A stretch of DNA of 64,000 nt from Sedimenticola thiotaurini. GTDB taxonomy: Bacteria; Pseudomonadota; Gammaproteobacteria; Chromatiales; Chromatiaceae. How positions within the stretch are numbered: position 1 is the stretch's first letter; every line of letters starts with the position of its first letter. Below, in pieces: positions 1 to 64,000 of this stretch. Both the position numbers and the translations under genes were made by a program. Where the stretch lies: contig VMRY01000003.1 of assembly GCA_007713595.1 (NCBI GenBank), positions 310,001 through 374,000 on the forward strand, read 5' to 3'. The notes below the pieces were generated by a model, which was not told the DNA's origin, did no database searches, and saw nothing but the letters and a program-made list of their open reading frames with translations.

Positions 1-1640
<1,640 letters not shown>

Positions 1641-1671
1641 CTGGCAGCTGGCACGGACTCTGACAAATTAG

Positions 1672-1697
1672 AAAGGGCCAATATTGGCCCTTTTTAT
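1672..1697 (+). terminator. Rho-independent terminator of gyrB
   Basis: A perfect 22-base palindrome (1672-1693) built on AAAGGGCC / GGCCCTTT runs into a T-rich tract, 31 bases after the gyrB stop. Because it is symmetrical with A and T on both sides it could also stop the convergent gmhB-plsC transcript. Confidence 0.85.
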
Positions 1698-1714
1698 TTG
1701 GATAATATTCATAG

Positions 1715-1732
1715 TAAGTGAGTACTTACTTA
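1715..1732. promoter_or_regulatory. Palindrome resembling a TetR-family operator (copy 1)
   Basis: TAAGTGAGTACTTACTTA is an 18-base palindrome with one mismatched pair, centred on AGTACT. It overlaps the stop codon of plsC. A near-identical palindrome covers the gmhB start at 2996-3011, so the two copies bracket gmhB-plsC. The binding protein is unknown; assignment to a TetR-type operator rests only on symmetry and length. Confidence 0.35.
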
Positions 1733-2445
1733 GCCGGTTGTATCTTTTCCATGGTACTTTCTATCCACTGTTCAACCTCTTGATTGATCTTTGCCGCCTT
1801 CTTGCCAGCAGACTGGATCGGGTCACCAACTATCACAGTGATAATCCCGGGGTATTTTCTTATATCGCGGCGCTTCCAGAAGCTCCCTGCATTGTGGGCT
1901 ATAGGAATCACGGGGACACCGCTCTTTTCCGCCAGCAGGGCGCCGCCCATGCCATAACGCTTGCGCTCCCCAGGGGCTACCCGAGTGCCTTCAGGAAAGA
2001 TAAGCACTAGGCGTTTCTGACGTAACCGTTCAATGCCGATCTCAATAACCTGTTTGGCTGCTTTGCGTCCGGCCTTTCGATTGATGGCTATTGGTTGCAC
2101 TGTAGCAGCAGCCCAACCAAAAAAAGGCACCCACATCAACTCCCGTTTAAGTACCCAGGCCTGCTCTGGGGGGAGCAGGGCTCTAAGTGCCATGGTTTCC
2201 CACGCAGACTGGTGTTTAGACAGGACGATGGCACCGTATTCTGGCACCTTATCAAGACCCTCGATCTTGTAATCGAGTTTACAGAAAAATTTAAGACACC
2301 AGAGATTCACACTGCCCCAGACATTAGCGATTTGACAGCGTTGGCGATAGGGTAGAAACCAACCTAAGGTTGAGAGGATACCAGCGAGTACAATGGTATT
2401 GATGACCATGCTGAAAAGATAGAGAAGGGATCTGAACAAGATCAT
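1726..2445 (-). CDS. plsC: 1-acyl-sn-glycerol-3-phosphate acyltransferase (PlsC family)
   Basis: A 239-residue lysophospholipid acyltransferase, expected to transfer an acyl chain to lysophosphatidic acid at the inner membrane. A hydrophobic N-terminal segment (about residues 5-30) anchors it. The acyltransferase motif I is HQSAWE (H78, with Glu at the place of the usual Asp of HX4D); motif III is FPEGTR (150-155). The start codon overlaps the gmhB stop by one base (TAATG), so the two genes are translationally coupled. In Pseudomonas the gene at this position encodes the same type of enzyme. Which lyso-lipid it prefers cannot be read from the sequence; more than one PlsC paralogue per genome is usual. 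Confidence 0.88.
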   Translation of the reverse strand: MILFRSLLYLFSMVINTIVLAGILSTLGWFLPYRQRCQIANVWGSVNLWCLKFFCKLDYKIEGLDKVPEYGAIVLSKHQSAWETMALRALLPPEQAWVLKRELMWVPFFGWAAATVQPIAINRKAGRKAAKQVIEIGIERLRQKRLVLIFPEGTRVAPGERKRYGMGGALLAEKSGVPVIPIAHNAGSFWKRRDIRKYPGIITVIVGDPIQSAGKKAAKINQEVEQWIESTMEKIQPAK

Positions 2446-2993
2446 TAGTTTGTACTTTCCTCGAACAAGAGAGCGTCTACCGCCTCTGTTAGATTGTTAT
2501 AAACGGGAATGCTGGGGAGCAATTCAGGATCATTTTCAGTCCGCTGGCCTTTTCCCGTTCTGACGAGAATGGGTTGCCCTCCCACGGCGCTTGCCGCCTG
2601 CAGATCGCGCAGGCTGTCGCCGATGCAGGGGACACCACTGAGGTTACAGTAGAATCGTTCACTGATCTGATGAAACAGACCAGGTTTCGGTTTGCGGCAT
2701 TCACAATGCTCTTTCGGTGCGTGGGGACAGAAGAAAATTCCATGTATTTGGCCCCCTTCGTTGACGATAGCCTGCAGCATTTTTCTGTGAATGGCATTCA
2801 ACTGATCGATACTGAAGAGTCCTCGACCCAGGCCTGACTGGTTGGTTGCAATGACAATGCGATAGCCTGCTTGGTTAAGTCGGGCGATAGCGGAAAGGCT
2901 GCCTGGGATCGGCAGCCACTCCTCAGGTGTCTTGATGAACTCGTCCGAGTCCTCGTTTATGACACCATCGCGATCAAGGATGACCAGTTTCAT
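2445..2993 (-). CDS. gmhB: D-glycero-beta-D-manno-heptose 1,7-bisphosphate 7-phosphatase
   Basis: A 182-residue HAD-superfamily phosphatase of the GmhB/histidinol-phosphatase type, which dephosphorylates heptose bisphosphate in the ADP-heptose pathway for the lipopolysaccharide inner core. Motif I is DRDGV (D7, D9). The zinc-binding loop typical of GmhB is present: C89, H91, C97 and C99 within FCPHAPKEHCECRKP. TNQSG (50-54) is HAD motif II. Length matches the family. It lies between glyS and plsC, 56 bases after the glyS stop. A palindrome sits immediately upstream of the ATG and could control the pair. Confidence 0.93.
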   Translation of the reverse strand: MKLVILDRDGVINEDSDEFIKTPEEWLPIPGSLSAIARLNQAGYRIVIATNQSGLGRGLFSIDQLNAIHRKMLQAIVNEGGQIHGIFFCPHAPKEHCECRKPKPGLFHQISERFYCNLSGVPCIGDSLRDLQAASAVGGQPILVRTGKGQRTENDPELLPSIPVYNNLTEAVDALLFEESTN

Positions 2994-2995
2994 GT

Positions 2996-3011
2996 GAGTG
3001 AGTACTTACTC
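2996..3011. promoter_or_regulatory. Palindrome resembling a TetR-family operator (copy 2)
   Basis: GAGTGAGTACTTACTC is a 16-base palindrome with one mismatched pair. It lies in the gap between glyS and gmhB and begins 3 bases before the gmhB ATG on the minus strand, where a bound protein would block translation-initiation-region transcription. It shares 14 consecutive bases with the copy at 1715-1732. Confidence 0.35.
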
Positions 3012-3049
3012 TTTATTTGGAAGCTTAATTTAAGCCTTGAGTGCTCTGT

Positions 3050-5170
3050 TTATGCCTGCAGTATGGAGATATCTGCCACACCTAAGAAGAGTGCACTTAG
3101 TTTGTTGAGCAACGCCAGTCGGTTGGACCTTACCGCAGGATCATCCGCCATGACCATTACCTGATCAAAAAACGCATCCACCGGTTCACGCAAGGTAGCC
3201 AGACTCTTCAATACCTGCTCATAGGCGTACAGATCCAGCAGCGGCGCGATCTCCTGCCACTTCTGATCAATCCCTGCGTAGAGAGCCTGTTCCTGCGGCG
3301 AATCGAACAAGCTGGTATCTATGTCAGACGCGATCGGTTGCTCACTCTTCTTCAGTATATTGCGTATACGTTTATTGGCTGCTGCCAGTGCTTCGGCCTC
3401 AGGCAGCGAGCGGAATGCAACAACGGCTTGAATCCGACGCTCAAAATCAGCGACAGACTCTGGTCTGGTTGCAGCTACCGCCTCAAACAGATCAACAGGG
3501 ATCTTGCGCTCAAGATAGATACCCTTGAGGCGTTCCAGCATAAAGCCATAGACTTGATCTACTGTATCGCTCTCCGTCAGGGTTTCAGCCAATTGCGCGG
3601 CTGCCGCCTGTAGTAACTGATTAAGATTTACCGGCAGATGGTGCTCCAGCATGATACGCAAGGCCCCCAGTGCGGCACGTCGAAGGGCAAAAGGATCCTT
3701 ATCGCCAGTGGGTTTCATGCCGATGCCAAAGATGCCCACCAGGGTATCCAGCCGCTCTGCCAATGACAGGGCCAGACCCGTACGGGTTTCTGGCAGCCTG
3801 TCGCCAGAGAAGCGGGGCATGTAAAATTCATCCAGGGCAGTTGCGACCTCAGCCGGTTCACTATCACGCTTTGCCAGGTAACGGCCCATAATCCCCTGCA
3901 TCTCGGGAAACTCCAGGACCATCTCTGACATCAGATCACAACGACTCAGCATGCCGGCTCTCTCGGCCTGGGCTTTGTCACCCTCTATCATCTCCGCAAT
4001 TTGAGAAGCCAGTGCGGCAACCCGCAGGCTCTTGTCATACATAGTGCCGAGTTTTTGCTGAAACAGGACGCTCTTTAATGAGTCGATGCGACTACTGAGT
4101 GTACGTTTACAGTCCTGCTGCCAGAAAAACATGGCATCGCTTAAGCGTGGTCGGACGACGCGCTCATTCCCCTCCTTAATCAGCTCGGGTTTGGGGCTGT
4201 CAATATTGGCAATAGTGATGAAGTGATTCATCAAGTGACCTTGGTGATCAACCAGATGGAAATATTTCTGGTTCTTCTTCATGGTGCTGATCAACGCCTC
4301 ATGGGGCACCTCCAGAAAGCGCGCCTCAAAACCTGCGGTGATGGGCACAGGCCACTCGACCAGACCGGTCACTTCATCAAGCAGTGCGCTGTCGATCTCT
4401 GCCTGCCCACCAATCGCCTCGGCACTCTGCTGCACCTGCTGGCGGATCTTATCCCGTCGGCTGTCGAAATCTGCAATGACATAACCTTGCTGTTGCAGCA
4501 CCTCAGCATACTTTTTGGGTTGCTCGATGCGGATGGCATCAGGGTGATGGAAGCGGTGCCCGTGGGTTTGATTACCTGCCTCTGTATCCAGAAGCTTACA
4601 AGGCACAATGGATTGACCCAGCATAAAGACCAGCCACTGCACCGGGCGAACAAACTGCGCTTCTGAACTACCCCAACGCATGCGCTTTGGTATGGGCAGG
4701 CGGTTTAAGGCCTCTTCTGCAATGGCAGGTAACAAGCTGGTGGCGGGCTTGCCCTGTTCGCTGATTTTATAGACCAGCCATTCACCCTTATCTGTTGTGA
4801 GCCGATCCAGTTGGTCAACCGTAGTACCACAGGATCGAGCAAAACCCTCGGCGGCTTTGGATGGGTTACCCTCTGCATCAAATGCCGCCTGGACCGCGGG
4901 CCCACGGCGTTCTATTTCACTGTCCGGCTGGGCTGTCTCACACCCCTCGATCAGTAACGCCAGACGCCTTGGTGTGGCATAGGCCGTCACTGCGCCATGC
5001 CGGAGTTTGGCCCGCTCAAGACCCTCGACAAAAGAGGCGGTAAAGGAGTCTGAAAGTCTCTTCAGTGCAACCGGTGGCAGCTCTTCGGTGCCGAGTTCAA
5101 ACAGCAAATCGGCAGACTGACTTGCGCCTTCCGGCCGTTCAATTTCATTCCCGAGGAAATTGTCAGCCAT
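3050..5170 (-). CDS. glyS: Glycyl-tRNA synthetase beta subunit
   Basis: A 706-residue beta chain of the alpha2-beta2 bacterial glycyl-tRNA synthetase, which handles tRNA recognition while GlyQ performs glycine activation. The hallmark N-terminal [12 protein letters not shown] is at about residues 22-33, and the protein ends in a tRNA-anticodon-binding (DALR-like) region. Length is slightly above the roughly 690 usual, owing to about 15 extra N-terminal residues. The ATG overlaps the glyQ 3' end by 8 bases, so glyQ-glyS are one operon. In a genome with this heterotetrameric type, a separate single-chain GlyRS is not expected. Confidence 0.97.
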
Positions 5171-6095
5171 GGGCCTGCTCCTTCTGATCTTTTAGCATGG
5201 GGAAGCCGAGCTTTTCTCTTGCATCATAATAGGCTTGAGCAACAGCACGGGCGAGGGTACGAACCCTCAGGATATAACGCTGACGCTCTGTCACAGAGAT
5301 GGCATGTCGTGCATCGAGCAGATTGAATGCGTGTGAGGCCTTCAATACCTGCTCATAGGCGGGCAGGGGAAGACCCAGCTCAATCAGTTTACTACTCTCC
5401 TTTTCGCACTGGTCGAAGAAGCTAAACAGAAATTCCACATCGGCGTGTTCAAAATTGTAGGTGGACTGTTCCACTTCGTTCTGATGAAACACATCGCCAT
5501 AGGTCACAGGACCGTCCGGCCCATGGGTCCAGATCAGATCAAACACACTCTCGACACTTTGCAGGTACATGGCAATACGCTCAAGACCATAGGTAATCTC
5601 GCCGGTAACCGGACGGCAGTCGATACCACCGACCTGTTGGAAATAGGTAAACTGGGTAACCTCCATGCCATTCAGCCACACCTCCCAGCCCAGTCCCCAG
5701 GCGCCCAGCGTAGGGGACTCCCAGTTATCTTCAACAAAGCGGATATCGTGCACCTTGCAATCCAGGCCCAACATCTCCAGCGAACCCAGATAGAGCTCCT
5801 GGATATTGAGCGGCGAAGGTTTCATGGCGACCTGAAACTGGTAATAGTGCTGTAATCGATTCGGATTTTCGCCATAGCGCCCATCCGTTGGACGGCGCGA
5901 TGGCTGAACATAGGCTGCATTCCAGGGCTCTGGTCCAATCGAGCGGAGGAAGGTGGCAGTATGAAACGTACCCGCGCCCATCTCCATGTCATAGGGCTGG
6001 AGAATGACGCAACCCTGATCCGCCCAGTACTGCTGCAGGGCAAATATCAGACCCTGAAAGGTAGAGGCGTCAGGGCTATTTTTAGACATTGTCAT
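5163..6095 (-). CDS. glyQ: Glycyl-tRNA synthetase alpha subunit
   Basis: A 310-residue class II aminoacyl-tRNA synthetase catalytic chain. It begins with the conserved [12 protein letters not shown] and the block [21 protein letters not shown], and contains the signature [17 protein letters not shown], all typical of GlyQ. Together with GlyS it charges tRNA-Gly in the cytoplasm. Two ATG codons (MTM) lie at the start; either is possible. The approximately 230-base gap to the divergent PP-loop gene must hold its promoter, but no clear -35/-10 pair could be assigned. Confidence 0.97.
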
Positions 6096-6329
6096 AGCTT
6101 AAGTTAAGACTCTATATATAAAAGGAAAAGTTAATCCCGCCAGTATATCGTCTTGGACAGAGATTGTTGAGTCTGTTACTCATTTAAAGCTGAGTTTAAC
6201 CCTGTGTGTGATGTGGACTGTGAGCAGGCAAAAAATAGTAATCTATTTCTATATTGAACAATTCTTTGAAGTGCAGTGAGTCAAACGCTTACAATAGCCC
6301 CCCGATACACCTCCAGATTTATTACCATC

Positions 6330-7373
6330 ATGACTAAACAACGCAAGGCCGTAGCCCTCATCTCCGGTGGTCTCGACTCATTATTAGCTGCCAAAGTGAT
6401 CCAGCAGCAGGGCGTGCATGTAGAGGGGATCAACTTTTTCACCGGGTTCTGTGTGGAGGGGCATACCCATGCCATTCGACAAAAAGATCGCGCCCGACCC
6501 AAACGCAATAATGCGCTGTGGGTGGCGGAGCAGTTGGGCATCAAGCTGCACATTGAGGATATTGTCGAGGAGTACAAGGATGTTGTGTTCAATCCGAAGC
6601 ATGGCTATGGGGCCAATTTAAACCCTTGCCTGGATTGTAAGATTTTCATGGTCAAAAAGGCCTTTCAGTGGATTGAGCAGCACGATTTTGATTTTATCAT
6701 CACCGGTGAGGTGGTCGGACAGCGACCCATGTCGCAGCGCAAGGATACGATGCCGGTGGTGGCGCGTGATTCTGGAGCAGAGGATCGACTGGTCAGGCCG
6801 CTCTCCGGACAGAATCTCCCTGCCACACTGCCCGAGCGTGAGGGCTGGATCTCCCGGGACAAGCTGTATGGATTCAATGGCCGCAGCCGCAAGCCCCAGA
6901 TGGCCCTGGCCAAGGAGTTTGGTCTGGAAGATTATGCCCAACCCGCCGGTGGCTGCTGTTTTCTGACGGATGCTCAATACTCGGTCAAACTGGCAGATCT
7001 CTGGAAGGCACGCGGTGAGAAGCAGTACGAGATGGATGACATCATGCTATTGAAGGTTGGACGGCATCTCAGACCGCAACCCCATTTTAAAGTGATTATC
7101 TCCCGGGAGGAGGGTGAAGGTAATTTCCTGCAGGGCTATCGCAAACTGTATGTTACGTTAAGCACGGTCAGTCATGCAGGGCCACTGGCCTTGATTGATG
7201 GGGCCGCCACCCCTGCCGATATTGAACTGGCCTGTCAATTGGTAGCCCGCTACAGTCAGGGTAAGTCTGCGGATCAGGTGGAGATGGATGTCAGGCAGCT
7301 GGATGGCACCCATCAGAAGATTTTTGTTAAACCGCTTTCCAGCGAGCAGATTCCACAGGCGTGGTACATATGA
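6330..7373 (+). CDS. MnmA/ThiI-like PP-loop ATPase, probable tRNA or carrier thiolation enzyme
   Basis: A 347-residue protein with an N-terminal PP-loop (SGGLDS, 12-17) that activates a substrate with ATP for sulfur insertion. Cysteines in NPCLDCK (C100, C103) and AGGCC (C209, C210) occupy places comparable to the catalytic cysteine pair of the tRNA 2-thiouridylase MnmA, so thiolation through a persulfide is a reasonable inference. The C-terminal third resembles the region often labelled DUF814/NFACT-R. Relatives carry the database name tRNA (5-methylaminomethyl-2-thiouridylate)-methyltransferase, which is probably a misnomer because no methyltransferase motif is visible. The ATG at 6330 starts 8 codons before the PP-loop strand; an in-frame GTG at 6276 is less likely. 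Its TGA overlaps the TusA-like ATG (ATGA). Confidence 0.8.
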   Translation: MTKQRKAVALISGGLDSLLAAKVIQQQGVHVEGINFFTGFCVEGHTHAIRQKDRARPKRNNALWVAEQLGIKLHIEDIVEEYKDVVFNPKHGYGANLNPCLDCKIFMVKKAFQWIEQHDFDFIITGEVVGQRPMSQRKDTMPVVARDSGAEDRLVRPLSGQNLPATLPEREGWISRDKLYGFNGRSRKPQMALAKEFGLEDYAQPAGGCCFLTDAQYSVKLADLWKARGEKQYEMDDIMLLKVGRHLRPQPHFKVIISREEGEGNFLQGYRKLYVTLSTVSHAGPLALIDGAATPADIELACQLVARYSQGKSADQVEMDVRQLDGTHQKIFVKPLSSEQIPQAWYI

Positions 7374-7603
7374 AGACCGTAATTGTTGATGCCCGGCGAC
7401 TGCTCTGCCCCATGCCGGTGATCCGGGTGCAGAATCAGGTCAGGGAACTGCCAGCGGGTACCCGGGTGGAAGCGGTCTGTACCGACCCTGGAGCACTGAA
7501 TGATATCCCGGCCTGGTGTAGAATCAACGGCCACAAACTGATTGAAACACGCACGGAAAATAACGAGTACATTATTGTGGTGGAAGTGGCCGGGGAAAAT
7601 TGA
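7370..7603 (+). CDS. TusA-family sulfur carrier protein
   Basis: A 77-residue SirA/TusA-fold protein. The defining CPxP motif is CPMP, directly after the first beta strand (VIVDARRLLCPMPVIR); its cysteine carries a persulfide. The start at 7370 overlaps the stop of the PP-loop gene by 4 bases and gives the usual short N terminus; the GTG three codons upstream is unlikely. The natural reading is that this carrier hands sulfur to the PP-loop enzyme encoded just before it. It differs from tusA of E. coli in context, so the general symbol is withheld. It is followed 5 bases later by a CDF transporter. Confidence 0.88.
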   Translation: MKTVIVDARRLLCPMPVIRVQNQVRELPAGTRVEAVCTDPGALNDIPAWCRINGHKLIETRTENNEYIIVVEVAGEN

Positions 7604-7608
7604 CAGCA

Positions 7609-8760
7609 ATGGATCAGCAGGTAGGTGAGAAGCAGCTGCGCTACAAGGCGATTCAACGCGTCACCGTTGTAGGTGTCGTCGTCAATTTGGTTCTGGCAGT
7701 CAGCAAGACCACCATTGGTTTTCTTGCCCAGTCACAATCACTGGTTGCGGATGGCATCCATTCACTCTCCGATCTGTTATCCGATGCCCTGGTTTTTTTT
7801 GCCGCCAGACATGCCCATCATGGCCCGGATGAAGCCCACCCATATGGCCATGGACGGTTTGAAACGGCCGGCACCTTGGGCCTGGGACTGCTGCTGGCAT
7901 TAGTCGCTATCGGCATCACCTGGGATGCGGTGGAACGCCTTTTCTCACCGGATGCCCTGCTACACCCCAAACCGATCGCCCTTTACGCCGCGGCGTTCTC
8001 CATTGTTGCCAATGAGTGGCTCTACCACTACACCGCAAGGGTAGCGCGACGCATCAAGTCGGATCTGTTGCAGGCCAATGCCTGGCATCATCGCTCCGAT
8101 GCGCTCTCTTCTATTGTTGTGCTGGTGGGTGTCGCTGGTACCATGGCAGGTCTGCCTTACCTGGATGCAATTGCGGCCATCGGGGTAGGTTTAATGATTG
8201 CCCGTATCGGCTGGGACTTGAGCTGGCCGGCCTTTCAGGAGCTGGTGGATGAGGGCCTGGATGAGGATCGACTGGATAGAATCCGGGAGATTATTGGCCA
8301 GATTGGTGGTGTACAGGATATTCATATGCTACGCACTCGGCGTATTGGTGGCGAAGCGACGGTTGATGTGCATATCCTGGTGGAGCCGTGGCTAAGTGTT
8401 TCGGAAGGCCACATGATTGGCCAGACGGTGATCGACCGGTTGCTGGAAGAGGTTTATGAGGTGATGGATGTTACCGTCCATATTGATCCTGAAGATGATG
8501 AGATTGCCATTCCTTGCAAAGGGTTGCCTCTGCGCGCTGCAGCAGAGAAGCTACTGGATCAGCAGTGGGCTGATATCCCGGGCGCCAATCGCCGTCAGCG
8601 GGTTGTGTTGCACTACCTGGAAGGGCAGATTGATGTGGATGTCTATTTCCCTCTGAGTGAGCTGGAGGAGAGCGAAGCCGATCAGTCCTTTCAGCAAGCC
8701 CTGGATGAACAGGCGCGTCTGTTACCCGAGTTCAGATCAGTCAGGGTATTTTATGGCTAG
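7609..8760 (+). CDS. Cation diffusion facilitator (CDF) family metal transporter
   Basis: A 383-residue CDF/ZnT protein with about six membrane segments and a soluble C-terminal domain. Metal-site residues of the family are visible: ADGIHSLSDLLSD in the second segment, and HHRSD in the fifth. A His-rich loop (HAHHGPDEAHPYGHGRFE) lies between segments 2 and 3. The extended cytoplasmic tail, with two ferredoxin-like parts, is longer than in the shortest CDFs (about 300 residues). The expected role is export of Zn2+, Fe2+ or a similar ion in exchange for protons. A TTG at 7600 would overlap the TusA stop; the ATG at 7609 is preferred. Its metal cannot be assigned from sequence. Confidence 0.9.
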   Translation: MDQQVGEKQLRYKAIQRVTVVGVVVNLVLAVSKTTIGFLAQSQSLVADGIHSLSDLLSDALVFFAARHAHHGPDEAHPYGHGRFETAGTLGLGLLLALVAIGITWDAVERLFSPDALLHPKPIALYAAAFSIVANEWLYHYTARVARRIKSDLLQANAWHHRSDALSSIVVLVGVAGTMAGLPYLDAIAAIGVGLMIARIGWDLSWPAFQELVDEGLDEDRLDRIREIIGQIGGVQDIHMLRTRRIGGEATVDVHILVEPWLSVSEGHMIGQTVIDRLLEEVYEVMDVTVHIDPEDDEIAIPCKGLPLRAAAEKLLDQQWADIPGANRRQRVVLHYLEGQIDVDVYFPLSELEESEADQSFQQALDEQARLLPEFRSVRVFYG

Positions 8761-8762
8761 AC

Positions 8763-8777
8763 GCACCATTACCGTGC
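8763..8777. promoter_or_regulatory. NtrC-binding site (distal) upstream of glnA
   Basis: GCACCATTACCGTGC fits the NtrC dyad GCAC-N7-GTGC in both half-sites. It starts 2 bases after the CDF stop codon and is centred about 240 bases upstream of the predicted sigma-54 start. The next box is 31 bases away, three helical turns, so NtrC dimers on both boxes face the same side of the helix. Confidence 0.75.
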
Positions 8778-8793
8778 ATGACGGCCTTTATGC

Positions 8794-8808
8794 GCACCAA
8801 AACGATGC
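8794..8808. promoter_or_regulatory. NtrC-binding site (proximal) upstream of glnA
   Basis: GCACCAAAACGATGC matches GCAC-N7-GTGC with one mismatch. With the box at 8763-8777 it forms a tandem enhancer of the kind seen at E. coli glnA, where two strong boxes lie 32 bases apart. Confidence 0.7.
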
Positions 8809-8983
8809 ATATGCAGTTTTCATGGCTATTTATAGATATACCATTCTCTCTTGTTGTGGCCACTTTTCTCTCCACCCTGGGGCCCGCTAATTACTTGTAA
8901 TTATTTCTGTTTCCAGAGACGGGTTAAATCGTAGTAAAATCATCTGCTCGGTCATGGAGGGGAGTTTTTTGGTCCCATGGTCG

Positions 8984-9000
8984 TGGCACAGTACTTGCTA
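8984..9000 (+). promoter_or_regulatory. Sigma-54 promoter of glnA
   Basis: TGGCACAGTACTTGCTA matches the sigma-54 consensus TGGCAC-N5-TTGCW exactly, with GG at 8985-8986 (-24) and GC at 8997-8998 (-12). Transcription should start near 9010, leaving an untranslated leader of about 105 bases. That leader holds a small TGCCC/GGGCA hairpin (9022-9037) and the palindrome TGTGGCCACA (9063-9072), whose roles are unknown. The stretch 8761-9114 contains no gene; it is the glnA control region. Confidence 0.93.
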
Positions 9001-9114
9001 ATTCTACGGGCATGCTTTGACTGCCCTAAAGTGGGCATCTCAAAACTTACTAATTTTTTAGTGTGTGGCCACAGTGTGGTCCAAACAATTTAATACTAAC
9101 TGCTGGAGAACCTC

Positions 9115-10521
9115 ATGGCCTCAAAAGTCCTGAAGATGATCAAAGACAACGAAGTGAAGTTCGTCGATTTCCGCTTCACCGATACCCGTGGTAAAGAGCA
9201 ACACGTTTCTGTTCCTGCTCACACTATCGATGAAGATCTCTTCACCGACGGTAAGATGTTCGATGGTTCTTCCATCGCAGGTTGGAAGGGTATTAATGAA
9301 TCTGACATGATCCTGATGCCGGATGCGTCGAGTGCTGTGCTGGATCTGTTCTCGGATGAGGTGACCCTCAACATCACCTGCGATATCCTGGAGCCCTCCA
9401 CAATGGAAGGCTATGAGCGTGATCCACGCTCTGTCGCGCGTCGTGCAGAAGCTTATCTGCAGTCTACCGGTATTGCTGATTCTGCTTTCTTTGGTCCAGA
9501 GCCTGAATTCTTCATCCTGGATGATATCCGTTGGGGAGCCGACATGAGCGGTGCCTTCTACAAGATTGATTCGGAAGAGGCTGGCTGGAACTCTGAGCGC
9601 GTTTACAATGACGGCAACATCGGTCATCGTCCTGGCACCAAAGGCGGCTATTTCCCCGTACCTCCAGTTGACTCACTGAACGATATCCGTGCCGCCATGT
9701 GTCTGGCGATGGAAGAGATGGGTGTTCCTGTTGAGGTTCATCACCACGAGGTTGCTACCGCAGGTCAGTGTGAGATCGGCACCAAGTTCAGTACCTTGGT
9801 AGAGCGTGCTGACTGGGTTCAGATCCAGAAGTATGTCACCTGGAACGTCGCACATGCCTATGGCAAGACCGCTACCTTTATGCCGAAACCACTGGTAGGT
9901 GACAACGGCTCTGGTATGCACGTGCATATGTCGCTGGCCAAAAATGGCGAGAACCTGTTTGCCGGTAACCTGTATGGTGGTCTGTCTGAGACAGCCCTCT
10001 ACTACATCGGTGGTGTCATCAAGCATGCCCGTGCCCTGAATGCCTTCACCAACCCTTCAACCAACTCCTACAAGCGTCTGGTCCCCGGATTCGAAGCCCC
10101 TGTTATGCTGGCTTACTCAGCCCGTAACCGTTCTGCCTCCATCCGTATCCCATTTGTCAGCAGCCCCAAGGGTCGCCGTGTTGAGGTTCGTTTCCCGGAT
10201 CCTACCGCTAACCCCTACCTGGCCTTCGCTGCATTGATGATGGCTGGTCTGGACGGTATTCAGAACAAGATCCACCCCGGCGAGGCGATGGATAAAGATC
10301 TGTATGATCTGCCAGCTGAAGAGGCCCTCGCTATCCCGACCGTTTGCCACAGCCTGGATCAGGCGCTTGAGGCACTGGATGCAGATCGTGAATTCCTCAC
10401 CGCTGGCGGTGTATTCACCGATGATCTGATTGATGCCTTCATCGCCCTGAAAATGGAAGATGTGACACGTATCCGTATGACCACCCACCCGGTCGAGTTT
10501 GATATGTACTACAGCTTGTAA
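9115..10521 (+). CDS. glnA: Glutamine synthetase, type I
   Basis: A 468-residue GS-I (E. coli 469) that makes glutamine from glutamate, ammonia and ATP as a cytoplasmic dodecamer. Visible motifs are FDGSS near residue 50, the metal-binding GPEPEFFI, the ATP site [14 protein letters not shown] and the glutamate-binding NRSASIRIP. The adenylylation loop is [10 protein letters not shown], with the tyrosine equivalent to E. coli Tyr397, so control by GlnE is expected. GGAG lies 10 bases before the ATG. Expression is controlled by the sigma-54 promoter and NtrC boxes upstream; the regulators ntrB-ntrC are two genes downstream. A strong terminator separates it from the next gene. Confidence 0.99.
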
Positions 10522-10544
10522 GCTTCAGCTGCAGAAACTGTAAT

Positions 10545-10574
10545 AAAAACGCCTCCTTCCGGGGGCGTTTTTTT
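10545..10574 (+). terminator. Rho-independent terminator of glnA
   Basis: The stem AACGCCTCC / GGGGGCGTT (one G-T pair) has a TTCC loop and a run of seven T, 24 bases after the glnA stop. It is a classical intrinsic terminator and isolates glnA from ntrBC. Confidence 0.95.
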
Positions 10575-10665
10575 GTCTACAGTAAGTGTGACGCTCATCG
10601 CCTAAACAATACGGTTGATCAACCGGCTATTGAGGCTCACAGAGCCCTGCGTTATGCTCAGTGTT

Positions 10666-11418
10666 ATGAGAACACTCTTCTTTTTGTGTTTATTGATGCT
10701 TGCCTTCACGGGTCAGACGGCGATCTATAAATGGGTGGATAGCAAAGGTGAAGTTCACTACTCTGATACACCGACCCGGGATGCAGAGCAGATCAAGCTC
10801 TCAGATCCTACCATCTACACCCCAACCGGGACGGGTTCCAGCGCGGCTCAGCCTCAGACGAGTGATAGTGCACCCGATGTAAAGTCACTTAAATACAGTA
10901 GCTTTGTCATCGTGGCGCCTGGAAATAATGAAACCGTACAGGCCAATGATGGCAAGGTCACCGTTCAGTTCGATATCCAGCCAAGGATCCAGGTGGGTCA
11001 CTATATTGTCCCCGTTGTGGATGGCAGAATCCTGAGTCAGCGTGTCGTCGGTCCAGTGCTTGTGCTCGAAGGGATGGAGCGTGGGGCGCATATGGTGCAC
11101 GCCAGTATCCACAATCCAACTGGTCAATTGCAGGCCCGTTCTAATATTGTGCAGTTCTTTGTTCAGCAGACATCCGTGGTTGAGGACGGAAAATCACCCG
11201 ACCTGCCGGATTCTGGCAGCAGTGGCCAAACGGGCGTTGATGCACCTCAATATAAGCCCAGCGCAGCTCCAGGCTATACACCAGGCGCAGGGAGCAATTT
11301 CAAACCAGATCCAGCCGATTCAACCCCGGGGCAGAATAACACCAAATTCAATCCCTCTAATAAACCCATCTCCTCTACTCCTGGACAGTCGAATCCAGCA
11401 TTTAAGCCGAAATATTAG
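10666..11418 (+). CDS. Secreted DUF4124-domain protein of unknown function
   Basis: A protein of 250 residues with a signal peptide (MRTLFFLCLLMLAFTGQTA) followed at once by a DUF4124 domain (YKWVDSKGEVHYSDTP). A beta-rich middle part (about 75-170) looks like an Ig- or Fn3-type domain, with phrases such as IVAPGNNETVQANDG. The last 60 residues are low-complexity, with three imperfect repeats of the form TPGxxxxxFxP rich in Pro, Asn and Ser. It is probably periplasmic or cell-surface. Proteins of this type often lie between glnA and ntrB in gammaproteobacteria, but their function is not established. ATG codons at 10654 and 10666 are both possible; the latter begins the signal peptide cleanly. 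Confidence 0.75.
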   Translation: MRTLFFLCLLMLAFTGQTAIYKWVDSKGEVHYSDTPTRDAEQIKLSDPTIYTPTGTGSSAAQPQTSDSAPDVKSLKYSSFVIVAPGNNETVQANDGKVTVQFDIQPRIQVGHYIVPVVDGRILSQRVVGPVLVLEGMERGAHMVHASIHNPTGQLQARSNIVQFFVQQTSVVEDGKSPDLPDSGSSGQTGVDAPQYKPSAAPGYTPGAGSNFKPDPADSTPGQNNTKFNPSNKPISSTPGQSNPAFKPKY

Positions 11419-11488
11419 TTATCCAAAAACGGCTTACTCAGATCATTACGGCGTTTCTGCTTCCAAGCTTGTTTTGTTACACCAATCA

Positions 11489-11505
11489 TGCACTAAAATA
11501 GTGCA
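11489..11505. promoter_or_regulatory. NtrC-binding site upstream of ntrB
   Basis: TGCACTAAAATAGTGCA is a perfect dyad (7-base arms, 3-base centre) matching GCAC-N7-GTGC. It lies 114 bases before the ntrB ATG. The embedded TAAAAT could be a -10 element, in which case NtrC would repress its own operon, as at E. coli glnL. A second inverted pair, TGCACAT (11502-11508) with ATGTGCA (11532-11538), flanks the likely start region. Confidence 0.8.
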
Positions 11506-11618
11506 CATATAGGGCGCTATTTTTCGCTCTGATGTGCAATATGTCCCTGAAACAACGGGCAGGGGGCAGGTCGCGCCGCCTGAATAATATTGGTTCGGAA
11601 ATTGCTAAAGGCTTTGTA

Positions 11619-12713
11619 ATGAATGAGCTAGATGCCAAATTGAAACTCTACCAACAACGGATTCTGGAAAATCAGAGCACGGCAGTGTTGTTGCTGGATA
11701 AATCACTTTGCCTGCGCTACATGAATCCGGCGGCAGAGATGCTTTTTGAGGTCAGTGTTCGGCATATGGTGGGCAATTCGGTCGAGATGCTGATCCACTG
11801 TAATGAGGGTGTAACGCGCGAAAGTCTGTTGCAGGCTGTGGATACAGGGCACCCTTTTACCGAGCGGGAGTTAAATCTGTCACTGCCGGATGGTAAGCGA
11901 GCCACGGTTGATTGTACCGTGATTCCACTGCATGAAACCGATGTTGAGACCACTTTGCTGATCGAGATACAGCAGATTGACCGGCAATTGCGCATCAGTC
12001 GTGAAGAGCATCTGCTCTCCCAGCATCAGGCGGCCCAGGAGCTGATTCGCGGTCTCGCTCATGAGATCAAGAATCCTTTGGGGGGGTTACGTGGAGCGGC
12101 CCAGCTCTTGGAGCAGGAGCTGCCCAATGAAGAGCTGATGGAGTATACCCAGATCATTATCAATGAAGCAGATCGCTTGAAAAATCTGGTCAATCGTCTT
12201 CTAGGTCCTAATAAACTACCCTCTCTACACGAAGTGAATATTCACACACTACTGGAGCGGGTGCGTAATCTGGTCCTGGTAGAGGCGGGGCATAAATTGG
12301 TGATAACCCGCGATTATGATCCAAGTATCCCGGATCTGTTTGTCGATAGAGACAGCATTATTCAGGCGTTGTTGAACATCATGCGAAATGCGGCACGCGA
12401 GATCAGTGATGATCCAGATGGGCGAATCATTCTGCATACACGGATTCTGCGTCAATTCACCATTGGTAATCGTCGTTACCGCCTGGTGGCTCAGATTGGT
12501 ATTGAAGACAATGGCCCGGGCATTCCCGAGTCGATCAGAGAGAAGCTTTTTTATCCCATGGTGACTGCCAGTGAAGATGGAGTGGGCCTGGGCCTGACCA
12601 TTGCTCAGTCACTCATTAATCAGCATGGCGGGCTTGTGGAGTGCACAAGTGAGCCCGGCAAGACACTGTTTAGTGTGTTGCTGCCAGTGGAGAATCCCAA
12701 TGCCACCAAATAG
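11619..12713 (+). CDS. ntrB: Nitrogen regulation sensor histidine kinase NtrB (NRII)
   Basis: A 364-residue soluble sensor kinase that phosphorylates and dephosphorylates NtrC in response to PII protein. An N-terminal PAS domain (about 10-125) is followed by the H box LAHEIKNPLGGLRGAAQLL with H148, the N box NIMRNA and the G boxes DNGPGIP and GVGLGL. There are no membrane segments, as expected for NtrB. The ATG at 11619 matches the usual N terminus; the open frame extends 29 codons upstream to 11532 but adds no recognisable sequence. It overlaps ntrC by 14 bases. An NtrC box upstream suggests autoregulation. Confidence 0.96.
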   Translation: MNELDAKLKLYQQRILENQSTAVLLLDKSLCLRYMNPAAEMLFEVSVRHMVGNSVEMLIHCNEGVTRESLLQAVDTGHPFTERELNLSLPDGKRATVDCTVIPLHETDVETTLLIEIQQIDRQLRISREEHLLSQHQAAQELIRGLAHEIKNPLGGLRGAAQLLEQELPNEELMEYTQIIINEADRLKNLVNRLLGPNKLPSLHEVNIHTLLERVRNLVLVEAGHKLVITRDYDPSIPDLFVDRDSIIQALLNIMRNAAREISDDPDGRIILHTRILRQFTIGNRRYRLVAQIGIEDNGPGIPESIREKLFYPMVTASEDGVGLGLTIAQSLINQHGGLVECTSEPGKTLFSVLLPVENPNATK

Positions 12714-14109
12714 TAGTGTGTGGGTGATTGATGATGACCGTTCGATTCGCTGGGTCCTGGAGAAGGCCTTTGAAAAAGCAGGCCTCAGCGTACGCTGTTT
12801 CCCCAGTGCGGAAGGGGTTCTGGAGTCACTGATCCACGAACAACCGGATGTGATTGTTTCAGATATCCGCATGCCTGGCATGGATGGATTGTCGCTGCTG
12901 GAACGGATCAACCAGTCCTATCCGGAGCTGCCGGTAATTATCATGACGGCGCATTCAGATCTGGACAGTGCAGTGGCCGCATTTCATGGCGGGGCATTTG
13001 AATATCTACCCAAGCCCTTTGATGTCGATGAAGCAGTAGAGCAGGTCTCTCGGGCCTGTCGGAAAAGTCGCAGTGCATCGCATCAAGCGGATGAGGGAGT
13101 GGAGGCCAGCCCGGAGATTATCGGTGAAGCACCCGCTATGCAGGAGGTTTTTCGGGCCATTGGCCGTCTCGCTCGCTCCAATATCACGGTGCTGATCAAT
13201 GGTGAATCTGGTACTGGTAAGGAGCTGGTAGCACAGGCGCTGCATCGACACAGCCCTCGAGCCAAGCAGCCGTTTATCGCATTGAACATGGCGGCCATTC
13301 CCCGGGACCTGATGGAATCAGAGCTGTTTGGCCATGAGCGCGGGGCTTTTACCGGCGCACAGGGAAGACGCACAGGGCGTTTTGAACAGGCCGATGGTGG
13401 GACGCTGTTTCTGGATGAGATAGGCGACATGCCGCCTGAACTACAGACACGACTGCTGCGCGTGTTGGCGGATGGAGAATTTTACCGGGTTGGTGGTCAT
13501 GAACCGGTAAAGGTGGACGTGCGGATTATTGCCGCCACCCATCAGAATCTGGAGCAGTTAGTCAAGGAGGGGCGCTTTCGTGAGGATCTGTTCCATCGGT
13601 TGAATGTAATCCGGATACATATACCCTCACTGCGTGAACGGCAGGAGGATATTGGGCTGTTGATGCGCCATTTCCTCGCCTTGGCAGCAGAAGAGTTGGG
13701 TGTTGAGAGCAAGACCCTGTTGCCAGAAACCCTCGCCAGCCTGGAGCATATGTGTTGGCCGGGAAATGTCCGTCAATTAGAAAATACCGCCCGCTGGTTG
13801 ACTGTGATGGCATCCAGCCAGGAGGTACATGTCAAAGATCTCCCTCCCGAGCTATTGGAGACGGATGAACCAGAAGAGCAGGGAGATGATTGGCAAATAG
13901 CCCTGCGTAACTGGGCGCGCAAGCGACTGCAACAGGGAAATGAGGCGTTGCTGGATGAAGCGACACCCGCGTTTGAAATGATCATGATTGAAACGGCACT
14001 TGAGCAGACTGGCGGTCGCAAGCAGGACGCTGCTAAACTACTCGGCTGGGGCCGCAATACCTTGACCCGAAAGATCAAGGAGCTGGGCCTTGAGGGACAT
14101 GACAGCTAA
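12700..14109 (+). CDS. ntrC: Nitrogen regulation response regulator NtrC (NRI)
   Basis: A 469-residue sigma-54 activator. It has a receiver domain with the phosphorylated D55 (SDIRMPGMDG), an AAA+ domain with Walker A GESGTGKE (168-175), the sigma-54 contact loop GAFTGA (215-220) and Walker B LFLDEIGD, and a C-terminal Fis-type helix-turn-helix (KQDAAKLLGWGRNTLTRKI). When phosphorylated it binds GCAC-N7-GTGC sites; three such sites are visible in this window, two before glnA and one before ntrB. The ATG at 12700 lies inside the ntrB 3' end and begins just before the receiver strand; longer upstream frames run through ntrB sequence. Confidence 0.97.
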   Translation: MPPNSSVWVIDDDRSIRWVLEKAFEKAGLSVRCFPSAEGVLESLIHEQPDVIVSDIRMPGMDGLSLLERINQSYPELPVIIMTAHSDLDSAVAAFHGGAFEYLPKPFDVDEAVEQVSRACRKSRSASHQADEGVEASPEIIGEAPAMQEVFRAIGRLARSNITVLINGESGTGKELVAQALHRHSPRAKQPFIALNMAAIPRDLMESELFGHERGAFTGAQGRRTGRFEQADGGTLFLDEIGDMPPELQTRLLRVLADGEFYRVGGHEPVKVDVRIIAATHQNLEQLVKEGRFREDLFHRLNVIRIHIPSLRERQEDIGLLMRHFLALAAEELGVESKTLLPETLASLEHMCWPGNVRQLENTARWLTVMASSQEVHVKDLPPELLETDEPEEQGDDWQIALRNWARKRLQQGNEALLDEATPAFEMIMIETALEQTGGRKQDAAKLLGWGRNTLTRKIKELGLEGHDS

Positions 14110-14136
14110 ATCGCCGTATTCAACAGGAATTTTAAG

Positions 14137-14535
14137 ATGGATAGTAGCAGTATCGAACTACCAGGCTCAGAGATTGAAAGTATTGAGATAGACAATGGCA
14201 CTATTGCCATCTGTTTCGCACCCGCCTATATCATTAAGACCATCTCAGGTTCCACCGATCGCACCCGCTGGCGTCAGCAGGGACGACTGGTGTTCAGTGA
14301 GGCGGAGATAGAGGGTGAGCTACCGGTGACCCCGTTTACCTGTGATGGTGGGGATGTAGGTCAGAGTGTCTATACCTACCGGGATATGCTCCCACTACCG
14401 TTCGAGGGGAGAGGGCGGGCCTATTGTGATCTGCGTATTAAGGGTACCGAGCAGCACCTGAAGGTGATGGGCGAAGCGGTTAAACTGGAGATGGAAGACC
14501 GTCCCTACTACATCGAGCATATTCACGCCTCCTGA
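14137..14535 (+). CDS. Conserved-looking hypothetical protein downstream of ntrC
   Basis: A 132-residue soluble protein without signal peptide or membrane segment. It is acidic and predicted beta-rich (alternating strands such as IEIDNGTIAICFAPAYIIKTI), with two cysteines at about 27 and 69 and a third at 98. I do not recognise the family. It starts 27 bases after ntrC in the same direction, ahead of a convergent hairpin, so it is probably the last gene of the ntrBC transcript. A small beta-barrel fold is possible, but no function should be assigned. Confidence 0.6.
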   Translation: MDSSSIELPGSEIESIEIDNGTIAICFAPAYIIKTISGSTDRTRWRQQGRLVFSEAEIEGELPVTPFTCDGGDVGQSVYTYRDMLPLPFEGRGRAYCDLRIKGTEQHLKVMGEAVKLEMEDRPYYIEHIHAS

Positions 14536-14543
14536 ATCAGATC

Positions 14544-14577
14544 CTGAGACCTGCACTCTTCTCGGAGCAGGTCTCAG
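14544..14577. terminator. Convergent-gene hairpin, possible bidirectional terminator
   Basis: CTGAGACCTGC (14544-14554) and GCAGGTCTCAG (14567-14577) form a perfect 11-base stem with a 12-base loop between the convergent genes at 14535 and 14579. No T tract follows on either side, so it is weaker than a canonical intrinsic terminator. Confidence 0.5.
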
Positions 14578-14578
14578 A

Positions 14579-15097
14579 CTAGGGCAGTGCAAGTGAGCGT
14601 ATCGGCACCAGCAATTCAGGTTTGTCCCACTCCCTGCTTCCCAAGGCACGGAAGACAATACGCCCTTCCTGATCAACCACGTAGGTTATTGGCAGACGCA
14701 TGGCGTCCCAGCGCGTGGATACGTCAGTATCCAGATCCAGAAGAATCGGGAAATCGACCGGCTCCTTTGTCAGATAATCCGCCACACGACCCGGTTTCTC
14801 GCCGACATTGATGGCTATGAGCTCGACGCCAAACTTTTTCAGCCAGGCAGCCCCCCGGTTCAGTGACGGCATCTCTTTTCTACAAGAGGGACACCAGGTT
14901 GCCCAGAAGTTGATGACCAGCACTTTACCCCGATAGTCCGCCAGAGAGACGGCATTGCCCTTGGTATCTTTTAACACAAAGGGTGGTGCCTCCGGTCGCT
15001 CATCCAGTAACGTCAGCAGGCGTGCAGCGTTCGCTGTTCCAAAGCAGAACAGCAAAAAAGTAGCCAACAGGATGGCAGAGAAATGTGGCAATTTCAT
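14579..15097 (-). CDS. TlpA/ResA-like thioredoxin, periplasmic
   Basis: A 172-residue protein with a signal peptide or N-terminal anchor (MKLPHFSAILLATFLLFCFGTANA) and a TlpA-like thioredoxin fold. The redox motif WCPSC has cysteines C69 and C72, following FWAT. It also holds the cis-proline-type LPITYVVDQEGRI segment. Such proteins reduce disulfides in the periplasm, often for cytochrome c maturation or copper insertion; the partner is not shown here because no ccm gene is near. The frame is open 13 codons further upstream, but the ATG at 15097 begins the signal sequence. It follows the HDOD gene by 47 bases on the same strand. Confidence 0.85.
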   Translation of the reverse strand: MKLPHFSAILLATFLLFCFGTANAARLLTLLDERPEAPPFVLKDTKGNAVSLADYRGKVLVINFWATWCPSCRKEMPSLNRGAAWLKKFGVELIAINVGEKPGRVADYLTKEPVDFPILLDLDTDVSTRWDAMRLPITYVVDQEGRIVFRALGSREWDKPELLVPIRSLALP

Positions 15098-15144
15098 GAG
15101 ACTGTAACCAACTTCTGCTTTGTAGTGTTTCAGCACGGGACTGG

Positions 15145-16407
15145 TTATATGTTCAGTAGTGATTGGGCATGGGCAATCTGATCTTTTGCCTGCTCGAGAA
15201 TTTTCAAACTCATGCGGGGCGTCAATTCACCCAGTTCCAGGCGGCTATGGGCTGGGACTTCATCAATCGCGGGTAGATGGAGACCTTTGTTATTACCGAT
15301 ATAGCTGTGCAATTGGGCAATGATGACCAGGTCGCAATAATCAGGTACATCCCCCTTGTTGCGCATCCATTCCTCGGCTTCCAGTGCCGTTATGACAAAG
15401 TCTGATGGGAAGCGCCAGTTGTTCAGGATCCTGCTGCCAATCTGGGCACGCATGTTGAGTATCGCCTGATCAATCATCTTCGGTTGCATCGACTCGCTTG
15501 GAAAGTTCCTTGCGTAATTGAGAATGGCTACCACGCCGATGTCATGCAGCAGACCAACCAGCATGGCGTGTTCAGGTTTGAAGCGTCGGTCCTGTTTGGC
15601 CAATACATAACAGATCGCTGCAACATGTGTGCTGTGTTTCCAGAGCTCCTGCATGCGCTTTTGCAACAGCTCGGAGTCTGATTGGAACAGCTCCTTGAGT
15701 GCGTAGGAGAGCACCAGTTTATGGGTCACATCACCACCCAGTCGCACCACTGCTGCACTGCAGGTCTCAACGGGGCTCCTGCTGCCGTAAAAGGCGCTGT
15801 TGGCTGCCTTGATCAGCTTGGCGGTGATGACAGGGTCGATCTGAATCAGCTCAGCTATCTGATGGGCATCACTCATGCCATCATCCAGCGCCTGACCGAT
15901 GCGAATGGCTACTTCGGGCAGACTGGGGAGTTGCAGACAGTCCTGCTCCAGATCCGTCAGCAGGCGGCTGGTGAGCTGGTCCTCAAAAGTACTCGATTCG
16001 CTGACCGCCTCACCGCTGACCGCGTATCCCTCCAATCCTGCCGGCGTATTGTGGTTTTTTGCCAGATTTTCCAGGTATTCATTATCGATGATGATATAGC
16101 TGACGTGCGTCTTGCATTTCACCTGGTACTGACGGGGACGCAGCTGGGCAATGGGCGATTTGGCCGAGCGATCATCGGCACTGATTTCCCGTTTATGGTT
16201 ATCCTTCGAAATGATGAGCAGTGTTCCCTCCAGCAGAAAATAAGTCTGCTGGTCGTCACTGCCGATATCCATCAAAAGATGATGAGGTGCCGCCTGCTTT
16301 TTTTCTGCGACCCCGGCCAGCAGATTCAATTGCTGTTCGCTGAGTGCCTGCAGCGGTATAAAGCGCTTCAGCTCTTCTACACTGGGATGAGTGGTTGAAC
16401 GATCCAT
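15145..16407 (-). CDS. HDOD-domain signalling protein with N-terminal cNMP-binding-like domain
   Basis: A 420-residue cytoplasmic protein. Residues about 10-115 resemble a cyclic-nucleotide-binding beta barrel (FIPLQALSEQQLNLLAGVAE, then YFLLEGTLLI). Residues about 155-350 are an HDOD domain (LPSLPEVAIRIGQAL, then VVRLGG and LVGLLHDIGVV), which is related to HD hydrolases but usually lacks activity and acts as a signalling scaffold. The HD-like histidine-aspartate pair appears in LLHDIG. Such proteins influence motility, biofilm or type IV pili in other gammaproteobacteria; the target here is unknown. It may form a transcript with the TlpA gene downstream. Confidence 0.8.
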   Translation of the reverse strand: MDRSTTHPSVEELKRFIPLQALSEQQLNLLAGVAEKKQAAPHHLLMDIGSDDQQTYFLLEGTLLIISKDNHKREISADDRSAKSPIAQLRPRQYQVKCKTHVSYIIIDNEYLENLAKNHNTPAGLEGYAVSGEAVSESSTFEDQLTSRLLTDLEQDCLQLPSLPEVAIRIGQALDDGMSDAHQIAELIQIDPVITAKLIKAANSAFYGSRSPVETCSAAVVRLGGDVTHKLVLSYALKELFQSDSELLQKRMQELWKHSTHVAAICYVLAKQDRRFKPEHAMLVGLLHDIGVVAILNYARNFPSESMQPKMIDQAILNMRAQIGSRILNNWRFPSDFVITALEAEEWMRNKGDVPDYCDLVIIAQLHSYIGNNKGLHLPAIDEVPAHSRLELGELTPRMSLKILEQAKDQIAHAQSLLNI

Positions 16408-16524
16408 GATACTAAACCTTGCTACTACCTGACTGGCGGGTGACCGACATCTGTACTACCCCGATCTTCTCCGATTTATCTGGCCCCAGTCTAGCCTTAT
16501 TGGTCAGCCTGAGCACTGTTTTGT

Positions 16525-17493
16525 TCAGCCGCAGCTCCGAGCCGGGCGTGGGCTATTGAGCGTTAAGGTGCCGGTTAACTGCTGCACAGAATGCAGATCG
16601 TGCCGTTCAAGATATTTTGTTATACCACGGTTTATCTTGCTACAGATCAGCGGGTCATAAAATAGTGCCGTACCAATACCGACTGCGGTTGCCCCGGCAA
16701 TCAGAAACTCGATTGCATCTTCAGCCGTCATGATACCGCCCTGACCGATGATCGGGATGCCATGCTCCCGGCATACCTGATGGACCTGGTGTACTTTGAG
16801 CAGGGCCACTGGCTTGATGGCCGGCCCAGAAAGACCACCCTGATTATTACCAATAATAGGGGTTCGACTCTCAATATCAATAGCCATTCCCATCAGGGTG
16901 TTGATTACCGCAAAGGCGTCTGTACCGGCCTCAATGCAGCCACGGGCATTGGCAGCGATATCGGTCTGATTTGGTGACAGCTTGGTAATAAGAGGTTTGT
17001 TGGTGAGCTTGCGACACGCCTCTACGACACGGGCAGACATGGCTGGGTCATTGCCGAAGGCGACGCCGCCCTCTTTTACATTCGGACAGGAGATATTGAT
17101 CTCAATGGCATCGATGGGCGAGTCATCAAAGCGGCGGGTGACCTCTTCATACTCTTCAATGGTGGAGCCGGAAACATTGGCTATAAACCGGGTCTCAGTG
17201 AAATCCAGTGTTGGGAGGATCTCCCGTACCACCTTGTCCACACCGGGATTCTGCAGCCCAATCGCATTCAGCATCCCTTCCGGGGTTTCATAGATACGGT
17301 GGGGCGCATTGCCCAGTCGGGGTTCGCCGGTAGTACCTTTGAGGCAGACAGCGCCTGCATCCCTATTGCTAAAGCCGGCCACCCGTGTGTACTCTTCGCC
17401 AAAGCCTACACAGCCTGAGAGTAGAACCAGGGGTGTGTTGAATCTGAGACCGCAGAAATCAACGGCAAGGGGCGAGTCACTGGTTGTTGTCAT
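16525..17493 (-). CDS. pyrD: Dihydroorotate dehydrogenase, class 1B-type catalytic subunit
   Basis: A 322-residue flavoprotein for the fourth step of pyrimidine synthesis or a close relative. FMN-barrel motifs include [17 protein letters not shown], and NISCPN with C136 as the active-site base typical of soluble class 1 enzymes (class 2 uses serine). C-terminal phosphate binding is IIGQGGI and [15 protein letters not shown]. Class 1B enzymes pair with the iron-sulfur subunit PyrK, but no pyrK is adjacent. Most gammaproteobacteria use membrane-bound class 2 PyrD, so this could be an additional or substitute enzyme. It is divergent from trmL with only 17 bases between the start codons. Confidence 0.83.
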
Positions 17494-17510
17494 CTTATGG
17501 TTCCGTTTTC

Positions 17511-17978
17511 ATGTTTAACATAGCACTGTATGAGCCTGAAATACCGCCCAATACAGGGAATATCATACGCCTCTGTGCCAACAGTGGCAGCCGCTTACAC
17601 CTTATCCATCCGCTCGGTTTCACGCTGGAGCATAAACAGCTGCGAAGGGCTGGCCTAGATTACCATGATCTGGCCCTGCTTCAGGAGTACCCGGATCTGG
17701 CCAGTTTCCTCTCCCTGCATCCCGCTCAGCGTCTATTTGCCTGCTCCACCCGGGGGAAGCAGTGCTATAGCGAGGCCCGGTATCAGCCAGGTGATACGCT
17801 GCTGTTTGGCCCCGAAACCCGTGGGCTACCAAAAGCAGTGCTGGATCAGTTGCCAGAAGAGCAGGTGATCAGGATACCCATGCAAGCGGGAAATCGTAGT
17901 CTGAATCTCTCCAATGCGGTCGCGATCATTCTCTATGAGGCGTGGCGGCAACAGGATTTTGCAGCGTCGACAGGCTAG
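17511..17978 (+). CDS. trmL: tRNA (cytidine/uridine-2'-O-)-methyltransferase TrmL
   Basis: A 155-residue SPOUT methyltransferase that methylates the wobble ribose of tRNA-Leu. Its knotted SAM-binding C terminus is visible in [30 protein letters not shown]. The N terminus [22 protein letters not shown] is the TrmL signature. The ATG at 17511 gives the usual length. It ends in a 4-base overlap with the convergent gpsA. In E. coli trmL also closes the secB-gpsA-cysE cluster, though there on the same strand. Confidence 0.94.
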
Positions 17979-18985
17979 CCGGTTTCCGGGCGTGGATCTC
18001 TTTCGAGCAAGGTTTGTACAGCTGAGCGTGGATCGAGCCCTTGATAAAGGACGCGTTGAATCTGTTCCGTGATGGGCATCTCCACTCCCAGGGCTCGCGC
18101 CTTGGTACAGATCTCCTGGGTTGCCATAATGCCCTCCACCTCTTGGCCAATCTCCTGTTTGGCCTGATCGATGGTGGCCCCCCGGGCTAACGCAAGCCCC
18201 ATTCGGCGATTACGGGATTGATCATCAGTACAAGTCAGAACCAGATCACCCATGCCGCCGAGGCCCATAAAGGTCTCCGCTTTGCCACCCAGCGCCAGAC
18301 CGAGTCGCATAATCTCATTCAGCCCCCGGGTAATCAGTGCGGCACGGGCATTGGCACCAAAGTGCAGACCATCCGAGATACCGGCACCAATGGCCATCAC
18401 ATTCTTCGCGGCGCCGCCAATCTCCAGGCCGATCACATCGGGGCTGGTATAGGCGCGGAAACAGTCGGAGTGGAGATAGCCGGCAATACGCTCTGCATAA
18501 GCCGCTGATTCGGAGGCAACAGTAATGGCAGTCGGCAGGCCCGCAGCCACCTCTTTGGCAAAGCTTGGGCCGGAGATTACGGCAAGAGGTGGAATAGGCC
18601 CGAGTAACTCTTCAGCTACCTCGTGCAACAGACGACCCGTCTGAGGTTCCAGACCCTTGGTTGCCCAGCAGACCCCCGTGGTGCTGTCCAGATAGGGAGC
18701 GATGGCCTGAAGCGCACTGCCAAAGGCATGGCTTGGCACCGCAACCAACACCTCATCGGCGTCATTAAGTGTATCGACGAGGGCTACTGTCGGGTACAGA
18801 TTGTCAGGGAAGGGCGTGCCCGGCAGAAAGGCCCGGTTCTCGCGATCACGGGCGAGTATCTCTACCTCTTCTGGCAAGTGTCCCCACAGCTTTACTGTAG
18901 TCCCATTTCGAGCTAACAAAATAGCCAGTGCCGTGCCCCAGGAGCCGGCGCCAATGACCGCAAATACGGGCGTATTCTCAGACAT
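17975..18985 (-). CDS. gpsA: Glycerol-3-phosphate dehydrogenase [NAD(P)+]
   Basis: A 336-residue cytoplasmic enzyme that reduces dihydroxyacetone phosphate to sn-glycerol 3-phosphate for phospholipid synthesis. The NAD-binding motif is GAGSWGTA (12-19). Family motifs GPSFAKEVA, the catalytic lysine region [14 protein letters not shown] and [13 protein letters not shown] are all present. Length matches E. coli GpsA (339). It follows secB by 6 bases and belongs to the conserved yibN-(grxC)-secB-gpsA run; grxC and cysE are not present here. Confidence 0.98.
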
Positions 18986-18991
18986 GGCCGA

Positions 18992-19471
18992 TCAGTGCGT
19001 GGCCGGTTCCGCCGCTTGAGCTTGCTGGGCCTGCTCCTGCATGTGCTGAGCGTAGAGCGCGTCAAAGCTGACCGGGGTGAGCAGAAGCTGGGGGAAACTG
19101 CCCTTGCTGACCAGATCCGAGACCACTTCGCGGGCATAGGGAAAGAGGATATTCGGGCAGTAGGCACCAATCATGTGGCCCATCTCTTCTTCCGGGAAGT
19201 TGCGGATGGTAAAGATGCCGCCCTGTTGGACTTCCACCAGATAGGCCGTTTTATCGCCGATTTTTGTGGTGACAGTGACGGTAAGAACGATCTCGTAGAG
19301 ATCATTATCCAGTTTGGAGACGTTACTGTTGAGATTCAGGCTGGACTCTGGCTTCCACTCCAAGGTGAAAATGGAGGGTGAATTGGGTGTCTCAAACGAG
19401 ATATCTTTTACAAAGATACGCTGTAGTGAAAATTCGCGACTGTGTTCAGTGGGTTGGGCGTTTTCTGTCAT
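18992..19471 (-). CDS. secB: Protein-export chaperone SecB
   Basis: A 159-residue cytosolic chaperone, tetrameric in characterised cases, that keeps preproteins unfolded and passes them to SecA. Recognisable blocks are QRIFVKDISFETPNSP near the N terminus, YLVEVQQGGIF, and CPNILFPYAREVVSDLV followed by FPQLLL. The acidic, Gln/Ala-rich tail is typical. It lies between the membrane rhodanese gene and gpsA; the 43-base gap before it is where grxC sits in E. coli. Confidence 0.98.
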   Translation of the reverse strand: MTENAQPTEHSREFSLQRIFVKDISFETPNSPSIFTLEWKPESSLNLNSNVSKLDNDLYEIVLTVTVTTKIGDKTAYLVEVQQGGIFTIRNFPEEEMGHMIGAYCPNILFPYAREVVSDLVSKGSFPQLLLTPVSFDALYAQHMQEQAQQAQAAEPATH

Positions 19472-19514
19472 AACTTGAATCTCGGGTTGTCGGTCAATTT
19501 ATCGATTTAGAGGG

Positions 19515-19940
19515 CTATTTCTTGCTTATTGGCAAACTGTCACTCTGCCAGGCGAGCATGCCACCTTGCAGGTTATAGACCCGTTCAATTCCGGCATCGC
19601 GCAGTAGTTTGCAGGCAGCAGAGGATTGCGCGCCAGAACGGCAGGCGACAATGATCGGTTTCTCTTTATGTTTGGCTACCTGGCTGATCTGGTTTTTCAG
19701 GGCCGAGGTCGGGATGTTAATGGCATTGACGATATGGCCATTATTGAAATCGCTAAGGGGCCGTACATCAATCACAACGGCATCTTCCCGATTGATCATC
19801 TGGGTGGCCTGCAAAGGGGCTATAGACTGCTTTCCGCCAAATCCGGCTATCAGATTCTGTGCAATAAGCACCAGCACGATTACCAGAGCAGAGAAGAGAA
19901 GAATGTGGTTGGTAATGAATTCAATAAGCTGTTGCATCAT
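19515..19940 (-). CDS. yibN: Membrane-anchored rhodanese-like sulfurtransferase (YibN type)
   Basis: A 141-residue protein with one N-terminal transmembrane helix (about residues 10-32) and a cytoplasmic rhodanese domain. The active-site loop is CRSGAQS with C100, which would carry the persulfide; VIDVRPLSDFNNGHI is the other hallmark. It matches E. coli YibN in architecture and in position before secB-gpsA. It lies 225 bases from an ArsR-family regulator that has two cysteines placed as in persulfide sensors, a possible functional link. The physiological sulfur acceptor is unknown. Confidence 0.88.
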   Translation of the reverse strand: MMQQLIEFITNHILLFSALVIVLVLIAQNLIAGFGGKQSIAPLQATQMINREDAVVIDVRPLSDFNNGHIVNAINIPTSALKNQISQVAKHKEKPIIVACRSGAQSSAACKLLRDAGIERVYNLQGGMLAWQSDSLPISKK

Positions 19941-20096
19941 GGATATAGGCTGCTTGGTATCAGTAATTTAAGGGATCATACGAGGGGCCCCATTCTAGAC
20001 CAGGGGGCGAGGTCGTACCATCCTTGTAGAGGAAATTATACGTCAGGAGTATAGGGCGAACATGTTCCGGTCTGGAATCTGGCCTGCTTGAAAAGC

Positions 20097-20123
20097 AAAA
20101 CGGGAATGCTGAATTCCCGTTTT
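20097..20123 (-). terminator. Rho-independent terminator of the ArsR-family gene
   Basis: AAAACGGGAAT (20097-20107) and ATTCCCGTTTT (20113-20123) form a perfect 11-base stem with a 5-base loop. On the minus strand it comes 42 bases after the stop of the regulator gene and ends in TTTTGCTTTT. It shows that the regulator is its own transcript and does not run into yibN. Confidence 0.85.
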
Positions 20124-20165
20124 GTCAGAAGCCAAGCTACTTCAACAGTGATAAGTCAGGGTTGT

Positions 20166-20537
20166 TCAGTGCCCGTGAGAACAGAAAACCTCGCGCATCA
20201 TGCCAATTAATTTCAATGTACGAGAATCGCTGACTCTGTAATAGACGCGATTGGCATCCTTGCGGGAGGCCAGAATGCCTTTATCCCGAAGAATCGCCAG
20301 ATGCTGTGAAATATTGCTCTGAGAGGTACCGACATGTTCCACGATCTCCTGCACGCTCACCTCTTCATCGCCGAGGGTGCAGAGAATTTTCAGTCGCAGC
20401 GGGTGAGACATCGCTTTCAGTGAGCGAGACGCGCGCTCAATGTCCTCATCATCGGCCAGCAGGTCGTCAATATCATGGTTTAACTGACGCTGACTGTCGA
20501 GTACAGGGACTTTAGGGCTTCCAAATTTTTGTTCCAT
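20166..20537 (-). CDS. ArsR/SmtB-family repressor with a candidate dithiol persulfide sensor
   Basis: A 123-residue winged-helix repressor. An acidic N-terminal extension (1-35) precedes the HTH region (SHPLRLKILCTLG, then VGTSQSNISQHLAILRDKGILASRKDANRVYYRV). Cysteines C53 (KILC) and C119 (VFC) correspond to the cysteine pair of BigR/SqrR-type persulfide sensors. The CxC metal motif of ArsR/SmtB metal sensors is absent, although the C-terminal SHGH could bind a metal. Proximity to a rhodanese supports a sulfur signal, but that is inference. It is divergent from gpmI across 368 bases, and carries its own terminator. It is not part of the E. coli version of this locus. Confidence 0.82.
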   Translation of the reverse strand: MEQKFGSPKVPVLDSQRQLNHDIDDLLADDEDIERASRSLKAMSHPLRLKILCTLGDEEVSVQEIVEHVGTSQSNISQHLAILRDKGILASRKDANRVYYRVSDSRTLKLIGMMREVFCSHGH

Positions 20538-20905
20538 TACACCGGGCCTTGTTTAATACAACTATGGTTACTAAAGATACACACGTTGGTAATCAGAGAA
20601 AAGAGACTGGGCAAGGACCCAGATATAGCTGCCGATTCGCCAAGTTAAACGAACTACAGCATTTCTCCACTACTGCTTAAACCCACTGAAACACAACGAC
20701 ACTTTCATTGAAGAAAACAATAATAAACTGTTTTACGCAAATGTATCCTGTTTTTCAATCACAATAAATACTTAACCTCTAATTATCAGTGGGTTTTATC
20801 CGGAAACGGTTAATGTTGATTACCTTAAAATGGTGTAATATCGCGTTTATTTCAATGAGTTAGCCTATTTATCGGGTTAATGCGCATTATGGAGTTCAAA
20901 CTGAG
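20538..20905. promoter_or_regulatory. Divergent control region between the ArsR gene and gpmI
   Basis: These 368 bases hold no gene and are A+T-rich compared with their surroundings. AAACCCACTGA (20679-20689) recurs inverted as TCAGTGGGTTT (20786-20796), 96 bases apart, and could serve as paired binding sites. TTGATT (20816) and TAATAT (20836) near gpmI resemble promoter elements, but their 14-base spacing is too short to trust. Confidence 0.45.
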
Positions 20906-22483
20906 ATGTCTTCCAGAGTTAAACCTGCTGTTCTGTTGATCATGGATGGCTGGGGTTACAGCGAGGATGTGCGATCCAACGCGATCCTGGCGGCCCATAC
21001 ACCGGTATGGGATAAGTTGTGGGCAGAATCGCCCCATACCCTTATCGGCACCTCCGGCGCAGAAGTTGGGCTTCCCGATGGACAGATGGGTAATTCCGAG
21101 GTTGGCCATCTCAACCTGGGTGCCGGTCGTGTAGTCTATCAGGAGTTTACCCGGGTCAGTCGCTCCGTACGCACCGGCTCCTTTTTTACCAATCGCACCC
21201 TGGTGGACGCGGTTGATAAGGTGATTGCGGCGGATAAGGCAGTGCATATCTTCGGGCTGCTCTCACCCGGTGGGGTTCATAGCCATGAAGAGCATATCCA
21301 TGCCATGGCGAAACTGGCAGTAGAGCGCGGTGCCCGGAAGGTTTATGTGCACGCCTTTCTGGATGGCAGAGATATGCCGCCGAAGAGCGCAGCGGCCTCC
21401 TTGCAGGCCATGAATGACCAGTTTGAAGCTCTGGGGCATGGGCGCATTGCCAGCATTACCGGGCGTTTCTACGCCATGGACCGGGACAATCGCTGGGATC
21501 GTGTGCAGCAGGCCTATGATCTTTTGGTGTTGGGCCAGGCAAATTTTATCTCCCCGGATGCAGCGACTGCCCTGCAGCAGGCCTATGATCGGGGTGAGAC
21601 CGATGAGTTTGTTAAGACCACCAGCATTATCCCCGCAGGTGAAGAGGTCGTAACTGTTCAGGATGGCGATGCAGTACTGTTCATGAACTACCGCTCAGAT
21701 CGGGCCAGAGAGCTGACGCGAACCTTTATTGAAGAAGACTTTGATGGCTTTGCACGGACCCGGGTGCCTAAATTGAGCAGCTTTGTAAGTCTGACCGAGT
21801 ACAGTAAGAATTTTGACATTCCCGTGGCCTTTCCGCCGGAGCGTCTGCAAAATGTCTTTGGCGAATATATTTCGAAACTGGGTTTGCGCCAGTTACGCCT
21901 GGCGGAAACAGAGAAGTATGCCCATGTCACCTTCTTTTTTAACGGGGGAAGGGAAGCGGTTTTCGAAGGTGAAGATCGGATCCTGATCCCCTCGCCGAAG
22001 GTTAACACCTATGATCTGAAACCAGAGATGAGCGCACCCGAGGTAACCGATGCACTGGTTACAGCGATAGAGAGCGATAAATATGATGCCATTGTCTGTA
22101 ACTATGCCAACTCGGACATGGTAGGACATACGGGTCAGTTTGACGCGGCAGTGAAGGCTATTGAAGCACTCGATCAATGTCTCGGTCGAGTGGTTACAGC
22201 GCTGCTCAAAGTGGGTGGTGAGATGCTGATAACGGCGGATCACGGCAATGCGGAGCAGATGGAGGACAGGGAGAATGACCAACCTCACACTGCACATACG
22301 CAAAATCCGGTACCCTTGGTCTATGTAGGACGCCCTGCCCGGTTAAAAGATAACGGAGCACTGTGCGACATTGCACCAACCCTGTTGACTTTAATGGGCC
22401 TATCGATTCCCTCTGAGATGCAGGGACACAGTCTGCTGGAGAGCGTGGACGAAAATGAAGAGAGCGGTTTACAGCCGGCCTGA
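20906..22483 (+). CDS. gpmI: 2,3-bisphosphoglycerate-independent phosphoglycerate mutase
   Basis: A 525-residue Mn2+-dependent glycolytic enzyme that interconverts 3- and 2-phosphoglycerate through a phosphoserine. The first metal site is LLIMDGWG, and the catalytic serine S64 lies in [17 protein letters not shown]. Later metal ligands are in [12 protein letters not shown] and ITADHGNAE. Length agrees with the family (about 515). It starts the conserved gpmI-envC-ctpA-yibQ operon; its TGA overlaps the envC ATG by one base. Confidence 0.97.
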
Positions 22484-23799
22484 TGAGGTGTAAATCGAGT
22501 GCAAAGCGCTGGGCTGTTGCTGGCCTGATGCTGCTGTTGGCTCTATGCCAGAGTTACGCAATAGCCAACGATGAGGCGTCGATTAGCAAACGTGAAAGCG
22601 AACTGAAAAAACTGCAGGGAGAGATCTCCACCCTGCAGAGCGATTTGAGTGAGAGTGAGCAGACACGTCAGGAGCTACAGCGTCAGCTGCAGATTGCAGA
22701 ACAGAAGATCGGCAAGTCGACACGACATCTTCGCGTACTCTCTGGCAGTCTGCAGCGCCAACAGCAACGGCTGGATCAACTCAAACTTGAACGTGCTGGC
22801 CAGTTGCAGAAACTCGAACTTAATCGCAAGGCGTTGGCACATCAGCTGCGATCTGCCTATGCCATGGGTCGCCAGGAGCGGGTCAAGATTCTTCTGAACC
22901 AGCAGGACCCCGCCGTGGTAAGTCGTGTGCTGGTCTACTACGATTATTTTAACCGTGCACGGAATGAGCAGATTGCCCGTATTGGAACGGTACTCAACGA
23001 GATTAAAAAAACCGAGGCGGAACTGCTGGTCGAAGATCAGCGGCTGCGCGCCATCCAGGCCAAGGTTGAGAGCGAAATGCACTCCCTTGACCAGGAGCAG
23101 CAGACACGCCAACAGGTTCTGGCAAGCCTGAGTAAGGATATCCAGAGTAAAGGCCAGGTTTTACAGAGTTATAAAAAGGATGAACAGCAGCTGCAATCGC
23201 TGGTCAAACGGCTACAGACTGAACTGTTGACGTTGCCACTCGAGACGGAGAAACACAAGCCATTCAAACTATTGAAGGGCAAATTGAAATGGCCAACGAC
23301 AGGCCGCTTGGCCAAACGTTTTGGTACGGCCCGAGGTGCCAGCCTGAAATGGGATGGCGTAGTGATTGCCGCTAAACAGGGTGTTGAGGTCAGGGCAGTT
23401 CATCACGGAAGGGTTGCCTTTGCAGATTGGTTGCGCGGGTTTGGCCTGCTACTGATTATTGATCATGGCGATGGCTACATGAGTCTCTATGGCCATAATC
23501 AATCGCTTTTCAAAGAGGCCGGTGAATGGGTCGAGCCAGGTGAGCCGATTGCACTGGTAGGTAACAGTGGTGGACAGACCAATCCAGGGGTATATTTTGG
23601 CATCCGATACAACGGGCGCCCGGTGAATCCCAAAAAATGGTGTGAAGGAATTCGTGGTAACAGGATAGGAGATCAGCGACTTGATGCGGCCAACTCTGCA
23701 CAACTCGCCTCCGTAATTACAGGTTCTACCTGGATCAGTGGGCATACTGCCGCGAACCGGGTGACTGATAACCGAAGCAGAGAAGCAAGGTATGAATAA
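22483..23799 (+). CDS. envC: EnvC-like murein hydrolase activator
   Basis: A 438-residue periplasmic protein. A signal peptide (about 1-28) leads into two long coiled-coil regions (about 30-110 and 165-250) and a C-terminal LytM/M23 domain (about 265-385). The M23 zinc ligands are incomplete: the HxH motif is replaced by YFGIR, so it should be non-catalytic and act by switching on AmiA/AmiB amidases during cell division. About 50 residues follow the normal end of the LytM domain (NPKKWC), which is unusual. Start and end overlap gpmI (1 base) and ctpA (8 bases). Confidence 0.9.
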   Translation: MRCKSSAKRWAVAGLMLLLALCQSYAIANDEASISKRESELKKLQGEISTLQSDLSESEQTRQELQRQLQIAEQKIGKSTRHLRVLSGSLQRQQQRLDQLKLERAGQLQKLELNRKALAHQLRSAYAMGRQERVKILLNQQDPAVVSRVLVYYDYFNRARNEQIARIGTVLNEIKKTEAELLVEDQRLRAIQAKVESEMHSLDQEQQTRQQVLASLSKDIQSKGQVLQSYKKDEQQLQSLVKRLQTELLTLPLETEKHKPFKLLKGKLKWPTTGRLAKRFGTARGASLKWDGVVIAAKQGVEVRAVHHGRVAFADWLRGFGLLLIIDHGDGYMSLYGHNQSLFKEAGEWVEPGEPIALVGNSGGQTNPGVYFGIRYNGRPVNPKKWCEGIRGNRIGDQRLDAANSAQLASVITGSTWISGHTAANRVTDNRSREARYE

Positions 23800-25114
23800 T
23801 CGATTTGGCGTGGTGTTGTCACTCTCACTGGGTTTGGCGGCAGGTGTGTTAGGCACCTTCAGCATGAGCCCAATGGCAGAAGAGCCAAAACAACCCCTGC
23901 CAATGCAGGAGCTACGTGCCTTCGCTGAAATTTTTGGCCGGATCAAAGAGAACTATGTTGAACCTGTAGAAGACAAGGTACTGCTTGAACATGCCATACG
24001 CGGCATGTTGGCGGGACTTGATCCCCACTCCTCTTATCTGAATGCAGAGGAGTTCAGCGATCTGCAAGAGGGGACCAGTGGTGAGTTTGGCGGACTCGGT
24101 ATTGAGGTTGGTCAGGAAGACGGTTTTGTAAAGGTGATCTCACCGATCGACGATACCCCGGCGCAGCGGGCAGGGGTCAAGGCAGGCGACCTCATTATCC
24201 GACTGGATGAGAAACCGGTGAAAGGGATGAGCCTGGAAGAGGCCGTCACCCTGATGCGCGGTAAACCGGGTTCAGAGGTGGTGCTGACCATTGCGCGTGA
24301 AGGTGTGGAGAAACCGCTCAGGATTACGATTGTACGTGATGTTATCAAGGTAGCCAGCGTCAAAGGGCGCATGCTGGAAGAGGGGTTTGCCTATATTCGA
24401 CTGTCCCATTTTCAGGCCCGTACCACCGAAGATATGTTGAAAAAGATCAGCCAACTGAAGGCCAGCAGTAAGGATGGCATAAAGGGGCTAGTGCTGGATC
24501 TGCGCAATAACCCGGGCGGTATTCTGAATGGGGCGGTGGCCATCAGTGACGCCTTCCTGACCGATGGGATTGTGGTCTATACCCAGGGTCGCACAGAGGA
24601 GTCCCGACTCGATTTCAATGCGGCCCCGGATGATGTGCTGGAAGGAGCACCCATTGTGGTACTGGTGAATGGTGGATCGGCCTCTGCCTCGGAGATTGTT
24701 GCCGGTGCGCTGCAGGATCATAAGCGGGCGGTCATTATGGGCAGTCAGACCTTCGGCAAGGGTTCTGTGCAGACCATCATACCGGTTACTAAAACAGCTG
24801 CGGTTAAATTGACCACGGCACGTTATTTCACGCCATCAGGCCGTTCAATCCAGGGTGAGGGCATTAAGCCGGATATTCTATTGTCGGATGCCGAGCTGGT
24901 CCCTAAGGAAGCCAATGAAGCGACCCGGATTAAGGAGTCTGATCTGGCTGGTCACCTGGAAAATGGCAATGGAAAGAAACAGGCGACCGATCAGAAAACA
25001 GGCAAGAAGCAGCCAACTGAGGAGGCCGAAAAAGCGGCCATGGAGAATGATTACCAACTGAATGAGGCGCTTAATCTGTTGAAGGGCCTCAGTATCTTCA
25101 ACAGCTGGGAATAA
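23792..25114 (+). CDS. ctpA: Carboxy-terminal processing protease (S41 family)
   Basis: A 440-residue periplasmic or membrane-tethered protease. A hydrophobic N terminus (5-26) is followed by a PDZ domain (about 97-180; GLGIEVGQEDG, AGDLIIRLD) and the S41 catalytic core. The dyad is S298 in GGSASASEI and K323 in FGKGSVQ, 25 residues apart as in CtpA and Prc. A lysine- and glutamate-rich tail ends the protein. It cuts proteins near their C terminus; targets in relatives include peptidoglycan endopeptidases, which fits its place after envC. Confidence 0.94.
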   Translation: MNNRFGVVLSLSLGLAAGVLGTFSMSPMAEEPKQPLPMQELRAFAEIFGRIKENYVEPVEDKVLLEHAIRGMLAGLDPHSSYLNAEEFSDLQEGTSGEFGGLGIEVGQEDGFVKVISPIDDTPAQRAGVKAGDLIIRLDEKPVKGMSLEEAVTLMRGKPGSEVVLTIAREGVEKPLRITIVRDVIKVASVKGRMLEEGFAYIRLSHFQARTTEDMLKKISQLKASSKDGIKGLVLDLRNNPGGILNGAVAISDAFLTDGIVVYTQGRTEESRLDFNAAPDDVLEGAPIVVLVNGGSASASEIVAGALQDHKRAVIMGSQTFGKGSVQTIIPVTKTAAVKLTTARYFTPSGRSIQGEGIKPDILLSDAELVPKEANEATRIKESDLAGHLENGNGKKQATDQKTGKKQPTEEAEKAAMENDYQLNEALNLLKGLSIFNSWE

Positions 25115-25115
25115 C

Positions 25116-25946
25116 ATGCGTCCGGGCACTGCTCAGCGCTTGCTCTTTTTGCTGCCATTGCTGGGTCTGCTATGGCTGCTCTCTTTCCAGGCGATTGCAG
25201 CGGGCAAGACCCCTCAACCCGTCATCGCCTTGATTATTGATGATATGGGTAACCAGGCGGTCTGGGGTGAGGCGGTGTTGGAGTTACCCGGGGCGGTTAC
25301 CTATGCCTTCCTGCCGCATACCCCCCATGCCAGCAGGCTGGCAGAGCAGGCACATCTGAAGGGCAAAGAGGTGATGCTGCATCTACCGATGCAGTCCCAT
25401 GAAGGAAACCCCCTGGGGCCGGGTGCCCTGACGCTGCACATGACCGAGCAGGCATTTAAACGCACCCTGGATGAAGATCTCAAGGCCATCCCCTATGTGA
25501 AAGGGCTGAACAATCATATGGGCAGTCTGCTGACTCGTCACCCCGGCGCGATGGCCTGGCTGATGCAGGGTTTGCAGGCACGCCCAGAGCTGTTCTTTAT
25601 CGACAGCCGTACCACCCTGGCCACGGTTGCTCAACTGATGGCCAATGAGTATCAGATCCCCAGCGCCAGCCGGGATGTTTTTCTGGATAATGATAGAAGC
25701 CCGGCTGCGATTGAGCGGCAGTTTGACCAGTTGATCAAAAGGGCACAGCGCAAGGGCTATGCCATCGGCATTGGCCATCCCTATCCGGAGACAGCCAAGG
25801 TACTGAAGCAGAAACTGGCAGCGCTGCAGGCCCATGGTATAACGCTAATACCCGCCTCTGAGATGGTTGAATACCAAAGGAACAGATCACAATGGCCCGC
25901 GTCCTCATCCCCCTCGCCCAAGGTTGCGAAGAACTCGAAGCTGTAA
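25116..25946 (+). CDS. yibQ: Divergent polysaccharide deacetylase family protein (YibQ)
   Basis: A 276-residue protein with a signal peptide (1-29) and a divergent NodB-like deacetylase barrel. Typical pieces are IALIIDDMGNQ, the HLPMQ strand, GLNNHMGS, and FIDSRTT. The enzyme class and substrate are unproven for this family; association with envC and ctpA suggests cell-wall work. It begins one base after the ctpA stop. Its last 55 bases overlap the start of yajL in another frame. Confidence 0.87.
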   Translation: MRPGTAQRLLFLLPLLGLLWLLSFQAIAAGKTPQPVIALIIDDMGNQAVWGEAVLELPGAVTYAFLPHTPHASRLAEQAHLKGKEVMLHLPMQSHEGNPLGPGALTLHMTEQAFKRTLDEDLKAIPYVKGLNNHMGSLLTRHPGAMAWLMQGLQARPELFFIDSRTTLATVAQLMANEYQIPSASRDVFLDNDRSPAAIERQFDQLIKRAQRKGYAIGIGHPYPETAKVLKQKLAALQAHGITLIPASEMVEYQRNRSQWPASSSPSPKVAKNSKL

Positions 25947-26440
25947 CCATAATCGACTTACTGAGAAGGGCGTCGATTGATGTCACCACCGCGGGTCTCG
26001 AGCCTGGTCCGGTGGTTGCCAGTCGTGGTGTCACTCTGCTGCCTGATCGACTGCTGGATGAGGTGATGGAGGAGACATTTCAGATGATCGTTCTGCCGGG
26101 TGGTCTACCGGGTGCCGATCATCTGAACAATGATCCAAGAATTCGGATGCTACTGCAGCGCATCAGTGGTGAACAGGGCTACACTGCAGCCATCTGCGCT
26201 GCACCCAAAGTGCTGGCCAGCGCTGGACTACTGGGTGGCCGCCGGGCCACCGGCTATCCTGGTGTGTTGGATAGCCTGAGGCTGAATGATGTGACCATCG
26301 ACCCATCCGCCGTGGTCAGGGATGGGCCGATCATCACCTCTCGGGGCCCAGGGACAGCCATGGATTTTGCCTTGGAGCTGATCGCTGTATTGGTGGGTGA
26401 GGAGAAGCGTGCCGAGGTGGAAGCAGGCCTGGCGCGTTAG
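25892..26440 (+). CDS. yajL: DJ-1/PfpI family protein (YajL-like)
   Basis: A 182-residue DJ-1/ThiJ/PfpI protein. The nucleophile elbow cysteine is C102 in AAICAAPK, supported by the conserved glutamate E16 in GCEELEAV, and by GGLPGA. YajL-type proteins have been described as chaperones, glyoxalases or protein deglycases; the last activity is disputed. The ATG at 25892 has AAGGAA 9 bases upstream. It overlaps yibQ by 55 bases, an unusually long but plausible overlap, and overlaps the convergent phosphofructokinase by 4 bases. Confidence 0.9.
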
Positions 26441-27561
26441 TCGCCCAGACTGGTGCCGACCCGTTTGGCACTGACCACCCAGGGGTGATCCAGGGGTACC
26501 AGCTTTTTCTGCCCAGCCACCTCCTCCAGCGGAACGGCAATGGCCCGTTCACCTTCCGAAGCCACCATCACACCATAGGTTTCAGCGGCGATGAAATCGG
26601 CACAGGCACTGCCCAGACGGGTGGCGAGTAGCCGATCTGCTGCAGAGGGCGCGCCGCCACGCTGCACATGGCCCAGGATAGTGACGCGACTCTCCAGGCC
26701 GGTCAGCAGTTCCAGCTGTTCCGAGAGCTGAACAGTATGGATACCAGAGTGATGTGCCTCCAGTGACTTGAGTTGCTTCTTGGCCTGCTTCTGCTCTTTT
26801 TTGCTCTCGGCATTGAGCTTCCTCTCCTCTGCGGCCTTTATCAGCGCCGCCTGCTCCAGTGAGCGAGCCCCCTCTGCCACGGCCACAATACTGAAAGGTT
26901 TACCGTGTTTTACCCGCTGTCGTATCGCCTCAGCCACATGGTTGATGTTGTAAGGGATCTCCGGCAGCAGGATTACATCGGCGCCACCGGCGATGCCCGC
27001 CCCCAGTGCCAGCCAGCCGGCGCGATGACCCATGATCTCAACGACAATGATCCGATGATGACTGTGAGCCGTGCTGTGCAGGCGGTCGATGGCTTCCGTG
27101 GCAATGCCCAGCGCGGTATCGAAGCCAAAGGTGGTATCGGTCCGGGCCACGTCATTATCGATGGTCTTTGGCAGGGTTATGATATTGAGGCCGTGCTGTT
27201 TCAGGTGCAGGGCATTTTTCTGTGTTCCACCGCCGCCCAGACAGATCAGGACATCCAGCTGGTTCTTATGGTAGTTCTGCACCAGGGTCTCTGTCATATC
27301 CTGTACTCTGCCGTCAACCAGCATGCGGTTGGGCTTGTCCCGACTGGTACCCAGTATCGTCCCGCCGCGCGTCAGGATACCTGACAGGATGTTGCCATCC
27401 AGGCGGGTTGAGCGGTCCTCCATCAGTCCGCGAAAACCGCCCATAAAGCCGATCATCTGCATCCCATAATGGCCCTGAATGGTTTTACCCACACCGCGAA
27501 TGGCGGCGTTCAATCCGGGGCTGTCCCCGCCTGCGGTCAATATACCTACCCGTTTGCTCAT
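26437..27561 (-). CDS. 6-phosphofructokinase, phosphoryl donor uncertain
   Basis: A 374-residue PFK-A family enzyme of glycolysis. It has the N-terminal [16 protein letters not shown] loop and PKTIDND with the catalytic D135. The donor-defining positions are mixed: GGGGT (109-113) puts Gly at the place of E. coli G104 (ATP-type), while K132 equals position 124 where Lys is typical of pyrophosphate-type enzymes. The Mg-binding Asp103 of E. coli is Gly111 here. A lysine/glutamate-rich insert (about residues 235-270) is absent from short bacterial PFKs. ATP or PPi use therefore cannot be decided by sequence. The symbol pfkA or pfp is withheld. Confidence 0.88.
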
Positions 27562-27676
27562 TTTTATTATCCTGGATTAGTCAATTCATTTTATGACAAG
27601 ATAGCAAATAAAGCGTATCGACAGCAGTGCACAAAATTGCGTCTGACATACGATAATAATAACCAAGGAGGTGTAC

Positions 27677-29137
27677 GTGTCCTTGCGATTAATTAGTCGA
27701 TCATGTCTGTTACTGATGCTTTACATAGCCCCTTTCGCTGGCCATGCCAAAACAACGGGTTATGATGTGGTAACTCTTAAAAACGGTGATATCTATAATG
27801 GTACGGTGGCGCAGCCACGTTTCACCTTGAATACAGAGTATGGCGTGGTGGCTATACCCTACGCTCGAATGGCTCGGTTGGTATTGGGCGAGGAGGGTAA
27901 ACCGGATCATATCACCACCCATTTTGGTGATCGCTTCAGTGGTGAACTGCAAGAGAGTGAACTGAAAGTACTCCGCGTACTGGATCCCACACTGCCCGTA
28001 GCCGTAGCCGATATTAACGACATTCAGTTTGCCCACCGTACGCTCCGACCCAAGATACACAGAACACCCGATATTGTGATCACGCAGAGCGGCGATAACT
28101 TTTCTGCCCGCGTGTTAACTGAGGGATTGATGATGAACAGCCAGGCGGGGCTTAAGATCGTCAACCCTGCTGAAATTCAGTTGCTGGATGTTGTGTCGCT
28201 GAATGAGGGCGAAGATTATCTGGCACAGATTACCGCCAATGACGGTGAGATTATGCAGGGCAAGTTTGGACTGCCGAGCATTACTGTTGAAACACGCTTT
28301 GGCCATCATCTGGATATACCCCTTACCCAACTCAGCCGATTAGCACTGCGAGTAAATCACTCGGGTAAACGCACCCGTTTTCTCTCACTGCTACGACTTA
28401 ACCCGGATGATCTGGTTCAGGACCGAATGCGGGATGGTTCACCGGGCCCCCAGTTGATAGCGCTAGGGGGTGGCCGCTTCTCACGGGGTGATTTGCAGGG
28501 TGATGGCGATGGGGATGAACAGCCAGCAGTGACGATACAGGTTGAGCCATTTGCCATCGGCATCTACGAAGTAACCTTCAACGAGTATGACCAGTTCTGT
28601 AATGATACGGGTCATCGCAAACCGGATGATCAGGAGTGGGGGCGGAGTAGTCGGCCGGTGGTGAATGTCTCCTGGGAGGATGCCAAGGCCTATGTCGAGT
28701 GGTTGAGTCGACGCACAGGACAGCGCTATCGTCTACCGACGGATGCCGAGTGGGAGTATGCGGCCAGGGCTGGAACCGGTAGCCGTTACTGGTGGGGCAA
28801 TACTGCAGAACCGTATCGGGCCAATTGTGCCGAATGCGGTAGTCTCTGGGATGGCGAGAAGAGTGCGCCGGTGGGTCGGTTTCCCCCCAATCCTTTTGGC
28901 CTGCATGATACAGCAGGCAATGTATTTGAGTGGGTGGAAGATTGCTGGGTCGACAATTTTTCCGAGTTGTCACTGGATGGGAAAGTGGCCCCTCAGGCCG
29001 AATGTGGGAAACGGGTTATTCGGGGCGGTGCCTGGAGTTTTCCGATAAAGGAGGTGCGGTCGGCCAACCGCTGGCGCGACTTCCCCTCTCGTAGCAGCGA
29101 TGACACCGGCTTTCGCGTGGTGCGGGAGTTGGATTGA
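27677..29137 (+). CDS. Secreted formylglycine-generating-enzyme-like (SUMF1) domain protein with N-terminal beta repeats
   Basis: A 486-residue exported protein. After a signal peptide (about 1-24), residues 25-230 contain repeated beta units with alternating phrases like LKNGDIYNGTV, HFGDRFSGEL and NDGEIMQGKF, each followed by a strand of the type YGVVAIPYARMARL. Residues about 255-486 are a SUMF1/FGE-sulfatase domain (NVSWEDAKAYVEWLSRRTGQRYRLPTDAEW in part, WGN, NVFEWVEDCW, RVIRGGAW). True FGE catalytic cysteines cannot be confirmed, and most bacterial members of this fold are not sulfatase activators. The start is GTG at 27677, with AAGGAGG 5 bases before it. Confidence 0.82.
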   Translation: MSLRLISRSCLLLMLYIAPFAGHAKTTGYDVVTLKNGDIYNGTVAQPRFTLNTEYGVVAIPYARMARLVLGEEGKPDHITTHFGDRFSGELQESELKVLRVLDPTLPVAVADINDIQFAHRTLRPKIHRTPDIVITQSGDNFSARVLTEGLMMNSQAGLKIVNPAEIQLLDVVSLNEGEDYLAQITANDGEIMQGKFGLPSITVETRFGHHLDIPLTQLSRLALRVNHSGKRTRFLSLLRLNPDDLVQDRMRDGSPGPQLIALGGGRFSRGDLQGDGDGDEQPAVTIQVEPFAIGIYEVTFNEYDQFCNDTGHRKPDDQEWGRSSRPVVNVSWEDAKAYVEWLSRRTGQRYRLPTDAEWEYAARAGTGSRYWWGNTAEPYRANCAECGSLWDGEKSAPVGRFPPNPFGLHDTAGNVFEWVEDCWVDNFSELSLDGKVAPQAECGKRVIRGGAWSFPIKEVRSANRWRDFPSRSSDDTGFRVVRELD

Positions 29138-29163
29138 TGTTGCGACAGTGATTGCCTCTCTCA

Positions 29164-29530
29164 GGGGTCGGAGTGAAGTTTTAATTTGGCTCCGCCCCGA
29201 GCTATGACTTGTGCTGCTTGCTGCTTGCTGCTCTGCGGCCATTCATTTGATCGGGGTTCGCGCGCCCCTGGGGCGTGTCACCCTTGTTTCGGCAAAAGTG
29301 ACCAAAACCATGGCGCCGTCATACCACCCTGCGGGTGCCCTGCGCTACTCATAAACCCGGGACAGCGCAAAACACGCTCACGCTCAGACAGTTGCGACGC
29401 TGATCCCTGGTTTCTTCCGTTGCTCGGTGGTATGAAAGTCGCAAAAGGCGCTGTGCCTCAATACCCGAGTATCTGATCGAGGCTTGGTGATGCCAGGGCG
29501 GTGCAGGGTTCGGAGTCAAATTAATACCCC
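29164..29530. repeat. REP-like palindromic ends around a 300-base non-coding segment
   Basis: The gap 29138-29554 has no convincing gene. A hairpin, GGGGTCGGAG (29164-29173) pairing with CTCCGCCCC (29190-29198) with one bulged T, opens it, and a related sequence GGTTCGGAGTCAAATTAATACCCC ends near 29530. Palindromes of the form GGGGTCRGAGT...ACTCYGACCCC are common at REP-associated (RAYT) elements in gammaproteobacteria. The interior is G+C-rich with no open frame that resembles a transposase. It may be a decayed or non-autonomous mobile unit. Confidence 0.5.
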
Positions 29531-29554
29531 GAGTGAGTAACCTAAGCTATAAAG

Positions 29555-30649
29555 TCAGTGACTCGACTCCTGCCAGGGGGTATCGGGCAGTGATTTGATA
29601 TAGAGATCCTGTTTCATATAGGGGATCTCGATCCCTTCCGCCATGAAGCGCTTGTAGATGGTGCAATTGAGTGCGTGGGAGACCTTGCCCCGTAGTTCCG
29701 GTTTCTCTACCCAGGCCATCAGATCAATGACCAGGCCGGAATCCCCAAAACTGCGAAAGCGCACCCGAGGTACCGGGTCACTACACACCTGTGGTTCCTC
29801 TTCGCCAATGGTCTGCATCAGGGCACACACCTGATCGATATCACTGCCATAGGCCACGCTGACCCGGATGCGGATACGGTATTTTTCATGGGGCCCGCCC
29901 GACTCATTGACTACCTTGCTGTTGCCCATCACCGAGTTGGGTATGGTCACCTCTACATCATCCCGGGTCAGCAGGCGGGTGCTGCGGATACCGATATGGG
30001 TCACCATGCCGCGTACGGTATTGTCGATCACCACATAATCACCAATCTTGTAGGGCGAGTCGGCCAGAATGAAGACCCCGGAGAAGAGATTGGCCAGGGT
30101 GTCCTTGGCGGCAAAACCGATGGCGATACCGGCGATACCGGCTGAGGCGAGCCAGGCGGTCATGTCCACACTCCACGCCTGGAAGATAAAATAGACACCG
30201 AGGGCAATGATGATAATGGCGACCAGATTGGTGAATAGCGGTAGAGTCTGGGGCCGAACGAGGCTGGTCTCATCGCCATGCCGGCTGAAGCTGCTGAGTA
30301 TCACCCTGGAGGCACGCAGGCCAAACAGCATCCACCAGAACAGCAGTAGGCTGATGATGGCCGCACGGGTGGCCACGAGCAGGGTGGGTGACAGTTCTGC
30401 AACGGTCGCGGCCAGTAACATGCCCAGCAAAACCACGGTCCAGAATAGGGGACGATGGAGCAGGGTGATCAGCTCATCATCCAGCGAGGTCTTGGTATGC
30501 CCTGTCAACTTCCGGATACCCCGGTTCACAAACAGGCCCACCAGTTTGGCTGCCAGCAGCGACAACAACAAAACAACGGCCGCCTTCATATAGGGCGATT
30601 GACCAAACAGGCCGATGACCGGCTTGAGCTGTTCCAGGATCGATTCCAT
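29555..30649 (-). CDS. Small-conductance mechanosensitive channel (MscS family)
   Basis: A 364-residue inner-membrane channel that releases solutes under hypo-osmotic stress. About four to five membrane helices are visible (for example 22-42, 68-88, 92-115, 140-162) with the pore-lining TM3 in WLASAGIAGIAIGFAAKDTLANLFSGVFI, then the MscS beta domain (PYKIGDYVVID, TIPNSVM) and a cytoplasmic alpha/beta vestibule. It is one helix-rich N-terminal extension longer than E. coli MscS (286). Promoter elements in the 182 bases before the divergent DUF2339 gene were not assigned. Confidence 0.92.
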   Translation of the reverse strand: MESILEQLKPVIGLFGQSPYMKAAVVLLLSLLAAKLVGLFVNRGIRKLTGHTKTSLDDELITLLHRPLFWTVVLLGMLLAATVAELSPTLLVATRAAIISLLLFWWMLFGLRASRVILSSFSRHGDETSLVRPQTLPLFTNLVAIIIIALGVYFIFQAWSVDMTAWLASAGIAGIAIGFAAKDTLANLFSGVFILADSPYKIGDYVVIDNTVRGMVTHIGIRSTRLLTRDDVEVTIPNSVMGNSKVVNESGGPHEKYRIRIRVSVAYGSDIDQVCALMQTIGEEEPQVCSDPVPRVRFRSFGDSGLVIDLMAWVEKPELRGKVSHALNCTIYKRFMAEGIEIPYMKQDLYIKSLPDTPWQESSH

Positions 30650-30831
30650 CTATAATGGGCTCCAGTACATAGGTTGATTGCAGATCACTTATACGTAGGC
30701 AATCAAAGGTATTATTTTTTAACACACCCCGTGTCGCCTAGTACAACCTTTCCTGCCATGGTTCAAGAAAACCGGGGCAGGGTTCATGCTATGGTTCATC
30801 GTCACAGGATTACACGGCAAAAGGAGCATTC

Positions 30832-33546
30832 ATGGCTTATATCCTGGCTATACTGGGTGGGTTGCTCGCCATCGGGGCACTGGGTTTTGAGGCCGGGGTC
30901 TTTGGTGCGCTTATTGGCTATCTGTTGGGCAGCGTTTTTTTGCAGGGGCGTCAGTTGGAGAAGCTCTCGAATGAGGTCCAGCAGCTGCGTTCCAAACAAC
31001 AGCAACCTAGTCATCCCGAACGGGAAACGGCGCAACCGAGAGGTGTATCGGTAACGCGGGAGATGGATACGGAACCCCCTGAGATCGATTTTGATCTGGA
31101 GTTGCCGGATGAGCCGGTTGCGCGTAAAGCACCTTCAAAGCCTCTGCCGAAGCGGGCAGCGATAAAACCACAAGAGAGACACCAGCAACCTGACCTGTTG
31201 CAGAAGCTCTCAGCCGCAATCAAAGGCTACTTTACCGGTGGCAATCTGATCGTCCGGGTGGGTGTGATTGTACTCTTCTTCGGCGTGGCCTTCCTGCTCA
31301 AGTACGCTGCAGAGCATAGCCAGATCCCGATAGAGTTCCGCCTGGCCGGCGTGGCGATCGGTGGCATGGTGATGCTGGTCCTGGGCTGGAGGCTACGTAG
31401 TCGGCGGGAACTCTATGGCCTGGCCCTGCAGGGTGGTGCGGTGGGTGTGCTCTACCTGACCGTGTTCTCAGCGCTGCGACTCTACAGCGTTATCCCCGCA
31501 GAGATCGCCTTTGGTCTGCTGGTACTGTTTGTTCTGTTCTCCGGTTTGCTGGCGTTGTTACAAAATGCCAGCTCCCTGGCCATACTGGCGACGGCCGGAG
31601 GCTTCCTGGCACCTGTACTCACCTCCACGGGTGAGGGGAGTCACGTGGTGCTGTTCAGCTACTACCTGCTACTCAATGCCGGCGTGTTGGCGATGGCTTG
31701 GTTCAAGGCGTGGCGGCTGTTGAATCTGGTTGGTTTCTTCTTCACCTTCGTCATTGCTTCGCTCTGGGGTTATCAGTATTACCGCCCCGAGTTCTTCGCC
31801 ACTACAGAGCCGTTTCTGATCGCCTTCTTCCTAATGTATGTGGCCATTGCGGTACTCTTTGCCCTGCGCCAGGCGCCGAATCTGAAGGGTGTGGTAGACG
31901 GTACACTGGTATTTGGTGTGCCGCTGGTTTCGGCCGCACTGCAGGCAGCTCTGGTGAAGGATATGCCGTTTGGTTTGGCGTTCAGTGCCGTGGCGATGGG
32001 TGCGGTTTATCTATTGCTGGCCCTCTGGCTGTTCAAGCGGGGTGGCAGCGCACTGAGGATGCTATCGGAGAGTTTCCTTGCAGCCGGCGTGGTGTTCGCC
32101 ACCCTGGCGATTCCGTTTGCTCTCGAAGGGCGACTGACCTCGGCCTTCTGGGCGTTAGAAGGTGCGGCGATGGTGTGGATTGGTATCCGCCAGTCCCGCC
32201 GGATTCCCCGTCTGTTTGGTCTGTTGCTTCAACTCCTGGCGGGCCTGCTCTATCTGGAAGGGGGTTACTGGAGCGATTGGGGCATGCCGCTGTTGAACAG
32301 CCATTTCCTGGGGGCCACGTTAATCGCCTTTGCCGGCCTGTTCACCGCCTTCTATCTTGATCGACATGCGGAGAAGCGGGCGGCCTATGAAGGCCTGGTA
32401 CCTCCGTTGCTGTTTATCTGGGGTATGCTCTGGTGGCTGGGTGGCAGTATCCAGGAGCTTGATCGCTTCAGTCATGGCAGTGATGAAGGGGCCTGGTTGT
32501 TGCTTCTGCTTGCCCTTACCGCCGCTGTTGCGGAGTGGCTCAGGGTGCGCCTTCCCTGGGAGCGGTTGGTTCAGGTCACGCTGGGTCTGCTGCCGGCATT
32601 GGCGCTGGCCTCGGTGGGCATCTGGCTGGATGAAGGCCATCCCATGACAGGTTATTTTGTCACCTTTGGCTGGCTCGTAGTACTCGCTGTTCAGTATAGC
32701 CTGCTCTATCGCATAGACCGGCAGGAGACACGGCCTCGACCCTTCTGGCATGCCGGCAGCTTCTGGTTGGTTACCTTCCTGTTGACCACGGAGGCGGCCT
32801 GGCGTCTGGACAGGGCGGTAGCCGGTAGCCACCTCTGGGAAATGATTCCCTGGGGAGCGGTGCCGGTGGTGATGGCATTGGGGTTGTTGACCCTGGGACA
32901 AAGGCTGGCCTGGCCGGTGCAGCGGCATATCCTCAGCTATAACATCCATGCGCTTCTGCCGGTCGCCCTCTACCTGCTGGGCTGGTCGATGTTGGCCAAT
33001 GCGGTCAGTCCGGGTAACCCCTGGCCGCTGGACTATCTACCGGTGATCAATCCTCTGGATATGACGATTCTATTTTCGCTACTGCTGCTAGTGAAGTGGT
33101 GGCAGCGGGTCGGTGACTGGTTGTTGGAACGGAGTATCGCGGCACGGGACTATTTCGCTGTGCTGGGTGTGGCCCTGTTCCTCTGGTTCAATGGCATGGT
33201 GGCCCGTTCTGTACATCACTGGGCCGGGGTGCCGTTTGATCCGGATTTGCTGTTCCAGTCGCAGGTGTTTCAGGCCTCAATAGCGGTACTCTGGGCCACC
33301 CTCGGTCTGGGCTGCATGCTGGCTGGCACCCGCACGCAGCGCCGGGTGTTGTGGCTGGCCGGTGCCGGTTTAATGGGGCTGGTGGTACTCAAGCTGTTCC
33401 TGGTGGATCTCTCCAATACGGGTACGGTGGCACGCATTGTCTCCTTCATGGGTGTCGGTGTGCTGCTGCTGGTTGTGGGTTATTTCTCACCCGCACCGCC
33501 GCGGCAGATAGCCGAAGTAGAATCGGGTCAAAAGGAGGAGGTATGA
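30832..33546 (+). CDS. DUF2339 multi-spanning membrane protein
   Basis: A 904-residue inner-membrane protein. An N-terminal hydrophobic segment (1-38) is followed by a charged, Gln/Pro-rich linker (about 40-120) and then about 20 transmembrane helices up to the end, with few polar loops. This is the architecture of DUF2339 proteins, whose function is unknown. It overlaps the DUF3999 gene by 4 bases (ATGA); the two domains are genetic partners in many proteobacteria, implying one complex. AAAGGAG precedes the ATG. Confidence 0.88.
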   Translation: MAYILAILGGLLAIGALGFEAGVFGALIGYLLGSVFLQGRQLEKLSNEVQQLRSKQQQPSHPERETAQPRGVSVTREMDTEPPEIDFDLELPDEPVARKAPSKPLPKRAAIKPQERHQQPDLLQKLSAAIKGYFTGGNLIVRVGVIVLFFGVAFLLKYAAEHSQIPIEFRLAGVAIGGMVMLVLGWRLRSRRELYGLALQGGAVGVLYLTVFSALRLYSVIPAEIAFGLLVLFVLFSGLLALLQNASSLAILATAGGFLAPVLTSTGEGSHVVLFSYYLLLNAGVLAMAWFKAWRLLNLVGFFFTFVIASLWGYQYYRPEFFATTEPFLIAFFLMYVAIAVLFALRQAPNLKGVVDGTLVFGVPLVSAALQAALVKDMPFGLAFSAVAMGAVYLLLALWLFKRGGSALRMLSESFLAAGVVFATLAIPFALEGRLTSAFWALEGAAMVWIGIRQSRRIPRLFGLLLQLLAGLLYLEGGYWSDWGMPLLNSHFLGATLIAFAGLFTAFYLDRHAEKRAAYEGLVPPLLFIWGMLWWLGGSIQELDRFSHGSDEGAWLLLLLALTAAVAEWLRVRLPWERLVQVTLGLLPALALASVGIWLDEGHPMTGYFVTFGWLVVLAVQYSLLYRIDRQETRPRPFWHAGSFWLVTFLLTTEAAWRLDRAVAGSHLWEMIPWGAVPVVMALGLLTLGQRLAWPVQRHILSYNIHALLPVALYLLGWSMLANAVSPGNPWPLDYLPVINPLDMTILFSLLLLVKWWQRVGDWLLERSIAARDYFAVLGVALFLWFNGMVARSVHHWAGVPFDPDLLFQSQVFQASIAVLWATLGLGCMLAGTRTQRRVLWLAGAGLMGLVVLKLFLVDLSNTGTVARIVSFMGVGVLLLVVGYFSPAPPRQIAEVESGQKEEV

Positions 33547-34928
33547 CGATGTGGCGGGTGTTCCTGATAGTGGCGCTGGTTTGGAGCGGTGGCTTATGGG
33601 CTGAGTCTGATAGAGTCCTTGAGCAGAACGATTTTGCCTGGGGAATATCGCTGGAGCCCACAACCAGCAGTCCGTTCTATCAGTTGCCGCTGCCCCCTGC
33701 GGTCTATCAGGGTGTCACGCGTGCGGACCTGGGCGATCTGCGACTGTTTAATAGCAAGGGTCATCTGTTACCCCATGAACTGTTGCTCCCACCCTTGAAT
33801 AAAAACGATGGGGAGTCGTTGCAACCGGTGAAGCTGTTTCCGCTTTACGGATCCCGGACGGCTGATCTGCAACTGCTCTCCATGCGTATCAGCCGATCAA
33901 CTGAACAGGGTCAGCTGACCCTGGAGCAGCGCCAATTGTATCGTGAACAGGATGAGGTATTGCGCGGTTATCTGCTACAACTCTGGGAGGGGGAGAAACG
34001 CCCCAAGATTCAGTCACTGAAGTTGCAGTGGCCAGCCCAATCCAAGGGGTTTATTCATCAACTTAGATTGGAGCAGAGTGATGATCTGAGCCGATGGCGT
34101 CCCCTTGATATACCGGCGGTGATGGCTGATCTCGGTTTTGCAGGGGAACGGCTGGTCAGGCGTGAAATTGATCTGCCGATAAAGGCTGCCCGTTATATCC
34201 GCCTGACCCGGACAGATGGGGAATTGCCGGTTGAGCTGGTGTCAGTTGACGCCATGATCAGCGGTCGTTCCGTGGCCCAGCCGCAATCAGTGCTAAACAT
34301 CACAACGGTGAAACGTGGCGAACAACCTGGTGAATATCTGTTTGAGATGCCCGGGCGTCTGCCTGTAACCGGAATGGATCTGATACCTGGTGAGCGGAAT
34401 ACCATTGTGCGGGCTACGCTCTATTCGCGCCCGACTGAAAAGGCGGCCTGGATCTCTCGCAGCAGTGGCCGGGTTTTTCGGCTGATGGTGAACGAGACAC
34501 CCTTTGAGCAGACCAAGTTGGTACTCAATCGGACCAGTGACCGTTACTGGAAATTGATCGTGGATGAGACCGGTGGTGGTCTGGGTGAGGCACTGCCCAC
34601 CATCCAGATAAACTGGCTACCCCATCAGTTACAGTTTGCGGCCCGGGGAGAGGGGCCGTTTCTGCTAGCCTACGGCAGTGTGCGGGCAAAGCCGAGTCAG
34701 GGAACGTCGCTTTTAAATGGGTTTACCGCTCTAGAGCAGGAGCAACTGGTGAGTGAATCCATTGTCGTGGGTGAGCCTCTAGAGTTGGGTGGCTCAACGG
34801 CCTTGAGCGTTGAACGCAGCTATGACTGGAAAGAGTGGTCACTCTGGGGCGTGCTGATACTGGCTACGCTGTTATTGGGTTGGATGGCGTGGTCAATCTT
34901 AAGGCAGATGAATAGGGCGGGTAGATGA
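33543..34928 (+). CDS. DUF3999 exported protein, partner of DUF2339
   Basis: A 461-residue protein with a signal peptide (about 1-20, ending near GLWAES), a large beta-rich periplasmic part, and a single C-terminal transmembrane helix (about 435-455, WSLWGVLILATLLLGWMAW). It matches DUF3999 in size and topology. The start is the ATG at 33543, coupled to the preceding stop; another ATG two codons on is possible. The SD AAAGGAGGAGG lies in the end of the DUF2339 gene. No enzymatic motif is visible; a role in the envelope with the DUF2339 protein is inferred from pairing alone. Confidence 0.84.
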   Translation: MTMWRVFLIVALVWSGGLWAESDRVLEQNDFAWGISLEPTTSSPFYQLPLPPAVYQGVTRADLGDLRLFNSKGHLLPHELLLPPLNKNDGESLQPVKLFPLYGSRTADLQLLSMRISRSTEQGQLTLEQRQLYREQDEVLRGYLLQLWEGEKRPKIQSLKLQWPAQSKGFIHQLRLEQSDDLSRWRPLDIPAVMADLGFAGERLVRREIDLPIKAARYIRLTRTDGELPVELVSVDAMISGRSVAQPQSVLNITTVKRGEQPGEYLFEMPGRLPVTGMDLIPGERNTIVRATLYSRPTEKAAWISRSSGRVFRLMVNETPFEQTKLVLNRTSDRYWKLIVDETGGGLGEALPTIQINWLPHQLQFAARGEGPFLLAYGSVRAKPSQGTSLLNGFTALEQEQLVSESIVVGEPLELGGSTALSVERSYDWKEWSLWGVLILATLLLGWMAWSILRQMNRAGR

Positions 34929-34964
34929 GGTGGGTGAAAGTTTTGGATGTATTATTCAATCCAT

Positions 34965-35007
34965 GTAGGGTGGGCACAACATCTTACCCACCCTACCGAG
35001 CTTTTTT
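34965..35007. terminator. GTAGGGTGGGC-type hairpin with T tract, repeat-derived terminator
   Basis: GTAGGGTGGG (34965-34974) and CCCACCCTAC (34987-34996) pair perfectly over 10 bases around a 12-base loop and are followed by CTTTTTT. It separates the convergent DUF3999 and ubiB genes. Palindromes built on GTAGGGTGGGC are a widely dispersed repeat in proteobacterial intergenic DNA, so this is probably a repeat copy used as a terminator. Confidence 0.75.
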
Positions 35008-35010
35008 ATT

Positions 35011-36666
35011 CTAGCCCTTCAGCCAGGAGCGGAGCAGGGTCAGGCCACCTACGGCGGAGAGTCCCAGCCCTGCGGTGGTGACAGCGGTAGCAGAGAGCAG
35101 TTGCCCGGGACCAAGCAGCAGGGTGAGTGTGCCAGTGATCAACAGGGTGCCGCCACTGATGGCGCCAATCAGATTGCGTTGGTGCATTTTAGAATCCGCC
35201 CGAAGTTTTTCCAGCTCTTCAGATTTCCAGTTCAGTTCCAACCGTCCTTCAGCAGCATCAACCAGCACCTTGTGCAGCAGGATCGGCATATCGGCCGCGT
35301 ACTCGGTCATCTGCGGCAGGTTCTTTTTCAGCTTGCGGGTGAACGCTTTTGGGCCTACCTGATCTTTCATCCAGCGCTCCAGATAGGGCTTAGCGGTGGC
35401 CCAGAGATCCAGCTCGGGATAGAGCTGCCGGCCCAGCCCTTCGATATAGAGCAGGGTCTTTTGCAGTAGCACCAGCTGCGGTTGCACTTCCATGTCAAAG
35501 CGTCGCGCCGTCTGGAACAGGTTCAGCAGGAAGTGGCCGAAGGAGATCTCACTCAGCGGTTTGTTGAAGATCGGTTCACAGACCGAGCGAATGGCGGATT
35601 CAAACTCTTCCACCCGGGTGCCTTTGGGTACCCAGCCAGACTCCACATGCAGTTCTGCCACTCGGTAATAGTCGCGGTTGAAGAAGGCCAGCAAGTTCTC
35701 CGCCAGATAGCGCTGATCCTCGGTGGTCAGTGAGCCTACGATGCCGAAGTCGACGGCGATATAGCGACCACTAGGTTCGACAAAGATATTGCCGGGATGC
35801 ATATCGGCATGGAAGAAGTTGTCGCGGAATACCTGGGTGAAGAAGATTTCGACCCCCTGGGTGCCCAGCTGTTCCATGCTGATTCCAGCAGCCTTGAGTG
35901 CCGCTATGTTACCGACCGGGATGCCGTGGATACGCTCCATGACCAGAACATTGGTGCGGGTGTAATCCCAGTAGATCTCAGGCACAAAGAGGATATCACT
36001 GCCTTCCCAGTTGCGGCGCAGCTGGGCGGCATTGGCGGCCTCCCGCTGCATGTCCAGCTCGTCCAGGATGGTCTTTTCGTAATCCCTTACCACCTCTACC
36101 GGACGCAGCCGTCTGCCATCTTTCCAGTAGCGATCGGCCAGTCCGGCGATGATATAGAGCAGTCCGACATCCCGACGAATGACCCGTTCGATATCCGGCC
36201 GGAGGACCTTCACAACCACCTGCTTGCCGTCCTTCAGCTCAGCGGTATGAACCTGGGCGATGGAGGCGGAGGCCAGCGGTTTCTCGTCAAACGAGTTGAG
36301 GACATCCTCAATCGGGTGACCAAATGCCTGTTCAATGATTTTTCGGGCCTTCTGGCCCGAGAAGGGGGGAACGGCATCCTGCAGCTTGGCCAGCTCATCA
36401 GCGATGTCATCCGGCAGCAGATCCCGGCGGGTCGAGAGTATCTGACCAAACTTGATAAAGATCGGCCCGAGATCTTCCAGTGCCTGACGCATCCGCACCG
36501 GATAGGGCGGTAACTTGTGCCGGCGCAACCAGTAGAAGGGCGAGAGGTAGAGCAGGAAACGCACCGGGCGAAACAGGTGGGTGGCGAGGATCACCTCATC
36601 CAGACCATGACGCAGCAGTACCCAGTTGATATGCAGGAGACGCAGGGCCTCTTTGGGACGGATCAC
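35011..36666 (-). CDS. ubiB: Ubiquinone biosynthesis protein UbiB
   Basis: A 551-residue atypical (ADCK/UbiB) kinase-like ATPase needed for ubiquinone synthesis. It carries the family's KxGQ motif (K72-Q75 in IKFGQ), the Ala-rich nucleotide loop ASASIAQVH and the catalytic-type motifs HADMHPGNI and VDFGIVG. Two C-terminal hydrophobic helices (about 500-545) anchor it to the membrane. It overlaps ubiJ by 4 bases and ends the ubiE-ubiJ-ubiB series, an order kept across gammaproteobacteria. Confidence 0.97.
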
Positions 36667-37298
36667 TGGGTAGCGCCTCGCTTTTTGTTGTTAAATTTTT
36701 CCTGTAGCAGTGCGGTGCGGGCCTGGAGTCGCTCAACGTCATCCCGGGTCTGGTCGACTTCTGCAAGAAACTGTTCAATCTCTTCCCGCTCTGGAAGTAT
36801 CTGGATCTCCTGCTGCAATAGCTCCTTGAAGTCCAGTTTGAGGGTATCAAGAGAGCGTCGTCCCCACCCGGCAATATCCTTTACCACGCCAACAATATCG
36901 TCGGCTACCAGCGTGCCGGTATAGCTGGCGAGCTTGGCCTCCCAATCGATGCTCATGCCACCCAGTATCTTGCCAAAGCGGTGTGCCAGTTCGGTATCTC
37001 CCGCGATCACCACATCACCGGAGAAGAGTTGGTCAGAGCTGGTCTGCTGGTTGCCCATGCGGGCCAGGGCCAGAGGGGTTCCCCGCAGGGTACAGTCCGG
37101 CTCATCTTCACAGCGGGAGAACAGCTGCACACCGGCCGGACCGGGGATCAGGTAGAGGGTCTGGCCAAGACCGGCCAGCTCAAAGGCGATCACCTTGCCA
37201 TGCAGACTGGCCATCTGTGAGCGGGCTTTGGAATCCAGATTGAGATACTGGTTAAAGGCCTGTTCGAGGCCAGCGACTGCAACAGCGGATAGGCTCAT
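36663..37298 (-). CDS. ubiJ: Ubiquinone biosynthesis accessory factor UbiJ
   Basis: A 211-residue SCP2-domain protein that organises the soluble Ubi complex with UbiK and binds ubiquinone intermediates. The SCP2 domain covers about residues 15-120 ([36 protein letters not shown]), and a coiled coil rich in Glu and Arg forms the C terminus (about 170-205). It lies 17 bases after ubiE and couples to ubiB through a 4-base overlap. Confidence 0.94.
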
Positions 37299-37315
37299 TG
37301 TCAGAACCCCTGAGG

Positions 37316-38065
37316 TTACAGTTTGAAACCGCGGTGAACAGCGACGATACCGCCTGTCAGATTATGATAATCGCAGCGCTCCAGACCGGCCTGCTCCATC
37401 ATCCCTTTCAGGGTCTCCTGATCCGGGTGCATGCGGATGGACTCAGCCAGATAGCGATAGCTCTCCTCATCATTGGCCACCACCTTGCCAATCTTCGGCA
37501 GTAGTTTGAATGAATAGAGGTCGTAGACCGTCTTCAACGGCTTGCCCTGAGGGTGGGAGAACTCCAGTACCAGGACGCGTCCGCCAGGTTTCAGCACCCG
37601 ACACATCTCGTTCAGCGCCTGCTGTTTATCAGTAACATTACGCAGACCAAAGGCGATGGTGATGCAGTCGAAACTGTTGTCGGGGAAGGGGATCTGTTCG
37701 GCGTTGACCTGGGTGTAGGCGAGGTTGCCCACCAGCCCTTCGTCGGCCATGCGGATGCGACCCTGGTTGAGCATGGCGGCATTGATATCGGTCATGACTA
37801 CCAGGCCGTCGGGCCCCACCAATCCAGCAAAGCGCGCGGCGAGATCCCCGGTGCCGGAGGCGAGATCAAGGATCTGCTGACCCCGGCGAATACCCGCCAG
37901 TTCAACAGCAAAGCGTTTCCAGATCCGGTGGATGCCGAAAGACATCAGGTCATTCATCAGGTCGTAGCGGGTGGCAACAGAGTCAAAAACGGCCTTCACC
38001 CGCCCCGCTTTTTCCTGGGCGTCGATGGTCTCAAAACCAAAATGTGTGGATTTGTTATCCGTCAT
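37316..38065 (-). CDS. ubiE: Ubiquinone/menaquinone C-methyltransferase UbiE
   Basis: A 249-residue class I SAM-dependent methyltransferase for the C-methylation of demethylubiquinol intermediates. The family N terminus [20 protein letters not shown] motif [11 protein letters not shown], and [15 protein letters not shown] are all clear. Length equals E. coli UbiE (251). It begins a three-gene quinone set and follows a DUF971 gene. Confidence 0.97.
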
Positions 38066-38153
38066 GTTGCTGCCTTGAACAGATTGCTGATGATGGCAAT
38101 ATTACCGATTACTTTAATTGTATCGGTTTTTGACCTATTCAGGAACTAACCAC

Positions 38154-38519
38154 TTAGTTGTCGGCCTTGCGTTTATGGCCAGCGGCTTCCAGGCGTTGCA
38201 GGTAGCTCTGCCAGTTCTGCTCGTAATTTACCCCAAGGCTGTAGAGATATTCCCAAGAGTAAATGCCGGTATTGTGCTCATCGTCAAAATGGAAGGCAAC
38301 GGCATAATTTCCGACCGGGGTGATCTGGGCGATGTTTACATCCTCTTTACCAATCTGCAGCACCTCCTGGCCAGGACCATGGCCCATGACCTCTGCCGAA
38401 GGGGAGAAGACCCGCAGATATTCACATGGAAGTGTGAATTTAGCGCCATCATCAAAGGTGATATCAAGCACACGGGAGTGCTGATGGAGATTCAACTCTT
38501 TGGGTACATACTTGGACAT
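38154..38519 (-). CDS. DUF971 domain protein
   Basis: A 121-residue protein made mostly of a DUF971 domain (LNLHQHSRVLDITFDDGAKFTLPCEYLRV and GNYAVAFHFDDEHNTGIYSWEYLY, quoted in part). This domain also forms the N terminus of gamma-butyrobetaine hydroxylases and occurs alone beside iron-sulfur or quinone genes; it probably binds metal, but the function is unproven. The ATG at 38519 is preferred because GGAG lies 9 bases upstream; a TTG six codons earlier would begin before that ribosome site. It lies between hslU and ubiE. Confidence 0.83.
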   Translation of the reverse strand: MSKYVPKELNLHQHSRVLDITFDDGAKFTLPCEYLRVFSPSAEVMGHGPGQEVLQIGKEDVNIAQITPVGNYAVAFHFDDEHNTGIYSWEYLYSLGVNYEQNWQSYLQRLEAAGHKRKADN

Positions 38520-38549
38520 GTCATCTACTCCAGACAATGAGTGCCGTGT

Positions 38550-39878
38550 TTAAAGAATAAACCGGCTCAGATCCTCATCCGAGGCCAGTTCGGAGAGGTT
38601 GTTGTCAACATAAGCCGCATCAACAATGACGTGGCTTCCAGGGACTTCGGTTGCAGTAAAGGAGATCCCTTCAAGGAGTCGCTCCATTACTGTATGCAGG
38701 CGTCGGGCACCAATATTTTCTGTGCCCTCATTCACCTGCCAGGCCACTTCAGCAATCCTGCGAATGCCGTCATCGGTGAAGGAGAGGGTGACCCCTTCCG
38801 TTGCCAGCAGGGCGATATACTGCTCAGTAAGGGAGGCGTCCGGTTCCGTCAGGATGCGAATAAAATCCTCGGTACTCAGGGCATCCAGCTCGACGCGGAT
38901 CGGCAGGCGACCCTGCAGCTCGGGAATCAGGTCAGACGGCTTGGCCAGATGGAAGGCGCCTGAGGCGATGAACAGAATATGGTCTGTGCGCACCATGCCC
39001 TGTTTGGTGGAGACTGTACACCCTTCCACCAGTGGCAGCAGGTCGCGCTGAACGCCCTGACGGGAGACATCGGGGCCACCATGTTCGGAACGGGTTGCGA
39101 CTTTGTCGAGCTCATCCAGGAACACAATACCCTGCTGCTCGACCTTCTCCAGTGCAGTGAGTTTCAGGTCTTCATCATTGACCAGTTTGGCCGCCTCTTC
39201 ATCCTGCAGGATGCGTAGGGCATCCTTAATGCGCATCTTGCGCTTGCGAGTCTTACCGCCGCCCATGTTTTGGAACAGACCCTGCAGTTGGCTGGTCATC
39301 TCCTCCATACCCGGGGGGGCCATGATCTCGACGCCCAGGCTGGCACCGGATACCTCGATCTCGATCTCTTTGTCGTCCATCTCGCCATTGCGAATCTTGA
39401 CCCGGAACTTGTTGCGGGTGGTAGATCCCTCTGAACTGTTGCTATCGGCCTCCCAGGTAGTAGGGCGGGGCAGCAGGACATCCAGAACGCGCTCTTCAGC
39501 CGCATCGGCGGCCTGATCCTTGACCTTCTCCATAGCCTGTTCCCGCACCATCTTCATGGCAGAGTCTGCCAGGTCGCGGATAATGGAGTCGACATCCCGA
39601 CCCACATAACCGACCTCGGTGAACTTGGTGGCCTCGATCTTGATGAAGGGGGCGTTGGCCAGCTTGGCCAGACGTCGTGCGATCTCGGTCTTGCCGACAC
39701 CGGTTGGCCCGATCATCAGGATGTTCTTGGGGGTGATCTCATTGCGCAGTTCAGGATCAACCTGACTACGACGCCAGCGATTGCGCAGGGCTATAGCTAC
39801 AGAGCGCTTGGCGGCCGCTTGGCCGATGATGTGTTTGTCCAGCTCCTGGACGATCTGTTGGGGGGTAAATTCAGGCAT
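38550..39878 (-). CDS. hslU: ATP-dependent protease ATPase subunit HslU
   Basis: A 442-residue AAA+ unfoldase of the HslUV protease. It starts with the family hallmark [16 protein letters not shown]; Walker A is GPTGVGKTE, Walker B is VFLDELDK, and the I domain lies about 110-240. The C terminus ends in SRFIL, similar to the conserved tail that docks into HslV. It follows hslV by 11 bases. Expression should be heat-inducible through the sigma-32 promoter before hslV. Confidence 0.98.
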
Positions 39879-39889
39879 GGTTTTGGGAT

Positions 39890-40435
39890 TCAGCTTTCCG
39901 CGTCGAGTTCTTCGATGACGATGTTATGGTTGGTGAATACACAGATATCGGCGGCAATGCCGAGACCTTTTTCAACGATCTCCCGGGCACTGAGATCGGT
40001 ATTATGCAGCAGGGCGCGTGCCGCTGCCTGGGCAAACGGGCCACCGGAGCCGATGGCCATCAGGTCCTCTTCAGGCTCAATGACATCACCCAGTCCGGTG
40101 ATCATCAGTGAGGCGGTTTTATCGGCGACCAGCAGCAGTGCCTCCAGTTTGCGCAGGGTGCGGTCGGTGCGCCAGTCTTTGGCAAGTTCCACAGCGGCCC
40201 GCATCAGATGGCCATGGTGCTTTTCAAGTTTTGCCTCAAAACGCTCAAACAGGGTGAAGGCATCGGCCGTGGCACCGGCAAAACCGGCCAGTACCTGGTT
40301 TTTGTAGAGCCGGCGCACCTTGCGGGCATTGCCCTTCATTACGGTATTGCCCATAGAGACCTGGCCGTCTCCACCGATCACGACCTTACCATTACGGCGG
40401 ATTGATAAAATTGTTGTGCCCCTGATCGGCTCCAC
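39890..40435 (-). CDS. hslV: ATP-dependent protease peptidase subunit HslV
   Basis: A 181-residue proteasome-like threonine protease. [20 protein letters not shown] matches the family; after removal of the six-residue MEPIRG propeptide, T7 would be the N-terminal nucleophile. The start is GTG, with AGGGGTGA about 6 bases upstream. Length is typical (E. coli 176). It forms the hslVU operon. Confidence 0.98.
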
Positions 40436-40480
40436 GGCTCACCCCTTGTAGATAAATAGTCGTCTATTCTAACTGATCCA

Positions 40481-40509
40481 AGATGGGGAGAATAACCTGG
40501 AATTTCAAG
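40481..40509 (-). promoter_or_regulatory. Sigma-32 heat-shock promoter of hslVU
   Basis: Reading the minus strand, CTTGAA (complement of 40504-40509), a 15-base spacer, and CCCCATCT (complement of 40481-40488) match the sigma-32 consensus CTTGAA-N13-17-CCCCATnT almost perfectly. Transcription should start near 40474, about 40 bases before the hslV GTG. Confidence 0.9.
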
Positions 40510-40538
40510 GGAAGGCCTGATGCCGGGGAAAATATCGG

Positions 40539-40583
40539 TATAATCCGCGCGTGATCCAATTTGGATTCAATCGATGCGCGCGG
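40539..40583 (+). promoter_or_regulatory. Possible ndpA promoter -10 with nested palindromes
   Basis: TATAAT (40539-40544) is a perfect -10; the -35 is weak (CCTGAT at a 17-base spacing). Directly after it, CCGCGCG (40545-40551) pairs with CGCGCGG (40577-40583), and the palindrome ATCCAATTTGGAT (40554-40566) sits inside. The 3' arm overlaps the Shine-Dalgarno GGAG (40582-40585). If transcription starts near 40551 the 5' arm is not in the RNA, so the symmetry may act as a DNA operator rather than an RNA switch. Confidence 0.45.
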
Positions 40584-40591
40584 AGTATTAG

Positions 40592-41587
40592 ATGGCGATT
40601 ACCCACTTCATAACCCACCATTTTCATCTGAATGAGCAGGCAGACCCTGCTGTGCATCGGCGCGAATCTGAACTGGCTGTGGATGACCTGACCGAGACCT
40701 TGGCGATGGATCTGAAACGGGCCTATCTGAGTCGGGTAAATCGCCAGCATGGCCAGTTTTCCGAGGGTGAATCTGCCGGGCTGGCCGATGGGTTGGAAGG
40801 GCTGTTGCAGGAAAAAATCAGTTTTGTCGAGTTTAGCGAGCAGGTCGCCAATCAGCTGCTGTGCCTGCTCAAAGATCAGGAGATAGAGCTGCGAGGCCAC
40901 CTGGTGCTGTTTCAGGAACAGCAGTTTGATCAGCAGGCGCTCTATCTGTTTATTGTCAATCAGCGTATTGCCACACGGATTAATGAGCAACAGGAAGTAG
41001 AGCCGGTCCTGACGCTCGATATGGGGGCGTCACTGATGGCGATCAAGGTTGATCTGACCCAGTGGCGTAGTGATGAGGGGGGTGCCTATCTCTCGTTGAC
41101 CGCCTCCCGTGCCGGCAAGGGTGGGGCGACGCTGCTGGAGCAACTGGCCGGATTCAGTGAAGGGATCGACAAGGCCGCCGTGACCCGGGATTTTCTCGAG
41201 CGCATCGAACTGTTTAGCCAGAAGCTTCCCGAAGAGCAGGTGAATGCCTATCGCAATCAGGTGGTCTCCTACTGCATGGAACAGGATCTGCAGGATGAGC
41301 CGGTAGAGATTACAGGTCTCGCCAAGGTGGTAGAGGGAGTTGATCCCTCCATCTTCTCCAGTTATCTGGCGGATAATCTGCCCAGTGGTAACAGTAAGCT
41401 ATTGCTGGACAGGAAGAGTCTGCAGCGCTATGTAAAATTTGCCGGCAGGGAAAAAGATCTGGCGATCAGTTTCTCCTCCTATCAGCTGAATAAGCGTATC
41501 CATTATCAGGCCGATACCGATACCCTGAGTATTACCGGTCTGCCGAAGATGCTGCGCAGTCAGCTGTTGGGCCACGTCAAGGAGTAG
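40592..41587 (+). CDS. ndpA: 37-kDa nucleoid-associated protein (YejK/NdpA family)
   Basis: A 331-residue cytoplasmic protein of the NdpA/YejK family, found on the spermidine nucleoid in E. coli; its exact role is unresolved. Typical pieces are MAITHFITHHFHL at the start, a central FIVNQRIATRINEQQEVEP strand region, and SYLADNLPSGNSKLLLDRKSLQRY in the C-terminal part (quoted in part). Length matches (E. coli 335). It is divergent from hslVU, and has GGAG 6 bases before the ATG. Confidence 0.9.
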   Translation: MAITHFITHHFHLNEQADPAVHRRESELAVDDLTETLAMDLKRAYLSRVNRQHGQFSEGESAGLADGLEGLLQEKISFVEFSEQVANQLLCLLKDQEIELRGHLVLFQEQQFDQQALYLFIVNQRIATRINEQQEVEPVLTLDMGASLMAIKVDLTQWRSDEGGAYLSLTASRAGKGGATLLEQLAGFSEGIDKAAVTRDFLERIELFSQKLPEEQVNAYRNQVVSYCMEQDLQDEPVEITGLAKVVEGVDPSIFSSYLADNLPSGNSKLLLDRKSLQRYVKFAGREKDLAISFSSYQLNKRIHYQADTDTLSITGLPKMLRSQLLGHVKE

Positions 41588-41684
41588 CGTGTTGGTGCAA
41601 GCTCCAGCTTATGCAGGATCAGCCGCTAAACTTTGAGTAGCGCTATTCCATCTGATGTTCGACCTAACAACGTAACTAGATAAT

Positions 41685-42152
41685 ATGACCAAAAGAGCAG
41701 ATGCATTACAGATTCGACCGGTAGGCGAGGGTGAAGGTTTGGTGTTCGTCACCCGGCGACTGGTGCGGTTCAGCCATGTGGATCCGGCCGGAATTGCCTA
41801 TTTCCCCCGCATTCATAACTTTATCCATGAGGCCTTTGAGGATCTTTGGGAAGAGTATATCGGGGTGCGTTATTTCTATCTGATCCAGGATCTGCGCATC
41901 GCCTTCCCGATGGTCCATACAGAGGTGGATTTCCTGCAGCCGTTGCGCTTTGGAGAGCGACCCGAGATCCGCGTCTCCTGTTTCAAGCTGGGCCGCAGTT
42001 CGCTGGGCTTGCGTTACAACATTGTTGTGGATGACCGGCTCTGTGTGGATGCCCGCACCACTACTACCTGCATTGATGCAGATAAACTAAAGAGCCAGCC
42101 GGTGCCGCAGGAGTACCGGGTCTTCTTTGAGAAGATCTACAACCCACAATAG
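41685..42152 (+). CDS. Hotdog-fold acyl-CoA thioesterase (4-hydroxybenzoyl-CoA thioesterase type)
   Basis: A 155-residue hotdog protein. The family's active-site motif is FSHVDPAGIAYFPR, where the aspartate (about residue 33) acts as the base. It resembles 4-hydroxybenzoyl-CoA and YbgC-type thioesterases, but without a pathway neighbour the acyl group cannot be named. Its TAG directly abuts the TAA of the convergent DUF455 gene (no gap). Confidence 0.85.
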   Translation: MTKRADALQIRPVGEGEGLVFVTRRLVRFSHVDPAGIAYFPRIHNFIHEAFEDLWEEYIGVRYFYLIQDLRIAFPMVHTEVDFLQPLRFGERPEIRVSCFKLGRSSLGLRYNIVVDDRLCVDARTTTTCIDADKLKSQPVPQEYRVFFEKIYNPQ

Positions 42153-42980
42153 TTATTGGGTGTGGCGCTTCTGGCGAAAGGCGGCATCTTCTGATTCCAG
42201 GCGGGCCAGTTCGTTTTCACTGAAGCCGCACTGCAGTCTGGCATCCCGATTAAACGGGCCCTTTGGGAAATTACCCAGATACTGCTGCAACAGCTGGAAG
42301 AAAGTGGCGTCTGGTTCCAGCCCCTCCTGTTCGCATCGGTAACGGAACCAGCGCGTACCGGCACTGACATGGCCGATCTCTTCATTGGCAATCATGGTCA
42401 GGATGGAGGCCGTTTTACTGTCACCCAGCTCCAGAAATTTTGCCCGGGTCTGTGGCACCACATCCAGTGCCCGCGCTTCAAACACCCGATGCACGATGCC
42501 CATACGATCCATCAGATCATGCCCCGTCTCCACGGCACTGCCCCACAGCTCATCGTGGGCAGTGAAATCGCCATAGTCAAACCCCATTGCCCGCAGCTGA
42601 TCACGCAGGGCGAAAAAGTGCTTGCTCTCCTCGCCGGCACATTTCACCCAGTCGGCATAATAGTCGCGGGGCATACCGCGAAACCGGTAGATCGTATCCC
42701 AGGCCAGATTAACCGCCGTTAGTTCGATATGGGCCAGCGAATGGATAAGGGAGGCGCGTTTGGCGACAGAGCCAAAGCCGCGCTTGCTCACCTGCTGGGG
42801 TGCTACCAGAATGGGACGATCAAGACGCCCAGGAACAGCGAAAGCGATAGGCTCATCATCGCCCTCCAGTGAAAGGTTTCCTGCATCCCAATCTGCCACC
42901 ACGCTAAGTGTGGCGTCCAGTTTCTCATCCGGATCTGCGATCAGAAAGCAGCGCTTGGCCTCTTCGTATAGGGTCGTCAC
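42153..42980 (-). CDS. DUF455 ferritin-like family protein
   Basis: A 275-residue all-helical protein. Its conserved residues resemble a di-iron ferritin-like site: HSLAHIELTAVN, EESKHFFALRDQL and IANEEIGHVSAGTRWF supply E and H ligands in the pattern E-xxH. DUF455 proteins are related to MiaE-like hydroxylases, but no function is proven. The start appears to be GTG at 42980. It follows xerC by 40 bases on the same strand. Confidence 0.8.
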   Translation of the reverse strand: MTTLYEEAKRCFLIADPDEKLDATLSVVADWDAGNLSLEGDDEPIAFAVPGRLDRPILVAPQQVSKRGFGSVAKRASLIHSLAHIELTAVNLAWDTIYRFRGMPRDYYADWVKCAGEESKHFFALRDQLRAMGFDYGDFTAHDELWGSAVETGHDLMDRMGIVHRVFEARALDVVPQTRAKFLELGDSKTASILTMIANEEIGHVSAGTRWFRYRCEQEGLEPDATFFQLLQQYLGNFPKGPFNRDARLQCGFSENELARLESEDAAFRQKRHTQ

Positions 42981-43020
42981 ACAGATAATCCGTTAATTCG
43001 AAGGAGCTGTTTTGACTGCA

Positions 43021-43929
43021 TCATTTCTTTTTTCGGGCCCGTGGATGAGCGCTGTCATAGACTTGGGCCAGATGCTGAAAATCCAGATGGGTGTAGATCT
43101 GGGTGGTGCTGATATCAGCATGGCCGAGCAGCTCTTGCACGGCTCGCAGATCGCTGGATGACTCCAGCAGGTGACTGGCAAAGGAGTGTCGAAACAGATG
43201 TGGATGCAAGTTACGATTAACCCCCTGTTTCAGCGCCCACTGTTTTAGTCGTTGCTGGATGGAGCGGGGCTGCAGTCGGGTGCCGTGCTGACTAACAAAA
43301 AGGGCCGTTTCATCCGGTTTGGCTAAGTTGTCCCGTACCTGCTTCCAGGCCGCAATCGCTGCCAGTGCCTTGCTACCCACCGGCACTCTACGGCTCTTGG
43401 CTCCCTTACCGACCACCTCCAGGGTGGCATCACTGGTATCGATATCATGAAGGTCAATGGAAACCAGTTCTGCCAGACGCAATCCGCTGGAGTAGAGCAG
43501 TTCCATCATGGCCAGATCGCGCTGCTCCAGGGCATTGGCTGGTTTGGCATTCAGAAGGTTTCCGAGCAGGTCGGCATCCAGGGTATCGGGCAGGTGCTTG
43601 TCTGATTTTGGTGCCCTTATGCCGTTGACCGGGTTGCTGTCCGCTTTGCCCTCGCGCATCAGATAGCGAAACAGTGAACGCAGGGCGGAGAGTTCCCTCT
43701 GCAGGCTTTTTCCGGAGATACCCTGCCGGTGTCGCTGTGCGATAAAGGCACGGGTGTGTTGGGGCGTGAGATTATTCCAGCTGTCAATTGGCTGCTTTTG
43801 ACACCACTCTGCGACCCGTTCAAGATCGCGCTGGTAATTGGTCAGGGTATGGTGGGAGAGTCGTCTTTCGTGGCGCAGATAGAGGCAGAATGCTTCCAGA
43901 TCCTGCTGTAGTGGATCAGTGGTTTGCAT
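43021..43929 (-). CDS. xerC: Tyrosine recombinase XerC
   Basis: A 302-residue site-specific recombinase that with XerD resolves chromosome dimers at dif. The catalytic set is complete: R151 (SSGLRLAE), K175 (VVGKGAK), H244 and R247 (HLFRH), H270 (LLGHADI) and the nucleophile Y279 (TQIYTH). The N-terminal core-binding SAM-like domain covers about 8-95. Its start overlaps the stop of DUF484 by one base. Gene order dapF-DUF484-xerC is the same as in E. coli, which supports XerC rather than an integrase. Confidence 0.96.
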   Translation of the reverse strand: MQTTDPLQQDLEAFCLYLRHERRLSHHTLTNYQRDLERVAEWCQKQPIDSWNNLTPQHTRAFIAQRHRQGISGKSLQRELSALRSLFRYLMREGKADSNPVNGIRAPKSDKHLPDTLDADLLGNLLNAKPANALEQRDLAMMELLYSSGLRLAELVSIDLHDIDTSDATLEVVGKGAKSRRVPVGSKALAAIAAWKQVRDNLAKPDETALFVSQHGTRLQPRSIQQRLKQWALKQGVNRNLHPHLFRHSFASHLLESSSDLRAVQELLGHADISTTQIYTHLDFQHLAQVYDSAHPRARKKK

Positions 43930-44609
43930 CAGAGGCCGGGTTCCGAAACCACCTCCAGTGTCTTGCTGACAATCTCTCCCAGGCGGATCAGGTAGTCAGT
44001 CCCCATGCCTGGGTGGAAACGGTGCTCGCTGTGGCTGCCAATCGCCAGAATGCCCAGCAGGCCCTCACCAGAGATGGGAATCAGGGCGGTTGAGGTGATG
44101 TCATCGGCTTGCGGGCCAAACAGGTATTTCAGCTGTTTCGTTGGGAAGCGTCCACAACGGGGTTTATTGCCGTCGAGAAACTCACGGAAGCCATCCAGAT
44201 CAGGATTGGTTGAGGAATCGGCTTCACTGTTGGAGTAGAGATGCAGCTCCACCGCTTCTGCCCGGAAATCATCATGTAGCAGATCCTGCAGGGTATTGAT
44301 CACTTCATCAAAATCGCAACACTCAATCAGTTTGACGGTGAGGTGGTGCAGGCGATCATTCAGTAGTTCATTCTCTCTGGCGATGGCAACAAACTCTTCC
44401 AGCTTGCGATGATTCTGTTCGGCCTGCTCGCGCAGTGCGACTACCTGGCGTTCAATCAGAGAGACCACATCACCATTGGTATGTGGTAACTCAAGCTTGC
44501 AAAGTACATCGGGGTTGCGCTGAAAAAAATCGGGGTTTTTGATCAGATAATCGATCAGCGCCTGTTCCGTTTCCGGATAGTCTGGTGTGCGTTCAGATTG
44601 TAGACTCAT
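43929..44609 (-). CDS. DUF484 protein (GAF-like, YigA family)
   Basis: A 226-residue cytoplasmic protein. An N-terminal DUF484 helix region ([22 protein letters not shown] in part) leads through a coiled coil (about 55-85) to a GAF-like domain (about 95-220; [21 protein letters not shown]). It corresponds in position to yigA between dapF and xerC in E. coli, but is full length. Function is unknown. It overlaps dapF by 4 bases. Confidence 0.88.
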
Positions 44610-45436
44610 AGCTCGATGCTTCCTTCAAAAACCGTTGTCGCCGGACCGTACATGAGTACTGGCGCGCTGTTGTCTGGCCACTCTATCATAAGCTCACCAC
44701 CGGGCAAGCTGACCTTGACCCTTTTGTTAAGCAGTCCGCGAAGCTGGCCGGAGACGACCGCAGCGCAAGCCCCGGTACCACAGGCCAGGGTCTCGCCTAC
44801 CCCCCGTTCATAGACCCGCAGGCGGATCGCGTCAGGGGAGAGGATCTGCATGAAGCCCACGTTGACCCGCTGCGGAAATCGGGGGTGCTGTTGCAGGGCC
44901 TGGCCAATCGTTTCAACCGGTGCTGTTTCTGTATTTTTCACTACCATCACGGCGTGGGGGTTGCCCATTGATACGCAGCCCAATTTGATGTTTTCACCCG
45001 CCACCTCAACCCGATACTCCGCCGCCTGCTGATCGGCGATGAACGGAATGTCAGCCGGATTCAGAACCGGACGCCCCATGTTGACCCGGACCTGACCATC
45101 GGCCTCAAGTAACAGTTTGATGATGCCGGCGTTGGTTCCAACGGTAATTTCAGATTTATCGGAGAGGCCCTTCTCATGAATATAACGGGCAAAGCAGCGG
45201 GCACCATTGCCACACTGTTCTACTTCATCACCATCTGCGTTGAATATGCGATAGTTGAAATCGGTGTCTGGTCGGGTGGGGGGTTCCACCAGCAGGATCT
45301 GGTCACAGCCAACCCCAAAATGGCGATCCCCTAAAAAGCGGAACTGGGCAGTGCTGAGTTGCAGGGGTTGGGTAAAGGCATCCAGTACAACAAAGTCATT
45401 GCCGAGGCCATGCATCTTGGTGAATGCATATCGCAT
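44606..45436 (-). CDS. dapF: Diaminopimelate epimerase
   Basis: A 276-residue PLP-independent epimerase that makes meso-diaminopimelate for lysine and peptidoglycan. The two catalytic cysteines lie in EQCGNGARC and in ETLACGTGA. The N terminus [15 protein letters not shown] is the family hallmark. The ATG at 45436 gives the usual length; the open frame upstream runs through lptM in another frame and is not coding. It follows lptM by 7 bases. Confidence 0.97.
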
Positions 45437-45443
45437 AGGGTGT

Positions 45444-45587
45444 CTATTTATCCTTTGCCTTTTCCTGCTGCTCGGCGGCGGGATCAGGTAGATAAAGTGG
45501 GCCTTTTTGCCCACATGCGGAGAGCATGCTGCTTGTTCCAAGGACCAGGATGACGAGCCAGAGAAGGTAGCGAGACCAGCAGAACAT
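45444..45587 (-). CDS. lptM: LPS-assembly-associated small lipoprotein LptM (YifL)
   Basis: A 47-residue lipoprotein. A signal peptide of about 23 residues ends in the lipobox LSAC, and the mature part begins [11 protein letters not shown], the LptM hallmark, followed by a charged tail ending KAKDK. LptM helps the outer-membrane LPS translocon LptD-LptE mature in E. coli. The gene precedes dapF, as yifL precedes dapF in E. coli, and follows cyaA by 75 bases. It was found by reading the gap directly. Confidence 0.93.
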
Positions 45588-45662
45588 GGATAGTTGCTCC
45601 AAAATAATTCAATTGCAGGCATTGTAACCCTGAGAGGGGTCAAACCCAATGCCCTATTGAAG

Positions 45663-48512
45663 CTATCCGCGATTGAGCTTGAGGAGCGCCTGGTTCAGTC
45701 GGCCTTCCAGGCGCTTTTTGAATTTGAGCATTTGTATCGTGGTGTTGATCTCATCAGAGTCAATCCCGGACAGCTCCAGTCCGGTAAGGTAAATAGGATA
45801 GGCCTTCTGCCCGATACGCTGATTCAGCAGATGCTGTGCCACGGCACTATAGATAGCTGGACCATACTCCAGTGAGCTGAACTCCTTCTCCCCGCAAACC
45901 AACAGGTGAGGTGATTGACTCAGATCCAGACCTTCACTGATCAGGCGCAACTCCATGTAACTGTCGGGCAATCGATGACGGGGTGGCGTACGTGGCTCGG
46001 CACTGAATTGCCCATCACGGTCGCTCTGCAGCTGGTAAAACTCAGGTGCATCCAGCAGAAAGCGGTGGCTGGTTTGCTCGCTGTGGAGACTGCGTAATAG
46101 CTGCAAACCCTTCAAGAAACGCTGCTGCTGAACCAGAAGATAATGTTCATCGGCTTCGTGCATCTGCTGGTGATACAGGGAGCCCTGTTCATCCAATATA
46201 TAGAGCTCTGTTTTGCCTGCCCGTGTGCTGTAGAACACCTGAACCACACCAGCGCGATTGAGCTGCATGATGCAGGGCAATGGGGTTGCAGCCAGTGTCA
46301 GGTTGTCGATGTGGGTCTGTCGATAGGTGTGTTGTGGTTCTGACAGGGTATCCATCACTTCCTCTTCACTCGACAGGGGGAAGTAGGAGAATTTGTCGTT
46401 CTGGTGATGTATCAGATAAAAGTCATCATCTATCTGTAGCAGGTAACGGCTATCAAGCCCGCCTGGGCAGCTTAAAAAACGGCTGGCAATATCATTGAAC
46501 AGATTCTCAACTCGCTTGGCTGTGCTGCTGCCGCGTACAGAGGCAAAGCTGTGGGCTGAAACCAGCGGCGGCTTTTTCTGGCTTCCCTCTGAGAGGCTCA
46601 TGCGGAGAAAATGACACAGTGCGTTGAGCAGTCCAGCGGTCCCCTTGTGTTGTGTAACCAGTGACTCACCCCAGCTGGTGGTAATCAGCTGTTCAACGGT
46701 CTCAACCAGGGAGCTGTGGGCTGAACCAAAGCTGAGGGGGTCACAGCGATCTGTGGTCAGCTGCTTGCCCAGTTTTGCCAGGTGTCCCATCGGATCGATG
46801 CCGGTGTTGATAAACAGGGTGCAGGAGAGAGCGTAGGGTGGGCGCTTCAGGCGCTTCATCGGTACCGGTTCGATATTCTGGTGCGGATAGAGTGAATACA
46901 GTGTGCTGAGTATGGCGCTCAACTCCTCCTGGCGAACCGGGTTATCTTTGGGATAGAGGGTTATGATCGTGTTCAGATTGATCAGCCGGTTCAGGTGGCA
47001 CCAAGCCAGCACTTCGGTCAGGCTGGCGGTGGTCTTCAGCGGGCTGGTGACCCGGGATACCTTTTCGTTGACATCGCCCAGGTAGAGTGACCAGGCATAC
47101 TGATTGCCCTGGGTCTGGGTGTAATAGAGCGAGATTCGCTCTTCAAACAGGCTGCGTGTGATGCCCGGGTTGATGCAGTCGATCTTGCCCGGCCGCTTTT
47201 CCAACGCAGAGTAGAGTTTGCGACCCAACAGGCTGATCTCTTCCGGATCGATGGCATTGGTGGAGACATACTCCCGGGCAAAATCGGTCAGTAAGCGATA
47301 ACTGTCACTCAACTCCCGTACCAGGTGATTACGCTCATCCATCACCTGATCAATCTTCCAGCTATGGCGTGAATCCAGATTCACCAGCTTGCCGCGTCGC
47401 CAACCCCATTGATGGGTCATCTCCTGCAGAATCTCCCGTTTACGGTTGTCGCGCAGCCGTGGCTGGTCCAGACTGAGGGACTGCTCGGCTTTGAAATAGA
47501 GGCAGCGCCTCGCAAGCTCCAGGCGATCCTTCTCGTGCCGTTCTAACAGGTACTGTTCGACGCGCTGATACATCAGCACATAGGCATCCAGTTTTTGCAG
47601 ATCCAGATCACCATTATAGATGGCGGTTTTGGCCTCCTGGCAGAGCCAGCGGATGTCCGGATAGTCGCGGGCGTAGGCCTCGGTCAGAAAGAGCTTGAGA
47701 ATGGTCTTATAGGGGGATTCAATGCCTTTGAACAGTTGCCAGTGTGCGGCGCCGATAAACTCCTCCACCGGGATCGACTCCAGACTGCCGAAGTCCAGGC
47801 AGTCCATTGGGTCGATAAAGCGTTTCTCAAGCAACATCTGAACATACTGGGTGTAGTTGTGCTCCTCTTCAGGTGGCACCATCCACCAGATGGGATAACG
47901 TCCTGCCAGCAGTACGCCGGTACGATAGAACTCCTCCAGCAAAAGGTGTGGCTGGGTAGTGCCACTGCTCTCATGGGAGAGGTCATCCAGTTTGCCACTG
48001 CGGAAGGCATCCACGTCCATGATGAAAAAATGTACCTCCAGATTAAACTCACTACCCCAGGCCTCGATTTTTTTCGCTTTGAGCTTGAGCAACTCGCGCG
48101 CGGCTGATCCCAGTCTTGGGTCGTGGCAGAGCCAGATATCAAAATCACTGCCACTTGTGTGTGCGATACTGCCAATACTCCCCATCAGATAGAGGGCATG
48201 GATAGCGAAGCGTGGATGGGCGATTTTTTTATACTCAAAACTGCGGCTGAGTTTGCGGGCGATGCGTAGAGCAGTCTGGGAGGGCGTGTAATCCGGTATG
48301 CCTGTGGGCGCGTCAGTACCGGCAAAACCAGGTAGGGTGGGGTGATTGATATGGAATAGCAGCGGCAGGATGTCCAGAAACGCCTGTTGGCTAGGCGTCA
48401 GCTCTTGGCCGATAATGCGCAGGCGTTCCCGATGCAGTCCCAGAAAACGCCGGCGTATGGTGCGGAGCTCCTGGCGGCCGATGCCGTCTTTGTAAGATAC
48501 TGCATCGGCCAT
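45663..48512 (-). CDS. cyaA: Adenylate cyclase, class I
   Basis: A 949-residue class I adenylate cyclase that makes cyclic AMP. The catalytic N-terminal domain has the nucleotidyltransferase motif [17 protein letters not shown] (G111-W127), with metal-binding D123 and D125. The C-terminal half is the regulatory region, roughly 550-940, less conserved. Length is slightly above E. coli CyaA (848). In E. coli the gene also lies just before the lptM-dapF-xerC region, although cyaY intervenes on the other strand there and is absent here. It is preceded by a GGDEF-like gene only 11 bases away, suggesting one transcript. Confidence 0.96.
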
Positions 48513-48523
48513 AGTGTCTACCC

Positions 48524-49357
48524 TCAGGAGGGCGTAGCCTCGGTCTCGCCCTCGTACAGGTTGACGAATGCCTGTTTCATGAGCAGGCGCGCATCCTGCC
48601 CCTTATGCCATTCGGCGAGGCCAAACTGTAGGGAGAGATTGCCCGGATTAAATTGCTCAGGCCAGCTCAGATCGGCAAATTCCGCCAATACCTTGTCCAT
48701 AAGTTCCTTGCCATCCTGGAGCGAGGTCTCAGGAAGAATGGTGATGAACTGGTTGTGATCCCAGCGCGCAATTAAGTCAACCCAGCGCAACCGATCCCGC
48801 AGATAGCGGCTGATTGCCAGGATAGCCTCGTTGGGCAGTGGTTCATCAGTTTCACTGTCAACCAGAGAGATGACCGCCAGACTCAGTGGATTCTGATAGC
48901 GTCGGCTGCGTGCCACCTGGGCATTCAGGGCCCTGGTCAGCGATTGGCGGTTGGCCAGACCGGTCAGTTCATCGGTGATGGCCAGCTCTTCAACCTGCTT
49001 CTGCAGTCGCTGGTTCTCTTCGCGCAGCTGTACCTGCTCGGTCACATCCTGAAAATATTTCAGGGTGTGAATGGTCGGATCAAGATCCTGGCTTTCAGCG
49101 ACCGTGCAGAGCAGCCAGCGCTCCTGCTCAACACCCGGTCCAAACAGGTGCATGAGACCTGATCCTTTGAATAGTCCTCTGTGCGTGGTGAAAGGGAACT
49201 TCTCTCTGTTTTGACCTACCAGCTGATCTGACTTCAAAGCCAGCATCGCCTCCAGAGCGGGATTCAGCCAGCTTATGCAGCCAGCCTGATCCAAAATCAG
49301 CACACCACAGGGATTGGTCTGCAGACACTGGTAGATATTGCTACTTGTTTGAGTCAC
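48524..49357 (-). CDS. PAS-GGDEF protein with degenerate active site
   Basis: A 277-residue protein without membrane segments. A PAS domain (about 8-110; GVLILDQAGCISWLNPALEAML) is followed by a short coiled coil and a GGDEF-fold domain (about 127-275; ITDELTGLANRQSLTRAL). The catalytic GGDEF signature is replaced by DHNQF (200-204, in ARWDHNQFITILPE), and the metal-binding Asp of strand 1 is VD rather than LDxDxF, so cyclic-di-GMP synthesis is unlikely. It could bind nucleotides or act as a structural sensor. It ends 11 bases before cyaA. Confidence 0.86.
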   Translation of the reverse strand: MTQTSSNIYQCLQTNPCGVLILDQAGCISWLNPALEAMLALKSDQLVGQNREKFPFTTHRGLFKGSGLMHLFGPGVEQERWLLCTVAESQDLDPTIHTLKYFQDVTEQVQLREENQRLQKQVEELAITDELTGLANRQSLTRALNAQVARSRRYQNPLSLAVISLVDSETDEPLPNEAILAISRYLRDRLRWVDLIARWDHNQFITILPETSLQDGKELMDKVLAEFADLSWPEQFNPGNLSLQFGLAEWHKGQDARLLMKQAFVNLYEGETEATPS

Positions 49358-49496
49358 AACTTAGATCCTCCGATCTGATATTTTTTTATATGCTCAACAC
49401 TCTATAGTTCGTCCATATTGCGCCAAACTTTAGATCTCACGGAATTTAATAGTCTATAGTTAGTTGCAACTTGTGGCTTATTGGTGAAGGTGAGCG

Positions 49497-49910
49497 ATGT
49501 CCCTTCGAATCACTAATCAGGATGCACAGCTGGTTCCAGGGCGCCCGCTCTGGCACCGGGTGCCGACTACAGACCCATCCGGGAGATGCCTGAATGATTT
49601 TATGCTGTTGATACCGGGCCTGAAACAGTGGCCACAGGGTCGACGACAGCAGCTGCTGGATGAATTACAGCAGTTATTTGAGACATATGCCCACAGCGTT
49701 GTATTCGCCGATCTGAATCTGAAGTTGAATCTACTCTGGGTCAGTCACCGGCAAGGCAAAGGCATCACCCTGATGCTGTTTCAGGCGATCAGAGAGCGGG
49801 TTCCGGAGGCGGTTCTGGTGGCGAGTCAGGCGGAGGCACAGCTGGGTTGGCTGGAACAGCAGCGGCGCAAAAAAAAGGGGCTAAAACGACTCTTACGCTG
49901 GATTCGCTGA
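49497..49910 (+). CDS. Hypothetical basic-tailed protein
   Basis: A 137-residue protein that I do not recognise. It has no signal peptide or membrane helix. The N-terminal half is mixed, the middle contains a helix-strand pattern (LLDELQQLFETYAHSVVFADLNLKLNLLWV), and the last 20 residues are strongly basic (QQRRKKKGLKRLLRWIR), which could touch nucleic acid or membrane. It is transcribed divergently from the GGDEF-like gene and convergently towards mazG. Small proteins of this kind are common in gammaproteobacteria but without known role. Confidence 0.55.
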   Translation: MSLRITNQDAQLVPGRPLWHRVPTTDPSGRCLNDFMLLIPGLKQWPQGRRQQLLDELQQLFETYAHSVVFADLNLKLNLLWVSHRQGKGITLMLFQAIRERVPEAVLVASQAEAQLGWLEQQRRKKKGLKRLLRWIR

Positions 49911-49917
49911 GAGGGTA

Positions 49918-50295
49918 TTACGACTGATCGTCCGGGTACTCATCCGCCCTCCGGGCATCCCCGTAGACCTTTTGCGTCGGATAGCGTGACTCATTGATCT
50001 CTATCTTACGGTTGGCAGCTGCGATCAGATCAATGTCCAGCCGCTCTGCGGTGCGAATTGTATAGATCAGGATATCTGCCAGCTCCATGGCCACCTCTTC
50101 CTTTTTATTCGCTGCAAGCTGCTGGCTTTGTTCCTCGGTCAGCCACTGAAAATGCTCTACCAGCTCGGCGCACTCGGCAATCAGCGCCATGGCCAGGTTT
50201 TTCGGTGAGTGAAACTGCTCCCAGTCCCGTTCCTGGGCAAAACTCAGGAGCCGCTGATTGAGTTTGTCCAGAGAGTCTACAGTTTGATCAGACAT
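49918..50295 (-). CDS. MazG-like nucleotide pyrophosphohydrolase
   Basis: A 125-residue all-alpha NTP pyrophosphatase. The metal-binding motifs are visible: IAECAELVEHFQW (ExxE) and AMELADILIYTIRTAERL (ExxD). Such enzymes remove aberrant or excess nucleotides such as dCTP or modified NTPs. The ATG at 50295 gives the family start; it overlaps the HIT gene by 8 bases. Its 8-base gap from the convergent hypothetical leaves no room for a terminator. Confidence 0.9.
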   Translation of the reverse strand: MSDQTVDSLDKLNQRLLSFAQERDWEQFHSPKNLAMALIAECAELVEHFQWLTEEQSQQLAANKKEEVAMELADILIYTIRTAERLDIDLIAAANRKIEINESRYPTQKVYGDARRADEYPDDQS

Positions 50296-50695
50296 CGTTA
50301 AACCCGCTTTGTAGTGTTGTGATAAGCGCTGACTTGGCGTCCGCCTGGTAGGGCTGGCGCTCTCCACATCCCCAGACAGGGCCGGGCCAGCAGGGATCAT
50401 CTGTTCGCCGGGCCACCACATGCCAATGAAGCTGTGAAACCACATTGCCCAATGCCGCCACGTTGATCTTGTCCAGTGAGAAGTTTAGCTCCAGCACTCT
50501 GGAGGCCAGACTGCTCTCAATCATCAGCAGCTGTTGATCATTGGGCGTGAGCTGGTGCAGCTCGGTTATCTGCACCCGCCTGGGAACCAGGATCAGCCAG
50601 GGGAAACGCCGGTCATCCATCAGCCGCACTTCACATAGCGTCAGCTGGCAGATGGCCAGGGTGTCCGCCTCAAGACGGGGGTGCAGCCGAAACAT
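50288..50695 (-). CDS. HIT-domain protein
   Basis: A 135-residue histidine-triad superfamily protein. The family motif is QLHWHVVARR, a variant of HxHxHxx with Gln at the first place, and WLILVPRRVQITELHQL is the typical preceding strand. Members hydrolyse or transfer nucleotide phosphate esters. The ATG at 50695 lies 8 bases from the crotonase gene; longer frames upstream overlap that gene. It is coupled with the MazG-like gene. Confidence 0.85.
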   Translation of the reverse strand: MFRLHPRLEADTLAICQLTLCEVRLMDDRRFPWLILVPRRVQITELHQLTPNDQQLLMIESSLASRVLELNFSLDKINVAALGNVVSQLHWHVVARRTDDPCWPGPVWGCGERQPYQADAKSALITTLQSGFNDV

Positions 50696-50702
50696 GAACG
50701 GC

Positions 50703-51506
50703 TTACCGGTCTTCCCAGTTGGGTGGCCGTTTCTCTGTAAAGGCATCGATGCCTTCACCCACATCCCGGAACATCATGTTGTCGGCCATCGCTTCACTGG
50801 CATACTGGTAGGCCTGATCGACTCCCATCTCCAGTTGCTTGTAGTACATCGCCTTGCCAAGCGCGATGGAGGCGCTGGATTTGTTGCAGATGGCCTGGGC
50901 CAGTTTAAGTACTTCGCTGTCCAGCTGATCCAGGGGTACGGCACGGTTGATCAGGCCTTCAGCTGCGGCCTCCTGGGCGGAGATAAAACCACCGGTCAAC
51001 AGCATCTCCATCGCCTGTTTTCTGCCCACATTGCGTGACAGCGGCACACTGGGGGTACCGCAGAACAATCCGACATTGATCCCTGAGACAGCAAACCGTG
51101 CACCCTCTTCGGCAATCGCGAGATCGCAGGAGGCCACCAACTGACAACCGGCCGCGGTAGCGATGCCATGCACCCGGGCAATGACTGGTTGGGGCAGGCT
51201 GCTGATACGGGTCATCACCTTGCCACAGCGGGTAAAGAGTTGCTGAAAATAGTCCCGCTCGCTCTGGCTACGCATCTGTTTGAGGTCATGTCCGGCACAG
51301 AAGGCGCGCCCATTTCCTGCCAGCACTACAACCCGAATCGACTTATTCTCTGCAATACTATCCAGCTGACTCTGCAGTGCATCCAGCAGCTCTTCAGAGA
51401 GGGCATTGAACTGGTTGGGCCGGTTCAGTGTGAGATAGGCGATGCCGTCCCGCTCTTCTCGCAGGATCAAGTCGGCGCTGTTTTCGTTCAGCTGGGGTTG
51501 TGTCAT
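50703..51506 (-). CDS. Enoyl-CoA hydratase/isomerase (crotonase) family protein, ECHDC3-like
   Basis: A 267-residue crotonase-fold protein. The oxyanion-hole segments AFCAGHDLK and GIATAAGCQLVASCDLA are conserved, but both catalytic glutamates of rat enoyl-CoA hydratase appear replaced: Gln in AAGCQL, and a glycine in the segment VSGINVGLFCGTPS. This is the pattern of the ECHDC3-type group, whose reaction is unknown. It heads an operon with HIT and MazG genes. The C-terminal EGIDAFTEKRPPNW is typical. Confidence 0.88.
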   Translation of the reverse strand: MTQPQLNENSADLILREERDGIAYLTLNRPNQFNALSEELLDALQSQLDSIAENKSIRVVVLAGNGRAFCAGHDLKQMRSQSERDYFQQLFTRCGKVMTRISSLPQPVIARVHGIATAAGCQLVASCDLAIAEEGARFAVSGINVGLFCGTPSVPLSRNVGRKQAMEMLLTGGFISAQEAAAEGLINRAVPLDQLDSEVLKLAQAICNKSSASIALGKAMYYKQLEMGVDQAYQYASEAMADNMMFRDVGEGIDAFTEKRPPNWEDR

Positions 51507-51603
51507 GGATTGCCCTCCTGATTGGTTGCCTGGGTAACTATACAGGCTGTGGGTGGGATAGTGTACGTTGACTGTTCAATTGTCTGCCGCACGTATCGCG
51601 GTG

Positions 51604-52986
51604 TTATACAGCCAGCCTTTTACGTGCACGCCCGATAGCGGCTCGAACCTGGGCAGGGGCAGTGCCACCGATGTGATTACGGGCCGCCACTGAACCCTCC
51701 AGGGTCAATACCTCAAATACATCAGCGCCGATCTGGTCAGAGAAGCTCTGTAGCTCTTCCAGGCTCAGGTCAGAGAGATCGCACTCCTTGGCCACGCCGA
51801 GTGCAACAGCCTTGCCGACCACTTCATGGGCATCACGGAACGGGGTGCCTTTACGTACCAGGTAATCAGCCAGATCGGTGGCGGTGGCAAAGCCCTTCAT
51901 GGTCGCCTCACGCATACTCTGATGCTTGCAGGTGATGGCCGGAATCATATCGGCAAATACCTTGAGCGAGCCTTTCAGATTATCCACGGTGTCGAACAGG
52001 GGCTCCTTGTCCTCCTGATTATCCTTGTTGTAGGCCAGCGGCTGGCCTTTCATCAGGGTGAGTAGCCCGATCAGGTGGCCGAAGATGCGGCCGGTCTTGC
52101 CACGCACCAGTTCCGGGACATCGGGGTTCTTCTTCTGCGGCATGATGGAAGAGCCGGTACAGAAGCTGTCGGAGAGATTGATAAAGTTGAACTGGGCCGA
52201 AGACCAGATAATCAGCTCCTCAGACATACGTGACAGGTGCATCATGATCAGCGCAGCGGCGGCACTGAACTCGATGGCAAAATCCCGGTCACTCACCGAA
52301 TCCAGCGAATTTTCACTGGGCCGGTCGAAGCCCAGCAGCTCTGCGGTGTAGTAACGATCTATCGGATAGGTGGTGCCGGCCAGGGCGGCTGACCCGAGTG
52401 GCATCACATTTAATCGCTTGTTGCAGTCAGCCAGACGGTCACGGTCACGATCCAGCATCTCGAACCAGGCCATCAAGTGGTGGCCAAAGGTAACCGGCTG
52501 AGCGGTCTGCAGGTGGGTGAAACCTGGCATGATGGTATCCGCCTCACGCTCGGCGGTATCCAGCAGGGCGTGTTGCAGGCGCAGGATCTCGGCCCGGATC
52601 AACTCGATTTCATCGCGTAGATAGAGCCGCACATCAGTAGCGACTTGATCATTGCGTGATCGACCGGTATGCAGTTTCTTGCCGGCATCACCGATCGCCT
52701 TGGTCAGGTGGGACTCCACGTTCATGTGGACATCTTCCAGCTCGACCGACCATTCGAAATTTCCGGACTCAATCTGGTCACGAATGTTCTCAAGGCCACC
52801 GATGATGGCGTCGCGCTCAGCTACGGTAAGAATGCCGGATTTGGCGAGCATGGTGGCATGGGCAATGGAGCCCTGGATATCATAGCGGTAGAGGCGCTGA
52901 TCGAACTCCACCGATGCAGTGAAGGCCTCGACAAAGGCGTCAGTAGGCTCGCTGAAGCGGCCGGACCAGAGTTTTTTATCGCTCAT
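51604..52986 (-). CDS. argH: Argininosuccinate lyase
   Basis: A 460-residue fumarase/aspartase superfamily enzyme that splits argininosuccinate into arginine and fumarate. The signature [12 protein letters not shown] with the catalytic serine is present, as are [11 protein letters not shown] at the N terminus and [13 protein letters not shown]. The ATG at 52986 matches family N termini; nine codons upstream are open but unneeded. argH divergent from algZ-algR is the arrangement of Pseudomonas. Confidence 0.97.
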
Positions 52987-53139
52987 GTGATAAATTTCCT
53001 GCTTGAGAACCAAGAAGCAATGGATCGTTAATAGTAGAGTGTAAGATATTACAGGCTAGCCCGCGTTGCGGGTAAATCGGGCTGGCGAATGAGCAATTGT
53101 ATCAGGATTCGGCAGATCGTTAAGTTGCATTGGAGGGAT

Positions 53140-54189
53140 ATGGGTCAGAAAGGAGCCAATAGACGGGAACCGGAACGCGGGAGTGCCTCTTATCTGCCCA
53201 ACTTCTGCAGTATTCGCATGGTGTTTGGGGTTGTCATTTCGGCCGAATTGCTGGCAGTGATACTGACCCTGGCCTCCCTCGAGTCATTCAGTGCCTTTGC
53301 TGGCGAACTGAGTCTGCGCTCACTCTACATTCAGTGGATTGCCCTGGTGGGTAGCGCCATGATCTGCCTTATTCGTCCCTGGATAAGCCATCTCAAGACC
53401 TGGATAGCGGGTCTGATCGCCTGGGCGACGCTACAGCTGGTGACACTGGTGGTGGCCTTACTGGCGTTATGGACGTTGGAGATCCCTGCGGGTAGCTCTT
53501 TTGTCCTTAAGAGTCTGGTGATCTGCGCCATAGTATCCGCCCTGCTGATGCACTACCTCTCTATCCAGTATCGCTGGCGGCTGCAGGTGGAGGCGGAATC
53601 CCAGGCCCATCTGCAGGCCCTTCAATCCCGTATCCGCCCGCATTTTCTGTTCAACAGCATGAACACCATCGCCAGTCTGACCCGCAGTAATCCAGCCCTG
53701 GCAGAAGAGGTGGTCTATGATCTGTCTGATCTGTTTCGCGCTTCACTCTCCAGCGCCCAGCGCATGTCGACACTGGAAGAGGAGCTGGAGCTTTGCCGGG
53801 GCTATCTGCGCATTGAAGGGCAGCGCCTGGGTAAAAGGCTGCAGGTCACCTGGGATCTGGCCGACCTGCCAGAGGAGGCTGAACTGCCAGCGCTGATTCT
53901 GCAACCGCTACTGGAGAATGCCATCTATCACGGAATTGAACCCTCAACAGAGCCAGGCGAAATCCAGATTACAGGACGCTACCGGAGAAAACGGGTGAAC
54001 ATCAGTATCCGTAACACGCTGCCGTCGGATGGGGCCAAGGGGCGTCGCTCGGGCAATCACATGGCGCTGGATAATATCCGTGAGCGGTTGCGCGGCTTCT
54101 TTGCTGAAGAGGCGTCACTCAGCGTCAGTCAGGTGGATGGAGAGCATCAGGTTCGGGTGGTATTCCCCCATCCATGGAAAGCGCAATGA
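53140..54189 (+). CDS. algZ: LytS/AlgZ-type sensor histidine kinase
   Basis: A 349-residue membrane sensor of the HisKA_7TM-free LytS-like class. Four transmembrane helices (about 30-50, 63-82, 90-112, 118-140) precede the kinase domain, whose phospho-acceptor region is RIRPHFLFNSMNTIASL. The ATP domain is short (LQPLLENAIYHGIEP, then GNHMALDNIRERL). It pairs with AlgR, which follows by an ATGA overlap. The ATG at 53140 follows GGAGGG closely; an ATG at 53089 is equally open and would add 17 residues. Role in relatives: control of alginate or type IV pili (FimS). Confidence 0.9.
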   Translation: MGQKGANRREPERGSASYLPNFCSIRMVFGVVISAELLAVILTLASLESFSAFAGELSLRSLYIQWIALVGSAMICLIRPWISHLKTWIAGLIAWATLQLVTLVVALLALWTLEIPAGSSFVLKSLVICAIVSALLMHYLSIQYRWRLQVEAESQAHLQALQSRIRPHFLFNSMNTIASLTRSNPALAEEVVYDLSDLFRASLSSAQRMSTLEEELELCRGYLRIEGQRLGKRLQVTWDLADLPEEAELPALILQPLLENAIYHGIEPSTEPGEIQITGRYRRKRVNISIRNTLPSDGAKGRRSGNHMALDNIRERLRGFFAEEASLSVSQVDGEHQVRVVFPHPWKAQ

Positions 54190-54923
54190 AGATTTTGATT
54201 GTTGATGATGAGGCACATGCCCGGTCCCGCCTTAGGAGCCTGATAGAGGAGATAGGTCCCCCCAGTAGGGTGGTGGGTGAGGCAGATAATGGGACAGCCG
54301 CTGTTGACCGGTGCAAGAGGGGGGATGTGGATCTGGTTCTGATGGATATCCGCATGCCTGGTCAGGATGGCCTGGCGGCGGCGGCCGAGCTGGCCAAATT
54401 TCCTACGCCACCAGCGGTGATCTTTGTCACGGCTTATGATGAACATGCGCTGGCGGCTTTCGAGCGCGATGCCGTTGATTATCTGCTGAAGCCGATTCGG
54501 AGGGGGAGGCTGGAGAAGGCGCTGGAGAAGGCGGCGAGTCTCAACCGCCCCCAGCTGCAGGCGTTACAGGCGCTAAAGGGACAACCGGATGCGGGCTACA
54601 TCAGCGTCAGTTTTCGTGGTGGGCTACAGCGTATTCCATTGAACGAGGTGATCTATTTCCAGGCTGATCAGAAGTATGTGACGGTGTGTCATAGCGGAGG
54701 AGAGGCACTGCTCGAGGACTCCCTCAGATCATTGGAAGAGCGCTATGACGAGCGATTTATCCGCATTCACCGAAATGCCCTGATTGCCAGGGACCGCCTT
54801 CTTGGGCTGCAGAAAATTGCGGGTGGTGGCTGCACGGTATCACTCTCCGGGAGCGATACTGCGCTTGAGGTAAGTCGACGTCATCTGGCGGAGGTGAGAA
54901 AACTGCTCCGCGGAAAGCTCTGA
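54186..54923 (+). CDS. algR: LytTR response regulator AlgR
   Basis: A 245-residue response regulator. The receiver domain has D54 (LMDIRMPGQDG) and the acidic DDE near residue 7; the C-terminal LytTR DNA-binding domain covers about 140-240 (VIYFQADQKYVTV, RFIRIHRNALI). It matches Pseudomonas AlgR in place after algZ and before hemC. The start at 54186 couples to algZ; an ATG four codons upstream is possible. Confidence 0.93.
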   Translation: MKILIVDDEAHARSRLRSLIEEIGPPSRVVGEADNGTAAVDRCKRGDVDLVLMDIRMPGQDGLAAAAELAKFPTPPAVIFVTAYDEHALAAFERDAVDYLLKPIRRGRLEKALEKAASLNRPQLQALQALKGQPDAGYISVSFRGGLQRIPLNEVIYFQADQKYVTVCHSGGEALLEDSLRSLEERYDERFIRIHRNALIARDRLLGLQKIAGGGCTVSLSGSDTALEVSRRHLAEVRKLLRGKL

Positions 54924-54948
54924 GCCGACGCAGAATGTTATCTGATAA

Positions 54949-55884
54949 CTATTCTGCCAAAACGGTGCTGTTTCCAGGCTGTTTCTTAGCCTGGTACATC
55001 GCCAGGTCAGCCCGTTTGACAAATACATTGGCCGGTTCGTCGTCCTTGTACTGGGCAATACCAATACTCAACGCAACAGCCTCTGATTCACGGGCAAGGT
55101 CAATCAGGGTGCTTGGCATATTGTTATCAAAGTAGTCAATCAGCCGGTTAGTAAAGGAGGCTGCACTTTGGCTTGCAGTCTCGGGCAATAGGACCATGAA
55201 TTCGTCACCGCCATAGCGAAAACCGAAATCTGAAAGACGTAAAATCGAGCAGATTGCCTCCCCGATGAAGCGCAGTGCGTGGTCTCCCTCGACATGCCCC
55301 AACTTGTCATTAACTGATTTGAAGTGGTCCATATCAAGGCATACCAGCGTTAGTGGGTGCTGATGGCGCTTGCAACGTTTAATCTCCTGGCCCAGAACAG
55401 AATGAAAATGGCGTTGGTTGAATAGCCCGGTGAGGCTGTCAGTGATTGACATATGTTTTAGGGATCGTTCCAGTGCCAGTCTTTCAGTCATGTCACGAAA
55501 GAAGCCTACACTGCCTATCTCTTCACCCTGCTCCACCACTACACAAGCCGAGAGCTGTATTGGGATGGATACCCCGTTTTTGGATAGCAGATTTGTCTTG
55601 TGACTGATCAGCTGGCCCTTTTCACCTTGATCATCCTGATACATCAGGCGTTTTATCTCACGCGCCGATTCTGGCGATGGGTAGAGCTGGGCGATATGGA
55701 ATTTGCCCACCATCTCCTGACTGCTATACCCCAGCAACTGCTCTGCGGCGGGATTGAATAGAGTGATGATGCCATCCCTGTTGATCCCAATCACTGGATC
55801 CGGACAGATGAGTGCAAGTTCGTTATTAATCAAGTCGACGCCCATAGTGTTGTTGCTATCTGGTAAGTGACGGCTATCGGCCAT
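54949..55884 (-). CDS. PAS-GGDEF diguanylate cyclase
   Basis: A 311-residue soluble protein. A PAS domain (about 22-140; INRDGIITLFNPAAEQLLGYS) is followed by an intact GGDEF domain with the catalytic signature YGGDEF near residue 233 and the inhibitory I-site RLSD five residues before it. It should make cyclic di-GMP from two GTP and be product-inhibited. It lies on the opposite strand between algR and hemC, which are consecutive on the plus strand, so it looks like an insertion into the conserved algR-hemC order. Confidence 0.92.
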   Translation of the reverse strand: MADSRHLPDSNNTMGVDLINNELALICPDPVIGINRDGIITLFNPAAEQLLGYSSQEMVGKFHIAQLYPSPESAREIKRLMYQDDQGEKGQLISHKTNLLSKNGVSIPIQLSACVVVEQGEEIGSVGFFRDMTERLALERSLKHMSITDSLTGLFNQRHFHSVLGQEIKRCKRHQHPLTLVCLDMDHFKSVNDKLGHVEGDHALRFIGEAICSILRLSDFGFRYGGDEFMVLLPETASQSAASFTNRLIDYFDNNMPSTLIDLARESEAVALSIGIAQYKDDEPANVFVKRADLAMYQAKKQPGNSTVLAE

Positions 55885-56012
55885 CCCATCAAAAACTTGA
55901 AAGATTAAGTTATATTAAGCGGCTAAAATAGAATCGGGTGAAAAAACAGGTTGGTATTTGCCTGCGCAAGCCAGAAAATATAGCATTCCCCCTTTTCAAT
56001 CGAGAAACAGTG

Positions 56013-56939
56013 ATGTCCGAGCCTCTACGAATAGCCACGAGAAAATCACCACTTGCCATGTGGCAGGCAGAGCATGTAGCCAGCCTGTTGCGTCAGGCCC
56101 ATCCCGGCCTGGAGATTGAACTGGTGGGGATGAGCACCCAGGGGGATAAGATCCTGGATACGCCACTGGCAAAGATTGGTGGCAAGGGATTATTCGTCAA
56201 AGAGCTGGAGCAGGGCATGCTGGAAGGGCTCGCCGATATTGCCGTTCACTCCATGAAAGATGTTCCTGTCGAGTTGCCGGAAGGGCTGCATCTAGCTGTA
56301 ATTATGGAGCGGGAGGATCCCCGTGATGCCTTTGTTTCCAATACCTACAACAGCCTGGATGCACTCCCGCAAGGGGCGGTGGTCGGAACCTCCAGTCTCA
56401 GGCGGCAGTGCCAGTTGGCGGATAGCAGGCCGGATCTGAAAATTGCCCCGCTACGTGGCAATGTGAATACCCGCCTGCGCAAACTTGATGAAGGCGAGTT
56501 TGACGCTATTATTCTGGCCGCGGCTGGGTTGAAAAGGCTCGGATTCCAAAACCGCATTACCGTGTTTCTGGAAACCGACCAGAGTCTGCCCGCCATCGGA
56601 CAGGGCGCTATCGGCATCGAATGCCGCTCAGATGATGCGCGGGTAAATGCCCTGATTGCGCCGCTTCATGATAAGGAAACGGCCTGCTGTGTAAGCGCTG
56701 AACGGGCCATGAACAACCGCCTCATGGGCGGATGCCAGGTACCCATCGCCGGCTTTGCCATTCTCAACCATGACAAGCTGTTCATGCGGGGCCTGGTCGG
56801 TGAGCCGGATGGCAGCCGGGTGATGCGAGCCGAGGTTACTGGCCCTGCATCTGAGGCTGAGTCGCTGGGTATCTCACTGGCTGAGGACCTGCTGGGTCAA
56901 GGCGCCGACCAAGTACTTAAACACCTCTACGAAAACTGA
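56013..56939 (+). CDS. hemC: Porphobilinogen deaminase (hydroxymethylbilane synthase)
   Basis: A 308-residue enzyme of haem and sirohaem synthesis that links four porphobilinogens. [20 protein letters not shown] is the family start, and the dipyrromethane cofactor cysteine lies in [13 protein letters not shown]. Family motifs HSMKDVP and GTSSLRRQ are present. The ATG at 56013 gives the normal length; 25 codons upstream are open but unlike the family. It begins the hemC-hemD-hemX-hemY operon. Confidence 0.97.
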
Positions 56940-56949
56940 GTGTCCTGAT

Positions 56950-57741
56950 ATGTCTTTTCTCTCTCCGAATGTGGAGTGCCGCCTGCCGGGTGTGGGTGTG
57001 CTGGTTACCCGTGCTGCACATCAGGCCACCACGCTTTGTAAGTTGATTGACGCCAAGGATGGATTGCCCATCCGTTTTCCGACAGTGGAAATACTCGATC
57101 CAGATGATCCGGGTAGTGTGACGCGGCAGCTTGAACAGCTCTCCAGTTACGATATCGCCATTTTTATCAGCCCCAATGCCGTGCTTTGGGGTATCAAGCT
57201 GGCACCAGACCAGCAACTTCCCGAAGACCTGGCCTTGGCTGCCGTAGGCAAGCGAACGGCGCAGACCCTGGCTGAGTCGGGTTATCCGGTAGATGTGGTT
57301 CCAGAAGAGTCGTTTGACAGCGAGGGATTGCTACAGACACCTGAGCTGAAGGATGTCCAGGGTAAACGCATTCTGATTTTACGGGGTAATGGGGGGCGTG
57401 AATTGCTTGGTGAAGAGCTCTCCAAGCGAGGTGCCGTAGTGGACTATGCAGAGGTTTATCAGCGCGCCTGTCCAACAACAGAGTCCGATAATCTGATCCA
57501 TCGCTGGGTCGATGATGTGGATGTAGTCACAGCCACCAGTAATATCCTGCTGGACAATCTCTTTGCCATGCTGGGTGAAGCGGGTCAGCCACTACTGCAG
57601 CAGACGCCGCTGGTGGTCGTTAGTGATCGGATGCGGCAGCACGCCCGTGAACTGGGATGTACTCAGGTTATTCTGGCACCGGGCGCTGACGAACAGGATC
57701 TATTGCAAGCGATCTGCCTCTGGGCCAGTAATCGAAACTAG
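56950..57741 (+). CDS. hemD: Uroporphyrinogen-III synthase
   Basis: A 263-residue enzyme that cyclises hydroxymethylbilane with inversion of ring D. The fold is two alpha/beta domains; the family is poorly conserved, but VLVTRAAHQA at the start, ISPNAVLWG, AAVGKRTAQTLAE and ILRGNGGRELLGEEL are characteristic. It follows hemC by 10 bases. The next 238 bases hold a small leader ORF before hemX. Confidence 0.93.
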   Translation: MSFLSPNVECRLPGVGVLVTRAAHQATTLCKLIDAKDGLPIRFPTVEILDPDDPGSVTRQLEQLSSYDIAIFISPNAVLWGIKLAPDQQLPEDLALAAVGKRTAQTLAESGYPVDVVPEESFDSEGLLQTPELKDVQGKRILILRGNGGRELLGEELSKRGAVVDYAEVYQRACPTTESDNLIHRWVDDVDVVTATSNILLDNLFAMLGEAGQPLLQQTPLVVVSDRMRQHARELGCTQVILAPGADEQDLLQAICLWASNRN

Positions 57742-57913
57742 GCGGTTCCTGAAGTACTGGAATTGTGATCTGGGCTCTTGGATGACTGGTGGTATAGTTA
57801 TCTCGTACAGGTTATTTTGTTGCATAGCGACCATGTGTCGCCAGCATGCTTTGCTAGACTAGAAATAAGGTGCAGATAGCGTCTGTGCTGCTATCTGGCG
57901 TAAAGGACTGAGC

Positions 57914-57979
57914 ATGCCCCTAGCTAATCTCAATCAGCCGGGATATCCGGTTGCAACATCAAGCAAGACGGAAGAGTGA
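57914..57979 (+). CDS. 21-codon leader ORF abutting hemX, possibly translated
   Basis: A short frame begins with ATG at 57914, which has AAAGGA at a 6-base spacing, and ends in TGA whose last base is directly followed by the hemX ATG in the same frame. It encodes 21 residues (MPLANLNQPG... ending SKTEE) without resemblance to known leaders. Upstream, CAGATAGC (57873-57880) and GCTATCTG (57890-57897) form an 8-base stem. It could be a leader peptide, a coupled start or an old in-frame extension of hemX cut by a stop. Confidence 0.35.
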   Translation: MPLANLNQPGYPVATSSKTEE

Positions 57980-59158
57980 ATGAGCAATAAAGACGCAAAG
58001 GATTCAGGAATCGATGATGCAGCGGTAGTGGAAGCTGAATCACAGATTGAAGACGCAGAGATCATTGAATCAACACCGCTCAAAGAGACGCCGGAGAGAC
58101 AGCAGACGGGGAATAGCCAAAAGTTGCCCCTTATTATGGCCGTCGTTGCAATCCTTCTTGTCTTCGGCACTCTCGGCTACGGATACCAGTACTGGAGTGG
58201 ATTGCAGGCTTCGCTGCAGCAGATGAATCAGGCGCTGGGCAAGGCAGGAGAGCAGCAGCAGCAACTACAGAGCCAGCTTGCTACTGTTGAGAAGGCATTT
58301 GAGAGACAGAAAGACGAGATTGCCACGCAGCAGAGTGCCTTGGCCGCACAGGACCAGAAACTGACCGCCGAGCGAGACCGCCTGAGCAAACAGGCCAGCG
58401 AAATGAAACAGTCGCTGGAGTCGGTCTACAGCAAAGTGGGTCGTAGCAGTAACGCCTGGATGGCCGCAGAAGCGGAGTACCTGATGCGGGTTGCCAATCA
58501 TCGGCTGAGATTAGAGGGCGATGTACGCACGGCGATCGCGGCACTGGAGGCGGCGGATGGCCGGCTGCGTGATACCGGCGACCCTGGCCTGATTGAGGTG
58601 CGTGAGGTGTTGGCGGGCGAAATTGCCACTCTTAAATCGGTGGGCCCGCTCGACCGGGTGGGGCTCTCAGCCAGGATCACCGGGCTGATTGGACAGGTAA
58701 AGGGACTCAAGATGGTCGGCCTGGAGTATTCACCATCTGAACCCGAGAAGGCCAAGGAGTCGACCTCTGAAGGTGAGCGCAGTGTCCAGACACTTTTGAA
58801 AGATGGCTGGGAAGGCTTCAAGTCAGTGATGGTAATTCGTCACCGCGACAAACCCGTCAGTGCCATGCTGGCCCCGGAACAGCAGTTTTTTGTCTACAAG
58901 AATCTGGAGCTACAGCTGGAAGCGGCCCGACTGGCGCTGCTCAAGGGTGATCCGGAGCTGTTTGCCACCAGTCTGAAACAGGCGACGGTTTGGGTCGGTG
59001 ACTTTTTTGATGCGGATGCGGTAGCCACACAGGCGGTGCAGAAAGAGATAGCGGATCTGGCAACGGTGAATGTCAGACCGCAGCTGCCTGATATCTCCAA
59101 GTCATTGACAGCACTGCAGGCGCGTATGAAGGCGGCTGGAGAAGAGGGCGCCCAATGA
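57980..59158 (+). CDS. hemX: HemX-like membrane protein (uroporphyrinogen-III C-methyltransferase-like)
   Basis: A 392-residue inner-membrane protein. An acidic cytoplasmic N terminus (1-45) precedes one transmembrane helix (about 48-68) and a long coiled coil (about 72-150), followed by a helical periplasmic domain. No SAM-methyltransferase motif is visible despite the common name. Together with hemY it is thought to belong to the haem pathway by gene order only. Upstream lies a small frame ending directly at its ATG; GGAAGAG at 57971-57977 can serve as ribosome site. Confidence 0.87.
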   Translation: MSNKDAKDSGIDDAAVVEAESQIEDAEIIESTPLKETPERQQTGNSQKLPLIMAVVAILLVFGTLGYGYQYWSGLQASLQQMNQALGKAGEQQQQLQSQLATVEKAFERQKDEIATQQSALAAQDQKLTAERDRLSKQASEMKQSLESVYSKVGRSSNAWMAAEAEYLMRVANHRLRLEGDVRTAIAALEAADGRLRDTGDPGLIEVREVLAGEIATLKSVGPLDRVGLSARITGLIGQVKGLKMVGLEYSPSEPEKAKESTSEGERSVQTLLKDGWEGFKSVMVIRHRDKPVSAMLAPEQQFFVYKNLELQLEAARLALLKGDPELFATSLKQATVWVGDFFDADAVATQAVQKEIADLATVNVRPQLPDISKSLTALQARMKAAGEEGAQ

Positions 59159-60450
59159 AGGTACTGATCTTAGCTCTACTTGGATTGGCGGCCTCTGTTC
59201 TCCTTGCACTGGCCGTGAAAGAGGACAACGGTTACATCCTTCTGGGTTATGGCGACTGGACGGTAGAGGGCAGCCTGGCCTTTTTCCTGCTGATGAATCT
59301 GCTGATGTTTGGCGTGCTCTACCTGACGCTACGCATCCTATCCCGCATTGGCGCGACCCCGAAAAAGATCCATGATTGGCGTGAACAGCGGGGTGCCAAG
59401 CGGGCGCGTAAGGCGCTCACTCTGGGGTTGGTCGAGTTATCCGAGGGTAACTGGAAGCGGGCGGAAAAGGATCTGGTTCGCTTTGCCGGTCGATCCGAGA
59501 CGCCGCTGTTGAATTACCTGGCGGCCGCGCGTTCTGCCCAGCAGCAGGATGCCCATGACCGCCGGGATCACTATCTACAGCTGGCCCATGAGAGTATGCC
59601 GGAAGCGGATGTGGCGGTTGGCCTGACCCAGGCTGAACTGCAGCTGGACCATGCCCAGCTGGAACAGGCCCTGGCGACTCTTAAGCATCTGAAAGAGATT
59701 GCCCCGCGCCACACCCATGTACTCAAACTCCTGAAAGAGCTCTATCAGCGTCTGGATGATTGGCAGGAGATGGCACAACTGTTGCCGGAACTGAAGAAGC
59801 GCAAAGTGGTGGAGGCGGATGAGTTGCTGGTGCTGGAACTGCGGGTTTATCACAACCAGCTGACAGTAGCCGCTCAGGATGAGAATCTGACCCAGTTACA
59901 GACGGTCTGGAATCGTATCCCTTCAGCGATTCGCGCGAAAGAGGAGATGATCACCACTTATGTTAATCATCTGATGAACCGGGATGAGCATACCCAGGTG
60001 GAACGCCTGCTGCGTGATGCCATCAACCGGCACTGGAGTGACGATCTGGTGGAGCTCTATGGTCGGGTCCCGGCCGAGGATTCCGCCCGCCAGTTGTCTG
60101 TGGCGGAGGGTTGGTTGAAAGATCGCTCGCGAAATCCCCTGCTACTGCTGACCCTTGGCCGCCTCAGTTTGCGCAATAAGCTGTGGGGCAAGGCGAGAAC
60201 CTATCTGGAAGCCAGTATCGGTATCGAACCCAGTACAGCGGCCTATCGGGCGCTGGGCGCACTGCTGGAGAAGATGGATGAGAAAGAGAAGGCCCTGACC
60301 TGCTTCAAGGCTGGATTGGAGCTGAACAGTGATCACCACGGTGTGCTGGAGCTACCGGCGTCGCTGAAACTGCCTTCCGCGAAACAGGAAGCGGGCGAAG
60401 CCGAGCAGGAGAAGCCCAAGCTTGAGGTAGTGAGTAAACAGCAGGGTTGA
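59155..60450 (+). CDS. hemY: HemY-like TPR membrane protein
   Basis: A 431-residue protein. Two N-terminal transmembrane helices (about 3-22 and 42-60) are followed by tetratricopeptide-like helical repeats up to about residue 405 (for example ALTLGLVELSEGNWKRAEKDL and ALGALLEKMDEKEKALTCFKAGLEL in part). Despite the name it is not the Bacillus protoporphyrinogen oxidase. Its function is unproven. The ATG overlaps the hemX stop by 4 bases. Confidence 0.88.
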   Translation: MKVLILALLGLAASVLLALAVKEDNGYILLGYGDWTVEGSLAFFLLMNLLMFGVLYLTLRILSRIGATPKKIHDWREQRGAKRARKALTLGLVELSEGNWKRAEKDLVRFAGRSETPLLNYLAAARSAQQQDAHDRRDHYLQLAHESMPEADVAVGLTQAELQLDHAQLEQALATLKHLKEIAPRHTHVLKLLKELYQRLDDWQEMAQLLPELKKRKVVEADELLVLELRVYHNQLTVAAQDENLTQLQTVWNRIPSAIRAKEEMITTYVNHLMNRDEHTQVERLLRDAINRHWSDDLVELYGRVPAEDSARQLSVAEGWLKDRSRNPLLLLTLGRLSLRNKLWGKARTYLEASIGIEPSTAAYRALGALLEKMDEKEKALTCFKAGLELNSDHHGVLELPASLKLPSAKQEAGEAEQEKPKLEVVSKQQG

Positions 60451-60467
60451 TAGTGTGTGTATTACTG

Positions 60468-60497
60468 GAGCAGGGGCCGAATGGCCCCTGCTCTGTT
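60468..60497. terminator. Hairpin terminator between hemY and the reductase gene
   Basis: GAGCAGGGGCC (60468-60478) and GGCCCCTGCTC (60483-60493) form a perfect 11-base stem with a GAAT loop, followed by TGTTTAG. It separates hemY and the convergent ferredoxin-type reductase gene. The T tract is short, so efficiency is uncertain. Confidence 0.75.
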
Positions 60498-60504
60498 TAG
60501 CGAT

Positions 60505-61518
60505 TTACTTGTTCGGGTTGTCCTGGGCCCACTCGAACACATCAGAATACATGCGATTGGCATCCAGTCCCGCCTCTACAAAGGCATCCCTGGCTGAGAA
60601 GATCATAACCGGTGGACCACTCATGTAGAGATCAAACGGACTCATGTCAGGGTGATCCCGCAGCACTGCCTCATGTACAAAGCCACGTTCACCCTGCCAG
60701 TCTGCATCCGGCTCAGAGAGTACCGGTGTGAACGAGAGATGGGGATGGGCGCGGGCCCATGCCTCTGCCAATGTACCCAGATAGAGATCCTGTTTGCTGC
60801 GGACACCCCAGTAGAGATGAATGGGTCGTCTGTCTGCAATATAGAAGCAGTGCTCGATAACGGCCTTGAGCGGCGCAAAGCCAGTGCCGCCAGCCATGAA
60901 CACCATGGGTCGTTTTGAATCTTCCCGCAGGAAGAAGCCACCCATGGGGGCAGCGATCTTCTGTTCGTTACCCACCTGCATCTGATCGAATACATAGTCG
61001 GTAAATTCTCCGCCAGGTACATGGCGAATATGCAGTTCGATCAGTTCGTCATCATGGGGGGCGTTGGCAATTGAGAAGGCGCGCCGGCGGCCATCTTCCA
61101 GGATAAAGTCGAGATATTGTCCCGCCAGGTATTTGAGCCGTTCGTTCTCCGGCAGGCGCAGATAGACCCGCATTACATCATGGGAGAGTTTGTCCATCTG
61201 CTCCACGCTACAGACCAGGGTGCGAATCTCTTCATCCTCCTCATCCTCAACCTCGTGGGCCCTGATGGTAATATCACTGCTGGGGATAGCCTGGCAGGTG
61301 AGACAGTAGTCCTCTGGTTTATCGCAGACCAGCTCCTCGTCACCATCCAGATAGATTACGGTACCGGAAACCAGGATACTGGCACAGCTGCCACAGGCCC
61401 CATTGCGGCAGCCATAAGGGAGTGACACGCCCTGGCGGTCTGCGGCCTCAAGGATGCTTTCTCCTCTTTCTGTGGTAAATGTATGGCCACTGGGTTCAAC
61501 TGTCACATTAAAACTCAT
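60505..61518 (-). CDS. 2Fe-2S ferredoxin-NAD(P)H reductase (CDP-6-deoxyglucoseen reductase-like)
   Basis: A 337-residue electron-transfer protein. The N-terminal plant-type ferredoxin has cluster ligands C37, C42, C45 (GCRNGACGSC) and C75 (LTC). The FAD domain has RRRAFSIANAP and the NAD(P) domain GGTGFAPLKAVI, with a C-terminal GPPVMIF and EWAQDN. It resembles AscD/E3, methane-monooxygenase reductases and Fre-type flavin reductases. A specific substrate is not shown; proximity to ubiD (which needs reduced flavin for prenyl-FMN) is suggestive only. Confidence 0.87.
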   Translation of the reverse strand: MSFNVTVEPSGHTFTTERGESILEAADRQGVSLPYGCRNGACGSCASILVSGTVIYLDGDEELVCDKPEDYCLTCQAIPSSDITIRAHEVEDEEDEEIRTLVCSVEQMDKLSHDVMRVYLRLPENERLKYLAGQYLDFILEDGRRRAFSIANAPHDDELIELHIRHVPGGEFTDYVFDQMQVGNEQKIAAPMGGFFLREDSKRPMVFMAGGTGFAPLKAVIEHCFYIADRRPIHLYWGVRSKQDLYLGTLAEAWARAHPHLSFTPVLSEPDADWQGERGFVHEAVLRDHPDMSPFDLYMSGPPVMIFSARDAFVEAGLDANRMYSDVFEWAQDNPNK

Positions 61519-61583
61519 AAAATTCCTTCAACTTTCATTAGGGTATCCTGAAATTCTCTACTATTTTACTGCGAAATACAAAG

Positions 61584-62459
61584 ATGACGACGCATAAACT
61601 CATTATAGGCTGCGGCTATCTGGGAAAAAGGGTCGCAAGACACTATCTTCAGACCGGTGACTCCATCTGTGGCGTTGTGCGGAGTGCTGCCTCAGCTGAA
61701 GCGCTTAATGCGGCGGGTATTCCTGCACTGTCCTGGGATCTTGACCTGGCAGGCAGGCAACCTTTACAGCTGCAGGATGCTGAGCTGTTCTATTTCGCGC
61801 CACCCCCCAGGGCGGGTGTCGAAGAGACCCGGATCAAACACCTGTTAAGCGTACTTGATCGTACCAATAGCCCGAAGCGCATCGTTTATCTCAGTACAAC
61901 CGGTGTCTATGGCGACTGTCATGGTGAGTGGGTTGATGAAGAGCGCCCGGTTCACCCGGTGGCTGACCGGGCCAGACGGCGTTGGGACGGCGAACAGCAG
62001 TTCAGGGCCTGGAGCCAGGCAACAGGGGGTGAACTGATCATCCTGAGGGTTGCGGGTATCTACGGACCAGACAAGCTCCCTCTGGCGCGTCTAAAGCGCC
62101 AGGAGCCGATGGTTAAAGAGTCCGAGGCACCCTACACCAATCGTATTCATATCACCGATCTGGTGCAGGTTTGTCTGGCGGCTATGGCCCGGGGGGGGAA
62201 TGGCGAGATCTACAATGTCAGCGATGGCACACCGGGTAATATGACCGACTATTTCAATCAGGTCGCCGACTGGGCTGGACTGCCCCGGCCTGTACAGATC
62301 TCTCTGCAAGCGGCTGGGAGTCAGCTATCCTCGGGCATGCTCTCTTACTTGCAGGAGTCCCGGCGTCTGGACAGCAGCAAACTGCAGCGGGAGCTGGGTG
62401 TTGCGCTGGCATACCCAGATCTGCGGAGCGGCCTCCAGGCCTGCCGTTCAGAAAACTGA
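61584..62459 (+). CDS. NAD-dependent epimerase/dehydratase family protein (YeeZ-like)
   Basis: A 291-residue short-chain dehydrogenase/reductase of the extended or atypical type. The Rossmann loop is IIGCGYLGKRVA (8-19); RIVYLSTTGVYGD carries the SDR-like strand with Ser/Thr in place of the usual YxxxK, and the full catalytic YxxxK motif is not evident. HITDLV is typical of this family. Relatives such as E. coli YeeZ have no firm function. It is divergent from the reductase gene and convergent with the ParA gene, 3 bases apart. Confidence 0.82.
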   Translation: MTTHKLIIGCGYLGKRVARHYLQTGDSICGVVRSAASAEALNAAGIPALSWDLDLAGRQPLQLQDAELFYFAPPPRAGVEETRIKHLLSVLDRTNSPKRIVYLSTTGVYGDCHGEWVDEERPVHPVADRARRRWDGEQQFRAWSQATGGELIILRVAGIYGPDKLPLARLKRQEPMVKESEAPYTNRIHITDLVQVCLAAMARGGNGEIYNVSDGTPGNMTDYFNQVADWAGLPRPVQISLQAAGSQLSSGMLSYLQESRRLDSSKLQRELGVALAYPDLRSGLQACRSEN

Positions 62460-62462
62460 GCG

Positions 62463-63092
62463 CTACTTTTTCTCCAACCACTCCAGTACGGGATCCCACA
62501 GCTCGATATCCTGCCATACCTGCGAGGGGGCCATCTCAAAGATGCCCAGGCCACGCTCTGCGGCGCGGATATAGTTCTGGCTCTCCCGCAGGTGGGTCAG
62601 GAAAGGAATTTCCAGATGGGCCAGGTACTCTTCCAGCTGTCGGTAGATCAGGGTGTTTTCCCGCGCCCGGTTGGCGACGATAGCGATGCGCGTCTGCTTT
62701 TTTGAGACCCGGCCACTGCTTAAAAGCTCCTCGAGAAAACGTCGACAGGCACGCATGTCGATGGGGGACGGTAAGACGGGGATAATCAGGGATTGCACCT
62801 GCTTCAGCATGGCATTGATCTCGGCACCGTGGGTGCCGGCCGGGGCGTCCATGATCAGATAGTCTGTTCCCTTGGCGGGTTTTACCGGACCGTGGATGCC
62901 ATCGATGCCCTCAATGACCGGTATCCCTTCATAGTCACGGCGCGCATCCAGCCAGTCCAGCGAGGAGCCCTGCGGATCAAAATCAGCCAGGGCGACGGTG
63001 GCACCTTCATCGGCAAACCAGGTGGCGATATTGGTCGCCATGGTGGTTTTTCCGCAGCCCCCTTTGGCATTCATCAACATGATGGTCCGCAT
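62463..63092 (-). CDS. Orphan ParA/MinD-type ATPase
   Basis: A 209-residue P-loop ATPase. The deviant Walker A is KGGCGKTT (10-17); DFDPQGSSLDW and LIMDAPAG are the ParA-type A' and B motifs. No parB, plasmid or flagellar gene is adjacent, so it is an orphan. Such proteins position protein cargos on the nucleoid (chemoreceptor arrays, carboxysomes, cellulose or pili); the cargo cannot be named. The ATG at 63092 has GGAGGAG as ribosome site; the earlier GTG lies inside it. Confidence 0.88.
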   Translation of the reverse strand: MRTIMLMNAKGGCGKTTMATNIATWFADEGATVALADFDPQGSSLDWLDARRDYEGIPVIEGIDGIHGPVKPAKGTDYLIMDAPAGTHGAEINAMLKQVQSLIIPVLPSPIDMRACRRFLEELLSSGRVSKKQTRIAIVANRARENTLIYRQLEEYLAHLEIPFLTHLRESQNYIRAAERGLGIFEMAPSQVWQDIELWDPVLEWLEKK

Positions 63093-63158
63093 CTTCACTC
63101 CTCCTGATTTATTGTTTTTCAGTAGAACGCAATTATAGCCTTACACCCCTGGGGCGGT

Positions 63159-64000
63159 TCAATCACCTGGTAGCTGAATATCCAAGGTTTGCCAGATTTC
63201 GTCGACTCGCTGTTTAACCTTAGCATCCATTGTAATGGGTTGCCCCCATTCACGTTGTGTCTCTCCGGGCCATTTATTAGTGGCGTCAAAACCGACTTTG
63301 GAGCCGAGTCCCGATACCGGAGAGGCGAAGTCGAGGTAGTCGATCGGGGTGTTTTCGATCATCGTGGTGTCCCTGGCCGGGTCCATCCGGGTAGTCATGG
63401 CCCAGATCACATCGTTCCAGTCCCGTACATTGACATCATCATCCGTGACTATCACAAACTTGGTGTACATGAACTGCCGTAGAAAAGACCATATACCCAA
63501 CATCACCCGTTTGGCGTGACCGGGGTACTGTTTTTTCATTGATACGACTGCCATGCGATAGGAGCAGCCCTCGGGCGGCAGGTAGAAGTCGACAATCTCC
63601 GGGAACTGCTTCTGCAGGATGGGTACAAACACCTCGTTCAGTGCCACTCCCAGGATAGCGGGTTCATCCGGCGGCCGCCCGGTATAGGTGCTGTGATAGA
63701 TCGGCTCACGGCGATGGGTGATCCTTTCGATCGTGAAGACCGGGAAGCTGTCCACTTCATTGTAGTACCCGGTGTGATCGCCAAAGGGCCCTTCTGGCGC
63801 CGTGTCATCGGGGTAGAGATAACCTTCCAGCACGAATTCGGCAGATGCGGGGATCTGCAGGTCATTGGTCAGGCTGCGTGCCACTTCCGTGCGGCTGCCC
63901 CGAAGCAGTCCTGCAAAGGCGTATTCCGAGAGGCTGTCCGGTACCGGGGTGACGGCGGCCAGGATGGTGGCAGGATCTGCACCGAGTGCCACGCTGATTG
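63159..64000 (-). CDS. ubiD: 3-octaprenyl-4-hydroxybenzoate decarboxylase UbiD (C-terminal part, cut by window end)
   Basis: The frame is open from the right edge (base 63998) to the stop at 63159, giving about 279 residues; the N-terminal part lies outside. This prenyl-FMN-dependent decarboxylase acts in ubiquinone synthesis. Recognisable blocks are FGDHTGYY with [33 protein letters not shown] in part, and [21 protein letters not shown], the latter typical of UbiD of E. coli type. It is followed downstream on the same strand by the orphan ParA gene after 66 bases. Confidence 0.96.

Follow-up and report, generated by a model that had tools for sequence, protein, structure and literature searches.

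The window, a stretch of 64,000 nucleotides, holds three plus-strand genes between a divergent glyQ and glnA. They encode an ATPase of the PP-loop type that carries an NFACT-R domain for RNA binding, a TusA-like sulfur carrier and a cation exporter of the CDF family. The genes and the features discussed below are as follows.

5163-6095, minus strand: glyQ, divergent from the three-gene block
6330-7373, plus strand: PP-loop ATPase/NFACT-R fusion (347 aa), candidate tRNA 4-thiouridine synthase
6363-6380, plus strand: PP-loop motif SGGLDS, the ATP site (residues 12-17)
6450-6452, plus strand: C41 in the motif FCVEGHTH, a motif missing in seven single-cysteine members
6627-6638, plus strand: C100-x2-C103 (NPCLDC), kept in all members examined, including two Fusobacteriota relatives
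6954-6959, plus strand: C209-C210 (GGCCFLTD), with C210 aligning with the catalytic cysteine of MnmA
7059-7367, plus strand: NFACT-R_2 (PF18297) RNA-binding domain (residues 244-346; 116.5 bits, cut-off 26.9)
7370-7603, plus strand: TusA-like sulfur carrier (77 aa), CPMP motif with C13
7609-8760, plus strand: CDF-family cation exporter (Cation_efflux and ZT_dimer domains, HD-HD metal site), a neighbour probably outside the thiolation unit
9115-10521, plus strand: glnA, the other flank of the block

The three genes are as tightly packed as the original prediction had claimed. The stop of the PP-loop gene (TGA, 7371-7373) overlaps the start of the TusA-like gene (ATG, 7370-7372) by 4 bases, as ATGA, and a spacer of 5 bases (7604-7608) leads to the ATG of the CDF gene at 7609, whose stop lies at 8758-8760. 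The window comes from a Sedimenticola-like gammaproteobacterium: its PP-loop protein shares 91% identity with the counterpart in Sedimenticola selenatireducens BK-1, a member of the Sedimenticolaceae. A metal-sensing RNA upstream was ruled out, as no Rfam match at E 1 was found in 5900-9200, and so was a defence system, as PADLOC gave no match. A phage or plasmid origin was likewise ruled out: there was one weak partial phage match, and the three matching records in the plasmid collection were all from Fusobacteriota, at about 36% identity.

A PP-loop thiolase fold with a CxxC plus C cysteine pattern

The PP-loop protein has matches to PP-loop profiles of the ThiI and tRNA_Me_trans types, all lying within residues 4-160. 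The curated score cut-offs exclude it as a ThiI (TIGR00342, 42.6 vs 264.5 bits) or an MnmA (TIGR00420, 45.3 vs 236.95 bits; NF001138, 47 vs 284 bits), and the window's genome has a separate MnmA, scoring 457.5 bits with TIGR00420 and 467.3 bits with NF001138 (cut-off 284). Neither a THUMP domain (Pfam search, E 0.001) nor a rhodanese domain (Pfam domain search) was found in the protein. Its C-terminal NFACT-R RNA-binding domain had been absent from the earlier account of the protein.

In an AlphaFold model built from 42 sequences (mean pLDDT 86.3), the predicted fold is that of a PP-loop thiolase plus NFACT-R. Compared with PDB structures by VIA-align, the model lies nearest to ThiI (4kr6, Z 15.3, rmsd 2.5 over 165 residues; 2c5s, Z 15.2), tied with YcfA (Z 15.0) and followed by LarE with a [4Fe-4S] cluster (Z about 14.1-14.3) and MnmA (Z 13.1). 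Over its C-terminal part the model superposes on the NFACT-R region of RqcH (8s1u, Z 14.3, 101 residues). When ranked by Foldseek E-value, MnmA comes first (2hma, E 3.6e-8) and ThiI (2c5s) third. Because VIA-align puts ThiI first and Foldseek puts MnmA first, the modelled fold leaves the substrate undecided.

The ATP site and several cysteines are nearly invariant in the family. The count covers 170 loci, some of them the same genome twice, and one fragment was dropped; in the 169 full-length proteins, S12, G13, G14, D16 and S17 of the PP-loop motif and C41, C100, C103 and C210 are always present, and L15 and C209 are present in 168. The original prediction had placed C100/C103 and C209/C210 in this protein, which is where they are, and had compared them with the thiolase cysteines of MnmA, which is supported. 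In a global profile alignment with ten MnmA proteins, a forced one in which the C-terminal part is made to align (a local one ended at residue 126), C103 falls on the NPDxxC cysteine and C210 on the GIC cysteine, whereas C100 falls on the Asp of DxxC and C209 lies off the GIC cysteine. Conservation, proposed as a check for C100 or C209, was borne out for C100, which is invariant among the members examined, but not for C209, where C210 is the conserved partner.

C100, C103 and C210, found in all 169 proteins, make up the pattern of [4Fe-4S]-type thiolases, a CxxC plus one more conserved cysteine. This pattern holds a cluster in known enzymes such as TtcA and TtuA. The site is thus probably of Fe-S type, a [4Fe-4S] cluster being predicted from the cysteine pattern and the forced profile alignment. 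TtcA, TtuA and the [4Fe-4S] LarE have the same three-cysteine pattern, but the PP-loop protein differs from them by its NFACT-R domain and its dedicated TusA, and its cluster is only predicted. With MnmA it shares the PP-loop, the matching places of cysteines and the top of the Foldseek ranking; the difference is that it carries CxxC, and the MnmA of its own genome DxxC. Part of a 2024 review (PMC11784392) describes Asp99, Cys102 and Cys199 of E. coli MnmA as residues that are catalytic or are proposed to bind a cluster, treats the cluster of that enzyme as disputed, and splits MnmA into C-DxxC-C and CC-CxxC-C groups. The PP-loop/NFACT-R family has the CxxC type.

A second cysteine form was found in seven members, namely two from Fusobacteriota (L258 and L259, 35-37% identical to the window's protein) and five divergent gammaproteobacterial ones (L052, L260, L261, L263 and L264). 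They keep CxDC, have one cysteine at 209/210 and are without the FCVEGHTH motif, although L052 has a cysteine in line with C41. No TusA was found near any of the seven within the sequence read; for L264 this covers only about 0.4 kb downstream. Members with C41 and the CC pair mostly adjoin TusA. Since eight such loci (L048, L051, L062, L064, L163, L219, L262 and L266) had no TusA within the stretch read, the association of TusA with the cysteine form is a lead and not a rule; the genome of L219 (G008) has TusA elsewhere.

The TusA-like partner and the CDF neighbour

The TusA-like protein belongs to the TusA family PF01206 (75.4 bits, cut-off 28.6) and stays below the cut-off of the TusA equivalog NF001423 (53.8 vs 78 bits). 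Within its CPxP motif, C13, P14 and P16 are each kept by at least 97% of 72 sequences, and C13 by all 72.

The gene order is not unique to the window, as the neighbourhood comparison called for in the original prediction revealed. Among the 80 best named gammaproteobacterial loci of the matches listed, 69 were evaluable, their downstream sequence exceeding 1.7 kb; the PP-loop gene is followed by TusA in 65 of these and by CDF in 59. They include loci of Sedimenticola, Thiodiazotropha, Thiohalobacter, Methylobacter and Cycloclasticus; Methylobacter tundripaludum SV96 (L139) has the triad. In Methylomonas (L094, L095) TusA is present and CDF is absent beside the PP-loop gene. In sets of 30 loci each, TusA comes next in 27 and CDF in 25 within the window's own family, and in 26 and 18 within its class; in the phylum set, which includes the window's own locus, TusA lies within about 1.5 kb in 25 and CDF in 6. 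Outside the class, hemB precedes the PP-loop gene in the one genome looked at and a related ORF stands there in others, so that the PP-loop and TusA genes form the travelling part.

Within the own family the two genes occur together even when apart on the chromosome. The PP-loop/NFACT-R gene is present in 35 of the 57 genomes. All 22 genomes without it and 30 of the 35 with it were searched for a TusA of the operon type (at least 53% identity), which was found in 30/30 of the PP-positive and 0/22 of the PP-negative genomes, where the best TusA matches reach at most 31% identity. Three PP-positive genomes (G008, G041 and G042) have the PP-loop gene away from TusA-CDF and still keep TusA. As these genomes are related, and as the presence of the PP-loop gene needs only 3 changes in a CDF tree built for 44 genomes of the own family (13 of the 15 PP-negative ones form a single clade), the co-occurrence reflects few events and not 52. 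Together with the conserved cysteines, it supports the prediction that the PP-loop enzyme and the TusA-like carrier form a pair dedicated to sulfur transfer.

The third protein is above the CDF cut-off (TIGR01297, 244.7 vs 82.35 bits) and below that of the FieF equivalog (NF050169, 144.4 vs 420 bits). It has the Cation_efflux and ZT_dimer domains of FieF and other CDF exporters but differs from FieF in its site A, which is HD-HD (H54, D58, H163 and D167, numbered from a TTG at 7600) instead of DD-HD, and in about 85 extra C-terminal residues. A His for Asp at the first position of site A suits zinc.

Avoidance of ThiI and co-occurrence with the RudS marker domain

4-Thiouridine (s4U) at position 8 of tRNA senses near-UV light and marks tRNA quality; the enzyme generally credited with making it is ThiI. 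In counts from genomes that share ancestry, as do those for DUF1722 below, the PP-loop/NFACT-R gene and ThiI avoid each other. In the phylum set (299 genomes), 46 have the former, 108 have ThiI and none has both (16.6 expected). In the class set (274 genomes) the numbers are 138, 21 (19 over the cut-off and two just below) and 1 (10.6 expected, p 5e-6). The PP-loop counts rest on the PF18297 domain, and each of the 60 loci retrieved from the phylum and class sets, including one fragment, proved to encode the expected protein; among the 138 class-set genomes, G381 has a fragment with a stop and in G441 the gene is split. The sole class-set genome with both genes, G563, has the single-cysteine form (L264). 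ThiI over the cut-off occurs in 0/57 genomes of the own family, the window's genome included. Neither gene was detected in 116/274 class genomes, where s4U would thus be dispensable or otherwise made. The share of Gammaproteobacteria with the PP-loop gene depends on sampling: the class set is spread over families, and the phylum sample has the gene in only 4 genomes of the window's class.

A further line of evidence comes from the enzyme acting on the modification. RudS, a fusion of TudS with DUF1722 as its C-terminal domain, is reported to remove s4U from tRNA, and the part of that study consulted also reports RudS genomes without ThiI, suggesting that these either have a ThiI built differently or lack s4U (PMC11417400). 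All seven DUF1722 proteins that we scanned were TudS-DUF1722 fusions, thus RudS, including those of the window's genome and of G002. The window's genome has RudS and MnmA, and ThiI over the cut-off is absent.

DUF1722, counted by domain with some matches weak and partial, is carried by 18 family, 78 phylum and 74 class genomes. Among ThiI-less genomes of the class set it is present in 62/137 with the PP-loop gene vs 1/116 without (p 3e-19), and in the phylum set in 19/46 vs 4/145. In the own family it is present in 16/35 vs 2/22, or in 14 and 1 genomes once matches weaker than 1e-30 are left out. In the class set, 73 of the 74 carriers have the PP-loop gene or ThiI. DUF1722 stands without either gene in G553 (class set), in G189, G205, G257 and G310 (phylum set), and in the own family in G002, which has a full RudS, and G052, with a weak match. 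Among the five class-set genomes with the single-cysteine form, only the ThiI-bearing G563 has DUF1722, so that it is the TusA-linked form that carries the association. In the own family, the association is not an effect of genome size, since the PP-positive genomes are the smaller ones (median 3.1 vs 4.15 Mb). Moreover, in within-family pairs of the class set, read by eye among the genomes listed, one list being 12 genomes short, the PP-loop gene and DUF1722 change together in five families (f109, f113, f179, f198 and f207; one-sided sign test 0.03). DUF1722 is unchanged in f141, where both genomes lack it, and in f152, where both have it; the latter speaks against the link. Taken together, the avoidance of ThiI and the DUF1722 link favour s4U as the product of the TusA-linked form.

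A candidate second route to 4-thiouridine

We propose, with a probability of roughly three in four, that the PP-loop/NFACT-R protein and its TusA partner are an s4U synthase with its own sulfur carrier, standing in for ThiI as a non-orthologous enzyme. The PP-loop domain would adenylate U8 of the tRNA with ATP, and the NFACT-R domain, taking the role of THUMP, would bind the tRNA. The TusA-like protein would collect persulfide sulfur at a cysteine desulfurase and deliver it, and the site formed by the C100/C103 CxxC and C210, probably a [4Fe-4S] site, would hand it to the activated base, yielding 4-thiouridine. The proposed enzyme thus resembles ThiI in its PP-loop ATPase core, its nearest fold by VIA-align Z and its proposed product, but has neither THUMP nor rhodanese, and a separate TusA would supply the sulfur. 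A more far-reaching version, to which we give somewhat less than even odds, is a second, independently built s4U route, in which a [4Fe-4S]-type PP-loop/NFACT-R synthase is fed directly by its own TusA and used in place of ThiI by 138/274 class genomes and by other classes of the phylum. The C41 motif and C209, both missing in the divergent single-cysteine members, would then be the site for TusA docking and for accepting the persulfide.

The original prediction had included the metal exporter in one system with the other two proteins. We regard such a three-gene system, in which CDF would shield the thiol chemistry from zinc or keep the metal balance, as unlikely. It would account for the triad in 59/69 evaluable named, 25/30 family and 18/30 class loci, for CDF beside PP-TusA in five phylum-set loci outside the class, and for the HD-HD site that replaces the DD-HD of FieF. 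A CDF ortholog is also more frequent in PP-positive than in PP-negative own-family genomes (31/35 vs 14/22, p 0.04, with the broken pieces in G013 scored absent), an association that is weak compared with that of TusA. However, the same count means that 14 of the 22 PP-negative genomes retain the ortholog. No TusA was found at the 16 CDF loci of 15 PP-negative genomes, glnA still adjoins CDF in 14 of these 15, and in Gammaproteobacteria the genes can remain neighbours through inheritance of the glyQ-glnA region, which is conserved. On these grounds CDF was rejected as a component, and this part of the original prediction was not supported. TusA tracks the PP-loop gene adjacent or not, and CDF persists without both, so that the genome comparisons present PP-loop and TusA as a pair and CDF as a resident of the site. 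CDF is most likely a neighbour, tied to thiolation by no more than its position and its weak association with the PP-loop gene.

As to the product, the enzyme could thiolate another RNA position or another RNA (s2C32, a second s2U, rRNA) and receive its sulfur from TusA. The fold is common to PP-loop thiolases that act on different substrates, Foldseek has MnmA first, the cysteines align with those of MnmA, and the NFACT-R of RqcH is located at the ribosome, according to part of PMC8012679. Against this, the genome has MnmA as a separate gene, and the ThiI avoidance and the DUF1722 link both point to s4U, on which RudS acts (PMC11417400, in the part consulted), which makes another RNA target improbable in our judgement. 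We consider it very unlikely that the product is a thiolated small molecule or cofactor, as made by LarE- or YcfA-like enzymes: these structures are close to the model (Z 14 to 15), but the fusion to an RNA-binding domain, the wide occurrence (138/274 class genomes) and the co-occurrence with DUF1722 speak for RNA. An s4U synthase made of the PP-loop/NFACT-R protein and TusA is therefore the reading that we prefer.

The core idea is not new. Burroughs and Aravind (RNA Biol 11:360) reportedly predicted in 2014 that NFACT-R domains outside NEMF-type proteins take part, together with TusA-like proteins, in a new pathway of tRNA 4-thiouridylation. That pathway reportedly has the same elements, an NFACT-R outside NEMF/RqcH-type proteins, a TusA-like partner and 4-thiouridine as product, but was predicted from domains and neighbourhoods, to which the present analysis adds phyletic tests. 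What appears to be new, within the literature searched, is the avoidance of ThiI, the DUF1722 link, the finding that CDF is separable and the existence of two cysteine forms. A biochemically tested alternative s4U synthase was not found in the literature searched, a scope outside which most subscription papers fall.

These results also affect database annotation, in which relatives of the PP-loop protein are labelled as MnmA/TRMU or as 7-cyano-7-deazaguanine synthase. With ThiI in 21/274 and the PP-loop gene in 138/274 genomes of the class sample, the maker of s4U may be unnamed in many gammaproteobacterial lineages. For some of the RudS genomes without ThiI, a question left open in the part of PMC11417400 consulted, the PP-loop gene is a concrete candidate for the s4U enzyme. 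A second s4U route, if true, would explain part of these genomes.

Surroundings of PP-TusA and the CDF extension

Outside Gammaproteobacteria, one genome carries the following gene beside the pair formed by the PP-loop ATPase/NFACT-R fusion (PP) and the TusA-like carrier:

L202:3206-4291, hemB (ALAD), directly upstream of PP-TusA

An ORF related to hemB occupies the same place in other PP-TusA loci outside the class. The same genome encodes two further TusA-like proteins, with neighbours named by eye: one (L199:3447-4673) lies between rhodanese-like and DsrE2-like genes, and the other (L201:495-851) adjoins a YeeE-like membrane protein.

In the window, the CDF protein extends about 85 residues past its ZT_dimer domain (8500-8757). 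This extension has no Pfam match, and H338-Y339 are conserved within it.

A single-cysteine form of the family

A second PP/NFACT-R form has one cysteine at positions 209/210 and no FCVEGHTH motif (L052, L260, L261, L263, L264 and, in Fusobacteriota, L258 and L259). No TusA was found in the stretch read beside any of these seven genes, which in L264 covered only about 0.4 kb downstream. Among the class-set genomes, only G563 combines ThiI with a PP/NFACT-R gene, and its copy (L264) is of the single-cysteine form. Relatives of PP are publicly named 7-cyano-7-deazaguanine synthase or MnmA/TRMU family (L258, L259), both likely misnomers.

RudS in genomes without ThiI

The genomes that encode full RudS, the TudS-DUF1722 fusion reported to erase s4U, include these two:

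L154:916-1881 (G000:C22), RudS of the window's genome
L151:1471-2442 (G002), RudS of an own-family genome

The window's genome encodes full RudS, yet no ThiI over the curated cut-off. G002 has RudS while neither PP nor ThiI was found there, which points either to a further s4U maker or to RudS being retained without s4U.
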